51,555 nt of DNA from Acidobacteriaceae bacterium. GTDB taxonomy: Bacteria > Acidobacteriota > Terriglobia > Terriglobales > Acidobacteriaceae. This document shows, in pieces, positions 1 through 51,555 of this stretch. The notes under the pieces are model-generated. The model was not told the DNA's origin and made no database searches. It was given only the letters and a program-made list of their open reading frames with translations. Position 1 is the first letter of the stretch. Each line of letters opens with the position of its first letter. Both the position numbers and the translations under genes were made by a program. The DNA lies in assembly GCA_003132405.1 (NCBI GenBank), contig PKXQ01000067.1, positions 1 through 51,555 of the forward strand, written 5' to 3'.

Positions 1-270
1 GGAAGGTCGCCGTCGGCACCACAAAGAAGTCGATCGAGGCCATCTGTTCCAAGTGGTTGGTCAAGAACGTCCGCCAGGTTTGGGAAGGCGGCTTCCGCGG
101 TCGACGAAGATATTTGGCCACGGTCGATTGTGCTACTTCGATCCCTAACTTGAGCAGTTCCCCGTGAATGCGGGGTGCTCCCCACAACGGGTTCGCTTGG
201 CTCATGTTCCGAATCAAGCCGCGAATTTCCGCCGCTACGTTCAGTCTTCCCGGACGCCACCAGAGTGAAA
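1..270 (-). pseudogene. IS transposase/integrase remnant, partial
   Basis: Read on the minus strand, this stretch encodes a segment of an rve-type (DDE) insertion-sequence integrase. The frame gives VAAEIRGLIRNMSQANPLWG, then a GAPRIHGELLKLGIEV-like block, a KPPSQTWRTFL block and SIDFFVVPT. In the family these mark the helix-turn-helix linker and the start of the catalytic core. The frame meets a stop codon just upstream (about 287-289), and no intact N-terminal half follows, so the gene is 5'-truncated or frameshifted. The catalytic part would lie beyond the left edge and cannot be judged. I see no terminal inverted repeat inside the window. The family assignment rests on motif memory. Confidence 0.75.
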
Positions 271-640
271 AGGGCGACGAAAAGAGAGCTCATCGAGATA
301 CCACCAGGATCTCACGAATGCTCGGAATCTCTGCGTTTTCAGCACGGACGGAGTTTTCGGTAACCACAACCGATGAGAACGAATGGCCAGATCCAATGGG
401 TGCTCACGTGGATCACGCGAACGCCCGAGAGCACTCATTGATCCGGCGGTCAATTTACGCTATCGCCTGACCGCGACAAGTTCAATGACGGACTGTGCGT
501 GATGGTGCTAATGTTCGTTCGTGACCTCTTCGCCAAATCCAGTTCTGCGAATCCTTGTAATTGCCCATGATGAGACGATCGGAGAGGTTGCTGCCGCGAT
601 GCTGCGTACCGAGTGAAATGGCCAGCCGGCCCATTTCTTA
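271..640. other. Non-coding or decayed stretch beside the IS remnant
   Basis: Short open frames exist on both strands, but none resembles a known protein or has a convincing ribosome-binding site. The stretch separates two pseudogene remnants and is best read as degraded sequence. No repeat, hairpin or RNA gene was recognised. Confidence 0.4.
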
Positions 641-663
641 AATGATGGCGCGGTGGTTCCATC

Positions 664-1110
664 TCAGCGTATCTCTACGAGCAAGAGCATGTACGTGTTG
701 GCTGGTGGTCGCCAATGCGGAACCGGAGCTTTTCCGTCGGGCATGAAGCCAGGCGAAGCGGTTTCCTGAATGCCGTTCGCATTTACTTTCTGGATTTCTC
801 CTACGCCCGTTGGCAGCAGAGCGAAACCAGCCAGGTTTACAGTCGTGGCGTTCGACGCTAACACCTGCTTGGTGTCCGGCGAGAGAACTGGCTCGTCGTA
901 CTGTCCGAGTTTTATTGCGGGGGCCGTCGGTTTTTCGAAGGAAAGCCAGCCCCGGCGGACGTTTTGAGATCACTAACACGCCTACGGCAGTGACGCTTAG
1001 CGTCGTCTCTGGCGGATAGGCGAGAGTAAGATCGGTTAAACCAAGTGAGTCTCTTTGAAACATAGCGAGGAAATTGCGATGGGCGGAGTCCCGCCACTGT
1101 CGCGTTCGAG
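664..1110 (-). pseudogene. Frameshifted fragment of a kinase-type WD40/TolB propeller
   Basis: Two minus-strand frames together look like part of the C-terminal propeller of acidobacterial Ser/Thr kinases. The upstream frame ends with FLRKTDGP. A one-base shift near position 925 then continues as PAIKLGQYDEPVLSPDTKQV, followed by FALLPTGVGE and PGFMPDGK. In intact homologues, including the kinase at 9.9-12.5 kb in this window, these blocks are contiguous ([16 protein letters not shown], then SPDGKWA, then LVPTGTGE). Only about 130-150 residues are represented, with no kinase domain and no start. It is most likely a decayed gene piece. The alternative, a sequencing indel, would still leave a truncated gene. 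Confidence 0.55.
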
Positions 1111-1165
1111 TCACGGGCAAACTGGTATTCCGAGCCAGCTAGGCCCATAGGAATTGTGAACGATT

Positions 1166-2455
1166 TTAATTAAGAACAATCAGTGACGCCAAGCCGGCGC
1201 TCCGCTCCGTCGCCCGCGCGCCGACTTCGTCCTTCTCTTTGGCCGCGTAGTGCGAATCAACGTATTCATCGAGAATCTGGATGAACTCGGCGACAATCTT
1301 GTCGCCCTTCAGCGTAGTGAACAATCGACCATCCACATACACCGGAGCCTTAGGCTCCTCAAAAGTTCCGGGTAGCGAAATGCCGAGGCTGGCATGCTTC
1401 GATTCTCCAGGCCCATTGACCACGCATCCCATCACCGCAACTTTCATCTCTTCTACGCCCGTGTGCGTCTCTTTCCACACCGGCATCTGTTCGCGCAAGT
1501 AAGTCTGAATCTGTTGCGCCATCTCCTGAAAGAACGTGCTCGTCGTACGCCCGCATCCCGGGCAAGCCGTAACTTGCGGAGTAAAGCTGCGAATGCCAAG
1601 CGATTGCAAAATCTGTTGCGCCACGCGGACTTCCTCGGTGCGATCTCCGCCCGGAGCAGGTGTAAGCGAGACGCGGATCGTATCGCCAATCCCCTCCTGC
1701 AAGAGCACGGCCATGGCCGCACTCGAAGCGACAATGCCCTTCGCGCCCATTCCAGCTTCCGTCAATCCAAGATGCAAAGGATATTCGCAGCGCGAAGCAA
1801 GAATGCGATACACGTCAATCAGATCCTGTACGCCGCTTACTTTCGCGCTCAGAATAATCTGATCCGGACGCAGCCCATGCCGCTCCGCCAGTTGCGCCGA
1901 CGTGAGCGCGCTCACCACAATCGCTTCCATCGTTACGTCGCGGGCATCCTTCGGTTCCGGAAGCAGCGAGTTCTCGTCCATCATTTTCATCAGCAGCGCC
2001 TGATCGAGCGAGCCCCAATTTACCCCGATGCGTACCGGCTTCTGATACTTCACCGCAACCTCAATCATGGTGCGGAAATTGTCATCGCCCTTGCGCCCTA
2101 TGCTGGAATTCCCAGGATTGATGCGATACTTGGCCAGCCCCTCAGCGCAACCCGGATATTTCGTCAGCAGCTGATGCCCGTTGTAATGGAAATCGCCGAC
2201 GATCGGCACGCGCACGCCCTGCCTCTCCAGCCCCTCAATGATGTGGGGAATAGCCTTAGCCGCATCATCGTTGTTAACGGTGACGCGCACCACTTCGCTG
2301 CCCGCCCGCGCTAAAGCCGCAACCTGTTTAACCGTTCCGGCAATGTCTGCGGTGTCGGTATTCGTCATCGATTGCACCATAACCGGTGCATCGGTGCCCA
2401 CGCGCACTCCGCCAATCGAAGCAGTAAAGGTTTTTCTCCGCTTAATTTCAGCCAT
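1166..2455 (-). CDS. ispG: 4-hydroxy-3-methylbut-2-enyl diphosphate synthase (IspG/GcpE)
   Basis: IspG catalyses the reductive ring opening of MEcPP to HMBPP, the penultimate step of the MEP isoprenoid pathway, in the cytoplasm. The 429-aa product starts with MAEIKRRKT and shows the family blocks [34 protein letters not shown] and GLTEAGMG. The C-terminal [4Fe-4S] site is present as CPGCGR and [10 protein letters not shown]. Length fits the compact bacterial form without the plant-type insert. I chose the ATG at 2455 because the 22 residues upstream (from 2521) are not IspG-like. The gene follows dxr and rseP on the same strand, so two MEP enzymes flank the protease; the 152-nt gap to rseP may hold its own promoter. 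Assignment is secure. Confidence 0.97.
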
Positions 2456-2607
2456 ATTTAGCTTTATTTTACCACGCGAAGTAAGGGGACCCAGTGGACC
2501 TTCAGTTCCAAGGAGGGACAAGACAAACGACCAGATAGGGTTGAGTTTGCCTCCTAATGAAACACCAGGAACTCGCTGAAGCTAAGAGCTAAAAGCCAAG
2601 AGCTGGG

Positions 2608-3960
2608 TTACGGCATGCGCGTCAGCCCCGGCAGCGTCTTCACCAGGTCGTTATAAATCACCATCACCGCGAAGAGCACCAGAAAAACAAATGCCGCCTG
2701 GTAGATGCGTTCCTTGATCGGCAGGCTGATTTCCTTCTGCATCAGGCTCTCAATAAAGAGGAGCAGAATCACGCCGCCGTCGAGTATGGGGATGGGCAGC
2801 AGGTTCATGATGCCGAGATTCAAGCTGATCGCGGCCGTGATCAAGAGCAGCGGAGTCCAGCCCTGCTCGCGCGCCGCCGCGCCCACCGCGCTGCCAATTC
2901 CAATCGGTCCGTCTACTTGCCGCATCGATACCTTGCGCTCCACCATCTTCCGCAGCAATTCGAGAATCAGGAAAGAACTGCGCTTGTTATCCGAGAGCGA
3001 CCGTCTCAAAGCATCCGGGAAGTTAAGCTTCACTACTTTCGTCGGATTACTCGCAATCCCGATACGGTAAGCAGGTTCCTGCCCCCCGCCTCCCCGGTCG
3101 AATGTAGGCTTCACCGTGAACGCTTGTCTCTGGCCGCTTCTAAGAACCACAATTTCGAGCGGCTGATCTTTGGTCCGTTTCAGCATCTGGATCAGCGCCT
3201 GCACCGCCGGAATCTCCTGCCCGTTAGCCGTAAGAATCTGGTCGCCTATTTTAAGTCCGGCCTTTTCGGCGGGCATCCCCGGCTCAACCGTGGTCAACAC
3301 TACGCTCGACTCCTGCGGCACCCACCCCATCGCGCCATACTGATTCGGCCCGACCGGCTCCGGCGTCAGCGTCTCATCGATCACCTTGCCATCGCGCTCA
3401 ATGCCAAATTTCAACGGCTGATTCGGGCTGAGCGCGCACTTCACTTCCATCTGCTCCCAGGTCGGATTGCTGATGTCATCGACCCGCACAATCTTGTCGC
3501 CTCGCTGAATGCCAGCTTTTTCGGCAGGCGTATCAGGGTTGACCCATCCCACCACCGCCGGTTCATCGAGCACTGCTGGATATTCGTAGCGCACCATATA
3601 GACGCCGGTGAGTAACCCTACCGCCAGTATGACGTTCATGGCTGGCCCAGCCAGCGCAATCACAAAGCGCTGCCAACGCGGATGCGATAGAAACTCTCCC
3701 GGATCGCCCGTCCGGTCATCCATCGGGTTCTCACCCGACATCTTCACGTAGCCGCCGAGCGGTAAAATATTGATGCGATACTCGGTGCCGCCACGCCGAA
3801 AGCCCAGCAACCGCTTGCCGAAGCCGATGGCAAACTGTTCCACCCGAACCCCGAAATACTTGGCTGCAGCGAAGTGTCCGAACTCATGAATCAGGATCAT
3901 GAATCCGAGCACTATGCCCATAACAAAAATGGTATGCAGGATGGACAAAAGCTGTGCCAT
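2608..3960 (-). CDS. rseP: RIP metalloprotease RseP (site-2 protease, M50)
   Basis: This is an inner-membrane site-2 protease that cuts transmembrane segments, classically of anti-sigma factors or spent signal peptides. The 450-aa protein carries the zinc motif HEFGH at residues 25-29 in its first membrane segment. Two periplasmic PDZ domains follow, with blocks such as GWVNPDTPAEKAGI and EPGMPAEKAGLKIGD. The second zinc-ligand region near the C-terminus is NLLPIPILDGG, ahead of the last membrane helix. Two tandem PDZ domains match E. coli RseP. It lies 28 nt downstream of dxr and upstream of ispG, a common bacterial arrangement. An anti-sigma factor at 18.9-19.7 kb has one membrane segment and could be a substrate, but nothing in the sequence proves this. 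Confidence 0.95.
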   Translation of the reverse strand: MAQLLSILHTIFVMGIVLGFMILIHEFGHFAAAKYFGVRVEQFAIGFGKRLLGFRRGGTEYRINILPLGGYVKMSGENPMDDRTGDPGEFLSHPRWQRFVIALAGPAMNVILAVGLLTGVYMVRYEYPAVLDEPAVVGWVNPDTPAEKAGIQRGDKIVRVDDISNPTWEQMEVKCALSPNQPLKFGIERDGKVIDETLTPEPVGPNQYGAMGWVPQESSVVLTTVEPGMPAEKAGLKIGDQILTANGQEIPAVQALIQMLKRTKDQPLEIVVLRSGQRQAFTVKPTFDRGGGGQEPAYRIGIASNPTKVVKLNFPDALRRSLSDNKRSSFLILELLRKMVERKVSMRQVDGPIGIGSAVGAAAREQGWTPLLLITAAISLNLGIMNLLPIPILDGGVILLLFIESLMQKEISLPIKERIYQAAFVFLVLFAVMVIYNDLVKTLPGLTRMP

Positions 3961-3988
3961 ATTAATTTAGACTACTCCCAATTCCCGA

Positions 3989-5182
3989 TTATGAAATAGC
4001 CCGGATGGGCAATCCCTTTCGACTCTGCTTCTGCACCATTTCTCTTGCCAAAAGGCGGGCCTCTGCGTCCAAAATCAGCACCTGTTGTATAGATTCCAAA
4101 TGCCGCGCTGGCGTTGCAGCCATTACTTCTTCAATAATCCGCGGAATCTCTTCAAACCCAATCTGCTCCTCCAAAAACGCCGCTACCGCGACCTCATCCG
4201 CCGCATTCAGCGCAATTGTCTTTGCCCCACCCGCGCTCGCCGCCTCATACGCTAGCCGCAGGCAAGGAAATTTAGCCATATCCGGCGGGCAAAAATCCAG
4301 ATGCCGCAAGTCATGAATAGAGAAACGCAAATCCGACGCAATCCGTTCCGGATAGGTCAGCGCGTACAAAATCGGGAGCCGCATATCCGTCACCGAAATC
4401 TGCGCAAGTATGCTGCCATCTACAAACTCGACCAGCGAATGGATCGTAGACTGTGGATGCACAATGACTTGCACCCGCTCCGGCGCCACCTGAAACAGCC
4501 GGCAAGCCTCAATCACCTCGAACCCCTTATTCATCAACGTTGCCGAATCAATGGTGATCCTTTTTCCCATCTTCCAGGTCGGATGATTCAGCGCCTGCTC
4601 GACCGTAATGGCAGCAAATTCCGCTTTCGGCGTTTTCAAAAAAGGACCGCCCGAAGCCGTCAGCCAGATCCGCTCCACTTCTTCCATCCGCCCGCCCCGC
4701 AGGCACTGATGAACCGCATTATGCTCGCTATCAATCGGCAGAAGAGGCCTGCCCTGCCGGCGAGCCTCGGCCGTAATCAGCTCGCCCGCCACCACCAGGC
4801 ATTCCTTATTAGCCAGCCCAACCGTCTTGCCCGCGCGCACCGCTTCATAAGTAGCCTCCAGCCCCGAGACCCCCACGATCGCGCTAACCACAAAATCCAC
4901 CTCTGAATGCGTAGCGACTCGAACCGTCCCCGCCGCCCCATCGACCACTTCAACCTCAGAGATTCCCGCGCCAACCAGTCTGCCGCGCACCTCCGCCGCA
5001 TCCTCTTCCTTGGCCAGCGAAAGCACCCGAGGCTTCCACCGCACAGCCTGCTCGAATGCCAGCTCGGCGTTGCTCCCAGCCGCCAGCGTCGCGACTTCAA
5101 AGCGGTCAGGATAGCTCTCGACCACACTTAAAGTGCTGCGCCCAATCGAGCCGGTCGAACCCAAAATGGCGATACGTTTCAT
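3989..5182 (-). CDS. dxr: 1-deoxy-D-xylulose-5-phosphate reductoisomerase (Dxr/IspC)
   Basis: Dxr converts DXP to MEP using NADPH and a divalent metal, the committed step of the MEP pathway. The 397-aa product begins MKRIAILGSTGSIG, the Rossmann nucleotide-binding start of the family. It has the substrate/metal motifs LPIDSEHNAVHQCL and TASGGPF, and the NHPTWKMG and TLMNKGFEVIEA blocks that define the enzyme. I start it at the ATG at 5182; an in-frame TTG 12 nt upstream is less likely. It is the first of the minus-strand dxr-rseP-ispG cluster. uppS, cdsA and frr, which often precede dxr, are not adjacent here; an MFS exporter is. Assignment is secure. Confidence 0.97.
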   Translation of the reverse strand: MKRIAILGSTGSIGRSTLSVVESYPDRFEVATLAAGSNAELAFEQAVRWKPRVLSLAKEEDAAEVRGRLVGAGISEVEVVDGAAGTVRVATHSEVDFVVSAIVGVSGLEATYEAVRAGKTVGLANKECLVVAGELITAEARRQGRPLLPIDSEHNAVHQCLRGGRMEEVERIWLTASGGPFLKTPKAEFAAITVEQALNHPTWKMGKRITIDSATLMNKGFEVIEACRLFQVAPERVQVIVHPQSTIHSLVEFVDGSILAQISVTDMRLPILYALTYPERIASDLRFSIHDLRHLDFCPPDMAKFPCLRLAYEAASAGGAKTIALNAADEVAVAAFLEEQIGFEEIPRIIEEVMAATPARHLESIQQVLILDAEARLLAREMVQKQSRKGLPIRAIS

Positions 5183-5241
5183 GCAGGAAGTCAAATCTCA
5201 TTGTAAGGGATGAGGAACGAACTGGGGACTAGCGCCGGTTC

Positions 5242-6492
5242 CTACTCCGCCGCCGAAGCCATCGCTTGCTCGACTTCAACCGGCCAGCAAGCGCTCCCAA
5301 ACGCGACCGCATACACCGCCGCGATCATCCCAAATCCCGCCGTCAGGCTCACTCGCGAAGCAATCCATCCCACCGCCAGCCCCAGCGTCACCTGCAAGAA
5401 CGTCCCAAAGAAATAAAAAGTATTCTGCACCCGCCCCATGAAGTGCTGCGGCACCTGCTCCATCAGACTAGTATTCATCGCCACGCCGCTAACCCCGCGC
5501 GCCGATCCCATCAGCACAAACAACATCACCGCCAGCCCCAGCCACGGCGCAAACGGCGCGAGCGCCATAGTAAAAGTCAGGAGCAGCATCGACAGCGCAA
5601 TCGACCACCGCGCCCCCACCCGCGCAATCAGCGCCGGAGCATACATCGCGCTAAGAAACGCGCCCACGCCCCACCCACCATTCAACCATCCATATCCGGT
5701 CGCGCCCGCATGAAACACGCGATCGCTCAGTGGAGCCGTAACCACCACTCCCGTCATCATCGCGCCCAAAAATAACGCCCAGCTCGTCCCCAGGAAAACC
5801 ACGCTGCGATGCGAGCGCAGAAACGCCAGCCCCTCCCGCGTCTCGCGCACAAATCGCGCCGCCGCAGTCTCCGCCGCTTCCAGATCGTGCCGCAACTCGT
5901 CCGCCCGCGGCACCACATGCCGCCCCTGCCGCACCCCCAGGTAACAGGCAAACGAAACAACGTAAGTGCTCACATCGATCAGCAGCACTCCGCCGAGCCC
6001 TATATGTTCATAGACAAATCCAACAATCGCCCCGGCAATCAGCCACCCGCCCTGTATCCCCGCCAGCAGAAATGTATTCGACTGCACGAACGCGCCCTCT
6101 GGCGTCAACTCCTGAATCAGCGCCGTAATCGTAGGCCAGAACATCCAGAACCCCGCCGCCACCAGCGTGTTCATCAAGTAGAGTTCCCACACCTGCACGC
6201 GATGCAGAAACGCCAGCACCGTTACCGCCAGAATGACAACCGCGCGCGAAGCATCCAGCCACATCACCAGCCGCCGCCGGTCTTCGCGATCAATAATGAC
6301 GCCCGTAAACGGCAGCATCAGCATCGCCGGAATCGTCTGTAGCGCCGCAAACGTCCCCAACGCCATCTCCGAATGTGTCCGCTGCAGAATCGTCCAAGCC
6401 ACCGCAGCCGAATTCATCCCGCTGCCCAGCATGGAAATCACATTCGCCGCAAAAACAAAGCGCAGCGAACGCCTCTGCAAAATCGACCGCAT
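5242..6492 (-). CDS. MFS transporter, EntS/MFS_3-like exporter
   Basis: A 416-aa polytopic membrane protein of the major facilitator superfamily. The N-terminus (residues 8-35) reads into the first helix with FVFAANVISMLGSGM. The loop 2-3 signature region contains FTGVIIDREDRRRL (the D-R-x-x-R-R part of MFS motif A). About twelve hydrophobic segments can be counted. The pattern resembles the EntS/MFS_3 branch, which includes siderophore and drug exporters, so the substrate is unknown. It is transcribed toward dxr with a 59-nt gap and may be co-transcribed, though no functional link to isoprenoid synthesis is evident. The ATG at 6492 has no strong ribosome-binding site. Confidence 0.85.
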   Translation of the reverse strand: MRSILQRRSLRFVFAANVISMLGSGMNSAAVAWTILQRTHSEMALGTFAALQTIPAMLMLPFTGVIIDREDRRRLVMWLDASRAVVILAVTVLAFLHRVQVWELYLMNTLVAAGFWMFWPTITALIQELTPEGAFVQSNTFLLAGIQGGWLIAGAIVGFVYEHIGLGGVLLIDVSTYVVSFACYLGVRQGRHVVPRADELRHDLEAAETAAARFVRETREGLAFLRSHRSVVFLGTSWALFLGAMMTGVVVTAPLSDRVFHAGATGYGWLNGGWGVGAFLSAMYAPALIARVGARWSIALSMLLLTFTMALAPFAPWLGLAVMLFVLMGSARGVSGVAMNTSLMEQVPQHFMGRVQNTFYFFGTFLQVTLGLAVGWIASRVSLTAGFGMIAAVYAVAFGSACWPVEVEQAMASAAE

Positions 6493-6844
6493 CAGTCGAA
6501 TCTAACACGCAGGGAAGCGGTCGCTAGGCGTCGGTCGGCGCTCGAGAAAAATGCTGATCTGAGGCGTTTTGTTTTGAGTCAGGTTCTTGGTGATAAGGGG
6601 ACACTACGATAACGATCTTACGCCCGTCGTGGGACAGTCATGCGGCAGTTCGCGAGAGCGAACTATTGTCTTGTAAGATTTGCTTTACGTGGCAGTCTGT
6701 ATGGACAACATTGCCATAGCGCTTTTGCGACCACTGACGGTTTGGTATGGCAATGCGCTGTAGCTCTTGTGACCACCGCACTGCAATACGTGACGTTTCT
6801 CACTGACAACGCGCGATAATTCGTGTCCTCTTAACACGAGTCGC
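6493..6844. other. Divergent intergenic region between MFS and HAF genes
   Basis: No gene is seen here. The region must hold divergent promoters for the MFS gene and the HAF-repeat gene. It contains a perfect 10-bp inverted repeat (separate entry). The 3' part of the same gap (6845-6994) is a structured leader of the HAF gene. I could not pick convincing sigma-70 hexamers. Confidence 0.4.
6709..6755. repeat. Perfect 10-bp inverted repeat
   Basis: CATTGCCATA at 6709-6718 is the exact reverse complement of TATGGCAATG at 6746-6755, with a 27-nt spacer. Short direct similarity also follows each arm (GCGCT and GACCAC). It could be an operator or a transcript hairpin upstream of the HAF gene; no T-run follows, so it is not a typical terminator. 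Confidence 0.4.
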
Positions 6845-6920
6845 CTCCTCGAAGAGCAATCTCGACAGTCGAGACGCAGCACCCCCCGAGGCGGCCGGGC
6901 CCTTACTGGTTGCGTTAGTC
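6845..6920 (+). promoter_or_regulatory. Candidate cyclic-di-GMP-I (GEMM)-like riboswitch
   Basis: The leader of the HAF-repeat gene contains elements in the order expected for a GEMM aptamer. These are GCAATC (6856-6861), a 6-bp hairpin TCTCGA/TCGAGA (6860-6874), GACGCA directly after the hairpin (6873-6878), a GC-rich segment, then TGGTTGC (6907-6913). GCAATC can pair with GGTTGC (6908-6913), like the closing helix of GEMM, whose consensus is GCAAACC, a P2 hairpin, GACGCAAAGC and finally GGUUGCC. Deviations are real: GCAAT instead of GCAAA, GACGCAGCA instead of GACGCAAAGC, and a short P3. A degenerate or distinct aptamer, or plain chance, remains possible. Confidence 0.35.
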
Positions 6921-6994
6921 GTCTGACACTCACAAATGGGGGTTTCTAGCCCTGCCAACCACATTGGTTGCTTACAAATAATAAGGAGAACATT

Positions 6995-8119
6995 ATGCAG
7001 GTCAATCCACAACTCCGTAAAAAGTCCAGAACTTTATTGACGTTTGCCGCCATGACCTTGCTGGTCTTACTGGCGATTACGGTTCAAGGGTACGCCCAAA
7101 AATATACTACTTTTAATGTTCCGGGAGCGGGCGCAGGCGCTCAACAAGGCACTATGTCGATCGGGGTCAATGCGCGGGGCTCGATCGTGGGACAATACAT
7201 GGACGCGAAGAACGTGTATCACGGCTTCCTGCGAAAGCCCAACGGAAAATTCATCACCTTTGACCCCGCGGGCTCAACCGGAACCTGGGCCTACGCCCTC
7301 AACAACACGGACGTAGTTGCGGGATGGTACGCTGACGCTGGTAACGTGTGTCACGGCTACGTGCGCGATGCCAACGGTGCTATGGCCATCTTCGACCCTC
7401 CGGACGCAGGCAAGAGTGCCGGTCAAGGCACGTGGCCCGCAGACATTAACGATCTGGGGACAATCGCGGGATACTACGTGGACCAGAGCGACGTGCTGCA
7501 CGGCTTTGTACGCGATGCGAGCGGCAACTTCACCAGCTTCGATGCTCCGGGCGCGGGGAGAGGCCCCGGTCAGGGTACCGAACCCATGTACTTCTCGGCC
7601 CTCAATCCGATGGGTTGGATCACGGGTCTTTATGTTGATGCGAACAACGCCGTGCACGGCTTCCTGCGCGCTCCTGACGGCCTCATCAAGTCAGTGGACG
7701 TTCTGGGCGCAGGCACTGGCGCCGGCCAGGGCACCGAACCCTATAGCATCAACCAGTGGCAGGAGATCACAGGGCCCTACATTGACGGGAATGGGGTGTA
7801 TCACGGCTTCGTCCGCAATTCTGATGGCCTGATCACGACGTTTGACGTTGCGCGTGCGGGCACAGGCGCGGGCCAAGGCACGATTCCCGAAACCAACAGC
7901 CGGCATGGTGTGATCACAGGAAACTACATTGATTCGAACTGGGTGAATCACGGCTTCCTGCGTGGCTCACCCGCCGGCATCATCACCACCTTCGATGCTC
8001 CCGGAGCGGGCACAAGACCCAGCCAAGGGACCTTCCCCATGAGCAACAACCGGAAGGGGCAAATCGCGGGATACTTCATTGACGCAAGCGGTGTGTATCA
8101 CGGTTTCATCCGGCAATAA
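6995..8119 (+). CDS. Secreted HAF-repeat protein with seven repeats
   Basis: A 374-aa exported protein. An N-terminal signal segment (basic RKKSR, then a hydrophobic run ending near VQGYAQ, about residues 10-36) precedes seven tandem repeats of roughly 47 residues. Each has the plan TTFDxPGAGTGxxQGT, then a GxIxGxYxD block, then a HGFxR block. The repeats are typical of the HAF family; I infer a beta-propeller or beta-sandwich fold and an extracellular or surface role, but no function is established. The start at 6995 is fixed by AAGGAG at 6983-6988, six bases upstream; an earlier TTG would place the Shine-Dalgarno inside the gene. A structured leader with riboswitch-like features precedes it and a strong terminator follows, so it is a monocistronic unit. 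Confidence 0.85.
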   Translation: MQVNPQLRKKSRTLLTFAAMTLLVLLAITVQGYAQKYTTFNVPGAGAGAQQGTMSIGVNARGSIVGQYMDAKNVYHGFLRKPNGKFITFDPAGSTGTWAYALNNTDVVAGWYADAGNVCHGYVRDANGAMAIFDPPDAGKSAGQGTWPADINDLGTIAGYYVDQSDVLHGFVRDASGNFTSFDAPGAGRGPGQGTEPMYFSALNPMGWITGLYVDANNAVHGFLRAPDGLIKSVDVLGAGTGAGQGTEPYSINQWQEITGPYIDGNGVYHGFVRNSDGLITTFDVARAGTGAGQGTIPETNSRHGVITGNYIDSNWVNHGFLRGSPAGIITTFDAPGAGTRPSQGTFPMSNNRKGQIAGYFIDASGVYHGFIRQ

Positions 8120-8139
8120 ACGGATGCTAAACAATCAAA

Positions 8140-8168
8140 GCCGCCCGGATATCGGGCGGCTTTTCTTT
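8140..8168 (+). terminator. Rho-independent terminator after the HAF gene
   Basis: GCCGCCCG (8140-8147) pairs perfectly with CGGGCGGC (8153-8160) around the loop GATAT, followed by TTTTCTTTT. It lies 21 nt after the HAF stop codon. Confidence 0.9.
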
Positions 8169-8295
8169 TCCATCACGCGGAACTTGGAATCGGGAATTTA
8201 TCGCCATCTACGGCTCCCGACTTCCTTTAGCTACAATGCAATCATGCGACGCGACCCAGCCTCGGTGTCGCGCCGGCAAGCGAAGGGATTCAAGA

Positions 8296-8697
8296 ATGGA
8301 AATCAAACGAACCGGCTCCCAACCCTCCGCCAAAGGGCCATCCGAGTGGTTCACCGGCACCGTGCGGATCGATCCGCTCTTTCAGGCTCCCGATCCGGCT
8401 TTCGTCCAAGGCGCCAGCGTAACCTTCGAGCCCGGAGCGCGCACTGCCTGGCACACTCATCCTCTAGGCCAGACTCTCATCGTTACCGCCGGTTGCGGCT
8501 GGGCCCAGCGCTGGAATGGCCCCATCGAAGAAATTCACCCCGGCGACGTAATCTGGTTCTCTCCCGGCGAAAAGCACTGGCATGGCGCGACTCCAACCAC
8601 CGCCATGACCCACATCGCCATTCAAGAAAAGAAGGACGGAAAAGTTGTCGACTGGATGGAACAGGTAAGCGACCAGCAATACCGCTCCGCGAAATAA
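8296..8697 (+). CDS. Cupin-domain protein
   Basis: A 133-aa single-domain cupin. The first cupin motif is recognisable as [16 protein letters not shown] and the second as [17 protein letters not shown], giving a His-rich metal site (HTH and the two histidines of KHWHG). Such proteins are small beta-barrel enzymes or sensors, often annotated as carboxymuconolactone-decarboxylase-associated cupins; the substrate cannot be inferred. I chose the ATG at 8296, before MEIKRTGSQ, with a weak AAGGG upstream; an in-frame ATG at 8236 would add a basic, non-family N-terminus. It stands alone between the HAF terminator and convergent minus-strand genes. Confidence 0.85.
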
Positions 8698-8760
8698 GTA
8701 GAAAAAAATAAGTAGAGATAAATATTAAGGATACGCCGAGGAGCAAGCCGCTCCGGCCGC

Positions 8761-8991
8761 TCAGCTATCCTTCCGATAAAGCAAATTCCGCATAGCCGTG
8801 CGCCGAGCCTCATTCGCTTCCGCCTGCGCCTTGCGCTCGTCCGCGTCCAGGCCCTTCTTGCTTGCTGTTGCTTTGGAGTCAACTTCCTCAGGCTCGCTGC
8901 AAGCGGGACAGCGATTTGCAAACCCGGGCTTACCCGGCTTCAACTCGAACTCTTCCGAGCACACCGCGCAAACTCGAATCGGAAACGCCAT
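8761..8991 (-). CDS. Small zinc-ribbon protein, unknown function
   Basis: A 76-aa protein with two CxxC knuckles: CAVC at residues 7-10 and CPAC near residue 27. They frame a short EEFELKPGKPGFANR segment, the layout of a rubredoxin-like zinc ribbon. A charged, likely helical tail rich in Lys, Glu and Ala follows. Start at 8991 (MAFPIRVC) is preferred because the seven residues upstream are not part of the ribbon. It is transcribed convergently with the cupin gene and follows the DUF4230 gene on the same strand. No function is known to me. Confidence 0.65.
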   Translation of the reverse strand: MAFPIRVCAVCSEEFELKPGKPGFANRCPACSEPEEVDSKATASKKGLDADERKAQAEANEARRTAMRNLLYRKDS

Positions 8992-9035
8992 GCGGGAAAT
9001 ATGATAAACCAACTGCGCGCGAAGAAATCAAGCCG

Positions 9036-9746
9036 CTACTCAAACTCAACCTTCTCAAAGCCCAACCCCTGCAACAGGCTCGTGATCGTCGAAGTCGCAT
9101 TCTGCTGCGCCGTCCGCAAAATACCATCGGCCAGAGCAGCCGCGTAGAGTTGCCGCTCCGCTTCCTGCCGCACCTGCGTTTCCAGATTCGGATCGGTAGG
9201 CACCAGCAGCCCCGTTTGCCGCGAATAGACGCGCGTCTTCTCGCTGTCGATCCGTGTGCTGAAAACCTGCGCGGCCGGCAGATGCAAGCGAACCTCTTTG
9301 CCATTCACCTTAACGTCGCCAGCCTTCAGACTCGAGAAATCAATCCCCGCCACCACCTCGCCATGCACCATCATCAACAGTCGATCGCCCGCCAGAAAAT
9401 CCGGCAAAATCGAATTCTCCTTCGCGCCGGTCACGATCTTGTCCATTGTGTAAACAACTGTCTCCAGCCGCTGCAACCGCTGAATCCGATCGACCACCGT
9501 AGGCTGGCTGACGTCGATGCTAAGCGTCCTGCCCGTAACCGCCGACCACATACGGCTCAATGCCGCGCGCCCAGAGCTGTGCGACACCATCGTCCAACCA
9601 ACGACCCCGATAGCTAGCACTCCGAAGCAGAGCCCAACGACCAATCCGATAACCAGCGCGAACCGACTCGCCGCGGATGATCGAGGAGAAGATCGAGCGG
9701 ACTCATCAGAAGACTGAGGCGGCCGAGCATCAAGATCGGGATGCAT
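9036..9746 (-). CDS. DUF4230 family membrane-anchored protein
   Basis: A 236-aa protein. After a Ser/Arg-rich cytoplasmic N-terminus, one transmembrane segment (about residues 27-52, FALVIGLVVGLCFGVLAIGV) anchors an outside domain. That domain carries the DUF4230 pattern: IQRLQRLETVVYTMDKIVTG, then GEVVAGIDFSSL, GKEVRLHLPAAQVFS and VRQEAERQL. The family is widespread and uncharacterised; the fold suggests an envelope protein related to SPFH or lipid-binding modules, which is only inference. Start at 9746 (MHPDLDARP) is plausible but later starts before the membrane segment cannot be excluded. It precedes the small zinc-ribbon gene on the same strand with a 44-nt gap. Confidence 0.8.
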   Translation of the reverse strand: MHPDLDARPPQSSDESARSSPRSSAASRFALVIGLVVGLCFGVLAIGVVGWTMVSHSSGRAALSRMWSAVTGRTLSIDVSQPTVVDRIQRLQRLETVVYTMDKIVTGAKENSILPDFLAGDRLLMMVHGEVVAGIDFSSLKAGDVKVNGKEVRLHLPAAQVFSTRIDSEKTRVYSRQTGLLVPTDPNLETQVRQEAERQLYAAALADGILRTAQQNATSTITSLLQGLGFEKVEFE

Positions 9747-9868
9747 TTCGCAAGGTTATCACCAGAAGAGTCAACAAAAACTCGGAAGAATACTGAATGC
9801 GAAGCCAGCCCGCGACAGAAATATCGCCAAGTGACCTCTCACCTGACACCTGTAACCTGCTGGTCTCC

Positions 9869-12472
9869 CTACCTCAACCCGTTAACCACATACGCCTCCG
9901 ACAGCGTCCGCACATAAAGATACGCATACCCATTTCCATCGCTCGATAGATGAGGAGCGACAACCTGAGCGCCCTCCGCGCCCGCTGCATCGCCAAAGGT
10001 TCGCCAGGGTTCCATTTTCCCAGTCTGTATATCCGCCCGGAACACTTGCACCGATTTCGCGTCTCTTTTTACTGGCGCCACATAAACGGACTTTCCGTCC
10101 GAGGTCCATCCAATGATCGCGTCCTTCGCCTCCAGCCCCGGGATCGCGCGAAAGCCGCCTCCTTCCAGCGGCCAAATTCCCCTTTTCCGATCCGGTCCGA
10201 GCACCGCAATATACTTGTCATCCGGCGAGAGTCGCGTCCCCACAATCCCTTCCGGAGTAATCGGCTTCGAATCTCCGCTACTTATATCGACCAAATAATC
10301 GCGCCCGCCATGCCCCGCTTCAATTCCCGACGCCAGCAATCGCTTGCCATCCGAGAAAAAACGGGCGCCGGTATAAGTTACGGCGTCATGGGTAAGCTGC
10401 CGCGATTCACCCGTTCCCGTCGGCACCAGATTCAGCGACCCGCCCTTCGACGGCCTCGTGATCGCCCATTTCCCATCCGGAGAAATGGCCATCGCTACGC
10501 CCTCGCCGATGGCTGCCGGTGGCGAGCCATCGGTGTTGCGTAGATACACCGTGTAGTTCGCGCCGCCGCCGTCGCCTTCTTCTTCGAACAGAATCTTCCG
10601 CCCATCCCGGGTGATGTCGCGCAGCTCCGACCATCCAAACCATCCGAGTTCGTGCTCCTCTTTGCCGCCCGGTTCCATGCCGCGGATCGACAACCGCTCA
10701 TGGTTCGCCACCACCAGCACCGTGCCATTGCGCGAGTCTTCCAGCCACATGCCTCCCGGCACGTTGGTGATCGCTCGCAGCTTGCCCGAAAGTGTGACGG
10801 CGCGCGGATTCGATGCGCTCCCCGTGTTGGTCGACGTGAACCAGATCTCATCTCCCGCCGGCGACCACACAATTCCTTGCAGTGAGGTCCAGCCGGAAGA
10901 CAATTTTTTCTCTTGTCCTTTGCCGTCCGCGCTAATCACCGCCAGCGAACCTTCATCGTCCCCATCCGGATTTTCATGGTCGGCAAACGCGATCCACTTC
11001 CCATCCGGAGAAATCTTCGGATGACTCATCCAATTAATCCCGTCGATCAGCACCTTGCCAATCGGATACTCCAGCCGCCAGTGATTATTTTCCGGAATAT
11101 AACGAGTGATCGCCATGCCATCGCCGCTCGCGGCAAAGTCCGCGTCCCCGACATTGTCCAGCACTTCGCGCGGCGTTCCTCCGCTCAGCGGCACTCGAGC
11201 CAGCGTCCCGCTGCGCGCGTACCCGCCATGAAACGCCGTGTTGAGGCGAATCGCCAGCTCTCCACCCTTGGAGATTGACAGCAACTCCGCATCCTTGATC
11301 CCCAACTCCCGCGCCCCCGGATCATTCGTACGCGACATATAAAGCTGATTTTCACCGCCATCCCAGATTGCGCTGTACACCATGCTGCCATCCGGAGTGA
11401 ACCGCGCATTCCCAATCGATCCCGTGCGAAACGTGATCTGCTGATACTCCGGCTGCGCGGCGCGCGCCCCAGCCTTGCCCGTCCACCAACCTAGCCCATA
11501 CACCGCCCCCGCGATGATCAGCCCCGCCGCAATCGCAATCGGAAGCCTTCGGCTAGGCTGAATTCTCTGCAACCCGCTCCCCGCGCTCCCCGCCGCAACC
11601 CGCGCCGAACTCCCCGAAAGCCCCGACAGATGCTCCAGATCAAACGCAATATCGCTAGCCGAATGAAACCGCGACTCCGGATTCTTCTCCAGGCAATGCT
11701 GCACAATCCGCTCCAGCGCCGGAGAAACATTCCGATTCGTTTCGCTCAACTCCGGAGGATCTTCCTTCAAAATCGAGCTCATCGTATCCGCCGGCGTCGC
11801 CCCATGAAACGCCCGCTTCCCCGAAAGCATCTCGTAGAGAATCGCCCCAAAGCCAAATATGTCCGACCGCGGATCAAGCGTCAGCCCGCGCACCTGCTCC
11901 GGCGACATATACCCCGCCGTCCCCATCACCATCCCCGCTTCGGTCGCGCCGTGCGTTACCGTCGCCATCGAAGGGTTCGATCCCGGATCGACCTGGGTAA
12001 GTTTCGCCAGGCCAAAATCCAGAATCTTCAGCCGCCCATCCTTAGTAAGAAATAAATTTTCTGGCTTCAGATCACGATGAATAATCCCTTTCTCATGCGC
12101 CGCCGCCAGCCCCTGCGCAATCTGCATCGCATAATCCAGAGCCTTGCGCGTAGCGATCGATCCGCTGCGCAGCCGATCGCGCAGGGTCTCGCCCTCGAGC
12201 AACTCCGAGACGACATAAGGCGAGCCATCGCTCGTCCCAATATCAAACACCGCCAAAATGTTCGGATGATTCAGAGCCGCCGTAGCCAGCGCCTCTTGCT
12301 CAAAGCGCCGCATGCGGTCGGCATCCAGAGAAAGCGCCTGCGGCAAAACCTTGATCGCCACCTCGCGCCGAAGGCGAGAATCGCGGGCGCGATAAACTTC
12401 GCCCATCCCGCCAGCGCCTAATAAAGAAACGATTTCATACGGCCCAAGCTTAGTGCCAGAGGTCAGGTTCAT
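9869..12472 (-). CDS. Transmembrane Ser/Thr protein kinase with WD40/TolB-like propeller
   Basis: An 867-aa receptor-type kinase. The N-terminal PknB-like kinase domain (about residues 10-270) has the glycine loop GAGGMGEV (19-26), the ATP-binding Lys in AIKV (41), the catalytic HRDLKPEN (132-139) and LDFGLAK (151-157). All catalytic residues look intact, so it should be active. A single membrane span (about 305-330, [20 protein letters not shown]) leads to an extracytoplasmic PD40/TolB-like beta-propeller with repeated SPDGKWI-type blocks. This architecture is greatly expanded in Acidobacteriota and is presumed to sense an envelope or ligand signal. No cognate substrate is adjacent. A pseudogene fragment of the same kind lies at 0.66-1.1 kb. 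Confidence 0.93.
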
Positions 12473-12673
12473 CAGTGGCCGGAATTATAACGTATGAAGC
12501 GCGGCTATCGGGGGTAGCCGGTCAGTTTGAATTTGTCGCCAGTGCCGATCCTTCCCGTTTCGCCGGTTCAGCGTCTCCAGGCTCGCTTCACATTTTTGAA
12601 GTGGGGAAGCCGCAGCTAATCGTGGACGCTTGGCGGGCCAGCACCGTGCAACGGGCGAGAGGACTTCGTGGTG

Positions 12674-13903
12674 TCACTGGGGCTGAGTCGTCGCTGGATA
12701 AATTTTTATCCAATGAGTGCGTACCTGGGGCCTGGCCTTCTTACCGTTCCAGTCAAAAACGATAAGATTCGTCTCCTGCCTCGGCATATGGCAATCAATA
12801 CAGTTGCTTGCGGCCTGGTGGTCCAGCTTTGGGAACATAGCGGTTTCAGGTTTGTGGCAACTCAAACAGCGCTGCGAAAACACTGACAGATCGTGCTGGT
12901 CGGTGTGAACGTCGTGGCAAGTCAGACATGTCATTGCCGATGACTGGAAGCAACGGCTTTTTTCCAGCAACTCGACTTGGCTGCCGTGCACGTCAACCTT
13001 CGCATTCGGATCTGGCTCCGGCAGTTTAAGGTATTTGTCGATCGGTTCGCCTGGACGATAGGAGAAAGCTCCAGCAAGCGCAACTCCGTGGCCTGCATGG
13101 CACCAGGAGCAAAGGTCGATCTGTCTGTCGCGAGAGAATTTTGCGGGATTCAGTATGGCTGAGTCGGGAGATCCCGAGACCTTGGAACTTTCACGCAGCA
13201 CGTGTTCGCGTCCCGGCCCGTGACATTTTTCACATGTGATGCCCACTACGAAACCAGCCTTACCATACCGATTCTGCGGGGGTGGAAGCGACTGGAAGTA
13301 GGTGGCATGACACTCCAGACAACGTGGAATTATAGGGCGATCGAAATTCGCGATGCCATCGCGGAACCCCGGGCTGTTCACCCACCCAAGTTCAGTCCAG
13401 TAGGAAACGGGTAGTTGAAACAGTTGATCGCCTTTCCAGAACAAGTATGTTTGTCCCTTCCTTCCGGACCCTACTACCAGACCAAACCGCTCGGTGCGCT
13501 CTGTGATGTACGGAGCTATACCCTGCACTGCGGTCTGGAAAAAACCATCTTCCCTCTTATCCATCCGAAAAGATAACTCGGGGTTGGAAGTCTTCAGCAC
13601 ATTCCTGTCGGGAGTGAACTTGCCGAGGATAGAGTCTTTATCAGGTAGTTTGGACGTGAGGTAATGATCCGTTTGGTGAAAGGTTTCGACCTTTTCTCGA
13701 TGGCACACACCGCATGCCTCGTCTCCGGCATAGCTATCGGCATAGTTGCCGGGCGTCGGCGCGGGCTTATTTGCCTTAGGGGCTGTGACTACGGCCGGTG
13801 CTGGGCTTAACGGTGCTTGCTGTGACTGACCGTTGCTTTGACCAAAGACATTCAGCACTCCCAGTAGCCCCAAAATCACGCCCATTATAGAGGTAGCGTT
13901 CAT
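12674..13903 (-). CDS. Secreted heptaheme c-type cytochrome
   Basis: A 409-aa exported protein with seven CxxCH haem-binding motifs in order: CGVCH, CLECH, CEKCH, CSWCH, CLTCH, CLSCH and CIDCH. This resembles cytochrome c554-type multihaem proteins that move electrons in the periplasm or act on small N or S substrates. The start at 13903 (MNATSIMGVILGLLGVLNVFG) gives a clean Sec signal peptide; an upstream ATG at 13972 would put 23 hydrophilic residues before it. A Pro/Ala-rich linker follows the signal. No quinol oxidase, NrfA or TPR partner is adjacent, so the redox partner is unknown. Distal haem ligands cannot be assigned reliably by eye. Confidence 0.88.
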   Translation of the reverse strand: MNATSIMGVILGLLGVLNVFGQSNGQSQQAPLSPAPAVVTAPKANKPAPTPGNYADSYAGDEACGVCHREKVETFHQTDHYLTSKLPDKDSILGKFTPDRNVLKTSNPELSFRMDKREDGFFQTAVQGIAPYITERTERFGLVVGSGRKGQTYLFWKGDQLFQLPVSYWTELGWVNSPGFRDGIANFDRPIIPRCLECHATYFQSLPPPQNRYGKAGFVVGITCEKCHGPGREHVLRESSKVSGSPDSAILNPAKFSRDRQIDLCSWCHAGHGVALAGAFSYRPGEPIDKYLKLPEPDPNAKVDVHGSQVELLEKSRCFQSSAMTCLTCHDVHTDQHDLSVFSQRCLSCHKPETAMFPKLDHQAASNCIDCHMPRQETNLIVFDWNGKKARPQVRTHWIKIYPATTQPQ

Positions 13904-14037
13904 TCCCGCTCTGCAGACCAGTACTCTTCCGTACTGATCTGTGCCATTACTTCCGTCTCTGCGTCGGGACATGCACCGTCAGGTTTATCGGATAACTGAC
14001 GTAAACCGCCGTCAGAGCTCATCTGCCCGAACGGCGA

Positions 14038-14487
14038 CTACGTATCGTACTCGCCGCTGTCCCACGGTTCATGGAGAGCCATGTAGTTCCCCGGTTGCAG
14101 TTCAACCCACCACCCATCGCTCTTCTCTTCGGGAGCACGCGGCACGAGACCAAACGTCGTGCCAAACCGCTCGATCGCAAAAGGCTGCACCACTATGCGG
14201 CCATAATCGATTGGCCCCAACTCCGACATTCTTTGTTCAAGAAGTCGACGGACCTGTTCCCGGTCCAACTCAGAACGAGGACCGAGATCGTCAATCCGTG
14301 CGTCAACGAGTTTACCCTTCGGGTCGAAGATATAAACCGCAATGAACTCCCGGCCCATCTCATCGCCCGAAGCAGGCACAAATGGCGTGGTGACGAAGAC
14401 CTGCAAACCATCCTTGATGCGGCCGACACGGCTGGCGTAGTGTTCATCGTGGTCAATGGCAATCAGAACTGGAGGCTGGGCTGGCAT
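14038..14487 (-). CDS. Hypothetical protein
   Basis: A 149-aa soluble protein with no signal peptide or membrane segment. It has ordinary coding composition and a continuous frame with mixed beta and helical segments, including VGRIKDGLQVFV, EFIAVYIFDPKGKLVDARI and a C-terminal WWVELQPGNYMALHEPW. I do not recognise the family. It lies upstream of the cytochrome gene on the same strand with a 134-nt gap, and its ATG at 14487 has no obvious strong ribosome-binding site. Confidence 0.6.
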   Translation of the reverse strand: MPAQPPVLIAIDHDEHYASRVGRIKDGLQVFVTTPFVPASGDEMGREFIAVYIFDPKGKLVDARIDDLGPRSELDREQVRRLLEQRMSELGPIDYGRIVVQPFAIERFGTTFGLVPRAPEEKSDGWWVELQPGNYMALHEPWDSGEYDT

Positions 14488-14631
14488 CAGGCACGCTGGA
14501 TTATCTTAGATCATCAGACTGAACAAAATTGAAACGCTTTCCAATTCAGTACATCAAACGACTTACTCACATTACCGCACCTGAATCTCACGACGACACG
14601 AAACAACCGATCAAGCAATGGGAGAAAATTA

Positions 14632-15374
14632 ATGTCAACAAAACTGGAAGGGAAGACTGCACTCATTACCGGTGGCTCGCGCGGCATCGGAGCCGGCATC
14701 GCCAAGCGCCTGGCCGCCGACGGAGCGAACGGGGCCATCACCTACACGAAGGGTGCCGACGCCGCGGCGAAGGTCGTCAAAGAAATTGAACGCTCCGGCC
14801 GCAAGGCCATCGCAATTCAAGCCGACGCCACCGATGCCGCCGCCGTCCAGGCCGCGGTCGAAAAGACCGTCGCCACTTTGGGCAGCCTCGACATCCTCGT
14901 GAATAATGCCGGCACAGCCGTTCCCAAAAAATTCGAAGACGCGACGCTCGAAGAATTAGACAGCCTGATCGACCTCAACATTCGCGGCTCTTCATCGCGA
15001 CCCACGCCGCCCTCAAACAAATGAAGAACGGCGGCCGCATCATTATGATCGGTTCCTGCGTAGGCGAACGCTGCATGACTCCCGGCCTCGTCCCCTACTC
15101 CGCCACCAAAGGAGCCGTCAAGATGTTCGCGCAGGGCTTGTCCAGAGAGGTCGGAAGCCGCGGCATTACCGTCAACAACATCCAACCTGGCCCGATCGAC
15201 ACCGATCTGAATCCTGCCTCCGGCGAGTGGGCCACACCCCAGAAGGCCGCGACCGCGCTCGGCCGCTACGGATCGGTCGACGAAGTCGCCGCCCTGGTCG
15301 CATTCGTAGCCAGCCCAGAGGCCGCCTACATCACTGGCGCGAATCTGACCGTAGACGGTGGCACCAACGCGTAA
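14632..15374 (+). pseudogene. SDR-family oxidoreductase, split by a -1 frameshift
   Basis: The two halves make one complete short-chain dehydrogenase of about 247 residues. The first frame (from 14632) has the cofactor motif TGGSRGIGAGIA and LVNNAGT. It then leaves the family sequence after LIDLNIRG near 14987 and stops at 15024. The second frame carries on with FIATHAALKQMKNGG, the catalytic Ser (IMIGS), the YSATKGA active-site Tyr/Lys, NNIQPGPIDTD and the C-terminal GANLTVDGG. Adding one base near 14987-14990 restores an unbroken frame, so the cause is a one-base deletion, real or from sequencing. All catalytic residues are otherwise present, which suggests a recent lesion or an assembly error. 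The substrate is unknown. It begins 145 nt after the divergent hypothetical gene. Confidence 0.8.
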
Positions 15375-15489
15375 TTCGACGCAGACAACGTGTCGCCGAC
15401 TGACAGAGACGGGCACTCGGCGGCGACGTGCGCGATGAACCCACGGTGGAGGCGTAATAGACACTGTGCCCGGGTGGGTGTCCGCCTCG

Positions 15490-16218
15490 CTAATTTCCCT
15501 TCTTAGTGAAGATCAGAAAATAATCCATACCGTCCGCTTTCACGAAATCCTGCGAGTCACGCAGTTCATATCCGGCCTGGCCGGCTTCGCGAACCACCAC
15601 GTCTTTACTCACGCCGTGATTTTCCCCATTGCCGTTGCGATCAATGATGCCAACCCTGGCTCCTGGTTTAAGCGATGAGCGAAGGTTCCTGAGCAGCACC
15701 ACCGGATGCGCTATCTCGTGATAGGTCTTGAGCAGCAGCGCGGCGTCGATGCTGTCGGCCGATAGCTGCGGATCGTCAGGCTTGCTAAGGATCGTCTTTA
15801 TGTTATGGAGTCCTTCTTTTTTCGCGCGGTGGTCAATGTATTGAATTGCCTCCGGATTGATGTCCACCGCATAAACCGTGCCCGAATCCGTGACGCGCCG
15901 CGCCGCGCGCACCGTGAACCAGCCCGATCCCGCGCCGATGTCGGCAACATTTTTGCCCGGCTGAATGCCAAGCATATTCATGACGCGGTTGATCTGCAGC
16001 CGCTCATCGCGTCCTGGAGAATCGAAAATGGAGAGATCGCCAGTGTAAGGAGTACTAGTCTTGCGTTGCGTCGACGGCGCTGCGGAACCGTCCTGGGCAC
16101 GAACCCGAGCGGGTCCCCACAGCCCTGCGACCAAAAGCCCCGCCAACAAAAGCCGCGCCGATAATACTGAGATCGGCTCGATCCATCCGAGGACTCGGCC
16201 AAAAGATCTCCAATTCAT
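15490..16218 (-). CDS. Exported or membrane-anchored class I SAM-dependent methyltransferase
   Basis: A 242-aa protein with an N-terminal hydrophobic segment (about residues 19-40, SARLLLAGLLVAGLWG) ending near VRAQ, so it looks secreted or anchored. It then has a class I methyltransferase core: motif I VADIGAGSGWFTV, motif II-like TVYAVDINPEAI and ALLLKTYHEIAHP. Exported Rossmann methyltransferases of this type are frequent in Acidobacteria and Planctomycetes; how SAM would be available outside the cytoplasm is unclear. The ATG at 16218 is preferred because GGGGAA lies just upstream and the next start (16359) adds an Arg-rich tail. It is downstream of the sigma-factor operon on the same strand (161-nt gap). 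The target is unknown. Confidence 0.8.
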   Translation of the reverse strand: MNWRSFGRVLGWIEPISVLSARLLLAGLLVAGLWGPARVRAQDGSAAPSTQRKTSTPYTGDLSIFDSPGRDERLQINRVMNMLGIQPGKNVADIGAGSGWFTVRAARRVTDSGTVYAVDINPEAIQYIDHRAKKEGLHNIKTILSKPDDPQLSADSIDAALLLKTYHEIAHPVVLLRNLRSSLKPGARVGIIDRNGNGENHGVSKDVVVREAGQAGYELRDSQDFVKADGMDYFLIFTKKGN

Positions 16219-16379
16219 TATTTCCCCAAGTGCACGCGCCGAACCATGCGCCAAACCCATGCCGCCAAATAAGTTTACGCGAGAGCCGCGACGGCGCCGT
16301 GCCCGCGGTCGAATTGCGAAGGCAGAGATGTCGACGGGAGGCACTGGCCTTCCTGTCACCCGTCACCCGCGCCCTGCTC

Positions 16380-17876
16380 TCAGTTCTCGCTCTCCACCGG
16401 AGGCGCTTTAGGCGCGGGCAGGGCCTTCAAGGGCTTTCCCGGGTTGGGTGGCGTGAATGGTGCAACCGGCCCGGCCGTGGCTCCGGTCGCCTTGCGAATT
16501 TCAATCGCTCCATGATCGCAATTCACCGCGAGCCGCGGCCCATTTGTCCCAATCGATCCGCTGGCGCTCGCCCCCCGCTCTTGGCTCTCGACTTTGATCT
16601 CGCTGAAGTCGCTCTCGATCTCGCCATCCTTCGTCCGCGCCTCCACCTTGATCGCCGTATTCGGAGGAATCGAAACCTGCACATCTCCCTTGCGATTATC
16701 GATCTGTATATTCCCCGGCTTGCGCACCGCGACGTCGACCGATCCGTTAGAGTCCTCAAGCCTCAGATCGCCCGACAATCCCTCCAGCGCAATGTCTTTC
16801 GATCGTGTCGTCAGCCGCATCGGCCCAGTCAGCGTATCCGCCCGCAAGTCGCCCGAATCGAGATCCAGCCGACCATCGAGTCGCGCAAACTCCATCTCCG
16901 TTCGCGACGAGTGGAAAGTAATCGTCTTGCTGATCCGAACCAGCCGCAAACTCTCCTGAAACTCTCCATTCAAATGCAGCGTGCCGTCGACATCTTCCAG
17001 CGACACTTCATTCGCCTTGCCCTGAATCGTCACGTCGCCTTTGATGTGCTGCAGCCTCGCCGAACTTCCATCCAGATTCAGCGACACGCTCCCCGTCTGA
17101 TCGTTGACGTTTACCTCGCCCTTCCGGTGGTTGATCTCCAACGTGCCCGTTCTCCCCGCCACCGTGACATCGCCGCGTCCCGACGTGATCGCCAGCGACA
17201 TATTCGCCGGAACATAAATATCCATGTCCATGGTTACGCCCTTGTCGCCCGCGCCCTGCGTGTTGGCATTCAACACGATCATTTTGTCAGCCGTCGTCAC
17301 CATTAGATCGGTCTGCTTGTTATAGCGATCCGCCTCGTCCTGTTTTTCGGCGTGCACCTTCTTCCGCCACGCGATTCGAATCTTCTTTTCATCGGACACG
17401 TTTACCGTAACCGTCCCTCGATCATCGTTGATACGAAGGGTGTCTGCGCCCGCCGGAAACGGGCTGCTCGTTTCGCCGCTGTAGTTGAATGTCGATCCCC
17501 CGAAGATCTCATCCAGCCCTTCGTCATCGCCCAGTTGAATATGTTCACCGAGATTCTTCCAATTCACGCGCGATGCCTGCGTCGCAATCAGCCCGGCGCA
17601 AATCAGAAAGAACATCAGAAAAATTCCGCCCACTCCAATGCCCCGCGCCGGTTGCCCCGCACGCTTCGCCTGCTCATATTCCATCAGCTTGAGCAGGCCC
17701 CACAAAATCAGCAACGCTGGCCAGAAGCGCGCAAACAGCCTCCCGAGACTATGTATCTCGAGAATCCCCATCGTTCCCATCAGAAACAGCACGCCCATCA
17801 GAATCAGGACGACCGGTCCCGCAATCGAACGGTGTGGAGGCCGAGGAATTGGCGGCGGCATCACAGGGCTAGCCAC
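16380..17876 (-). CDS. Membrane protein with DUF4097-type beta-helical domain
   Basis: A 498-aa protein. The N-terminal part has about three to four membrane segments, including VVLILMGVLFLMGTMGIL and WPALLILWGLLKLM (DUF5668/LiaF-like), then GIFLMFFLICAGLIA. The rest is a repetitive beta-rich domain of the DUF4097 type, with short repeats such as GRGDVTVAGRTGTLEINHRK, GDVTIQG and GNIQIDNRKGDV. It ends in a Pro/Lys-rich tail. Proteins of this kind accompany envelope-stress regulators (LiaF, PspC neighbourhoods). It is the last gene of a four-gene cluster: its start overlaps the preceding gene by 8 nt. I infer a role in envelope sensing or feedback on the ECF sigma factor. Confidence 0.8.
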   Translation of the reverse strand: MASPVMPPPIPRPPHRSIAGPVVLILMGVLFLMGTMGILEIHSLGRLFARFWPALLILWGLLKLMEYEQAKRAGQPARGIGVGGIFLMFFLICAGLIATQASRVNWKNLGEHIQLGDDEGLDEIFGGSTFNYSGETSSPFPAGADTLRINDDRGTVTVNVSDEKKIRIAWRKKVHAEKQDEADRYNKQTDLMVTTADKMIVLNANTQGAGDKGVTMDMDIYVPANMSLAITSGRGDVTVAGRTGTLEINHRKGEVNVNDQTGSVSLNLDGSSARLQHIKGDVTIQGKANEVSLEDVDGTLHLNGEFQESLRLVRISKTITFHSSRTEMEFARLDGRLDLDSGDLRADTLTGPMRLTTRSKDIALEGLSGDLRLEDSNGSVDVAVRKPGNIQIDNRKGDVQVSIPPNTAIKVEARTKDGEIESDFSEIKVESQERGASASGSIGTNGPRLAVNCDHGAIEIRKATGATAGPVAPFTPPNPGKPLKALPAPKAPPVESEN

Positions 17877-18921
17877 GATTCACCTCCTCAGTCGGCGGAA
17901 CAGGTGGTGTCGGCGGTGTCGGCGGAATCGGAGGCGCCGGAGAGATCGGCCCTCCCGGGTGACTTGCGGAGGCTGCCGGGGCCCAAATGTGTCCCTCGGA
18001 CGATGCCGTCCCTTGGAATAGTTTGACGCCTCCGACAACCAGTAGAATGGCGCCAGCATAGCCGAAGATACCCACGTCGCGGAAGGCGTCCACCAGGCCT
18101 ACCACACCAACCGTGACGAGTATGGCCGGTCCCATAAGACACTGGGCTCGACAACGGTCGCAAGGGCAGCCTCTTCTGCCTCCAGTCCGCCCCCACCGAG
18201 CTGCGAATAACCACGCGCCGATCAGAATTGGAATCAGACCCCAGTAATGATGGAGGTTCAAATCAAGGCCAACCGTGTTCAACAGGAGGATGACGCCCAA
18301 CAAGATGAGCACTATCGCGCCCATCGGGAACTTATGGGTATCGATTTTTGTTCCGCTGCCAAATGTCGCCGCTAGGCCAAAAGGATCCGGTATCGGCTGC
18401 GCCATCTGGATTGCCTTTGCCGATCGCACCGAGTCAATAATTTGGTAGACGTAAAAGAAAAGCAGACTCAGGACGAAAATGGCAGTCATGCCATCGCTGT
18501 TCCGGTTGCCGCTAGCGACCGCCCCCGCAAAGAGTAAGGAGACGATCACCAGGTGCGCCAATCCCTTCGCATATTGCCCCGTATAGACCGCGCCCACCCC
18601 AAAGGGAAAAAATCCCGCCAGAATTCCAGCTACCGTAGGATTCGGCCCACTGCCGCTGCCAGCAGACAGAGGCGGAGGAATCGGGCGAGTCGCTCCCGGC
18701 GAAAATCCCGGCGCCACAAATCCCGCGCTACTCGCCGAAGCGCCAGCATAGCCTCCCGCTGACGCAGCGCCCGCCACCGGAGCTCCCTCCATCTTGGCTC
18801 CCAGGCAATCCTCGCAATAAATCACTCCCCGCACCGGACGCGTGCAATTCGCGCACAACGCCTTCCCGCATGTCCGGCAATACGCGATTGCCGGCGCATC
18901 CGCATGATTCGCGCAGTTCAT
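17869..18921 (-). CDS. B-box-type zinc finger membrane protein
   Basis: A 350-aa protein. The first 45 residues form a B-box-like zinc finger, with the ligand series CANH, YCRTCGKALC, NC and YCEDC. A Gly/Ala/Pro-rich linker follows, then several membrane segments (for example GLAHLVIVSLLFAGAVA, GAIVLILLGVILLLN and FGYAGAILLVVGGV). A Cys-rich loop GCPCDRCRAQC lies between two of them. It ends in a proline-rich tail (PPIPPTPPTPPVPP). The zinc finger plus DUF5668-like helices suggests a membrane scaffold. It overlaps the anti-sigma gene by 4 nt (ATGA) and the DUF4097 gene by 8 nt, so it is translationally coupled within the operon. Confidence 0.75.
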   Translation of the reverse strand: MNCANHADAPAIAYCRTCGKALCANCTRPVRGVIYCEDCLGAKMEGAPVAGAASAGGYAGASASSAGFVAPGFSPGATRPIPPPLSAGSGSGPNPTVAGILAGFFPFGVGAVYTGQYAKGLAHLVIVSLLFAGAVASGNRNSDGMTAIFVLSLLFFYVYQIIDSVRSAKAIQMAQPIPDPFGLAATFGSGTKIDTHKFPMGAIVLILLGVILLLNTVGLDLNLHHYWGLIPILIGAWLFAARWGRTGGRRGCPCDRCRAQCLMGPAILVTVGVVGLVDAFRDVGIFGYAGAILLVVGGVKLFQGTASSEGHIWAPAASASHPGGPISPAPPIPPTPPTPPVPPTEEVNRG

Positions 18922-19679
18922 ATCAGCCTCCTGTTCGTGGTCCTGGTCACGGCAGGTGGCCCATTCAGCGCGGCTAACATCGGCTGGTTATACTCCTGGG
19001 AATAATTTCGATCCTGTCTCTGATCTGGCTGCCCACTCGTATCGTTGTTGTTCTTCCGTTCTTTAGGCACGTCTTGCTGATATGCAGGCGCAGTCTCCGC
19101 CGGAGCGTTCGCCCGCTTCAACTCGCGCACCTTCGATTCGATCTCATACACAAACCGTATATTGTCGTAAAACTTCACCACTTTGATTTGCGCGTCATTA
19201 TACGCATGACGCAACGCCGCCGGCCGCAGATCCACCTTCGCCACGTCCGCCGGCTTCACTCCCGCGATACTCAGCGCCAGCGAAAACGAGAAGAAGATCA
19301 TCCCAAACGACATCACAAATCGCGGCTGCCGCACAAACGACGTCACCGGACTAAAGAATGAATCCCACCACTCCCGCGCCCGCTCCACCAACGGAGCCGT
19401 CCGCCCGTCCGCCGAAACCGTCCGCCGGCTCTCTACTCCGCTCGTCGCCGCCAGAATGTTGTGCACCAAATACGCCGGAGGCTCAACCTCCTCAAGCGTC
19501 TGCAGAAACTGCTGCCCCGCCTGCGCCTCCGCAAACATCGGCCCACATACTGTGCACACGCGCCGGTGCGCCTCAAACTTTTCTTGGCGATCAGAGCTCA
19601 GCCCGCCGCCGTCAAGCGCGTCGCTAAGCAGCGCGTCAAACTCCGCACACGCCATCCCGTGTTTCATTTCCTCTGGCAT
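18918..19679 (-). CDS. Anti-sigma factor with ZAS-type zinc motif
   Basis: A 253-aa single-span membrane protein. The N-terminus contains a His-x3-Cys-x2-Cys motif (HRRVCTVC at about residues 33-40) typical of zinc-associated anti-sigma domains, with a preceding Cys in MACAEFDALLSDALDG. A transmembrane helix (about 118-138, FVMSFGMIFFSFSLALSIAGV) is followed by an external Gln/Asn-rich tail. The gene overlaps the ECF sigma gene by one base (TGATG), which strongly supports the pair. It should hold the sigma factor at the membrane; release could involve proteolysis, and RseP is encoded elsewhere in this window. Sequence identity outside the zinc motif is not recognisable, so the specific class is uncertain. 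Confidence 0.85.
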   Translation of the reverse strand: MPEEMKHGMACAEFDALLSDALDGGGLSSDRQEKFEAHRRVCTVCGPMFAEAQAGQQFLQTLEEVEPPAYLVHNILAATSGVESRRTVSADGRTAPLVERAREWWDSFFSPVTSFVRQPRFVMSFGMIFFSFSLALSIAGVKPADVAKVDLRPAALRHAYNDAQIKVVKFYDNIRFVYEIESKVRELKRANAPAETAPAYQQDVPKERKNNNDTSGQPDQRQDRNYSQEYNQPMLAALNGPPAVTRTTNRRLI

Positions 19680-20278
19680 CAGATCACCTGCCTATATGTA
19701 CGTTGTAGGAGCCGTGCAAGTTCCGCCCGTCCCCGGTTAATTCGTGACTTGACGGTTCCCTCCGGAACCCTCAAAGCCGTAGCAATCTCCCGATAGTCCA
19801 TATCCTGTAAGTCCCGCAAAATCACCGCCTCCCGCAGCTCCGGAGACAGTTTCTGCAAGGCCAAATGCACCATCTCCCGAGTCTCCCGCGACTGCACCGA
19901 AGCATCCGGAGGAGGCGCCCGGTCCGCAATCCGCTCGCTCAAAGGCTGCGCATCTTCATGCTCGGAAGGTATTGAATCTAAAGAATCAGTGACCCGGTCA
20001 CTCTTGGTCTTCCGAAAATGATCGACCAGCAGGTTCCGCGTAATCGTTGTTACCCAGGTCATGAACGCCCCCTTACCGGAGTCATAGGTATTCAATGTCC
20101 GGTACATTTTGATAAAGACCTCTTGGGTGAGGTCCTGGGCGTTCTCCGCATCCCCCGCAAACCGGTAGCAAACGTTATAAATCCGCCGGTGATACCGCTG
20201 AACAATCTCCTCCCAAGCCGCAGCATCGCCCGAAATGCAGCGACGGACAAGCAATCCGACAACCTGGGCATCATCCAA
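19679..20278 (-). CDS. ECF RNA polymerase sigma factor
   Basis: A sigma-70 family factor of group 4 (about 199 aa). Region 2 is clear: AWEEIVQRYHRRIYNVCYRF, AQDLTQEVFIKMYR and FMTWVTTITRNLLVDHFRK. Region 4 has ELREAVILRDLQDMDYREIA and VPEGTVKSRINRGRAEL, the helix-turn-helix for the -35 element. The start is uncertain. An in-frame TTG at 20344 sits inside an 11-bp tandem duplication; I prefer the TTG at 20278, with GGAG six bases upstream. Its stop overlaps the start of the anti-sigma gene by one base. It probably autoregulates this four-gene envelope operon; no promoter could be confidently picked. Confidence 0.92.
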   Translation of the reverse strand: MDDAQVVGLLVRRCISGDAAAWEEIVQRYHRRIYNVCYRFAGDAENAQDLTQEVFIKMYRTLNTYDSGKGAFMTWVTTITRNLLVDHFRKTKSDRVTDSLDSIPSEHEDAQPLSERIADRAPPPDASVQSRETREMVHLALQKLSPELREAVILRDLQDMDYREIATALRVPEGTVKSRINRGRAELARLLQRTYRQVI

Positions 20279-20329
20279 AACCAACTCCGTGGGTTGCAGC
20301 AGTAGAACGCCTGCCGCCGGCTGCAACGC

Positions 20330-20351
20330 GCAATCTAAACGCAATCTAAAC
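20330..20351. repeat. 11-bp tandem duplication at the sigma-factor 5' end
   Basis: GCAATCTAAAC occurs twice in direct succession (20330-20340 and 20341-20351). It covers one possible start codon of the sigma gene. Confidence 0.6.
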
Positions 20352-20355
20352 TATG

Positions 20356-20383
20356 TTGTCATCCTGAGCGAAGCGAAGGACCT
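20356..20383 (+). repeat. Dispersed 28-bp repeat, copy 1
   Basis: The 28 bases beginning TTGTCATCCTGAGCGAAGCG and ending AAGGACCT are identical at 26118-26145. This is a well-known type of intergenic repeat in Acidobacteriota and some other phyla; its function is unknown to me. Confidence 0.85.
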
Positions 20384-20644
20384 ATGCATTTCCCTGTCGT
20401 GCGCGAATCTTCAACAGCACACCACAACTACGTTTCTGTAGGGCAAGAAGTTCCCTCGAATCATAAAGCTAGCGATTGTAGCAGGAGAAATCAGAATTAA
20501 CGCGGGGAGTAGGCATTGGGGGAAGTCCAGGTTTTACCGCAAGTTCAGACAAGGCACTTTCCCCAACGCCACGACGCAGATGAACTGGATGCCCGTAATG
20601 CGCTTGTCTGGAGTTCTTCTAATGGCTCTCGGCAGATCACTTCC

Positions 20645-20833
20645 TCAGATCGGCTTAGGCCCTTTCGTTGCGACCAGCAGGGCCAATACGGTCGCACTGT
20701 TGCGTACATTTCCCGCAATGGTTATGAGTGCTCCTGACAGGGACCCATGTCGCTCCGCCAACCCCTCAAGCCGCGTGCTGACGTTCTGGAGTTGTTCGGC
20801 TTCGCGCAGAATCGCATTGAAAGGCATGAGCAT
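20645..20833 (-). CDS. Small hypothetical protein (62 aa)
   Basis: A 62-aa frame with helical, protein-like composition: MLMPFNAILREAEQLQNVST, RLEGLAERHGSLSGALITIA, then NVRNSATVLALLVATK. It vaguely recalls short acidobacterial hypotheticals with a VRNTATLLEVLV-like block, but I cannot confirm this. The ribosome-binding site is weak (AAAGCGGG), and ATG at 20827 is an alternative start. It lies alone in a repeat-rich region. Confidence 0.45.
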   Translation of the reverse strand: MLMPFNAILREAEQLQNVSTRLEGLAERHGSLSGALITIAGNVRNSATVLALLVATKGPKPI

Positions 20834-21008
20834 ACCCGCTTTCTAGCTAAACGCCTAAGGTGGGAGAACTTCAGATGGACTGGCTTAGGTCAGAAGACCT
20901 GAAAGAGAAGGTGGCAACCACCCCGGTGTCACTGTAACACGCCAGAGAGTGTTGGCTTGCTCAAAAATCGACTCGAGTGCGGTCGCACCCGCGGGCAAAC
21001 GCATGTGG

Positions 21009-21028
21009 AGCGGACACTCCTGTCCGCT
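21009..21028. repeat. Hairpin AGCGGACA-CTCC-TGTCCGCT
   Basis: An 8-bp perfect inverted repeat with a 4-nt loop, inside the phrase GTGGAGCGGACACTCCTGTC. I associate this kind of short GC-rich palindrome with dispersed intergenic repeats in Acidobacteriota. It is a single copy in this window. Confidence 0.5.
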
Positions 21029-21276
21029 GCCTTTGCCTTCTGGTCGGCGTCCCTGTTCCGGCACGACCCCGCGCCACAGAAAATTATTTCGCCACCTCTG
21101 AGGGAATCCACAGGAATCCGTCGCTCTATAGAGATAGAGTAAGGGGGAAATAAGGGTACGAGATCGCACCGGCTAGCCGCATCTCGCACCCAGAATTCTT
21201 GAGGACGAGAAATCAGCCGAGAGGCACCAGCCGTTAAGCAACTCCGCGACTTTCCTGAGAGCAGCGCGGGGTTCGC

Positions 21277-21353
21277 TTTTGGGTAGCGCAGCGGTTCACC
21301 GCTGCAAAGAAGGCGTATCTAGATTGCGGCTTCAAGCCGCCGAGGGCTCCTAG
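21277..21353 (+). repeat. Intergenic repeat element, copy 1 (about 77 bp)
   Basis: This starts TTTTGGGTAGCGCAGCGGTT, holds two internal palindromes (CAGCGGTTCACCGCTG and GCGGCTTCAAGCCGC) and ends GAGGGCTCCTAG. A second related copy lies at 24177-24254 with the same order of parts. The 3' end of this copy supplies the stop codon of the adjacent minus-strand gene, so the element has been inserted at, or captured by, that gene's terminus. Confidence 0.75.
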
Positions 21354-21733
21354 TTGGGCTTGCGGAACTTACTGTCGGCCAGGTAGCGCAGCATGATGGC
21401 GTCAGTCGCGCTCTGAAACTGTTGCTCCTTTTCCGGAGCCTGCAAAGGAGCTTCCTGGCGCAGCGTCTGCCGGAATTTCTCTCCCATCTCCGAATCGCTT
21501 GTGACCACTTGCATATAGAACCACAGAAAGTGCCGCATCTGATCGAGCGCTGATTTCAACACCTGAATCGATTCCATCTCCGGCGGGTCGGCGAGCGCTT
21601 CCATCAGCTCCGGGTCGGTAGGCGCCTGCATGGCGGCGTAATTCAGTTCGCGCTGGATCACGCGCAAGTCGTCGGTGATGCGCAAAATGCGAAGATGAAT
21701 GTCCTCCATGCTCTCCCGGTTCTCGCGATCCAT
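21350..21733 (-). CDS. Hypothetical helical protein
   Basis: A 127-aa soluble protein, predicted to be almost all helical and charged: ESMEDIHLRILRITDDLRVI, then MQAPTDPELMEALADPPEME and LDQMRHFLWFYMQVV. No signal peptide or known domain is seen. Start at 21733 (MDRENRES) follows AAAGGG about six bases upstream; an in-frame ATG at 21772 is the alternative. Its final codons and stop lie within the repeat element at 21277-21353. Function is unknown. Confidence 0.65.
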   Translation of the reverse strand: MDRENRESMEDIHLRILRITDDLRVIQRELNYAAMQAPTDPELMEALADPPEMESIQVLKSALDQMRHFLWFYMQVVTSDSEMGEKFRQTLRQEAPLQAPEKEQQFQSATDAIMLRYLADSKFRKPN

Positions 21734-21883
21734 ATGGCCCTTTCCGTCCCGACGCAGCATTTCCCGACCCATGCTTCCCTATCAAGATCGCATCCCGCAG
21801 CCAGACCACAAAGATTCCCCGTGTGCATGAGCTTCGGTAATTGAAGTTACTTTGGGTCGGAAAGCCGCGCTAGGCAGTCGATT

Positions 21884-22666
21884 TCAGCGTGGAGTCAAAG
21901 TCGTCTTGCGCGCCGCTTCCCGCGACAGGTGCACTCCGGCATTGCGAATCTCGGGAACCTTTGCAATACGCGTGCCCTGCACCGGCGATTCCACCGCATC
22001 GATCAGGGCAAGAATCAGCTCGTCTAGAGTAACCAGCCCCAGCCGCAAAGCGGCGTCCCGCGTGAAGGGAAGCCACTCCGCTACTTTATAAAAAGGCAGC
22101 AGCAAATAGGGCCAGCGACGTCCCGGTCCGAGCACATACCACGGCTGAAGAATAGTGCAGTTGAGGTGCCGCTCCTGGATTGTCCTTTCACACTCCGCCC
22201 GCACCGCGATAAAGTTCTTCATGATCCCCAGCGGCGCCGGATGCGCGACGCTCAGATAGATGAAATGTTGCACCCCAAGTTCGCTGCAAGCCGACGCAGC
22301 CTCGCGCACCGAAACCAGATCAATAGCACGAAACGCCGCCGCCTTGGCGCGAGAAGGATGCGCAACGCCCACCAGGTGAATAAAAGTGTCGGTCGGCCGA
22401 ATCAGCTGCCGAAAGCTATTGGCGTCCAGCGGATCGCCCGAAACAACCTCGCATTCCGCTGGCAGTTGAGCCTTCGACCCGGGACGCACCATAACGCGCA
22501 CACGATGTCCACGCTCCAGGAGGATCGGCAGCAGCGCGGTGCCAATATAGCCCGTTCCCCCCGCGATGAAGACGCGCCGGAAATCGGCAGACTTAGGCAA
22601 AGATTTGACTTTGAGCAAGAGCCTGATATCGGAGATCGATGCGGCCACGTCGAAGTACGCTCCCAT
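21884..22666 (-). CDS. NAD(P)-binding epimerase/NmrA-like protein
   Basis: A 260-aa atypical short-chain dehydrogenase. A Rossmann fold begins with VFIAGGTGYIGTALLPILLE (GxxGxxG), then HRVRVMVRPGSKAQLP, a GDPLD acidic-loop block, and IHLVGVAHPSR. FIYLSVAHPAP replaces the usual YSSS region, and CTILQPWYVLGPGRRWPYLL matches the NmrA/NDUFA9-like and CC3 families. The classical YxxxK is not obvious, so it may be a structural or redox-sensing member. The first 25 residues before the Rossmann fold are longer than usual and the start may be later. No operon partner is evident; it is divergent from the permease gene with a 136-nt gap. Confidence 0.8.
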   Translation of the reverse strand: MGAYFDVAASISDIRLLLKVKSLPKSADFRRVFIAGGTGYIGTALLPILLERGHRVRVMVRPGSKAQLPAECEVVSGDPLDANSFRQLIRPTDTFIHLVGVAHPSRAKAAAFRAIDLVSVREAASACSELGVQHFIYLSVAHPAPLGIMKNFIAVRAECERTIQERHLNCTILQPWYVLGPGRRWPYLLLPFYKVAEWLPFTRDAALRLGLVTLDELILALIDAVESPVQGTRIAKVPEIRNAGVHLSREAARKTTLTPR

Positions 22667-22802
22667 GGGCCGTTTTGGATGTTTGTCGCTCCAAAAAGCC
22701 CGTGAAGAAGTTTAATCTAAGCGGGGGCCGGGGTGTGATACAAACAATTCTCGATGAAGGCATCGCAAGCTGGCCGGTGCAAATAGGCCGTGTCAAATCA
22801 GA

Positions 22803-24176
22803 ATGATGCAAACTCGCACCATGCAAACTGGCCGGACGAACACTGAGACCGGGAAGACTGGCCTGCGGCAAACTGGCTTGGTGCGCGCCATCGGCCGTTG
22901 GAGCCTGGCCGCGCTCGCCGTCAACTCCATCATCGGCAGCGGCATCTTCGGATTGCCCGCCGTCGTCGCCGCCCTACTCGGCAAGCGCAGCGTGCTCGCC
23001 GTCTTGTTTGCCGGCGCGGCCATGGGCGTGATCATGGCCTGTTTCGCCGAAGTGGCTTCGCAATTCTCCGAGGCCGGCGGCCCCTACCTCTACGCGCGCA
23101 CCGCCTTCGGCCGATTCGTTGGAATCCTCGTCGGTTGGATGTTCTACCTCGCGCAGACTGCCGCGCCAGCGGCAAACGCAAATCTATTTGTCATTTATCT
23201 GGCCGAATTCTGGCCGGCCGCGAAAGAACCGTGGCCGCGCTTCGTGGTCCTCACGGCATTGGTCGGATTGCTCGCCCTCATCAACGTCCTCGGTGCGCGG
23301 CAGGGAACTGCCGTCAGCAACGTCTTCACCGTGGCCAAAATTCTCCCCTTGCTGATGGTCGTGCTGGCAGGCGCCGCAGTAACTATCGTTCATCCTGCGA
23401 TTTTCTCATCGGCGATCATGACCTCTCCATTCCCCGCAAGCGCATGGATGAAGGCGATGGTGCTGCTCATCTTCGCCTACGGCGGATTTGAATCGGCGGT
23501 AGCACCCATGAGCGAAGCCAAGAATCCCACGCGCGACGCCGCCTTTGCGCTGGCCGTAGCGCTCATCGCCTGCACCGCAATTTATGCCTTGGTGCAATGG
23601 GTAGTCGTCGGAGTTCTCGGCCCCGGAGCCACGACCGATCGTCCTCTAGCCGAGGTGGCGCGCGTCACTATGGGCAATCGCGGGGCGCAGTTGGTCGCAA
23701 TCGGTGCGCTCGTTTCGGTCTATGGTTATTTAAGCGCCAAACTGCTCGGCATGCCGCGCGTTACTTTCGCGCTCGCTCAACGCGCCGACCTGCCCAAGAT
23801 TTTTGCCGACGTCAGCCGCAGGTTCCACACGCCCTGGTTCTCGATCCTCTTCTTCGCGGCGGCGGTATGGGGCCTCGCAATCGGCGGAAGTTTTGCCTGG
23901 AATGTGACGCTGTCGGTAGTCGCTCGCCTCTTCTACTACGCTGTAGTCTGTGCGGCGCTGATCGCTCTCCGCCGAAAACAGCCGCTGGCCGCTGGTTTCA
24001 GGCTCCCCGGAGGGCCCGTGCTCGCCGTTCTTGGAGTCTTAATCGCCGCCGGAGTCGGTATCGCTGCCGTGCTCACGAAACAGACTCCTTGGAGTAAGTC
24101 GCTCATCCTGGCAGCAACGGTGGGTGCTGCGTTCCTGAATTGGTTGTGGGCTAGACGCTTTTTGCGAGACAGATGA
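22803..24176 (+). CDS. APC-family amino-acid permease
   Basis: A 457-aa polytopic transporter of the amino acid-polyamine-organocation superfamily. The first helix has the hallmark NSIIGSGIFGLPAVVA. It is followed by GAAMGVIMACFAEVASQFSE, GGPYLYARTAFG and about ten more hydrophobic segments, including FAYGGFESAVAPMSEAKNP, typical of the AdiC/CadB-like branch. Substrate cannot be told. The hydrophilic N-terminus is rich in Thr/Gly and encoded by a short repeated DNA phrase (GCAAACTGGC), so the real start may be the GTG near 22881 rather than the ATG at 22803. The 77-bp repeat element begins one base after its stop codon. Confidence 0.85.
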   Translation: MMQTRTMQTGRTNTETGKTGLRQTGLVRAIGRWSLAALAVNSIIGSGIFGLPAVVAALLGKRSVLAVLFAGAAMGVIMACFAEVASQFSEAGGPYLYARTAFGRFVGILVGWMFYLAQTAAPAANANLFVIYLAEFWPAAKEPWPRFVVLTALVGLLALINVLGARQGTAVSNVFTVAKILPLLMVVLAGAAVTIVHPAIFSSAIMTSPFPASAWMKAMVLLIFAYGGFESAVAPMSEAKNPTRDAAFALAVALIACTAIYALVQWVVVGVLGPGATTDRPLAEVARVTMGNRGAQLVAIGALVSVYGYLSAKLLGMPRVTFALAQRADLPKIFADVSRRFHTPWFSILFFAAAVWGLAIGGSFAWNVTLSVVARLFYYAVVCAALIALRRKQPLAAGFRLPGGPVLAVLGVLIAAGVGIAAVLTKQTPWSKSLILAATVGAAFLNWLWARRFLRDR

Positions 24177-24254
24177 TTTTTGGGTGGCGCAGCGGTTCAC
24201 GGCTGCGATAACTGCCTGCCCTTGAATCCGGCTTTAGCCGCTGAGGGCTTCTGG
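24177..24254 (+). repeat. Intergenic repeat element, copy 2 (about 78 bp)
   Basis: This begins TTTTGGGTGGCGCAGCGGTT and continues with CCGGCTTTAGCCGCTGAGGG. It matches copy 1 at 21277-21353 in order of parts and spacing, with substitutions and changes in the central spacer. It directly follows the permease stop codon, so it could also serve as a transcript-end hairpin. Confidence 0.75.
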
Positions 24255-24310
24255 CGTTCAGCAAGACTCCTGCAGAGCTCATACCGATTGAAAATGCAGT
24301 AAGTTATTTT

Positions 24311-24988
24311 ATGGACGGAATCATGCCTATCCAACAATCATCCCTGGTTTACCAAAGCGGCGGCAAGCCCATCCGCCTCGACGCCTACTTGCCTGAATCG
24401 ACCGGCGCCCGCCTTCCTGCCGTAATCGCTCTCCATGGCGCTGGAGGCGGCGTTTCCGGCATGGAGCCCTATGCCGCCCTGCTCGCGGCCCAAGGCTTCG
24501 CCGTCTATATTCTTCGTTATTTTGATCGCACCGGCACCGAATCCGCCGACAAGCCGACCATCATGCGCAACTTTCCGCTGTGGATGAAAACTTTGTGGGA
24601 CGCAATCAGCTTCGTCGAAACCCAACCTCAGGTCGACAGTTCGCGCATCGCTCTCCTCGGTTTTTCCCTCGGAGCCTATCTCTCACTCGCCAACTCCGCC
24701 ATCGACCCTCGCGTAAAAGCCGTTGTCGAATTCTACGGAGGCATGCCGAAAGAAATGAATCTCTTCATGCGCCGCCTCTGCCCAGTACTGATCCTGCACG
24801 GCGAAAACGACGCCACCATCCCCGTCGAGGAAGCTTACAACCTGAAAAAGCTGCTGGAGAAAAAAGGAATCCCCTACGAAATGAAAATCTATCCCGGAGC
24901 CGGCCACGGCTTCGAAGATCAAACCATCTGGCGAGATGCAGGAGAAAGAAGCCTGCAATTTCTGCAAGAATATCTAGCCAAGCCGTGA
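24311..24988 (+). CDS. Dienelactone hydrolase-family alpha/beta hydrolase
   Basis: A 225-aa cytoplasmic hydrolase. Early blocks are PAVIALHGAGGGVSG (oxyanion-hole region) and GFAVYILRYFDRTG. The nucleophile elbow is LLGFSLGAYLSL, with Ser rather than the Cys of true dienelactone hydrolase. The acid is likely the Asp in HGENDATIPVEEA and the base the His in PGAGHGFED. The triad is complete, so an active carboxylesterase or peptidase-like enzyme is likely; its substrate is unknown. Start at 24311 (MDGIMPIQQ) has a weak ribosome-binding site; an ATG at 24323 is equally possible. It stands alone after the repeat element. Confidence 0.85.
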   Translation: MDGIMPIQQSSLVYQSGGKPIRLDAYLPESTGARLPAVIALHGAGGGVSGMEPYAALLAAQGFAVYILRYFDRTGTESADKPTIMRNFPLWMKTLWDAISFVETQPQVDSSRIALLGFSLGAYLSLANSAIDPRVKAVVEFYGGMPKEMNLFMRRLCPVLILHGENDATIPVEEAYNLKKLLEKKGIPYEMKIYPGAGHGFEDQTIWRDAGERSLQFLQEYLAKP

Positions 24989-25073
24989 CTCACGCAGCGA
25001 CGGCGGCCTCGGCCGTTCATCCGCAATCCATGTGCGAAGCTACCGCGAAGGCGCTCTAAGCGAAAGTCGCCAG

Positions 25074-25283
25074 CTAAATTCGCGACAGCCGGAACGGAGC
25101 GCTAAGGAGGCGCGCAGGCAGCATCACCACTGCCCATATCAGGGCGAGAGCCCCGTGGACAGCAATCCCCACCACCCGGAAAGGCAGCAACATCAGCCAT
25201 ACAAAGGGATAAAGCACCAACGCCAGTAGCGCCAACGGCCAACACAGCAGGAAGAGAAAGCACCAACGCAGGAAGGCAATCAT
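25074..25283 (-). CDS. Small membrane protein (69 aa), unknown function
   Basis: A 69-aa, very hydrophobic protein starting MIAFLRWCFLFLLCWPLALL with two likely membrane segments and an Arg-containing tail (APFRLSRI). The start is decided by AGGAGG at 25294-25299, ten bases upstream of the ATG at 25283; the longer frame from 25385 would read through this site. It lies downstream of scoB on the same strand (109-nt gap), and may share its transcript. Function is unknown. Confidence 0.6.
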   Translation of the reverse strand: MIAFLRWCFLFLLCWPLALLALVLYPFVWLMLLPFRVVGIAVHGALALIWAVVMLPARLLSAPFRLSRI

Positions 25284-25392
25284 TGAAGACAATCCTCCTG
25301 AATGAAAATACGCAACAAATAAGAAAAAGTTTCGTGTGAGCTGAACCAGATGTAAGGCCAAGAAATTTCTGATCTCTGACCTCAAACTTCCG

Positions 25393-26070
25393 CTACATCG
25401 TTTTCAAATCGGCGCTCACGCGCAATTTCGCATCGGTAGCCTTCTGCACATCCTCAACTGTCAGCCCCGGAGCAATCTCCTCCAGCACCAATCCCTCCGG
25501 CGTCACTCGCATATACGCCATCTCCGTAACAATCGTGTCGACCACTTTCACTCCAGTCAGCGGGAGCGTGCATTTCTTAAGAATCTTAGGCTGCCCATCC
25601 TTAGTAGCGTGTTCCATGGCTATGATCACGCGCCGTGCGCCAGCCACAAGATCCATGGCTCCGCCCATGCCCTTCACCATCTTGCCCGGGATCATCCAAT
25701 TCGCAAGGCTGCCCTGCTCATCGACCTCCATTGCCCCGAGCACGCTCAGGTCAACGTGCCCTCCGCGAATCATGGCAAAAGAATCGGCGCTGGAAAAATA
25801 CGCCGTGCCCGCCATTTCGCTGACCGTCTCTTTGCCCGCGTTGATCAAGTCCGCGTCTTCCGTCCCTTCGACCGGATAGGGCCCAATCCCCAGCATCCCA
25901 TTCTCCGATTGCAGAATCACATCTATCCCCGCCGGAACATAATTCGCAATCAGCGTCGGCAATCCAATGCCGAGGTTGACATAGAATCCGTCGCGCAATT
26001 CGCGCGCGATCCGCTTCACGATGCGCTCGCGTTTGTCGGTATCCTTTGGCGCCTTTGGTAAAGTTGACAT
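25393..26070 (-). CDS. scoB: 3-oxoacid CoA-transferase, subunit B
   Basis: The 225-aa beta subunit of a heteromeric CoA-transferase moving CoA from succinyl-CoA to acetoacetate (ketone-body use) or a related 3-oxoacid. It has [19 protein letters not shown], the catalytic-Glu block [11 protein letters not shown], and [20 protein letters not shown] followed by [14 protein letters not shown], all subunit-B hallmarks. The C-terminal [20 protein letters not shown] matches the family. It pairs with scoA at 26231-26935 on the same strand, but a 160-nt gap containing the 28-bp dispersed repeat separates them; such pairs usually nearly touch. Substrate is inferred from family. Confidence 0.93.
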
Positions 26071-26117
26071 ATTTTCTTCAATCCCAATTCATCCATAGGT
26101 CATTCGCCTAATATGGA

Positions 26118-26145
26118 TTGTCATCCTGAGCGAAGCGAAGGACCT
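26118..26145 (+). repeat. Dispersed 28-bp repeat, copy 2
   Basis: Identical over 28 bases to the copy at 20356-20383, on the same strand. It sits in the 160-nt gap between the scoA and scoB subunit genes. Confidence 0.85.
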
Positions 26146-26230
26146 CTGTATTGTTGCTTGCAGCCCTGAATCATTCAATCTATCGAAGATGAGGATCCAA
26201 ATTATTTCTGCGACCGGAGCGATATCACGC

Positions 26231-26935
26231 CTAAACCGCCGCTGCCTTCCGCACCGTACGCTTCTCAATCCGCTTCTCAAACAACTCGCCTTCAAAAATC
26301 CGTTTCACAAAGACGCTCGGCGTATGCACCATGTCGGGATCCAATTCTCCCGGCTCGACCAGATGTTCGACCTCGGCGATTGTGATCTTGGCCGCAGTCG
26401 CCATCATTGGGTTAAAATTGCGCGCCGTCTTCCGATAAATAAGATTGCCCCACTTATCACCTTTCCACGCCTTGATAAACGCGAAGTCCGCGCGCAGCGC
26501 GTGTTCCATGATGTAAGTGCGCCCGTCAAACTCGCGCGCTTCCTTACCCTCGGCGACCAAGGTTCCCACGCCGGTAGGTGTAAAGAACGCCGGAATGCCA
26601 GCGCCGCCCGCGCGAATGCGCTCTGAAAACGTCCCCTGCGGAACCAGATCGAGTTGCACAGTTCCGTCCAGCACCATTTTCTCGAGCAGCTTATTTTCGC
26701 CAACGTAAGTCCCAATGTGTTTGCGAATCTGCCCATTGGCCAGCAGCAGGCCGATGCCAAACCCATCGATGCCCGCATTATTGCTGATCGTAGTGAGGTT
26801 CTTGACGCCCTTCTTGGCCAGCGCGCGAATCAGATTCTCCGGATTTCCGCACAGTCCGAAGCCGCCTACCATAATGCTTGCGCCATCCAACACATCCTGA
26901 ATCGCCTCTTCAGCGTTCGCGACCACTTTGTGCAT
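26231..26935 (-). CDS. scoA: 3-oxoacid CoA-transferase, subunit A
   Basis: The 234-aa alpha subunit, partner of scoB. Recognisable blocks are IMVGGFGLCGNPENLI, TTISNNAGIDGFGIG, RKHIGTYVGENKLLE, LVPQGTFSERIRAGGAGIPA, FTPTGVGT and KTARNFNPMMATAAK. The order and length match subunit A of succinyl-CoA:3-ketoacid transferase. It contains no catalytic Glu, which is in subunit B. It precedes scoB in transcription order. Its C-terminus ends in a basic RIEKRTVRKAAAV tail, slightly longer than usual. A 137-nt AT-rich gap separates it from tyrA. Confidence 0.93.
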   Translation of the reverse strand: MHKVVANAEEAIQDVLDGASIMVGGFGLCGNPENLIRALAKKGVKNLTTISNNAGIDGFGIGLLLANGQIRKHIGTYVGENKLLEKMVLDGTVQLDLVPQGTFSERIRAGGAGIPAFFTPTGVGTLVAEGKEAREFDGRTYIMEHALRADFAFIKAWKGDKWGNLIYRKTARNFNPMMATAAKITIAEVEHLVEPGELDPDMVHTPSVFVKRIFEGELFEKRIEKRTVRKAAAV

Positions 26936-26949
26936 AGCAGGAGAATTCT

Positions 26950-27062
26950 ATAGCGAGAATAAGTAATTTGGTAATCGGGTAGTCTCGTAATTTGCAATCC
27001 AAAACCGTCAAAAGCGTTTGGTTCCTGAATTACAAAATTACCGGGTAACAAAAATTACGCCA
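26950..27062. repeat. AT-rich intergenic repeat region
   Basis: Several related phrases occur here: AAGTAATTTGGTAATCGGGT, CGTAATTTGCAATC and, in reverse, GAATTACAAAATTACCGGGT. They can fold as imperfect hairpins between tyrA and scoA. Similar AAATTACAAAT/ATTTGTAATTT phrases occur on the other side of tyrA. Confidence 0.45.
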
Positions 27063-27072
27063 TTCCCGCCAC

Positions 27073-27939
27073 TCACTTTTCTCGTAGCGGCTTCTTCCTC
27101 AACTGATGCGCGCGCTCAAATTCGTCCGCCAGTTGCTTCGAGTCCAGATTTTCTCGAATGTGCGCCAGTCGCTGCTCCAGCTTATGCAGCGCGTCGCTAA
27201 GATTTTTCTTGTTGGTGATGGCAATGTCGCGCCACATCGAATAAGGGCTGCCCGAGATGCGAGTCATCTCGCGCAGCGCTCGCCCGCCGATATCAAGCAC
27301 CGGCGCATCCGGACCAAACTCATCAACCAGCGCAGCCGCCAGCGCCGTTGAGATCATCTGGGGCAGATGGCTGATCCAGGCGCAGAATCGATCGTGATCG
27401 ACAGGATCGACGACCGCGACCTTCGCGCCCATCTTCTCCGCGCAATGAATAAATTCTCCGCAAGGTCCCGCATGAACATTCTGTCGCGGCACCGGCGTAA
27501 ATAGCCACGCCGCGCCCTCAAACAGATCGGCATCCGCAAACTCCACCCCCGCGTGCTCTTTGCCCGCCATCGGATGCCCGGCAAGAAATCGTTGGCCCGC
27601 GTTCCGTCCGAAAGATTTAGCCGCGCGCTCGACAACTTCTTTCTTGGTGCTGCCCACGTCGGTGACCAGCGTTTTCGGCGGCAGTGCCGGCCCCAGCCGG
27701 TCAATCAAATCAAGAATCGGAATCACCGGCGTAGCTAGCACCACCAGATCGCTGCCGCGCACCGCATCCGCCGGATGAGTGCTTCCCGATTCAATGGCGC
27801 CGCATTCTACCGCCCGCTCCAACACCGGAGCGCGGTCGCACCCAATGATTCGCCCAGCCAAATGCCGTTTTTTCAGAGCGAGCCCAAGCGAGCCTCCAAT
27901 CAAGCCCGTTCCGATTATGGTGACTTGCCTGAAGGCCAT
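27073..27939 (-). CDS. tyrA: Prephenate/arogenate dehydrogenase (TyrA family)
   Basis: TyrA oxidises prephenate or arogenate toward tyrosine with NAD(P)+. The 288-aa protein starts MAFRQVTIIGTGLIGGSLG, a Rossmann nucleotide-binding motif, and has the family blocks FLAGHPMAGKEHAGVEFAD, VDHDRFCAWISHLPQ and REMTRISGSPYSMWRDIA. There is no fused chorismate mutase domain; a separate chorismate mutase is encoded two genes upstream. The ATG at 27939 is chosen because the preceding residues (from 27990) are not family-like. It is the last gene of the aromatic cluster, after aroF. Cofactor and substrate preference cannot be read by eye. Confidence 0.9.
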   Translation of the reverse strand: MAFRQVTIIGTGLIGGSLGLALKKRHLAGRIIGCDRAPVLERAVECGAIESGSTHPADAVRGSDLVVLATPVIPILDLIDRLGPALPPKTLVTDVGSTKKEVVERAAKSFGRNAGQRFLAGHPMAGKEHAGVEFADADLFEGAAWLFTPVPRQNVHAGPCGEFIHCAEKMGAKVAVVDPVDHDRFCAWISHLPQMISTALAAALVDEFGPDAPVLDIGGRALREMTRISGSPYSMWRDIAITNKKNLSDALHKLEQRLAHIRENLDSKQLADEFERAHQLRKKPLREK

Positions 27940-27965
27940 GGGAAAGTTGGAATTTGCAATTGATA

Positions 27966-28001
27966 ATTTGTAATTTTGCTTTCCAATCACAAATTACAAA
28001 T
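27966..28001. repeat. 11-bp AT-rich hairpin between aroF and tyrA
   Basis: ATTTGTAATTT (27966-27976) is the exact reverse complement of AAATTACAAAT (27991-28001) with a 14-nt loop. It has no GC-rich stem or T-run, so it is more likely a dispersed repeat than a terminator. Confidence 0.5.
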
Positions 28002-28014
28002 CGCAAATGCAGTT

Positions 28015-29037
28015 CTACGCAATCTCGCGTCCCACCGCCGGCGCGATCATGCGAAGCTGATCCATCAACTTCGAAAATTGCTCCGGATAGAGCGACTGCG
28101 CGCCATCGGAGAGCGCCTTGTCCGGCTGATGATGCACTTCGATCAGCATGGCGTCCGCGCCGGCCGCGGCCGAAGCCAGCGCCATCGGAGCGACCTTATC
28201 GCGCCGTCCCGTGCCGTGCGACGGGTCGGCCGTCATCGGCAGATGCGAGAGCTTATGAATAATCGGAATCGCAGAAATATCCATCGTGTTGCGCGTATAA
28301 GATTCAAATGTGCGTATGCCGCGCTCGCACAGAATTAGCTCGTAGTTGCCGCCCGCCAGCAAATATTCCGCCGAACATAAGAGTTCTTCAATCGTGGCTG
28401 CGATGCCGCGCTTCAGTAGCACCGGCTTCCGTACCTTTCCCAGTTCGCGCAACAAATTAAAGTTCTGCATGTTGCGCGCGCCCACCTGGAAAATGTCGAC
28501 ATAGGGCAGCATCACTTCGATCTGCGAAATTTCCATCACCTCGCTGATCACCAGCAATTTGAATTGGTCGCCCGCCTCGCGCAACAGTTTCAACCCATCC
28601 AGCCCCAGCCCCTGAAATGAATAAGGAGAAGACCGCGGCTTGAATGCGCCCCCACGCAGCACCCGTGCTCCCGCCTTCGCGATCAGCCCTGCGACCGTAA
28701 ACAGTTGCTCGTGCGATTCCACCGCGCACGGTCCCGCCATCACCACAATTTTCTTTCCTCCAATCTCAATCCCGTTAGAAAACTTAACGATCGTCCCCTC
28801 TGGACGAAAATTCCGGCCTGCCAATTTATAAGGAGAAGTGATGCGATGAACTTCCTGCACCCCCGGCATCATTTCGACTTCGCGCGTGTCGAAGTCATGC
28901 GGAACCCCCACCCCGCCGAGCACGGTCTGCCGCGCTCCAGTCGAGCGGTGAACTTCAAAGCCAAAGTGAACCAGTTGATCGATCACCCGCTGGATCTGAT
29001 CTTCACTGGCGGCGTCTTGCATTGCGACAATCATCAA
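28015..29037 (-). CDS. aroF: DAHP synthase, type I-beta (3-deoxy-7-phosphoheptulonate synthase)
   Basis: This enzyme condenses PEP and erythrose-4-phosphate in the first shikimate step. The 340-aa protein has an N-terminal ferredoxin-like regulatory domain (residues about 1-75, with QIQRVIDQLVHFGFEV). The TIM-barrel core shows MAGPCAVESHEQ, RGGAFKPRSSPYSFQG, VDIFQVGARNMQNF, PVLLKRGIAATIEE, CERGIRTFE and PMTADPSHGTGRR. Metal-ligand Cys and His residues are in these blocks. The I-beta subtype with the N-terminal domain is often feedback-regulated. It lies between aroQ (88 nt) and tyrA (75 nt), in keeping with coordinated aromatic synthesis. Confidence 0.95.
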   Translation of the reverse strand: MMIVAMQDAASEDQIQRVIDQLVHFGFEVHRSTGARQTVLGGVGVPHDFDTREVEMMPGVQEVHRITSPYKLAGRNFRPEGTIVKFSNGIEIGGKKIVVMAGPCAVESHEQLFTVAGLIAKAGARVLRGGAFKPRSSPYSFQGLGLDGLKLLREAGDQFKLLVISEVMEISQIEVMLPYVDIFQVGARNMQNFNLLRELGKVRKPVLLKRGIAATIEELLCSAEYLLAGGNYELILCERGIRTFESYTRNTMDISAIPIIHKLSHLPMTADPSHGTGRRDKVAPMALASAAAGADAMLIEVHHQPDKALSDGAQSLYPEQFSKLMDQLRMIAPAVGREIA

Positions 29038-29125
29038 TTCACTCGTTCTTCGGTACTTCTACACCCATGTTCATACACCTAATGTTCAGGCCAAAGCTAT
29101 TTTGGCAGGCAGTCCTAGAAGTCTT

Positions 29126-29446
29126 CTAATCATTCAATTGCGAATCGAGATCGCTGCTCCCAGAAGCTACCTCAGAATCCGGAACGATCTCGTGCTTCTG
29201 AATACTGCGCATCACGTCCATGATTCGTTCATAGATCTGCCCCAGATCGCGCTCCGCTAACGGGCCGGTATTCGAACGCTGGACGTTGGCGATTACCTCG
29301 CGTTCGCGCTCCGGCTCATAAATCGGGAGGCTGGTGTTGCGCTTCAATCGTCCAATTTCGACCGCAGCTGCCGCACGCTCATTGAGCAACGCCGCTAGTT
29401 GGCGATCCAGTTCGTCGATTTTCTTACGCCAATCCGAAATGTCCAT
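29126..29446 (-). CDS. aroQ: Chorismate mutase, AroQ class
   Basis: A 106-aa all-helical chorismate mutase that makes prephenate. The N-terminal helix carries ISDWRKKIDELDRQLAALL with the active-site Arg. Then come AVEIGRLKR (with the Lys region), a PIYEPEREREVI turn with Arg/Glu, and a final helix IYERIMDVMRSIQ. The length fits the stand-alone AroQ-gamma/alpha type without a fused PheA or TyrA domain. It sits 15 nt downstream of trpA and is probably in the same transcript, with aroF and tyrA following. The acidic C-terminal extension (VASGSSDLDSQLND) is not part of the fold. Confidence 0.88.
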   Translation of the reverse strand: MDISDWRKKIDELDRQLAALLNERAAAAVEIGRLKRNTSLPIYEPEREREVIANVQRSNTGPLAERDLGQIYERIMDVMRSIQKHEIVPDSEVASGSSDLDSQLND

Positions 29447-29461
29447 AGAAGCTTCTGGCCT

Positions 29462-30271
29462 TTAGCTCTTGGTTTTTCGCGCAAACTTCGTTTCACCCGA
29501 CAGCGAAGAGCCAACAGCCAGCAACTGCCCTACGAATTCTGCCACAGACGCGGCTTCCCGTCCCGGATTTTGTTCAATGATATGGACAATCGCGCTTCCG
29601 ACAACGGCAGCCTCGGCGAACTTACCTACCGTCGCGAACTGCGCCGGTGTCGAAATCCCAAATCCCACCGCGACCGGACCCTGGGTGAAGCGGCGTATGC
29701 GCTTCACCAGAGATTGTGCGTCCCCCGTCATCTGCTGGCGCTCGCCCGTGACTCCTGTGCGTGAGATTGCATAAATAAATCCGCTCGAAACCTGCGCAAT
29801 CAACTTCAAACGCTGATCGGTAGATGTAGGCGCCGCCAGAAAAATAGTAGCCAGATCATTCTTGCGGGCCTCGCACAAATATTCAGCCGCTTCTTCGACA
29901 GGAAGATCGGTAATCAGGGTTCCGTCAACTCCCGCCAGTCGCGCCACCTGGCAAAACTTCGCCAGCCCCATGCGCAAAATAGGATTGAGGTAAGAAAAGA
30001 TCACCAGCCCCACCGATTGCGAGTGTTCGCGAATTTCAGAGGCGAGCGTGAGCACGTTCTGCAGCGACGTTCCATGTTTAAGCGCCCGCTCGCTAGCCCG
30101 CTGAATAACCGGCCCATCGGCCAGCGGATCGCTAAAAGGAACGCCCAGCTCAATTACACTCGCACCCGCATCGATGGCGGCCAGTACGACTTCGCGGGTG
30201 GTAGCAAGGTCAGGGTCGCCGCACATTACATAGGCAATGAGGGAAGGCTTATTCTCAAAATGAAAAGGCAT
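29462..30271 (-). CDS. trpA: Tryptophan synthase alpha chain
   Basis: TrpA releases indole from indole-3-glycerol phosphate. The 269-aa protein starts at 30271 with MPFHFENKPSLIAYVMCGDP. It has ELGVPFSDPLADGPVIQ (catalytic Glu region), TLITDLPVEEAAEY (catalytic Asp) and FIYAISRTGVTGE. The last part includes PVAVGFGISTPAQFATVG and AAVVGSAIV. The start codon overlaps the stop of the small gene upstream by one base (TAATG), pointing to translational coupling. A much longer frame extends upstream but is only the antisense of the neighbouring coding region. It precedes aroQ and follows the unknown 95-aa gene and trpB. Confidence 0.96.
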   Translation of the reverse strand: MPFHFENKPSLIAYVMCGDPDLATTREVVLAAIDAGASVIELGVPFSDPLADGPVIQRASERALKHGTSLQNVLTLASEIREHSQSVGLVIFSYLNPILRMGLAKFCQVARLAGVDGTLITDLPVEEAAEYLCEARKNDLATIFLAAPTSTDQRLKLIAQVSSGFIYAISRTGVTGERQQMTGDAQSLVKRIRRFTQGPVAVGFGISTPAQFATVGKFAEAAVVGSAIVHIIEQNPGREAASVAEFVGQLLAVGSSLSGETKFARKTKS

Positions 30272-30558
30272 TAGCGGCGCTCGGTCGTCTGTTGCTGGAC
30301 TAACCAGATTTCTGTTCCGTCTGGAACATCCGATCGCGTGAGAGGTGACGGCAGCACAATCGCCAAACGAGTTCCATCGACTGTTTTCGCAAATTCGACC
30401 GCGCCGATACACGTATCTAGAACTCGTCCTTCCGGAGTGCGAAGCTGAATCGAGTTCCCTGCGCGAATGCGGAAATCCACATTCGAGGCGCCCGGTATAA
30501 TTGCGCACCCTCTGCCGCCTACCGAGAAACTCGTTTCGACTTTGGTCCACAGCATCAC
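30271..30558 (-). CDS. Small protein between trpB and trpA, EF-Tu domain II-like
   Basis: A 95-aa protein of beta-strand character. It reads SVGGRGCAIIPG, FRIRAGNSIQLRTPEGRVL and, near the C-terminus, SDVPDGTEIWLV. The GRG followed by a turn and a GDxxEL-like region recalls the second (beta-barrel) domain of translation GTPases such as EF-Tu, but there is no GTPase domain. I infer a small barrel with an unknown, possibly regulatory role. It begins 25 nt after trpB and its stop overlaps the trpA start by one base, so it is embedded in the trp operon. Alternative starts (MLWTKVETSF) change little. No known trp regulator matches it. Confidence 0.6.
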   Translation of the reverse strand: MMLWTKVETSFSVGGRGCAIIPGASNVDFRIRAGNSIQLRTPEGRVLDTCIGAVEFAKTVDGTRLAIVLPSPLTRSDVPDGTEIWLVQQQTTERR

Positions 30559-30583
30559 AGGCCAATCTCCGCAAATGAACTCA

Positions 30584-31825
30584 TCAATCCAACTTCAAAT
30601 TCTCCCGCAAAATCCCGACATCCTTATCCCCGCGCCCGGAAATATTGACAATCACGACGTCCGACTTCCTCATCTTCGGAGCCCGCTTAATCACTTCAGC
30701 GACAGCATGAGCAGACTCCAAAGCAGGAATAATCCCCTCCGTCCGAGCCAGCAGAGTCGTTGCCTCCAACGCCTCCGCGTCCGATGCAGGAACATATTCC
30801 GCGCGCCCCGTATCTTTCAGCATAGCGTGCTCTGGCCCAATCGACGGATAGTCCAGCCCGGCGGAGACAGAATGTGTAAGCGCAATCTGCCCCGCCGCAT
30901 CCTGCAGCACGTAAGAATAAGTTCCCTGCAAAACGCCCGGTGACCCGCCGCGAAACCGCGCTGCATGCTCGCCCAGCGCCAAGCCGCGCCCGCCCGCCTC
31001 AACTCCAATCAACTTAACTTTCGTATCCTTGAGAAAGTCATAAAAGATCCCAATCGAATTCGACCCCCCGCCAACGCAGGCAATAATGGCCGTCGGAAGC
31101 TTGCCTTCAGCCTTGCGAATCTGCACCCGCGCCTCGCGCCCAATCACGCGATGAAAATCCCGCACCATTGTCGGATAGGGATGCGCCCCGAGCACGCTGC
31201 CCAAGAGATAATGCGTGGTGCGCACATTGGTCACCCAATCGCGCATGGCTTCGTTAATGGCGTCTTTCAGCGTGCACGATCCAGACGACACGCCGCGCAC
31301 TTCGGCGCCCAGCAGGCGCATGCGAAAAACATTAAGCTCCTGCCGCCGCATGTCCTCCGTGCCCATGTAGACGACACACTCGAAGCCAAGCAGCGCGCAA
31401 ACCGTAGCCGTCGCAACACCGTGCTGCCCCGCGCCCGTCTCCGCGATCACGCGGTGCTTACCCATGCGCTCGACAAGCAGCGCCTGCCCTAGGCAATTGT
31501 TGATCTTGTGCGCGCCGGTATGAAGTAGGTCCTCGCGCTTGAGATAAATCTTCGCTCCGCCCAGTTTCGCCGTCAGCCGCCGCGCGAAAAAAAGCGGCGT
31601 CGGCCGTCCCGCGTATGTCGTCAGCAGCAGATCAAGCCGTTGCTGAAATTTCCGATCGCGCTTCGCTTTTTCGTATTCGCGCTCCAGTTCCTCGAGCGCA
31701 GCCATCAACGTCTCTGGAACATAGCGTCCGCCATACGCGCCAAAACGCCCCGCCGTGACGGCGTCCGGCGCATGTTTTTTCGATGAACGTGTTGTGATTG
31801 TTTTCCGAGCAACTGCCGTCGCCAT
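30584..31825 (-). CDS. trpB: Tryptophan synthase beta chain
   Basis: TrpB is the PLP enzyme that joins indole and serine. The 413-aa protein starts at 31825 ([10 protein letters not shown]) and shows [41 protein letters not shown] with the PLP Lys in [29 protein letters not shown] (phosphate-binding glycine region) and [12 protein letters not shown]. All catalytic regions look intact. A 36-residue upstream extension in the open frame is excluded because it overlaps the trpF coding end. Its start overlaps the trpF stop by one base (TGATG). It is followed by the 95-aa unknown gene. Confidence 0.97.
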
Positions 31826-32610
31826 CAACCAGCCTCTTCCATCGCCCGCACAGCCTGAATGAAAGCGCGGACCTTTCGATGATCTTTTTTCCCAGGTTCG
31901 CTCTCCACGCCCGTTGAAACATCCACGCCCCACGGATGCAGCAGGTGAATCGCCTCCTGCACGTTACCCGGCTTCAGGCCGCCCGCGACAATCAATTTGC
32001 TGATGCTGTTGATGATTCCCGCCCACGGCTGCACCCGTTCCCAATCGAACGGCTCGCCTGTGCCGCCCCGTTTTTCCGCCGTGGAAGAATCGAGCAGCAC
32101 GCCCGAAACCACGCCGGGACGAAAGCCGTGAGTCTCAAGAAAAAGATCGCCGTTCTTGGCGACATGAATCTTGTGCACGCGTTTTCCTTTGTAGGCCTCG
32201 TCCGGCTCAACCAGTCCCGCCGCCACCGGATCCCATCCCACCGTTTTTTCCGCCGGAGTGTCAAAAATCTTGGCTGGCCACGCGCGAAAAATCTTCGGCC
32301 GTGCCGATCCATTGGCCATGACCTGAAACAGCGCGCGGCTGAATTCCGTGCTCTCGTCGCCATGCAACTGTACCGCGCTCAGTCCTAACTGCTTCGCCGC
32401 ATCGCGCACTTGTTCGACCGTCTGATTGACGAACACGCCAACCTTTTCCAACGACTCTGGCAGCTTCGAAATAAACGAGCGCGCGACTTCCAACGTAACA
32501 TGGCGCGGGCTCTTCGGAGTGAACACAAACCCCACCGCATCAGCACCCGCATCCGCAGCGGCGAGCGCGTCGTCAAGGTTCGTGATGCCGCAAATCTTGA
32601 TCCAAGTCAT
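31825..32610 (-). CDS. trpF: Phosphoribosylanthranilate isomerase
   Basis: TrpF isomerises PRA to CdRP in tryptophan synthesis. The 261-aa protein begins [20 protein letters not shown], with the catalytic Cys region KICGIT, then [22 protein letters not shown] and, near the C-terminus, [11 protein letters not shown] followed by GVDVSTGVE. Typical TrpF is about 200-220 aa; the extra length is an insertion of about 35-40 residues in the middle ([18 protein letters not shown] region) before [19 protein letters not shown]. It overlaps trpB by one base and follows trpC by 37 nt. Confidence 0.93.
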
Positions 32611-32647
32611 AAGAGCAGCTGCCAGCTCTCAGCTTTCTGAAAATTGA

Positions 32648-33463
32648 TTACCCGCTCGCTACCACTCTTGCTTCTGTCATCAACTCTGCCAGCGCTTGGC
32701 CGGGATGGTCCGCCTTCATCAATGACTCGCCAATCAGAAATGCTTCATACCCCGCCGATCGCAGGCGAGCCACATCAGAGCCCGATTGGATGCCGCTTTC
32801 CGCGACCCGGACGCAATCCGCGGGAATTTTTTCCGCCAGTTGCAAAGCAGTTTCGATATTAACTTCAAACGTGCGCAAGTTCCGGCTGTTGATGCCGATC
32901 AAGTCACAACCCGCGTCCAGCGCGCGCTCCAACTCGGCTGCATCATGCGCTTCGCACAAAACGTCGAGGCCGTGCGCTCGCGCGCTTTCGGCCAGCGCCA
33001 CCAGTTCTTCCTGTTCCAGCGCGGCAACAATCAGCAGAATCGCATCCGCGCGGTTCGCCCGAGCCTCGACAATCTGCACCTCGTCGACAATAAAATCTTT
33101 GCGCAGGCAGGGAAGAGAAGTGCTGGCCGAGGCCGTGCGCAGATCATCCAGCGAGCCCTGAAAAAATTCTTCATCGGTCAACACTGACAGCGCCGCCGCG
33201 CCCGCCGCTTCGAGTTCACGAGCCAGTTCAGGCGGCCTGAAATCGGCGCGTATCAACCCCTTTGAAGGCGAAGCTTTTTTCAGTTCTGCGATCACGGCGA
33301 TTCCGTCTTGCGCCACACGCCGCAACTGCTTCCTAAATCCACGCGGAGTGTAACCGGCCGCCGCGCGCTCCAGTGACTTTAAGTCGTAGCCGCTCCCGTT
33401 CCCAGCTTTTCGCTGAGAGATTCGTCGGCGCGTGGCCGCGACAATCGAGTCAAGGGCTGACAT
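32648..33463 (-). CDS. trpC: Indole-3-glycerol phosphate synthase
   Basis: TrpC closes the indole ring from CdRP. The 271-aa protein has IAELKKASPSKGLIR with the conserved Lys, VLTDEEFFQGS, LPCLRKDFIVDEVQI, DAILLIVAALE, INSRNLRTFEVNIETAL and ESGIQSGSDVARL. All are catalytic or phosphate-binding blocks of the barrel. It is the first recognisable gene of the trpCFB-x-trpA cluster; trpE, trpG and trpD are not upstream, where a membrane pyrophosphatase is divergently encoded. Confidence 0.95.
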   Translation of the reverse strand: MSALDSIVAATRRRISQRKAGNGSGYDLKSLERAAAGYTPRGFRKQLRRVAQDGIAVIAELKKASPSKGLIRADFRPPELARELEAAGAAALSVLTDEEFFQGSLDDLRTASASTSLPCLRKDFIVDEVQIVEARANRADAILLIVAALEQEELVALAESARAHGLDVLCEAHDAAELERALDAGCDLIGINSRNLRTFEVNIETALQLAEKIPADCVRVAESGIQSGSDVARLRSAGYEAFLIGESLMKADHPGQALAELMTEARVVASG

Positions 33464-33918
33464 AACGGATGGTTAATTATACGGAAGCGCGCCAATTCAG
33501 GCAGAGCCCGGGCGTTCAACTAGGAATCGCCCCTCGATGCGTTGCCCTTGATTTTTCGATCACCCGATGGCCCGAGCATCCCCCGATCATCCCCCCGATC
33601 ATCCCCCCGATCATCCGATGACCCGATTCCTCCGCCCTCTGTGACCTTCATCATTGACCCGCCTTCCGCCAAGGTGCTATAAACGAGTGCTTCGTGCCGA
33701 AATATGTGTGGCTGCCGGTTGGCCCGCGTATCGATCGGCACACGTTTTCCGACGCGGCCAAATCGGCAATCCTCTTTATTATTATGCCTGGCGGTGGAAG
33801 CGTGATCGGAAACCGGCGGCAGCCCTCCCCGCGGCGGATTAATATCCCCCAACGGACGGTCAACCCGCCAGAGCAATTCACACGTTGTGACCCCAGAAGG
33901 ATCTGTAGGAGGATTTTT
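33464..33918. other. Divergent intergenic region, trpC to pyrophosphatase
   Basis: No gene is supported in this 455-nt stretch. It should contain promoters for trpC and the pyrophosphatase gene. It holds a 12-bp tandem repeat (separate entry). The pyrophosphatase reading frame stays open through the last 225 nt but gives a basic, low-complexity peptide and lacks a ribosome-binding site. No leader peptide rich in Trp codons, and no T-box or TRAP-like array, was seen upstream of trpC. Confidence 0.45.
33585..33617. repeat. 12-bp tandem repeat GATCATCCCCCC
   Basis: Units at 33585-33596 and 33597-33608 are identical and a third partial unit follows at 33609. It is a short minisatellite in the non-coding gap upstream of trpC. 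Confidence 0.65.
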
Positions 33919-36408
<2,490 letters not shown>

Positions 36409-36432
36409 TCAGACTTACTCGTGTAGGACGAA

Positions 36433-36465
36433 ACCCACTCATCGCATAAAACGTGGTGAGTGGGT
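36433..36465 (+). terminator. Hairpin after the pyrophosphatase gene
   Basis: ACCCACTCA (36433-36441) pairs perfectly with TGAGTGGGT (36457-36465) around a 15-nt loop, 24 nt after the stop codon. No clear T-run follows, so it is a probable but not canonical terminator. Confidence 0.5.
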
Positions 36466-36666
36466 GAGCCCGTTTGTCTCTAATTGAAGGTCCCGCAACA
36501 AACTCGCGCCCCAAACTTGGCATCTGACCTCCTTTCGAGAATGCGGGAATCTATACTAGAGGGCGAAAAACTGGCCGACCGTCGGGATCGCTAATCGGTA
36601 GTGGAGCTCGATCGCAAACGACAACCGACCAACGACCATCGACCAACGACCAAAGACGAACAACCC

Positions 36667-37752
36667 ATGTCCGCTCCCACCATCGTCGACGTGCAAGGCC
36701 GTAAGCTTAAGCTCACCAATCTCGACAAAATCCTCTATCCCGCGACCGGTTTTACCAAAGGTGAGGTAGTCGATTATTACGTCCGCATCGCCCCCGTCCT
36801 GCTGCCGCATCTTATCGGCCGTCCTCTAACCATGAAGCGCTATCCCGGAGGCGTAGGCGAAGATCAAGAATATTTCTTCGAAAAAAACGCGCCCAAGTTT
36901 CGCCCCGACTGGGTGAAGACTGCGCCCGTCTGGAGCGAAGGAAATAACCGCACCGTCAATTACATTCTCGCCAACGATCTACCCACGCTGGTCTGGATTG
37001 CCAACCTGGCCTCGATCGAACTCCACCCTTCTCTCTCATTGGCCGCCGATCTAGAGACGCCGACCATGATTGTTTTTGATCTCGACCCCGGCCCTCCCGC
37101 CAACATCGTGCAATGCGCCCAGGTCGGCCTCTGGGTGCGCGAGATCTTCAACCACTTCGGCCTGCAAAGTTTTCCAAAAACCTCTGGGTCGAAAGGAATG
37201 CAGATTTATATTCCCCTGCATACCAGAACCAGTTACGACCAGACCAAAGCGTTTGCCAATGCCATTGCCCGCCTGCTCGGGCAAGAGCATCCCGAGCTCG
37301 TCGTCTCCGACATGAAAAAGGCTGTGCGCACCAATAAAGTTTTCGTCGACTGGAGCCAGAACGATCGCCACAAAACAACCATCTCCGTATATTCCCTGCG
37401 AGCGCGCGAGCATCCCACCGTGTCGACGCCCGTTACCTGGGACGAGGTCGAGCAGGCGCTGAAGAAGAAAGATGCGCAGCGGTTGGTTTTCGAAGCCAAA
37501 GACGTCTTGGCGCGCGTCGAAAAAATGGGCGACTTGTTCGAGCCGGTACTGAAGTTAAAACAGAAGCTGCCGCAGTTAGCCGGCCTCGCCGCGGCATCAG
37601 AAACAGTCGACAAATCGGAGGACGAAACGGTGGGAGCCAGCAGCTCGTCAGAAGCGCCTCGGCCCAATAAGCCAACAAAGAAGAAAACAATAAAGAAAAA
37701 GACGGCAACGGCGAAGGCGAAGCCGTCCGCGGCCAAGCGCCGCAAGTTATAA
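36667..37752 (+). CDS. ligD: LigD-type polymerase/primase domain protein (stand-alone)
   Basis: A 361-aa archaeo-eukaryotic primase-type polymerase, as found at the PolDom of bacterial LigD in non-homologous end joining. It contains LTNLDKILYPATGFTKGEVV, GRPLTMKRYPGGV, IELHPSLSLAAD and MIVFDLDPGPP, with the two catalytic Asp of DLD. SGSKGMQIYIPL, VFVDWSQNDRHKTTI and VYSLRAREHPTVSTPVTWDE follow. A Lys/Ala-rich tail (after about residue 325) is probably a nucleic-acid-binding extension. No ligase or nuclease domain is fused and no Ku is nearby. ATG at 36667 is preferred; the open frame from 36601 runs through a CGACCAACGACC-type repeat. Confidence 0.92.
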   Translation: MSAPTIVDVQGRKLKLTNLDKILYPATGFTKGEVVDYYVRIAPVLLPHLIGRPLTMKRYPGGVGEDQEYFFEKNAPKFRPDWVKTAPVWSEGNNRTVNYILANDLPTLVWIANLASIELHPSLSLAADLETPTMIVFDLDPGPPANIVQCAQVGLWVREIFNHFGLQSFPKTSGSKGMQIYIPLHTRTSYDQTKAFANAIARLLGQEHPELVVSDMKKAVRTNKVFVDWSQNDRHKTTISVYSLRAREHPTVSTPVTWDEVEQALKKKDAQRLVFEAKDVLARVEKMGDLFEPVLKLKQKLPQLAGLAAASETVDKSEDETVGASSSSEAPRPNKPTKKKTIKKKTATAKAKPSAAKRRKL

Positions 37753-37763
37753 TCCCGCCTGTT

Positions 37764-38480
37764 ATGGCAACTCTCTACGTCGGAACTTCGGGATGGGCTT
37801 ATCCAACCTGGAAGCCCGCTTTCTATCCCGAAAAGCTGGCGCAGAAAAAATTTCTCAATTTCTACGCTTCCAAACTCAACGCCGTCGAGGTCAACTACAC
37901 CTTCCGCCAGTTAGTTAAAGAAACGACCGTCCGAAACTGGATCGCCGACACGCCCGACCATTTTCGCTTCACCATCAAAGCCCACCAGGTGCTCACCCAC
38001 ATCAAGCGCCTCAAGAACTCAGACGAATTTCTCCAGCGCTTTCTCGGCACGCTGGAAAATTTAGAGCGCGCCAAACGCCTCGGCCCGCTGCTCTTTCAAC
38101 TGCCGCCGAATTTCAAAGCCGATCAGGCTGTCCTCTCCGACTTTCTAAAAACCCTGCCTCGAACCGTGCGCGTGGCCTTCGAGTTCCGCAACGAGTCATG
38201 GCTCACCGACGCCACCTGGGCAACGCTCTCCGAGCGCAACGTTGCGCTCTGCGTCGCTGAAACCGAAGAGCGCAAGACTCCCGACGTAATCACCGCCGAT
38301 TACGCCTATTATCGTTATCGCAAACCGAGCTATACCGCCGAAGAACGTCAGACGATGATCGCGCGCATTCGCGAACATCTCGCCGCTGGCCGCGATGTTT
38401 TTGCGTACTTCAAGCATGAGGAAACGCCCGAAGGCGCGCTCTATGCCGTCGATCTGTTGGCAGGTGGTCGAGTGGTCTAA
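37764..38480 (+). CDS. DUF72 family protein
   Basis: A 238-aa protein with the DUF72 TIM-barrel pattern: YVGTSGWAYPTWKPAFYPEK, KFLNFYASKLNAVEVNYTFR, FTIKAHQVLTHIKRL, GPLLFQLPPNF, VAFEFRNESWL and a C-terminal DVFAYFKHEE. The family is ubiquitous and uncharacterised; a nuclease-like or sugar-related enzymatic role has been guessed. It begins 11 nt after the LigD-like gene and is likely in the same transcript. In many bacteria DUF72 genes sit near DNA-repair or nucleic-acid genes, so the association with a primase is mildly suggestive only. Confidence 0.92.
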   Translation: MATLYVGTSGWAYPTWKPAFYPEKLAQKKFLNFYASKLNAVEVNYTFRQLVKETTVRNWIADTPDHFRFTIKAHQVLTHIKRLKNSDEFLQRFLGTLENLERAKRLGPLLFQLPPNFKADQAVLSDFLKTLPRTVRVAFEFRNESWLTDATWATLSERNVALCVAETEERKTPDVITADYAYYRYRKPSYTAEERQTMIARIREHLAAGRDVFAYFKHEETPEGALYAVDLLAGGRVV

Positions 38481-38638
38481 CCGCTTCGCCAGCGTTTCCA
38501 GAACCGCGCGGCACCTGCGCGCGGTCAACTAAATCCAACTACGGAATCCACTGTATTGCGTGCTCCCGGTCAGGCAAATTATTCTAATCGTCTCAGTAGG
38601 AATCTCGGTAAGGTCCTGTACCGGAACGTCCTTTCAGA

Positions 38639-38896
38639 ATGGATTACGCTATGTCTGTCCAATTACATCCCGTGTGGCATGACGTTTACAAGGCGGCAAT
38701 CCTTGAGCCAGATCGCCAGAAGGTTCCCGATCGCGTGCAATGTGCTCGCAAAAATCTCGCGGACCGCTGGCGCGAACTTGACCCGAAACTCCCCGACCAG
38801 CGCTGGGAACTGGACCGCATTTCAAATGCGCTACGCATGCTCGCCTTGCTCGATAAAACCTCGGCTGCGGAAGCCTGCGCCTCCGAGGCTGCCTGA
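38639..38896 (+). CDS. Small hypothetical protein (85 aa)
   Basis: An 85-aa soluble, helical frame: SVQLHPVWHDVYKAAILEPD, then RVQCARKNLADRWRELDPKL and RISNALRMLALLDKTS. The W-x3-Y-K-A-A start and paired helices recall short acidobacterial hypotheticals, but I cannot name a family. No strong ribosome-binding site precedes it; ATG at 38639 or the next Met (MSVQLHPVW) could be the start. It is followed by a 15-bp tandem repeat region. Confidence 0.5.
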   Translation: MDYAMSVQLHPVWHDVYKAAILEPDRQKVPDRVQCARKNLADRWRELDPKLPDQRWELDRISNALRMLALLDKTSAAEACASEAA

Positions 38897-38907
38897 GCCT
38901 CGCTCCG

Positions 38908-38961
38908 CCGAATTAGCCGAATTACGATCAGCCGAGTTACGACCAGCGGAGTTACAATCAT
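38908..38961. repeat. 15-bp imperfect tandem repeat
   Basis: CCGAATTACGATCAG (38917-38931), CCGAGTTACGACCAG (38932-38946) and CGGAGTTACAATCAT (38947-38961) follow each other, with a partial unit before. They lie just after the 85-aa gene's stop codon. Confidence 0.65.
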
Positions 38962-39041
38962 ATAAATCCCTGTTGTTCCCTCAGACATTTTTCCGCGCCT
39001 GAGATGCTGGGGAATTCCGTCCGCTCGCCAAGGGGACGCAG

Positions 39042-39836
39042 ATGTTCACGAAAACGATCGGCAATTCGTTCCCTCGGTCAGTCGTTCAAAAAGCTCCTGT
39101 CGTTAACGTTAGCGTTAACCTCAGCGCCAAACCCAGCGCGAAAGCCATCGTCATTTTCAGCGGCTTTCTTCTTGCCTGCCTCGGTCAAATTGCGTTTGCT
39201 CAATCGGCGCTGAACTTCTCTACGGGCCTCGAACTTCCTGCAACGATGCAGAAGACGATCGTCGCCGGAGTTACTCCGGTTGGAACCGTCGTCCAGGCCA
39301 AGCTTGAAGTCGCTACTCTGGTCGACGGCGTTGTGGTTCCTGAGAACGCCATTTTGTCGGGAGAGGTAACCGAATCGGCCGCGAAGTCTGCCACCGGTCC
39401 GTCGCGTCTGGCGATTCGCATGGACTCCGCGCACTGGAAGCATCACGGCGCTCCTCAACTGCTGACGCTCACGAAAAAAGTTTATCTGACCGCATGGTCT
39501 TACCCGGCGACTGCGTCGACGATTCCCGATTCCCTTTATCAGTCGCCAACCGACCTTCCCAGTTCGAGAAATATGACTCGCCTGGGTTCTCCCTCGCCGC
39601 CGACAAGACGGCTTCCAGACGCCGACGACAGCTCCGACAGCCCAGCCAGCACCACACAGTCTTCCCCAACCACAACCTCCAGCGCCGCGCCGCATCGCGT
39701 GTTGATGAAAGATGTAGAGTCGACCCGCGCTCGCGATGGAGCAGTCAGGCTCACCTCCAGGCACTCCAACATTAAGCTGGATAAGTCGACCACCTATGTC
39801 TTCGCCGGCGGCGGACTGGCGGGTGGGCCGGTTTAG
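39042..39836 (+). CDS. Secreted protein of unknown function
   Basis: A 264-aa protein. An N-terminal basic stretch leads to a hydrophobic segment (about 45-56, FSGFLLACLGQIAFAQ) ending in a likely signal cleavage at AFAQ. The mature part contains a beta-rich domain: GLELPATMQKTIVAGVTPVG, VVQAKLEVATLVDGVVVPEN and ILSGEVTES. It recalls the membrane-external beta-barrel domain of VirB10/TrbI-like proteins but is much shorter. A Ser/Thr/Pro-rich linker (about 185-230) precedes a short C-terminal strand-rich block. Start at 39042 has AGGGGA about 10 nt upstream. It precedes the PilT-like gene; a link to pili is speculative. Confidence 0.65.
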   Translation: MFTKTIGNSFPRSVVQKAPVVNVSVNLSAKPSAKAIVIFSGFLLACLGQIAFAQSALNFSTGLELPATMQKTIVAGVTPVGTVVQAKLEVATLVDGVVVPENAILSGEVTESAAKSATGPSRLAIRMDSAHWKHHGAPQLLTLTKKVYLTAWSYPATASTIPDSLYQSPTDLPSSRNMTRLGSPSPPTRRLPDADDSSDSPASTTQSSPTTTSSAAPHRVLMKDVESTRARDGAVRLTSRHSNIKLDKSTTYVFAGGGLAGGPV

Positions 39837-39997
39837 CGTCTTGTTTACTTTTCCTTCGTTCTATTGCGTGAGATCGTATCTTCGGTAACCTTCACGAGGC
39901 AGCACTCGACGTGTAGCTTCAAGGTTAGCGATCCTCTGATCCGAGTCAGAATTTCTATCCGGTAGAGAGTTCTTCTTTTAAAGGACGTACCTCCTCT

Positions 39998-41218
39998 ATG
40001 TCTTCCTCTACGAATGGCGTACCGAATCCAGCTCCTGCTATTCCCCGACCCGCCACCGCCGCAGCGACAGCCGCTGCCCCTGCCGCTGCGCCATTTTCGA
40101 CTCCGGCGCTGCTGACGGCAATGCTCAACTCCTCGGAGAAGATCAGTGACCTCTTCTTCACTCCGGGCAAGCCGCCGCTGGTCGAAATCAACGGAAAGCT
40201 CACGCCCGCAGGCGCGGCTCGCGCCCTCACCACGGACGACACACGGCGCATTGCTTCCGATCTGATGGGCAACAACCAGCATGCTATTGAAAACTTGAAG
40301 GAGCGCGGTTCCTGCGACGTGTCCTACAGTATGCCGGGGGCCAATCGCTTTCGCGTCAACATCTTTATGCAACGCGGCACGTGTGCCGTAGTGATGCGCG
40401 TCATTCCGGCGAAGGTTCCGGACCTGGAATCGCTCCATTTGCCGGCCGAACTGAATAAGATTGTCGACCTGCGCAATGGCATCGTACTGGTGACAGGGCC
40501 GACCGGCTCTGGGAAATCATCCACGCTGGCGGCCATCATCGACAAGATCAACAAAGAGCAGTTCTATCACGTGCTCACGATCGAAGACCCGATCGAGTTT
40601 CTCCACTCCCACAAGAACTGCATCGTGCATCAGCGTGAATTGCACAGCGATACCCCGAACTTTGCGTTGGCCTTGAGGGCGGCGCTGCGCCAGGCTCCCA
40701 AAGTGATTTTGGTGGGCGAGATGCGCGACAAAGAGACCATTGAAATCGCGATGGAGGCGGCCGAAACCGGTCACCTCGTCCTTTCCACACTGCACACCAT
40801 CGACGCCTCGAAGACAGTCGAGCGCATCGTGGGCGCTTTCCCGATGGCCGAACAGCACACGCTGAGAAACCGTTTGGCCAAAAGTTTTCGTTACATCATT
40901 TCGCAGCGCCTCGTTCCTCGCAAGGATGGCGCCTGCCGCATCGCAGTAATCGAGATATTGAAGTCCACCCTGCGCACCCGCGAGTACGTCGAAAAGGGAG
41001 AAACCGACGGCAAGACCCTACTGGACGCGATGCGCGTCGGCGAACAGGAAGGCATGCAGACTTTCGACGGCGACATTGAGAGGCTGATCCGCAATGGCAC
41101 ACTCGACATGGACACCGGGCTGGCCTACGCCACCAACCCCGGCAATCTTCAACTGGACATGTCGGACCTTAAACTGGAGGCAGAAGCCGATCCGCTGCTC
41201 GAAACCACGGAGACCTAA
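39998..41218 (+). CDS. pilT: PilT/PilU-type twitching-motility ATPase
   Basis: A 406-aa hexameric ATPase of the PilT family, which powers type IV pilus retraction. After an Ala/Pro-rich N-terminal extension (about residues 1-40) come ISDLFFTPGKPPLVEINGKL, the Walker A GPTGSGKSSTL, TIEDPIEFLH (Asp box), LVGEMRDKETIEIAMEAAET (Walker B) and HLVLSTLHT with the His box. C-terminal GMQTFDGDIERLIRNGT is family-typical. The length exceeds PilT by about 40 residues because of the N-terminal extension. No other pil gene is in the window, so it may be an extra PilT/PilU paralogue. An AAAGGA lies about 12 nt upstream of the ATG. Confidence 0.92.
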   Translation: MSSSTNGVPNPAPAIPRPATAAATAAAPAAAPFSTPALLTAMLNSSEKISDLFFTPGKPPLVEINGKLTPAGAARALTTDDTRRIASDLMGNNQHAIENLKERGSCDVSYSMPGANRFRVNIFMQRGTCAVVMRVIPAKVPDLESLHLPAELNKIVDLRNGIVLVTGPTGSGKSSTLAAIIDKINKEQFYHVLTIEDPIEFLHSHKNCIVHQRELHSDTPNFALALRAALRQAPKVILVGEMRDKETIEIAMEAAETGHLVLSTLHTIDASKTVERIVGAFPMAEQHTLRNRLAKSFRYIISQRLVPRKDGACRIAVIEILKSTLRTREYVEKGETDGKTLLDAMRVGEQEGMQTFDGDIERLIRNGTLDMDTGLAYATNPGNLQLDMSDLKLEAEADPLLETTET

Positions 41219-41489
41219 ACGGTATTGGCTAATTCCGTCCTTTCCTTTTCAATAACTTAGCTCCGAACAATGCCCTAGATTGCCTTTTAACCCCGTTTTT
41301 CTCCTGTTCATTGGCTTCTTCGTGCCTAAACGGTGCCGATTCAATAGCATCAACCTGACACACTCCACTTGGCGAAACTTCTGGGTTGGGCCGGGTTTCT
41401 TTGTGGATAGGTTTTTTTCGTGGCTCAAATCATGTCATGCGTGACCGCGGGGACAGTTCTAACTCCTGGAGTAAGAAAGAGAGAGCAGA
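41219..41489 (+). other. Intergenic region upstream of the Tes-like gene
   Basis: No gene is seen in 271 nt. It is locally T-rich, with runs such as TTTTTCTCC and GGTTTTTTTCG. The ribosome-binding site AAGAAAGAGAGAG sits just before the ATG at 41490. No promoter hexamers are assigned. Confidence 0.4.
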
Positions 41490-43655
41490 ATGCACAAGCC
41501 GATTAAATATGTTGAAAAAGCGGTGACGATTGCCGCTACGGGTGCGTGGGCGGTGTTTCAGCGGCTGAACCGGATTGCCCCAAACGACGCGCCGGTGCCG
41601 AAGTGGTCGGACAAGCCGCTGCTCAAGTCGTGGGAGAAGTCGAAGCCGCCGCTGGGTTGGCCGCGCTCGACCGATTCGCTCTGTCCGAAGTGCGTCCCCG
41701 AAATTCGCCAGCAGATTCTCGATGGTCATCTGCCGGTCGACGTGCTGATGAATGAAAAGGTCGGCGAGATCAAGGCGCAGATCGTCGAGCGCGATGGCAA
41801 GATTTGGATGGTCAAGGATTGTGTGAAGCACGGGCACTTTGAAGATTTGATGTCGATCGACACGGAGTTTTCGCAGCATCTGGAAGACGTTTTTCCGGGG
41901 CGCGACATAAAGGCGCATAACGACGAAAAGCTGCATCACCATGGTTCTTCCACCGTGAAGTACGGACGCGGCTCTGTGCTCACCGTCGATCTGACCAACC
42001 GCTGTAACATGATGTGCGATCCCTGCTTCATGGACGCGAACCAGGTGGGCTACGTCCACGAACTAACGTGGGAAGAAATCAAGACCGTGCTCGACAACGC
42101 AATCACCATCAAGCCGCGCCGCCAGATGTCGGTGCAGTTCTCCGGCGGCGAGCCAACCTTGTCGCCGTATTTCCTGGATGCGGTTCGTTACGCCCGCAAA
42201 GTCGGATATAACAGCGTGCAAGCCGCTACCAACGGGATTGAATTCGCCAAAAGTTTTGAATTCTGCCAACAGGCCGTGGAAGCCGGAATGCGTTATGCGT
42301 ATCTCCAGTTCGACGGCATCGGCAACGCCGCCAACGATCATCGCGCCGTGGGCAACTTGTTCGATGTGAAATTGAAAGCGATCGACAACCTCCATCGCGC
42401 GGGCTGCGAAATCGTTCCGGTAGTGACCATCATTAACGGCATCAACAACGAACAAGTCGGACGCATCATTCAATTCGCGCTCGACAATCCCAAAAAGATC
42501 GGCTTCCTCAGCTTCCAGCCAGTTTCATTTACTGGCCGCGACGAAGCCATCACCGACGAGCGCCGTCAGGCGCAGCGCTACACGCTGGCTCACCTCGCGC
42601 ACGACGTCAAAAATCAAACCGGCTTCGGAGTGCCGGCGCGCGACTGGTATCCGATATCGTTTATGAGCACGTTCAGCGATTGGGCGGACGTGATGCACGC
42701 GCAGGATAGCAACAACGATTGGGGCCAGTTGTCGTGCGGCTGCCATCCGAATTGCGGCACGGGCATGGCGCTGATGATCGACAAAGAGACCAAGGAAGCG
42801 GTGCCGGTCACGGCTTTCCTCAAGGGCGATCAGCTGGCCAAGGACATTGCCAAGGTCAACGATGCGGCCCGCTCCAAATTCTGGACGGCGTTCGGCATGG
42901 CGCTGTGTCTGATGAAGAATTACGACTCGTTCCAGTCGCCTACGCATTTCAAGATGACCGACCTGCTCAAGAAGTTCGATAAGAACTTTAATGCTACGGG
43001 AAAGAACTATGGCAAGGTTGGTCCCGACCGCACGATTGAAGACGTGATGAAGCGCCGGCAGGATCGTTGGAATTTTCTCTTCATCGCCGGGATGTGGTTT
43101 CAGGATCTGTTTAACTATGATTTCCGGCGCACCGAGCAGTGCATCATTCCTTACGCCACGCAAGAGGGCGAGATCAGCTTCTGCGCCTACAACACGGGCG
43201 TGGGATGGCGCAATATCATCGAAAAGATGCACATGACTTCGACCCTCACCAAGTGGTACGAAGAGCATGGGCGCCACGAGATTTTCGCCGGCGGCAAGAA
43301 AGTGAAGATGGAAGACGCCGAGCACGCGCTCTATCTGCGCGAAGAGATCGTTACCCACGAAGTGCAGCACGATCTCGACAAGCTCGGAATCGCGAAGACG
43401 GCGCGCGAAGAGAAAAAGCGCGCTCGCGACAGCAAGGCCGAGAGCAACAAGGTTAAGAACGATGCGGCCTATGACGCTCGCATGGCTCAGCTCTATCGCG
43501 AAGTGGTGTTGAAGGAGAAGCCGGCGACTTCGAATGAAGGCGGATTCATTCCGCTCGGCTCGCTCATTCCTCCCGCGCTGATTCAAACGATCGCTCCGGC
43601 CAATGGCGGCGCCAAAAAGACTGTAGACGTTGGCGAGCCTGTGGCGGGTGACTAG
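41490..43655 (+). CDS. Radical SAM protein related to tetraether lipid synthase (Tes/MJ0619)
   Basis: A 721-aa radical SAM protein. N-terminal cysteines C65 and C68 (SLCPKC) and C111 (KDCVKHG) match the rubredoxin-like iron site known in archaeal Tes. The SAM cluster motif is C172-x3-C176-x2-C179 in LTNRCNMMCDPCF, then VQFSGGEPTLSP (218-225 region) and AATNGIEFA. Further cysteines are LSCGCHPNCGTG (416-422), C551 and C565 in IIPYATQEGEISFCAYN, which correspond to auxiliary-cluster regions. Tes joins lipid tails in archaeal GDGT synthesis. Acidobacteria make membrane-spanning iso-diabolic acid and branched GDGTs, so this protein is a candidate lipid-coupling enzyme; that is inference. The C-terminal 130 residues are charged and partly helical. 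A strong terminator follows. Confidence 0.75.
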   Translation: MHKPIKYVEKAVTIAATGAWAVFQRLNRIAPNDAPVPKWSDKPLLKSWEKSKPPLGWPRSTDSLCPKCVPEIRQQILDGHLPVDVLMNEKVGEIKAQIVERDGKIWMVKDCVKHGHFEDLMSIDTEFSQHLEDVFPGRDIKAHNDEKLHHHGSSTVKYGRGSVLTVDLTNRCNMMCDPCFMDANQVGYVHELTWEEIKTVLDNAITIKPRRQMSVQFSGGEPTLSPYFLDAVRYARKVGYNSVQAATNGIEFAKSFEFCQQAVEAGMRYAYLQFDGIGNAANDHRAVGNLFDVKLKAIDNLHRAGCEIVPVVTIINGINNEQVGRIIQFALDNPKKIGFLSFQPVSFTGRDEAITDERRQAQRYTLAHLAHDVKNQTGFGVPARDWYPISFMSTFSDWADVMHAQDSNNDWGQLSCGCHPNCGTGMALMIDKETKEAVPVTAFLKGDQLAKDIAKVNDAARSKFWTAFGMALCLMKNYDSFQSPTHFKMTDLLKKFDKNFNATGKNYGKVGPDRTIEDVMKRRQDRWNFLFIAGMWFQDLFNYDFRRTEQCIIPYATQEGEISFCAYNTGVGWRNIIEKMHMTSTLTKWYEEHGRHEIFAGGKKVKMEDAEHALYLREEIVTHEVQHDLDKLGIAKTAREEKKRARDSKAESNKVKNDAAYDARMAQLYREVVLKEKPATSNEGGFIPLGSLIPPALIQTIAPANGGAKKTVDVGEPVAGD

Positions 43656-43695
43656 AGCAGCTATTAGCTTTTAGCAGTTAGCCCAAGAACCTGGA

Positions 43696-43725
43696 GGCCG
43701 CTCACGATGAGCGGCCTTTTATTTT
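43696..43725 (+). terminator. Rho-independent terminator after the Tes-like gene
   Basis: GGCCGCTCA (43696-43704) pairs with TGAGCGGCC (43708-43716) around CGA, then TTTTATTTT. It lies 40 nt beyond the stop codon. Confidence 0.92.
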
Positions 43726-43836
43726 GTCGTGAACTCTCCTGCGTGTTGAAAACCATCAGAGCTTAGGCACCCGGTTGCCTGCGTTTTGCATCTCTCTGGT
43801 TTTAGGCCACAATAAATCACGGTTGGAGTAGGCTAG

Positions 43837-45648
43837 GTGAACTGCGACCACCATTGCTTATTGCGGCGAATATCTCTCTGGACAATCTTTTGCTTGTTCG
43901 GCTGTTGGTTATTCGTTCGCCCGTCGCTGCCCGGCTTATGCTGGGCGCAGTCTGCGTCCGATGATAGCGGCAGCATCCACGGCGTAGTGATCAACAGCGT
44001 TACTCACGAGCCGATTGACCGCGCCTTGGTTTTTTCTCCGGACAATCGCTTTGCCACTCTGACTAACAGCGAGGGGCGCTTTGAATTTGCATTGGCGAAG
44101 ACCGATCCGGCAAACGGAGGTTCCAATCGTCCCTATACCCTGATGGCGCGAAAGCCAGGCTTTCTCAGCGACCCCAACCAGCCGGCCAACCTTCTGAACG
44201 ACCCATCCTTCGACGGATCGAAATATCTGACGCTCACGCTTACGCCTGAGGCCGTGCTCGCTGGGACGGTCACTCTGCCTACGTCAGAGGCGCCGGACAG
44301 CATTACTCTTGAGCTTTTCCGGCGGCAAGTGCAGGATGGCCGCGCTCGCTGGGTTCAGGCTGGCGCCACGCGGTCCATGTCGGACGGTCAATTTCGCTTC
44401 GCCGACCTTCAGGCCGGCAGTTATAAATTGCTGACCAGCGAACTGCTCGATACCGATCCGACCAATACTGATCCAGCCAATAATGACCCGCTCAATTATG
44501 ATCCTGTCCTGTCGGCGCGCGGCGATGCCTCTGGTGGGCGTGGATCACTCTTTGGATATCCGCCGGTCTACTATCAGGGCGCAGCCGACTTTGAATCGGC
44601 TAGTGTTATTCAGTTGGCTGCGGGTCAAACGCAGACGGTCAACCTTTCTCTGGTGAAGCAGGCATATTACCGGGTGAAAGTGCCGGTAATCGTGCCGGGA
44701 AGCGACCAACCAGAATATGGGCTCCAGGTTACGGTCTATGCCCATGGGCACAAGGGGCCGGGATTTTCTCTCGGCCATAACCCGGCTCATCACGCGATTG
44801 AAGGCATGTTGCCGAACGGAACTTATACGGTCGAAGCCACGGTCTTCCGGCCTAACGGGACATCCATGACTGGATTGCAAACCATCACGATCAAGGGAGG
44901 ACCGATTGATGGTCCAGCGATGGTGCTCGCGCCAAATGGATTGATTGCGGTGAATGTGAAAGAGGAATTCACAACGGCCGACCAGATGCCGCTGGCGACA
45001 TTTTCCGGCGCAAGTCACAGCACTGTGTTGAAAGGCCCGCGCCGTTATTTGAACGTGACGCTGGAGACAGCCGACGATTTTGGAACGGGCAGGAATGCTT
45101 CATTGCGGAACCCGACCGGGCCCGGGGACGAGGCTTTGGTCATCGAAGGAGCTTCGGCGGGGAGCTACTGGGTGAAGGTTTATTCGTCACGCGGCTACAC
45201 GGCGTCGATCCGTTCCGGCAACCTTGACCTTCTGCATCAGCCGCTGGTGATTGGTGCGGGAGGCGCCACATCTCCGATCGAGATCACCATGCGGGATGAT
45301 GGCGCGGAGATCAGCGGCACAGTTGAGGGCATTACGTCACCTGCGCAGGGAGCCGGCAGCGTCGGCACGGGGCAAAGCCGCGTGCATATCTATTGCATTC
45401 CCCTTGCGGATAGCAGCGGGTATTTCAGCGAAATTGGAGTGCAGCCAGATGGAAGTTTTGACTATCCAGGGTTGCCACCGGGGGCGTATCGTTTGCTGGC
45501 ATTCGACGGGGCGACCATGGATCCGACGCAGATCGAATATCGGAATCCTGAAGCAATGCAGGCCTATGATGCGAAGGGGCTGGTGGTTCACCTAACCAGC
45601 GGTCAGAAGGAACGCGTGACGCTGCCAATGATTGCCACGGAGCGCTAG
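43837..45648 (+). CDS. Secreted protein with carboxypeptidase-regulatory-like domain
   Basis: A 603-aa exported protein starting at a GTG. The N-terminus has a signal segment (about residues 13-37, LWTIFCLFGCWLFVR to LCWAQ). A carboxypeptidase-regulatory-like Ig domain follows: GSIHGVVINSVTHEPIDRAL and TLTNSEGRFEFAL. The remainder is repeated Ig-like or beta-sandwich blocks (for example GQFRFADLQAGSYKLLT and GSFDYPGLPPGAYRLLAF). Such large secreted proteins are common in Acidobacteria and are often cell-surface or TonB-plug-associated. Function is unknown. It lies between the Tes-like gene and a second protein of the same type, 49 nt upstream of it. Confidence 0.8.
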   Translation: MNCDHHCLLRRISLWTIFCLFGCWLFVRPSLPGLCWAQSASDDSGSIHGVVINSVTHEPIDRALVFSPDNRFATLTNSEGRFEFALAKTDPANGGSNRPYTLMARKPGFLSDPNQPANLLNDPSFDGSKYLTLTLTPEAVLAGTVTLPTSEAPDSITLELFRRQVQDGRARWVQAGATRSMSDGQFRFADLQAGSYKLLTSELLDTDPTNTDPANNDPLNYDPVLSARGDASGGRGSLFGYPPVYYQGAADFESASVIQLAAGQTQTVNLSLVKQAYYRVKVPVIVPGSDQPEYGLQVTVYAHGHKGPGFSLGHNPAHHAIEGMLPNGTYTVEATVFRPNGTSMTGLQTITIKGGPIDGPAMVLAPNGLIAVNVKEEFTTADQMPLATFSGASHSTVLKGPRRYLNVTLETADDFGTGRNASLRNPTGPGDEALVIEGASAGSYWVKVYSSRGYTASIRSGNLDLLHQPLVIGAGGATSPIEITMRDDGAEISGTVEGITSPAQGAGSVGTGQSRVHIYCIPLADSSGYFSEIGVQPDGSFDYPGLPPGAYRLLAFDGATMDPTQIEYRNPEAMQAYDAKGLVVHLTSGQKERVTLPMIATER

Positions 45649-45697
45649 CCGTCGCGTAACACGCTGCGCCACCGGGAATCTTCGGCGAGCTAATCGA

Positions 45698-47359
45698 ATG
45701 CAGATGCGACTGCCAATCCGATGCTTAGGATTATTAATCGCTGGCTTAGCGGCGATCTGCTGTTCGGCAATGGCGCAGGCGCGTAATGCTGAGCGCACGC
45801 TGATTCCTACCGGCCCGTACAGCATCGCGGGGATGGCGGTAAATGCAAGAGTTGGAAATGCGCTCGCACGTTGCCGCGTCACCATCGCCGATGCGAAGAA
45901 TCAGAGGAAAGTGCAATCCGTTATCACCGGCGACGACGGGCGCTTTGAGTTTCATGTGCCTGCGGGCAAGTTCTCACTCGGCGGCGCGAAGCGCGGATTC
46001 ATCAGCGCTGGGTATAACCAGCATGACGAGTACGCGACTGCGATCGTAACCGGCGCGGACCTCGACACTGAGAACCTTATTCTGCGGCTGGCCCCGAACG
46101 CGGTGCTCACCGGCCGTGTGCTCGATGAATTCGGCGAGCCCGTCCGCAATGCGCAAATCATGGTCTATCGTCGACAACACTTCGAGGGTGTTGAACGGAC
46201 GTCTCTTTTTCGTAATGCCATGACGGACGATCAAGGGCGTTATGAAGTGACGCCACTTAATGAGGGGACTTACTTCCTTTCGGCTAAGGCTTCGCCATGG
46301 TATGCGGTACATCCAACCTCGAGCGCCGAGGGTGCGGCGAGCTCGCCCGCTCAGGTGGATTCCTCACTCGATGTAGTTTATCCCGCTACCTTCTACGGAG
46401 ACGCCACCGAGGTCGACGGGGCTACTCCGATTGCAGTCCACGGCGGTGATCGTCTGGAAGCTGACATCCATCTGAATCCGGTGCCAGCACTACATCTGAT
46501 CTTCCGCGTGTCTGAAGATCTCAACCGGGGGATGATTCTCCCCCAACTGGAAAAACAGGTCTTCGATGGCACCGAGCACGAGAATGCCGGCAACATTCAA
46601 AGCATTGCCCCTGGCGTGGTTGAGATGGCGGGGATCGCGCCCGGCCGTTACTCAGTTCGGATGCCCGGCTCGAATGGCCAATGGAAAGAGCCCACCGAAG
46701 TCAATCTTGAGAGCGGCGGTGAACTAGACGTTTCTCCGGGTAGATCGACGAGCCAGATTAAGCTGGCGGTTCAGATCGAGGGCGCGGCCACTCTTCTATC
46801 ACAGCTTCAGATTATTCTGCGCCCTAGCAATGGAAAAACGGACTATGGCCAAATGGTGGATGCCAAGGGCGCGGTCGATTTTTCGGATGTCATTGCCGGC
46901 ACCTACGATATTTTGGCTGCGTCCTCAACCCAACGTTATTCAGTGGTTCGCATCGCTTCTGAGGCTGGGATAATTTCCGGACACTCATTGAACGTGCCGG
47001 CGGGAGCGTCGCTCACGTTTGCATTGTCACTGGTCGCCGGATCGGTCACAGTCGACGGCTTCGCGAAGCGCGATGGAAAAGCGGTTTCGGGGGCGATGAT
47101 CGTTCTGATTCCGAAGAATGCGGAGGCAGATCGAGACCACTTTAGGCGCGACGAGAGCGATCTCGACGGAAGTTTCAGTTTGAGCGGTGTGATTCCCGGG
47201 TCGTATACGGTCATCGCGATTGAAGACGGCTGGGATCTGGAATGGTCCGCTCCCGCTGTATTGGCGCAATATCTCAAGCGCGGCCAGACGATCGAGGCGG
47301 GTAATGGGCCGGCGATGGCCATGCACTTAGAGGATGCGGTCGCTGTGCAGGCTAAGTAG
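45698..47359 (+). CDS. Secreted protein with carboxypeptidase-regulatory-like domain, second copy
   Basis: A 553-aa exported protein similar in design to its upstream neighbour. A signal segment (about residues 10-28, LGLLIAGLAAICCSAMAQ) is followed by a carboxypeptidase-regulatory-like Ig domain: SIAGMAVNARVGNALARCRV and GDDGRFEFHVPAGKFSLGG. Later blocks are LTGRVLDEFGEPVRNAQIMV, DDQGRYEVTPLNEGTYFL and DLDGSFSLSGVIPGSYTVIA, each like an Ig repeat. The start at 45698 is preferred over 45632, since it precedes the signal peptide directly. It is 49 nt downstream of the first gene and probably co-transcribed. A strong inverted repeat lies just after its stop codon. Confidence 0.8.
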   Translation: MQMRLPIRCLGLLIAGLAAICCSAMAQARNAERTLIPTGPYSIAGMAVNARVGNALARCRVTIADAKNQRKVQSVITGDDGRFEFHVPAGKFSLGGAKRGFISAGYNQHDEYATAIVTGADLDTENLILRLAPNAVLTGRVLDEFGEPVRNAQIMVYRRQHFEGVERTSLFRNAMTDDQGRYEVTPLNEGTYFLSAKASPWYAVHPTSSAEGAASSPAQVDSSLDVVYPATFYGDATEVDGATPIAVHGGDRLEADIHLNPVPALHLIFRVSEDLNRGMILPQLEKQVFDGTEHENAGNIQSIAPGVVEMAGIAPGRYSVRMPGSNGQWKEPTEVNLESGGELDVSPGRSTSQIKLAVQIEGAATLLSQLQIILRPSNGKTDYGQMVDAKGAVDFSDVIAGTYDILAASSTQRYSVVRIASEAGIISGHSLNVPAGASLTFALSLVAGSVTVDGFAKRDGKAVSGAMIVLIPKNAEADRDHFRRDESDLDGSFSLSGVIPGSYTVIAIEDGWDLEWSAPAVLAQYLKRGQTIEAGNGPAMAMHLEDAVAVQAK

Positions 47360-47364
47360 ACCGG

Positions 47365-47403
47365 GACCTCTGTGGCTGGGAAAAAGTCTTCACCACAGAG
47401 GTC
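47365..47403. repeat. 11-bp inverted repeat after the second Ig-like gene
   Basis: GACCTCTGTGG (47365-47375) is the exact reverse complement of CCACAGAGGTC (47393-47403) with a 17-nt loop. The right arm continues as CACAGAG, part of a CACCACAGAGGTCACAGAG phrase that I recognise as a frequent dispersed repeat in environmental genomes. It may act as a transcript-end hairpin, but no T-run follows. Confidence 0.55.
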
Positions 47404-47448
47404 ACAGAGATTCACACGGGGGAAAAGCTAATGCAACGTGCCCCAGCC

Positions 47449-47700
47449 CTAGCAGCCCCACTCCGCTTCGCCGGGCTTAGCGAAATAACGCCTTGAGTCT
47501 TCGTCTTCGGCAGTCGTCGAAGCCACCTCCAATATAGCGAGACGGGCGGCAGCCACCCTGCGGCTCCTTTCAGGCGTTGATACTTGATCCCATGACTCTG
47601 GTGTGGAGGTTGTGTTGCAGCCAAAATCTGGCGCGAGCGCCTGTTGATAATGGTGAAAAAGTTGTGCGAGCTGTTCCGCTGATACTTCCTGGATGGACAT
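47449..47700 (-). CDS. Small hypothetical protein (83 aa)
   Basis: An 83-aa soluble protein: MSIQEVSAEQLAQLFHHYQQ, then SRRVAAARLAILEVAS and a C-terminal SRRYFAKPGEAEWGC. The RRYFAKPGEAEWGC end recalls small acidobacterial hypotheticals. The start at 47700 is chosen because a good GGAGGAAAG lies 8-9 nt upstream; the longer frame (from 47718) starts inside that site. It is read opposite to its neighbours, in the gap between the second Ig-like gene and the B12-type radical SAM gene. Confidence 0.7.
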   Translation of the reverse strand: MSIQEVSAEQLAQLFHHYQQALAPDFGCNTTSTPESWDQVSTPERSRRVAAARLAILEVASTTAEDEDSRRYFAKPGEAEWGC

Positions 47701-47984
47701 CTGAAAACTTTCCTCCATTTCGCAGTGAGACCCGGTGCTCGGTTGCGCGTGACGCCATACTCATGCTCATGACCGTCGCCGCCGCAGTTCGACCCCTTAC
47801 TCACTGCTTCACCTTATTTGATACAGGGAGCGATAAAATTCGCATAAGAGGTTCATAAGAAGTTCGTAAAGGTAAAAGCAGGTTGAATCGGAGCGGTAAC
47901 CTCTCATCCCACGTAATAGTTTTGTAATGTAACCACGATCACGGCGCATTCCTCGCGTCCGCACTATTCTTCAGCTACAAACCC

Positions 47985-49649
47985 ATGAAAAATGTTTCTA
48001 TGGATACGCATCCCAAGGGAAGTTCTGCGCGCGTGCTGCTGAGTTCGGTGTTTGGGCCGTATGCGCAAGACGACGAATTTGGCAGCCGGGCGATCAATCC
48101 AATGGAGCTCTACCACAACCAGGTCACGCGAGCGCAGGGCAGTTTTTCGCTGCGCATGTTTCATCGCTCCTGGGGAATCATGATGATTCAGCAGAATATT
48201 TCCGCGCCCTGCAGCGTGCTGGATTTTCCTACGCGCGAAAGTTTTGCGCGCGAATTGACTGCGCATAAATACGACATCGTGGGCATCTCATCGATCATCG
48301 TGAATGTCGGCAAGGTGCGGGAAATGTGCCGGATGGTCCGGGAATTGTCGCCGGATTCGACGATCGTAGTGGGCGGACACGTTGCCGCAATTCCCGGCGT
48401 CGAAGAGATGATCGATGCCGATCACATCGTCCGCGGCGAAGGCATCTCCTGGATGCGGCGGTATCTCGGCGAAGATGAGAGCGCCCCGATTCGGCATCCC
48501 AACATTGTCTCAGGCCTCGAGACACGGATCATGGGAATCCGCCTGCCGCAGCGCAAGGGCGGAACCGCCGCGACTATTATTCCTTCGGTGGGCTGCCCCA
48601 TGGGTTGCAACTTCTGCACCACATCAGCCTTTTTTGGCGGCAAGGGGAAGTTTGTCAATTTTTACGAGACTGGCGACGAACTATTTGAGGTGATGTGCAA
48701 GATCGAGGCTGAACTCGAAGTCCATTCTTTTTTTGTCATGGACGAAAACTTTCTTCTGCACCGTACACGCGCCCTGCGCCTACTGGAGCGGATGAAGGAG
48801 GCAGGCAAGAGCTGGGAGCTATCCATCTTTGCTTCAGCCAACGCAATTCGAAAATACACCATGCAGGAACTGGTGGAGCTGGGCGTTTCGTGGGTATGGA
48901 TGGGCCTCGAATCTCCGCGATCGAGTTATAGCAAGCTACAGGGCGAGGACGCCACCCAACTTACGCGCGAGCTGCGCCAACATGGCATAAGAGTGCAGGG
49001 CTCGACCATCATCGGGCTGGAGCATCATACGCCCGAGAATATTGTCGAGGAGATCGAAGCGGCGGTCGCCTATCAGACTGACTTTCATCAGTTCATGCTC
49101 TACACGCCAGTGCCGGGCACTCCGCTCTATAAAGAAATGGCGGAGCAGGGGCGATTGTTGGACGACGTCGACTTTGCCGACGTGCATGGGCAGTATAAAT
49201 TTAATTTCCAGCACAGTGCGATTTCGCGGAACGATTCGAAGCGATTTCTGGATTGGGCGTTCTGGCGCGATTTTGAAAATAATGGCCCCAGTCTCTATCG
49301 CATGTGCCAGACCATGCTGCTGGGCTGGCGGCGCTATAAAGATTATCCCGATCCGCGTGTGCGCGAGCGGTTTGCGCGAGAAGTGAAGAAGCTAAGCAGC
49401 GCCTACAATGCGGCCCTGTGGGTGATGGAGAAGGAGTTCAAGAAAGTAAATCGCGAGGTGAGCGACCGGATTCACAAACTGCGGCGCGAGGTTGAAAAAG
49501 AATTTCCCGTCGCGGCGCGGCTCACGGCGGCGGCGCTGGGGCCTATCTTGTTGTGGTCGACACGACGCGAAGAAAATCGGCTCGCGAAAGGACGCACTTA
49601 TGAGCCTCCGACATTTCTGGAGCGGCGGAATTGGGTCGCGGCGGAGTAG
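47985..49649 (+). CDS. B12-binding-type radical SAM protein
   Basis: A 554-aa radical SAM protein. Residues about 85-160 look like a cobalamin-binding Rossmann domain (HKYDIVGISSIIVNVGKV, IVVGGHVAAIPGVEEMI), but the DxHxxG axial-ligand motif is absent. The SAM cluster C204-x3-C208-x2-C211 is in IPSVGCPMGCNFCTTSAF. FFVMDENFLLH, GVSWVWMGLESP and STIIGLEHHTPENI continue the barrel. A C-terminal region of about 150 residues contains a helical domain rich in Lys/Arg. Enzymes of this class methylate or rearrange unreactive carbons, or couple lipids; the substrate is unknown. The radical SAM gene at 41.5 kb is 4.3 kb upstream on the same strand, separated by two unrelated genes. Confidence 0.85.
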   Translation: MKNVSMDTHPKGSSARVLLSSVFGPYAQDDEFGSRAINPMELYHNQVTRAQGSFSLRMFHRSWGIMMIQQNISAPCSVLDFPTRESFARELTAHKYDIVGISSIIVNVGKVREMCRMVRELSPDSTIVVGGHVAAIPGVEEMIDADHIVRGEGISWMRRYLGEDESAPIRHPNIVSGLETRIMGIRLPQRKGGTAATIIPSVGCPMGCNFCTTSAFFGGKGKFVNFYETGDELFEVMCKIEAELEVHSFFVMDENFLLHRTRALRLLERMKEAGKSWELSIFASANAIRKYTMQELVELGVSWVWMGLESPRSSYSKLQGEDATQLTRELRQHGIRVQGSTIIGLEHHTPENIVEEIEAAVAYQTDFHQFMLYTPVPGTPLYKEMAEQGRLLDDVDFADVHGQYKFNFQHSAISRNDSKRFLDWAFWRDFENNGPSLYRMCQTMLLGWRRYKDYPDPRVRERFAREVKKLSSAYNAALWVMEKEFKKVNREVSDRIHKLRREVEKEFPVAARLTAAALGPILLWSTRREENRLAKGRTYEPPTFLERRNWVAAE

Positions 49650-49651
49650 TT

Positions 49652-50071
49652 TCAGGCGGCGTCGGAGGGCGCTTCGTTGAGCAACGTCTTCATGGAGGCG
49701 AGCAGATGGTTGATGCCAACATCGGTTTTCGAAAGAACCTTCGTGATCCCTACCGCTTCGGCTTCTTTCAACAACTGACCTGAGTATTGCATGGTGAACA
49801 TCACCATCACCGGACGAGGAGAAACACTGGCTATGCGGCGCGCTGCCTCCAGGCCATTCATGACGGGCATCGCCAAATCCAACAGCACCGAATCAGGGTG
49901 AAGTTCGCTGACCATGCGAACCGCGACCTCGCCGTTCTCCGCCTCACCGCAAACCTGCCAATCCGTTTTTTCCTCTACGCAAGAGCGCACCATGCGGCGG
50001 AGGGCAGAGCTGTCATCGACAATCAAGATCTGCTTAGGCAGATAGCCTTCAAGGCACTGCTCACCGGTCAT
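49652..50071 (-). CDS. Single-domain response regulator (CheY-like)
   Basis: A 139-aa receiver domain. The acidic pair is D19/D20 (ILIVDDSSALRRMV), the phosphoacceptor is D65 in SVLLDLAMPVMNGLEA. The switch residue lies in VMFTMQYS and the conserved Lys in KVLSKTD. There is no output domain, so it works by protein contact or phosphotransfer. No histidine kinase is adjacent. It is convergent with the B12-type radical SAM gene, with only 2 nt between them. The start at 50071 (MTGEQCLEG) has no clear ribosome-binding site; a later start before LPKQILIVDD is possible. Confidence 0.9.
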   Translation of the reverse strand: MTGEQCLEGYLPKQILIVDDSSALRRMVRSCVEEKTDWQVCGEAENGEVAVRMVSELHPDSVLLDLAMPVMNGLEAARRIASVSPRPVMVMFTMQYSGQLLKEAEAVGITKVLSKTDVGINHLLASMKTLLNEAPSDAA

Positions 50072-50442
50072 CGTGCAATTTTTTACAGATAAAGTCGAGG
50101 GTGAGACTGGATACCGTCCGTTATCCCGAGATATTTACGCTCTGCTGGTGGAGAAGCAGAGAATGCATGGGCGAGTTGAGTTGACCAAATCCATCGCTCG
50201 AACAGCGGCGGTTGAGATAGGACAATCTAAGTCTACGACGTGTGGCAGAAACGTCCATCGGGTAAACACTGCACGCTAGCGCACATAGCTTGGGTGGGGT
50301 TCTTTGGGCGTGGTTGCGAGACTTGCCTGACTCGTTTGGCAACTGCCCAGCGCCCCGTGGGATCAGCAAACAAATCTTCACGAACAAATCCAAAAGCAAA
50401 GTTCTTGTGCAGAGAGACCTGCGCTTGACGGGCGGTGACGAG
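50072..50442. other. Intergenic region, nothing recognised
   Basis: A divergent gap of about 370 nt between the response-regulator and cysteine-cluster genes. Open frames on both strands lack support. No repeat, hairpin or RNA gene was recognised. Confidence 0.4.
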
Positions 50443-51096
50443 ATGCCCCGCACCCTGCGGTATCCTTGCGATATGCCTTTGCGGCGATTGCCGGCCGGCG
50501 ATGGAGCGCTGCTCCAGATCGTGGATGTTGCGCTCGCGGATACAGCCCGACGCAGCGGCGAGTGGCTGGCGTGTCGTCCCGGATGCACGCAGTGTTGCAT
50601 CGGCGTGTTTGCCATTCATCAACTGGATGCGTTGCGCCTGCAGCACGGGCTCGCGAAACTCGAAAAGCTAGATCCCGAGCGGGCGCGGCGAATTCGCTCT
50701 CGAGCACAAGATTCGATTGAGCGACTGGCATCCCAATTTCCAGGGGACGTAAAAACAGGCGCGCTCGATGCGGAGGTGTTCGAGCCCGGGTCGAAGGCCG
50801 AAGAACGCTTCGCGAAATTTGCCAATGATGAGCCCTGTCCGGTGCTCGATCCCGAGACAGGCTTGTGCGAACTCTATGATGCGCGGCCGATGACTTGCCG
50901 CACGTTTGGTCCACCGGTGCGGTCGGAGGGTGGGCTGGGCGTGTGCGAACTGTGTTTTCACGGTGCGACGGATGAGCAGATTGCGGCGTGCGAGATGGTC
51001 GCTGATCCCGATGACCTGGAAGAGAAGCTGCTCACGCAAGTGGAAAAAGCGCGCGGAAAGGGCAGGCAAACGATTATTGCGTTCGCAGTAAAGTGA
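50443..51096 (+). CDS. YkgJ-type cysteine-cluster protein
   Basis: A 217-aa protein. The conserved cysteine cluster is CRPGCTQCC near residues 41-49, then PCPVLDPETGLCELYDARP and MTCRTFGPPV, the hallmark of the YkgJ/CxxCxxCC family that binds Zn or Fe-S. A further CELCFHG follows. The family is uncharacterised, possibly an iron-sulfur or metal chaperone. The start is uncertain: ATG at 50443 (MPRTLRYPCD) or at 50473 (MPLRRLPAG); a longer frame from 50290 is unlikely to be translated. It is followed by the transhydrogenase-like gene, 129 nt away. Confidence 0.82.
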   Translation: MPRTLRYPCDMPLRRLPAGDGALLQIVDVALADTARRSGEWLACRPGCTQCCIGVFAIHQLDALRLQHGLAKLEKLDPERARRIRSRAQDSIERLASQFPGDVKTGALDAEVFEPGSKAEERFAKFANDEPCPVLDPETGLCELYDARPMTCRTFGPPVRSEGGLGVCELCFHGATDEQIAACEMVADPDDLEEKLLTQVEKARGKGRQTIIAFAVK

Positions 51097-51225
51097 CAGT
51101 TCGTGGGTTCCCACACTTTCAACCTTCATTTATTAAAGCAATCTTAACTTTGAGTTCGATACCATCGATACTTTCGCGGCCAGCCGGAAAGGTGCTAGTT
51201 TCGAGCTGCGGTAGACGACACGCTT

Positions 51226-51555
51226 ATGCAGGCTAACGAATACGACTTGGTGGTGATAGGCAGCGGCCCAGCCGGGCAAAAGGGCGCAATTTGCGCGGCC
51301 AAGATGCGCAAGAAAGTTGCGATCATCGACCGCCGGTTGACGATGGGAGGCGTGTGCGTCCATACCGGGACAATCCCGAGCAAGGTGCTGCGCGAGGCGG
51401 TGCTCTACCTGAGCGGCCTGCGGCAGCGGTCATTCTACGGGCGCGGTTACGTAGTCAAAGATCGGATCATGATGTCAGACCTCGTACTGCGCGCCACGAC
51501 GGTGATGACGCGGGAAGTCGATGTCATCAAATCGCATCTCTGACAATGTCGGCGG
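51226..51555 (+). CDS. sthA: SthA-like soluble pyridine nucleotide transhydrogenase, 5' part, likely frameshifted
   Basis: The first about 105 codons encode the N-terminus of a flavoprotein disulfide-reductase-fold enzyme. It has [17 protein letters not shown] (FAD-binding), [10 protein letters not shown] and [20 protein letters not shown]. As in SthA, the second redox Cys of the usual CxxxxC is missing (CVHTGT), which favours transhydrogenase over lipoamide dehydrogenase. After [10 protein letters not shown] the frame stops at 51541-51543. Reading one base off from there gives SDNVGG, which resembles the family's RNNVE continuation, so a single-base indel near 51538 is likely. The full protein is about 460 aa; the window ends 12 nt later, so the rest cannot be judged. 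Confidence 0.7.

What the first reader, a model, noticed from the sequence alone, without database searches (positions are those of the whole stretch)
41490..43655. Tes-like radical SAM protein: candidate bacterial membrane-spanning lipid synthase
The protein combines a radical SAM CxxxCxxC motif (C172/C176/C179) with an N-terminal CPxC plus CxxHG pair and several C-terminal cysteines. This is the layout I recall for archaeal tetraether synthase (MJ0619), with its rubredoxin-like iron site and auxiliary clusters. Acidobacteria are known for iso-diabolic acid and branched GDGTs, whose tail-to-tail coupling is a radical reaction. The gene ends at a strong terminator and appears to be its own unit.
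Basis: partly seen in the sequence, partly recalled or inferred. Interest (0 to 1): 0.8.

Follow-up and report, generated by a model that had tools for sequence, protein, structure and literature searches.

The report
Acidobacterial membrane-spanning lipid maker
This acidobacterial gene encodes a radical SAM protein that is predicted to fold like the archaeal enzyme welding lipid tails together but lacks the three cysteines of one of its iron-sulfur clusters, and it likely makes the membrane-spanning fatty acid that is the building block of lipids used to estimate past climate.

Summary

It is not an ordinary Tes. It scores 319 bits against NCBI's Tes model (cut-off 450). It belongs to a separate "long form" clade (46 of 46 rows, support 100) that keeps the rubredoxin-type iron site, the radical-SAM cluster and the Cys/Met set of the C-terminal cluster, but lacks the three cysteines of the N-terminal [Fe4S4] cluster. 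These are kept in 28 of 28 short acidobacterial Tes and 119 of 120 archaeal Tes.

The long form is in 184 of 396 sampled Acidobacteriota genomes, 47 of 47 in the window's class. Short Tes is in 38 of 396, and 28 of these have an ether-lipid marker (PF09989), against 23 of 170 long-form-only genomes.

Best reading: it likely couples iso-C15 fatty-acyl tails into iso-diabolic acid, chiefly ester-bound here. Activity is untested. Acidobacterial Tes homologues were already proposed for such lipids; the missing cluster and the two-enzyme split are what I add.

The parts
41490..43655 (+). long-form Tes-like radical SAM gene, 721 aa
41499..41576 (+). N-terminal helix, residues 4-29, part of a ~55-aa extension outside the match to MJ0619; possible membrane contact
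   Evidence: model; alignment to 7TOM starts at residue 57; mild amphipathicity (moment 0.32-0.49 over 18-residue windows starting at 1-20); membrane role inferred
41682..41831 (+). rubredoxin-type iron site: C65, C68, C111, H114 (MJ0619 C9, C12, C33, H36)
   Evidence: 41 of 41 long forms; ligand numbers from PMC9433317
41832..42002 (+). residues 115-171, where Tes carries the [Fe4S4]N cysteines C73/C77/C80; no cysteine here; invariant H149 and H151 (H151 aligns with MJ0619 H83, with C77)
42003..42026 (+). radical SAM cluster motif C172-x3-C176-x2-C179
   Evidence: Pfam PF04055
42516..42539 (+). SAM-side loop Q343...S346...R350, matching MJ0619 Gln268/Ser271/Arg275
   Evidence: invariant columns (Q343 and R350 also); roles from PMC9433317; numbering by the alignment
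42735..42755 (+). C416-G-C418-H-P-N-C422; C422 = MJ0619 C338, a likely [Fe4S4]C ligand; C416 is peculiar to the long form
43092..43094 (+). Met535 = labile [Fe4S4]C ligand Met439 of MJ0619
   Evidence: PMC9433317
43140..43184 (+). C551, Y555 and C565 = MJ0619 C455, Tyr459 and C470; the two Cys are likely [Fe4S4]C ligands
   Evidence: Tyr459 in PMC9433317
43278..43652 (+). C-terminal extension, residues 597-721; end disordered in the model (pLDDT < 50 over 679-694 and 696-721)
43693..43719 (+). intrinsic-terminator-like stem-loop with a T-rich tail

Best explanation
The gene encodes a radical SAM protein of a clade distinct from tetraether synthase (Tes) but related to it, and it likely joins the tails of two iso-branched fatty-acyl phospholipids into membrane-spanning iso-diabolic acid. 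Inferred mechanism, by analogy with MJ0619: the cluster at C172/C176/C179 cleaves SAM; the 5'-deoxyadenosyl radical takes a hydrogen from the terminal carbon of one iso-C15 tail; that carbon is held on a sulfide of the C-terminal [Fe4S4] cluster (likely C422/C551/C565 with Met535); a second SAM then activates the other tail, which attacks it and forms the C-C bond. Joining two 13-methyltetradecanoyl tails at C14 gives 13,16-dimethyl-octacosanedioic acid. Shown here: sequence, fold prediction, conserved ligand residues, absence of the [Fe4S4]N cysteines, distribution, stand-alone context. Inferred: substrate, product, cluster occupancy, C-S intermediate. Because no PF09989 gene was found in the genome (88.8% complete), the product is predicted to be mostly ester-bound rather than brGDGT ether.
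Against: I saw no report of measured activity for any long form. It lies below NCBI's Tes cut-off and lacks the cysteines of one of four metal sites. M439A of MJ0619 stays active (PMC9433317 passage), so keeping the Met is weak support. The tree branch to Tes is long (2.67 changes per column), so a change of substrate is possible. Long-form relatives also occur in MAGs labelled Thermoanaerobaculia; whether those make iso-diabolic acid I did not test. One review gives iso-diabolic acid as substantial in only 3 of the 17 strains first studied (PMC11767167 passage), against high abundance in the 17 in PMC13274423. The Mss route (Sahonero-Canavesi 2022, seen only as cited by others) makes such lipids in other bacteria.
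Confidence: 0.7

Rival explanations
1. It is a lipid-tail radical enzyme with another outcome on the same kind of substrate, for example ring formation, desaturation, cross-linking within one lipid, or a methyl-position change, while iso-diabolic acid is made by an Mss-type enzyme.
For: The long branch, extra invariant residues (C416, H149, H596, W536) and the lost cluster could mark a new reaction. Mss homologues were reported in 11 of 97 Acidobacteria MAGs of the Black Sea (PMC11868695 passage).
Against: The residues I could tie to the coupling step in MJ0619 are kept. The gene is in 47 of 47 sampled genomes of the class, which fits a bulk membrane lipid better than a rare modification.
Confidence: 0.16
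2. It makes the ether brGDGTs themselves by condensing diethers, as proposed for S. usitatus.
For: Halamka et al. propose that one or both S. usitatus Tes homologues do this (PMC10087280 passage). Coupling by Mss is held not to distinguish ester from ether lipids (PMC13274423 passage).
Against: Own genome: no PF09989 match, although Thermotoga maritima, which has Ger, rings. Of 170 long-form-only genomes 23 have PF09989, while 14 of 14 with both Tes types do. Elb-type ether genes were not searched, and the genome is 88.8% complete.
Confidence: 0.09
3. It acts on something other than lipid: a pterin methyltransferase, as the old MJ0619 label and a number of database names say, or a peptide or cofactor maturase.
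For: Pfam PF23545 (HMPTM N-terminal zinc ribbon) matches; several relatives are named 7,8-dihydro-6-hydroxymethylpterin dimethyltransferase by their source.
Confidence: 0.05

Closest known systems
Tetraether synthase Tes / GDGT-MAS MJ0619 (7TOL, 7TOM; NCBIfam NF045702)
   Same: fold from residue 57 to 597; RS CxxxCxxC; rubredoxin-type Cx2C...Cx2H; Cys338/455/470, Met439 and Tyr459 counterparts
   Different: 319 against 450 bits; no [Fe4S4]N cysteines; extra C416; N-terminal helix and C-terminal tail; bacterial host
Short (canonical) acidobacterial Tes, e.g. L035 and L036
   Same: same superfamily, 32-34% identity; within 6 kb of the long form in the 3 same-family genomes that have both
   Different: over the Tes cut-off; keeps the ligands of all four metal sites (28 of 28); patchy (38 of 396); tends to co-occur with PF09989 genes
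Mss, membrane-spanning lipid synthase of Thermotoga/Clostridia (Sahonero-Canavesi 2022, known here only through citing papers)
   Same: proposed overall reaction: tail-to-tail coupling of fatty acids; Tes-like catalytic architecture reported for Mss models (PMC13274423 passage)
   Different: T. maritima does not ring for the Tes model at E <= 1e-30; direct comparison not done
TrsS radical SAM (seleno)protein (NF045646)
   Same: second-best NCBIfam match, 201 bits
   Different: cut-off 490 not met

Membership tests
Tes (NF045702 tetraether lipid synthase) | curated equivalog score of 450 bits | tested here: not met
   319.3 bits, 318.7 in the genome search
Tes | fold of GDGT-MAS | tested here: met
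Tes | radical SAM CX3CX2C | tested here: met
   C172/C176/C179; 41 of 41 long forms
Tes | rubredoxin-type site CX2C...CX2H | tested here: met
   C65/C68/C111/H114; 41 of 41
Tes | [Fe4S4]N cluster, C73/C77/C80 plus a His | tested here: not met
   0 of 41 long forms carry the three Cys; 28 of 28 short Tes and 119 of 120 archaeal Tes do. No Cys in the loop in 37 of 41 (4 have one), 119 of 120 (1 unread), 78 of 80 (2 unread) and 118 of 120 (2 have one) long forms
Tes | [Fe4S4]C cluster Cys set with labile Met439 | tested here: met
   C422/C551/C565/M535 in 41 of 41; that these three Cys are the ligands is my inference, the paper passages I saw name only Met439
Tes | couples lipid tails | not testable with these tools
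   needs an enzyme assay or lipid analysis
Mss | homology to T. maritima / Thermoanaerobacter Mss | not tested
   no Mss sequence at hand (source paper not held); indirect: T. maritima silent for NF045702 at E <= 1e-30
TrsS (NF045646) | curated score of 490 bits | tested here: not met
   201.3 bits

The most novel reading that the evidence does not exclude
Acidobacteria run two Tes-type lipid welders. [quoted passage not shown] A patchy short Tes, paired with Ger-type ester reduction, makes the ether brGDGTs of the paleothermometer. The long form would be the first C(sp3)-C(sp3) lipid-coupling synthase of the Tes type to work with two [Fe4S4] clusters, a natural knockout showing that the third is dispensable.
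Probability: 0.4. Interest if true: 0.82.

Novelty: new variant of a known kind. Interest (0 to 1): 0.62.

Why it matters
brGDGTs are used to reconstruct past temperature and pH, yet the enzymes that make them or their iso-diabolic acid building block in Acidobacteria, the cultured brGDGT producers named in the papers I saw, are unproven. A stand-alone gene present through the window's class is a clean knockout target. The missing [Fe4S4]N cysteines bear on an open point in Lloyd et al., who write that the roles of the remaining metallocofactors are not clear (PMC9433317 passage). If short Tes plus Ger marks ether producers and the long form alone marks ester producers, metagenomes could be read for brGDGT sources.

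Tried and rejected
Conserved operon: rejected. All-against-all comparison of ORFs in 40 loci plus the window gave no neighbour family in more than 7 loci, and each of the window's neighbours recurs in at most 3 of 80 named loci (flanks of 4 kb at most, so genes farther off could not be seen). Mobile element: no relative in viral contigs (a single-protein scan, close relatives only). Rfam: no match in the window at gathering scores. PF06050 as a Ger marker: dropped because T. maritima, the Ger reference, does not ring; PF09989 does. PF01869 gives one good hit in the own genome; not followed up. A link to the B12-binding radical SAM ORF 47985-49649 was dropped: no family partner in the 40 loci with flanks of up to about 8 kb, and seen in 2 of 80 named loci, where the 4-kb flank would have cut it off at the window's spacing.

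Weaknesses of the two-enzyme split: PF09989 also occurs in 38 of 188 genomes with neither Tes type and is not specific for Ger. Of 38 short-Tes genomes 10 lack it. Genomes are related; a within-family permutation over the 11 families (of two or more genomes) that contain a short-Tes genome gives 24 observed against 19.7 expected, p 0.004. Short Tes lies beside a Ger-architecture gene in 2 genomes of one genus (G203, G330). The long/short call rests on E-value bands read by me; 26 of the 210 genomes matched, those with weaker matches (two of them, G136 and G215, perhaps fragments), were counted as without the long form.

Rows dropped before counting: 7 of 76 (4 duplicates, 1 contig-edge fragment, and L025 and L026, which my script cut short; L025 has an in-frame TAA, L026 none). 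In one search I gave 37 of the 41 long forms, 13 of the 28 short ones and 6 of 120 homologues, 14 of 41 long forms; in the tree, 24 of 120 archaeal Tes and 5 of 80 named loci beside all 69's. The sets overlap in kind and are not independent. The ORF caller is home-made: one search missed the target gene in 4 of 41 sources, which tblastn recovered. The tree is the quick kind (SH-aLRT only) and warns of long branches.

Full report
What is there. Pfam finds PF04055 (radical SAM) and PF23545 (HMPTM N-terminal zinc ribbon, named after the old pterin annotation). NCBIfam's best model is NF045702, tetraether lipid synthase Tes, E 3.8e-95, 319 bits, below its cut-off of 450; next is TrsS at 201 bits. 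The one strong solved-structure match is GDGT-MAS of Methanocaldococcus jannaschii, E 7.7e-59, 202.7 bits; the next of 4 matches has 26.3 bits. The window is a whole contig of a draft genome (5.72 Mb, 158 contigs, 88.8% complete) that holds one copy; the next hits are 30 and 25 bits.

Metal sites. Ligand numbers are from Lloyd et al. (PMC9433317; I read search passages only). Counts are on 41 long forms (window included), 28 short acidobacterial Tes and the MJ0619 fragment, repeated with 120 archaeal Tes, 120 near homologues and 80 named loci. Kept in 41 of 41 long forms: rubredoxin site C65/C68/C111/H114; RS cluster C172/C176/C179; C422/C551/C565 and Met535, matching C338/C455/C470 and Met439. 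That those three cysteines bind [Fe4S4]C is my inference. Tyr459 and the SAM-side residues Gln268/Ser271/Arg275 also have invariant counterparts (Y555, Q343, S346, R350). Missing: the three cysteines of [Fe4S4]N (C73/C77/C80), present in 28 of 28 short forms and 119 of 120 archaeal Tes, in 0 of 41 long forms. An alignment-free check agrees: between the rubredoxin CxxH and the RS motif there is no cysteine in 37 of 41 long forms (4 have one), 119 of 120 (1 unreadable), 78 of 80 (2 unreadable) and 118 of 120 (2 have one), whereas 118 of 120 archaeal Tes have CxxxCxxC there. The fourth ligand of that cluster, a histidine (His83 by position), aligns with invariant H151 and with K157; the loop alignment is unsure. 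C416 is invariant in the long forms and absent from all 28 short ones. The predicted inventory is therefore two [Fe4S4] clusters and one iron, against three and one in MJ0619.

Phylogeny. In a 98-row tree the 46 long forms fall on one side of a branch with support 100 and length 2.67; archaeal Tes and short acidobacterial Tes lie together on the other side. The tree is unrooted and the branch is long, so this is a split, not a dated order. The program flags long branches.

Distribution. Of 396 Acidobacteriota genomes, 184 have the long form (E <= 1.4e-196), including 44 of 44 of the window's family (itself counted) and 3 of 3 others of its class. Short Tes over the cut-off is in 38 of 396. A search from a deep branch lists Thermoanaerobaculia MAGs and one labelled Syntrophomonadaceae; one relative is labelled Candidatus Eisenbacteria.

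Context. The gene stands alone: no neighbour family is common around it, and it ends at a terminator-like stem; the promoter scan found nothing. In the 3 family members that also have short Tes (G073, G121, G265) the two genes lie within 6 kb. In G265 they are head-to-tail, 245 bp apart; in the other two one long opposite-strand ORF lies between.

Ether-lipid genes. Ger, the ester-to-ether reductase, is described as a PlsA homologue with two PF01869 domains (PMC13274423 passage). I used PF09989 as a marker because T. maritima, the Ger reference, rings. The 5 acidobacterial PF09989 proteins scanned also show two PF01869 stretches each. The window's genome gave no PF09989 match. Across 396 genomes: both Tes types, 14 of 14 have it; long form only, 23 of 170; short only, 14 of 24; neither, 38 of 188. 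Fisher p is 2e-11 for the first two groups, but genomes are related; permuting within families gives p 0.004 for short Tes with PF09989. In G203 and G330 (same genus) short Tes lies 248 and 75 bp from a Ger-architecture gene on the same strand. This suggests that ether brGDGT capacity follows short Tes plus Ger, and that the long form usually works without it.

Reading. [quoted passage not shown] It is reported at 20-40% of fatty acids in 17 cultures of subdivisions 1 and 3, and in subdivisions 1, 3, 4 and 6 of 7 surveyed (PMC13274423 passages; a review words the first as 3 of 17 strains, PMC11767167); it makes up 27-49% of fatty acids in five strains of one Terriglobales clade (PMC12935467 passages). 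A conserved, stand-alone Tes-type enzyme present in all 47 sampled members of the class is the natural candidate. Substrate and product remain untested.

What is known. Zeng et al. found 456 bacterial Tes homologues, Acidobacteria among them, and proposed brGDGT synthesis. Halamka et al. proposed one or both S. usitatus Tes homologues for brGDGTs. A 2025 survey states that bacterial Tes activity is unconfirmed (PMC11868695 passages). The searches listed no paper that, from titles, abstract starts or the passages I read, describes a Tes clade without the N-terminal cluster or splits acidobacterial Tes into two types; subscription papers and supplements were outside what I could see.

Noticed in passing
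window 47985-49649 +: B12-binding radical SAM protein (PF02310 + PF04055), best NCBIfam models BchE 68 and HpnJ 63 bits, far below cut-offs. Near the long form in the close relatives L074 and L075, no partner in the 40 loci; substrate open.
   Followed up: partly
L036 (G265), L034 (G073), L035 (G121): Short Tes within 6 kb of the long form in the three same-family genomes that have both; adjacent and head-to-tail in L036, one opposite-strand ORF between in L034 and L035.
   Followed up: yes
L156 (G203) and L157 (G330): Short Tes next to a gene with two PF01869 domains plus PF09989 (Ger architecture), followed by an ORF called at 475 aa; the relative of that third gene that I scanned (L168, 420 aa) had no Pfam or NCBIfam match.
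   Followed up: partly
window 36601-37752 and 37764-38480 +: LigD-type primase-polymerase followed at once by a DUF72 protein.
   Followed up: no
L049, L051, L053 (f22 genomes G204, G141, G307): Second, deep-branching long-form paralogue (50-52% identical to the window protein) in genomes that also carry the main type.
   Followed up: partly
G379:C28:32608-34707: A long form with one in-frame TAG; assembly error, decay or recoding not examined.
   Followed up: no
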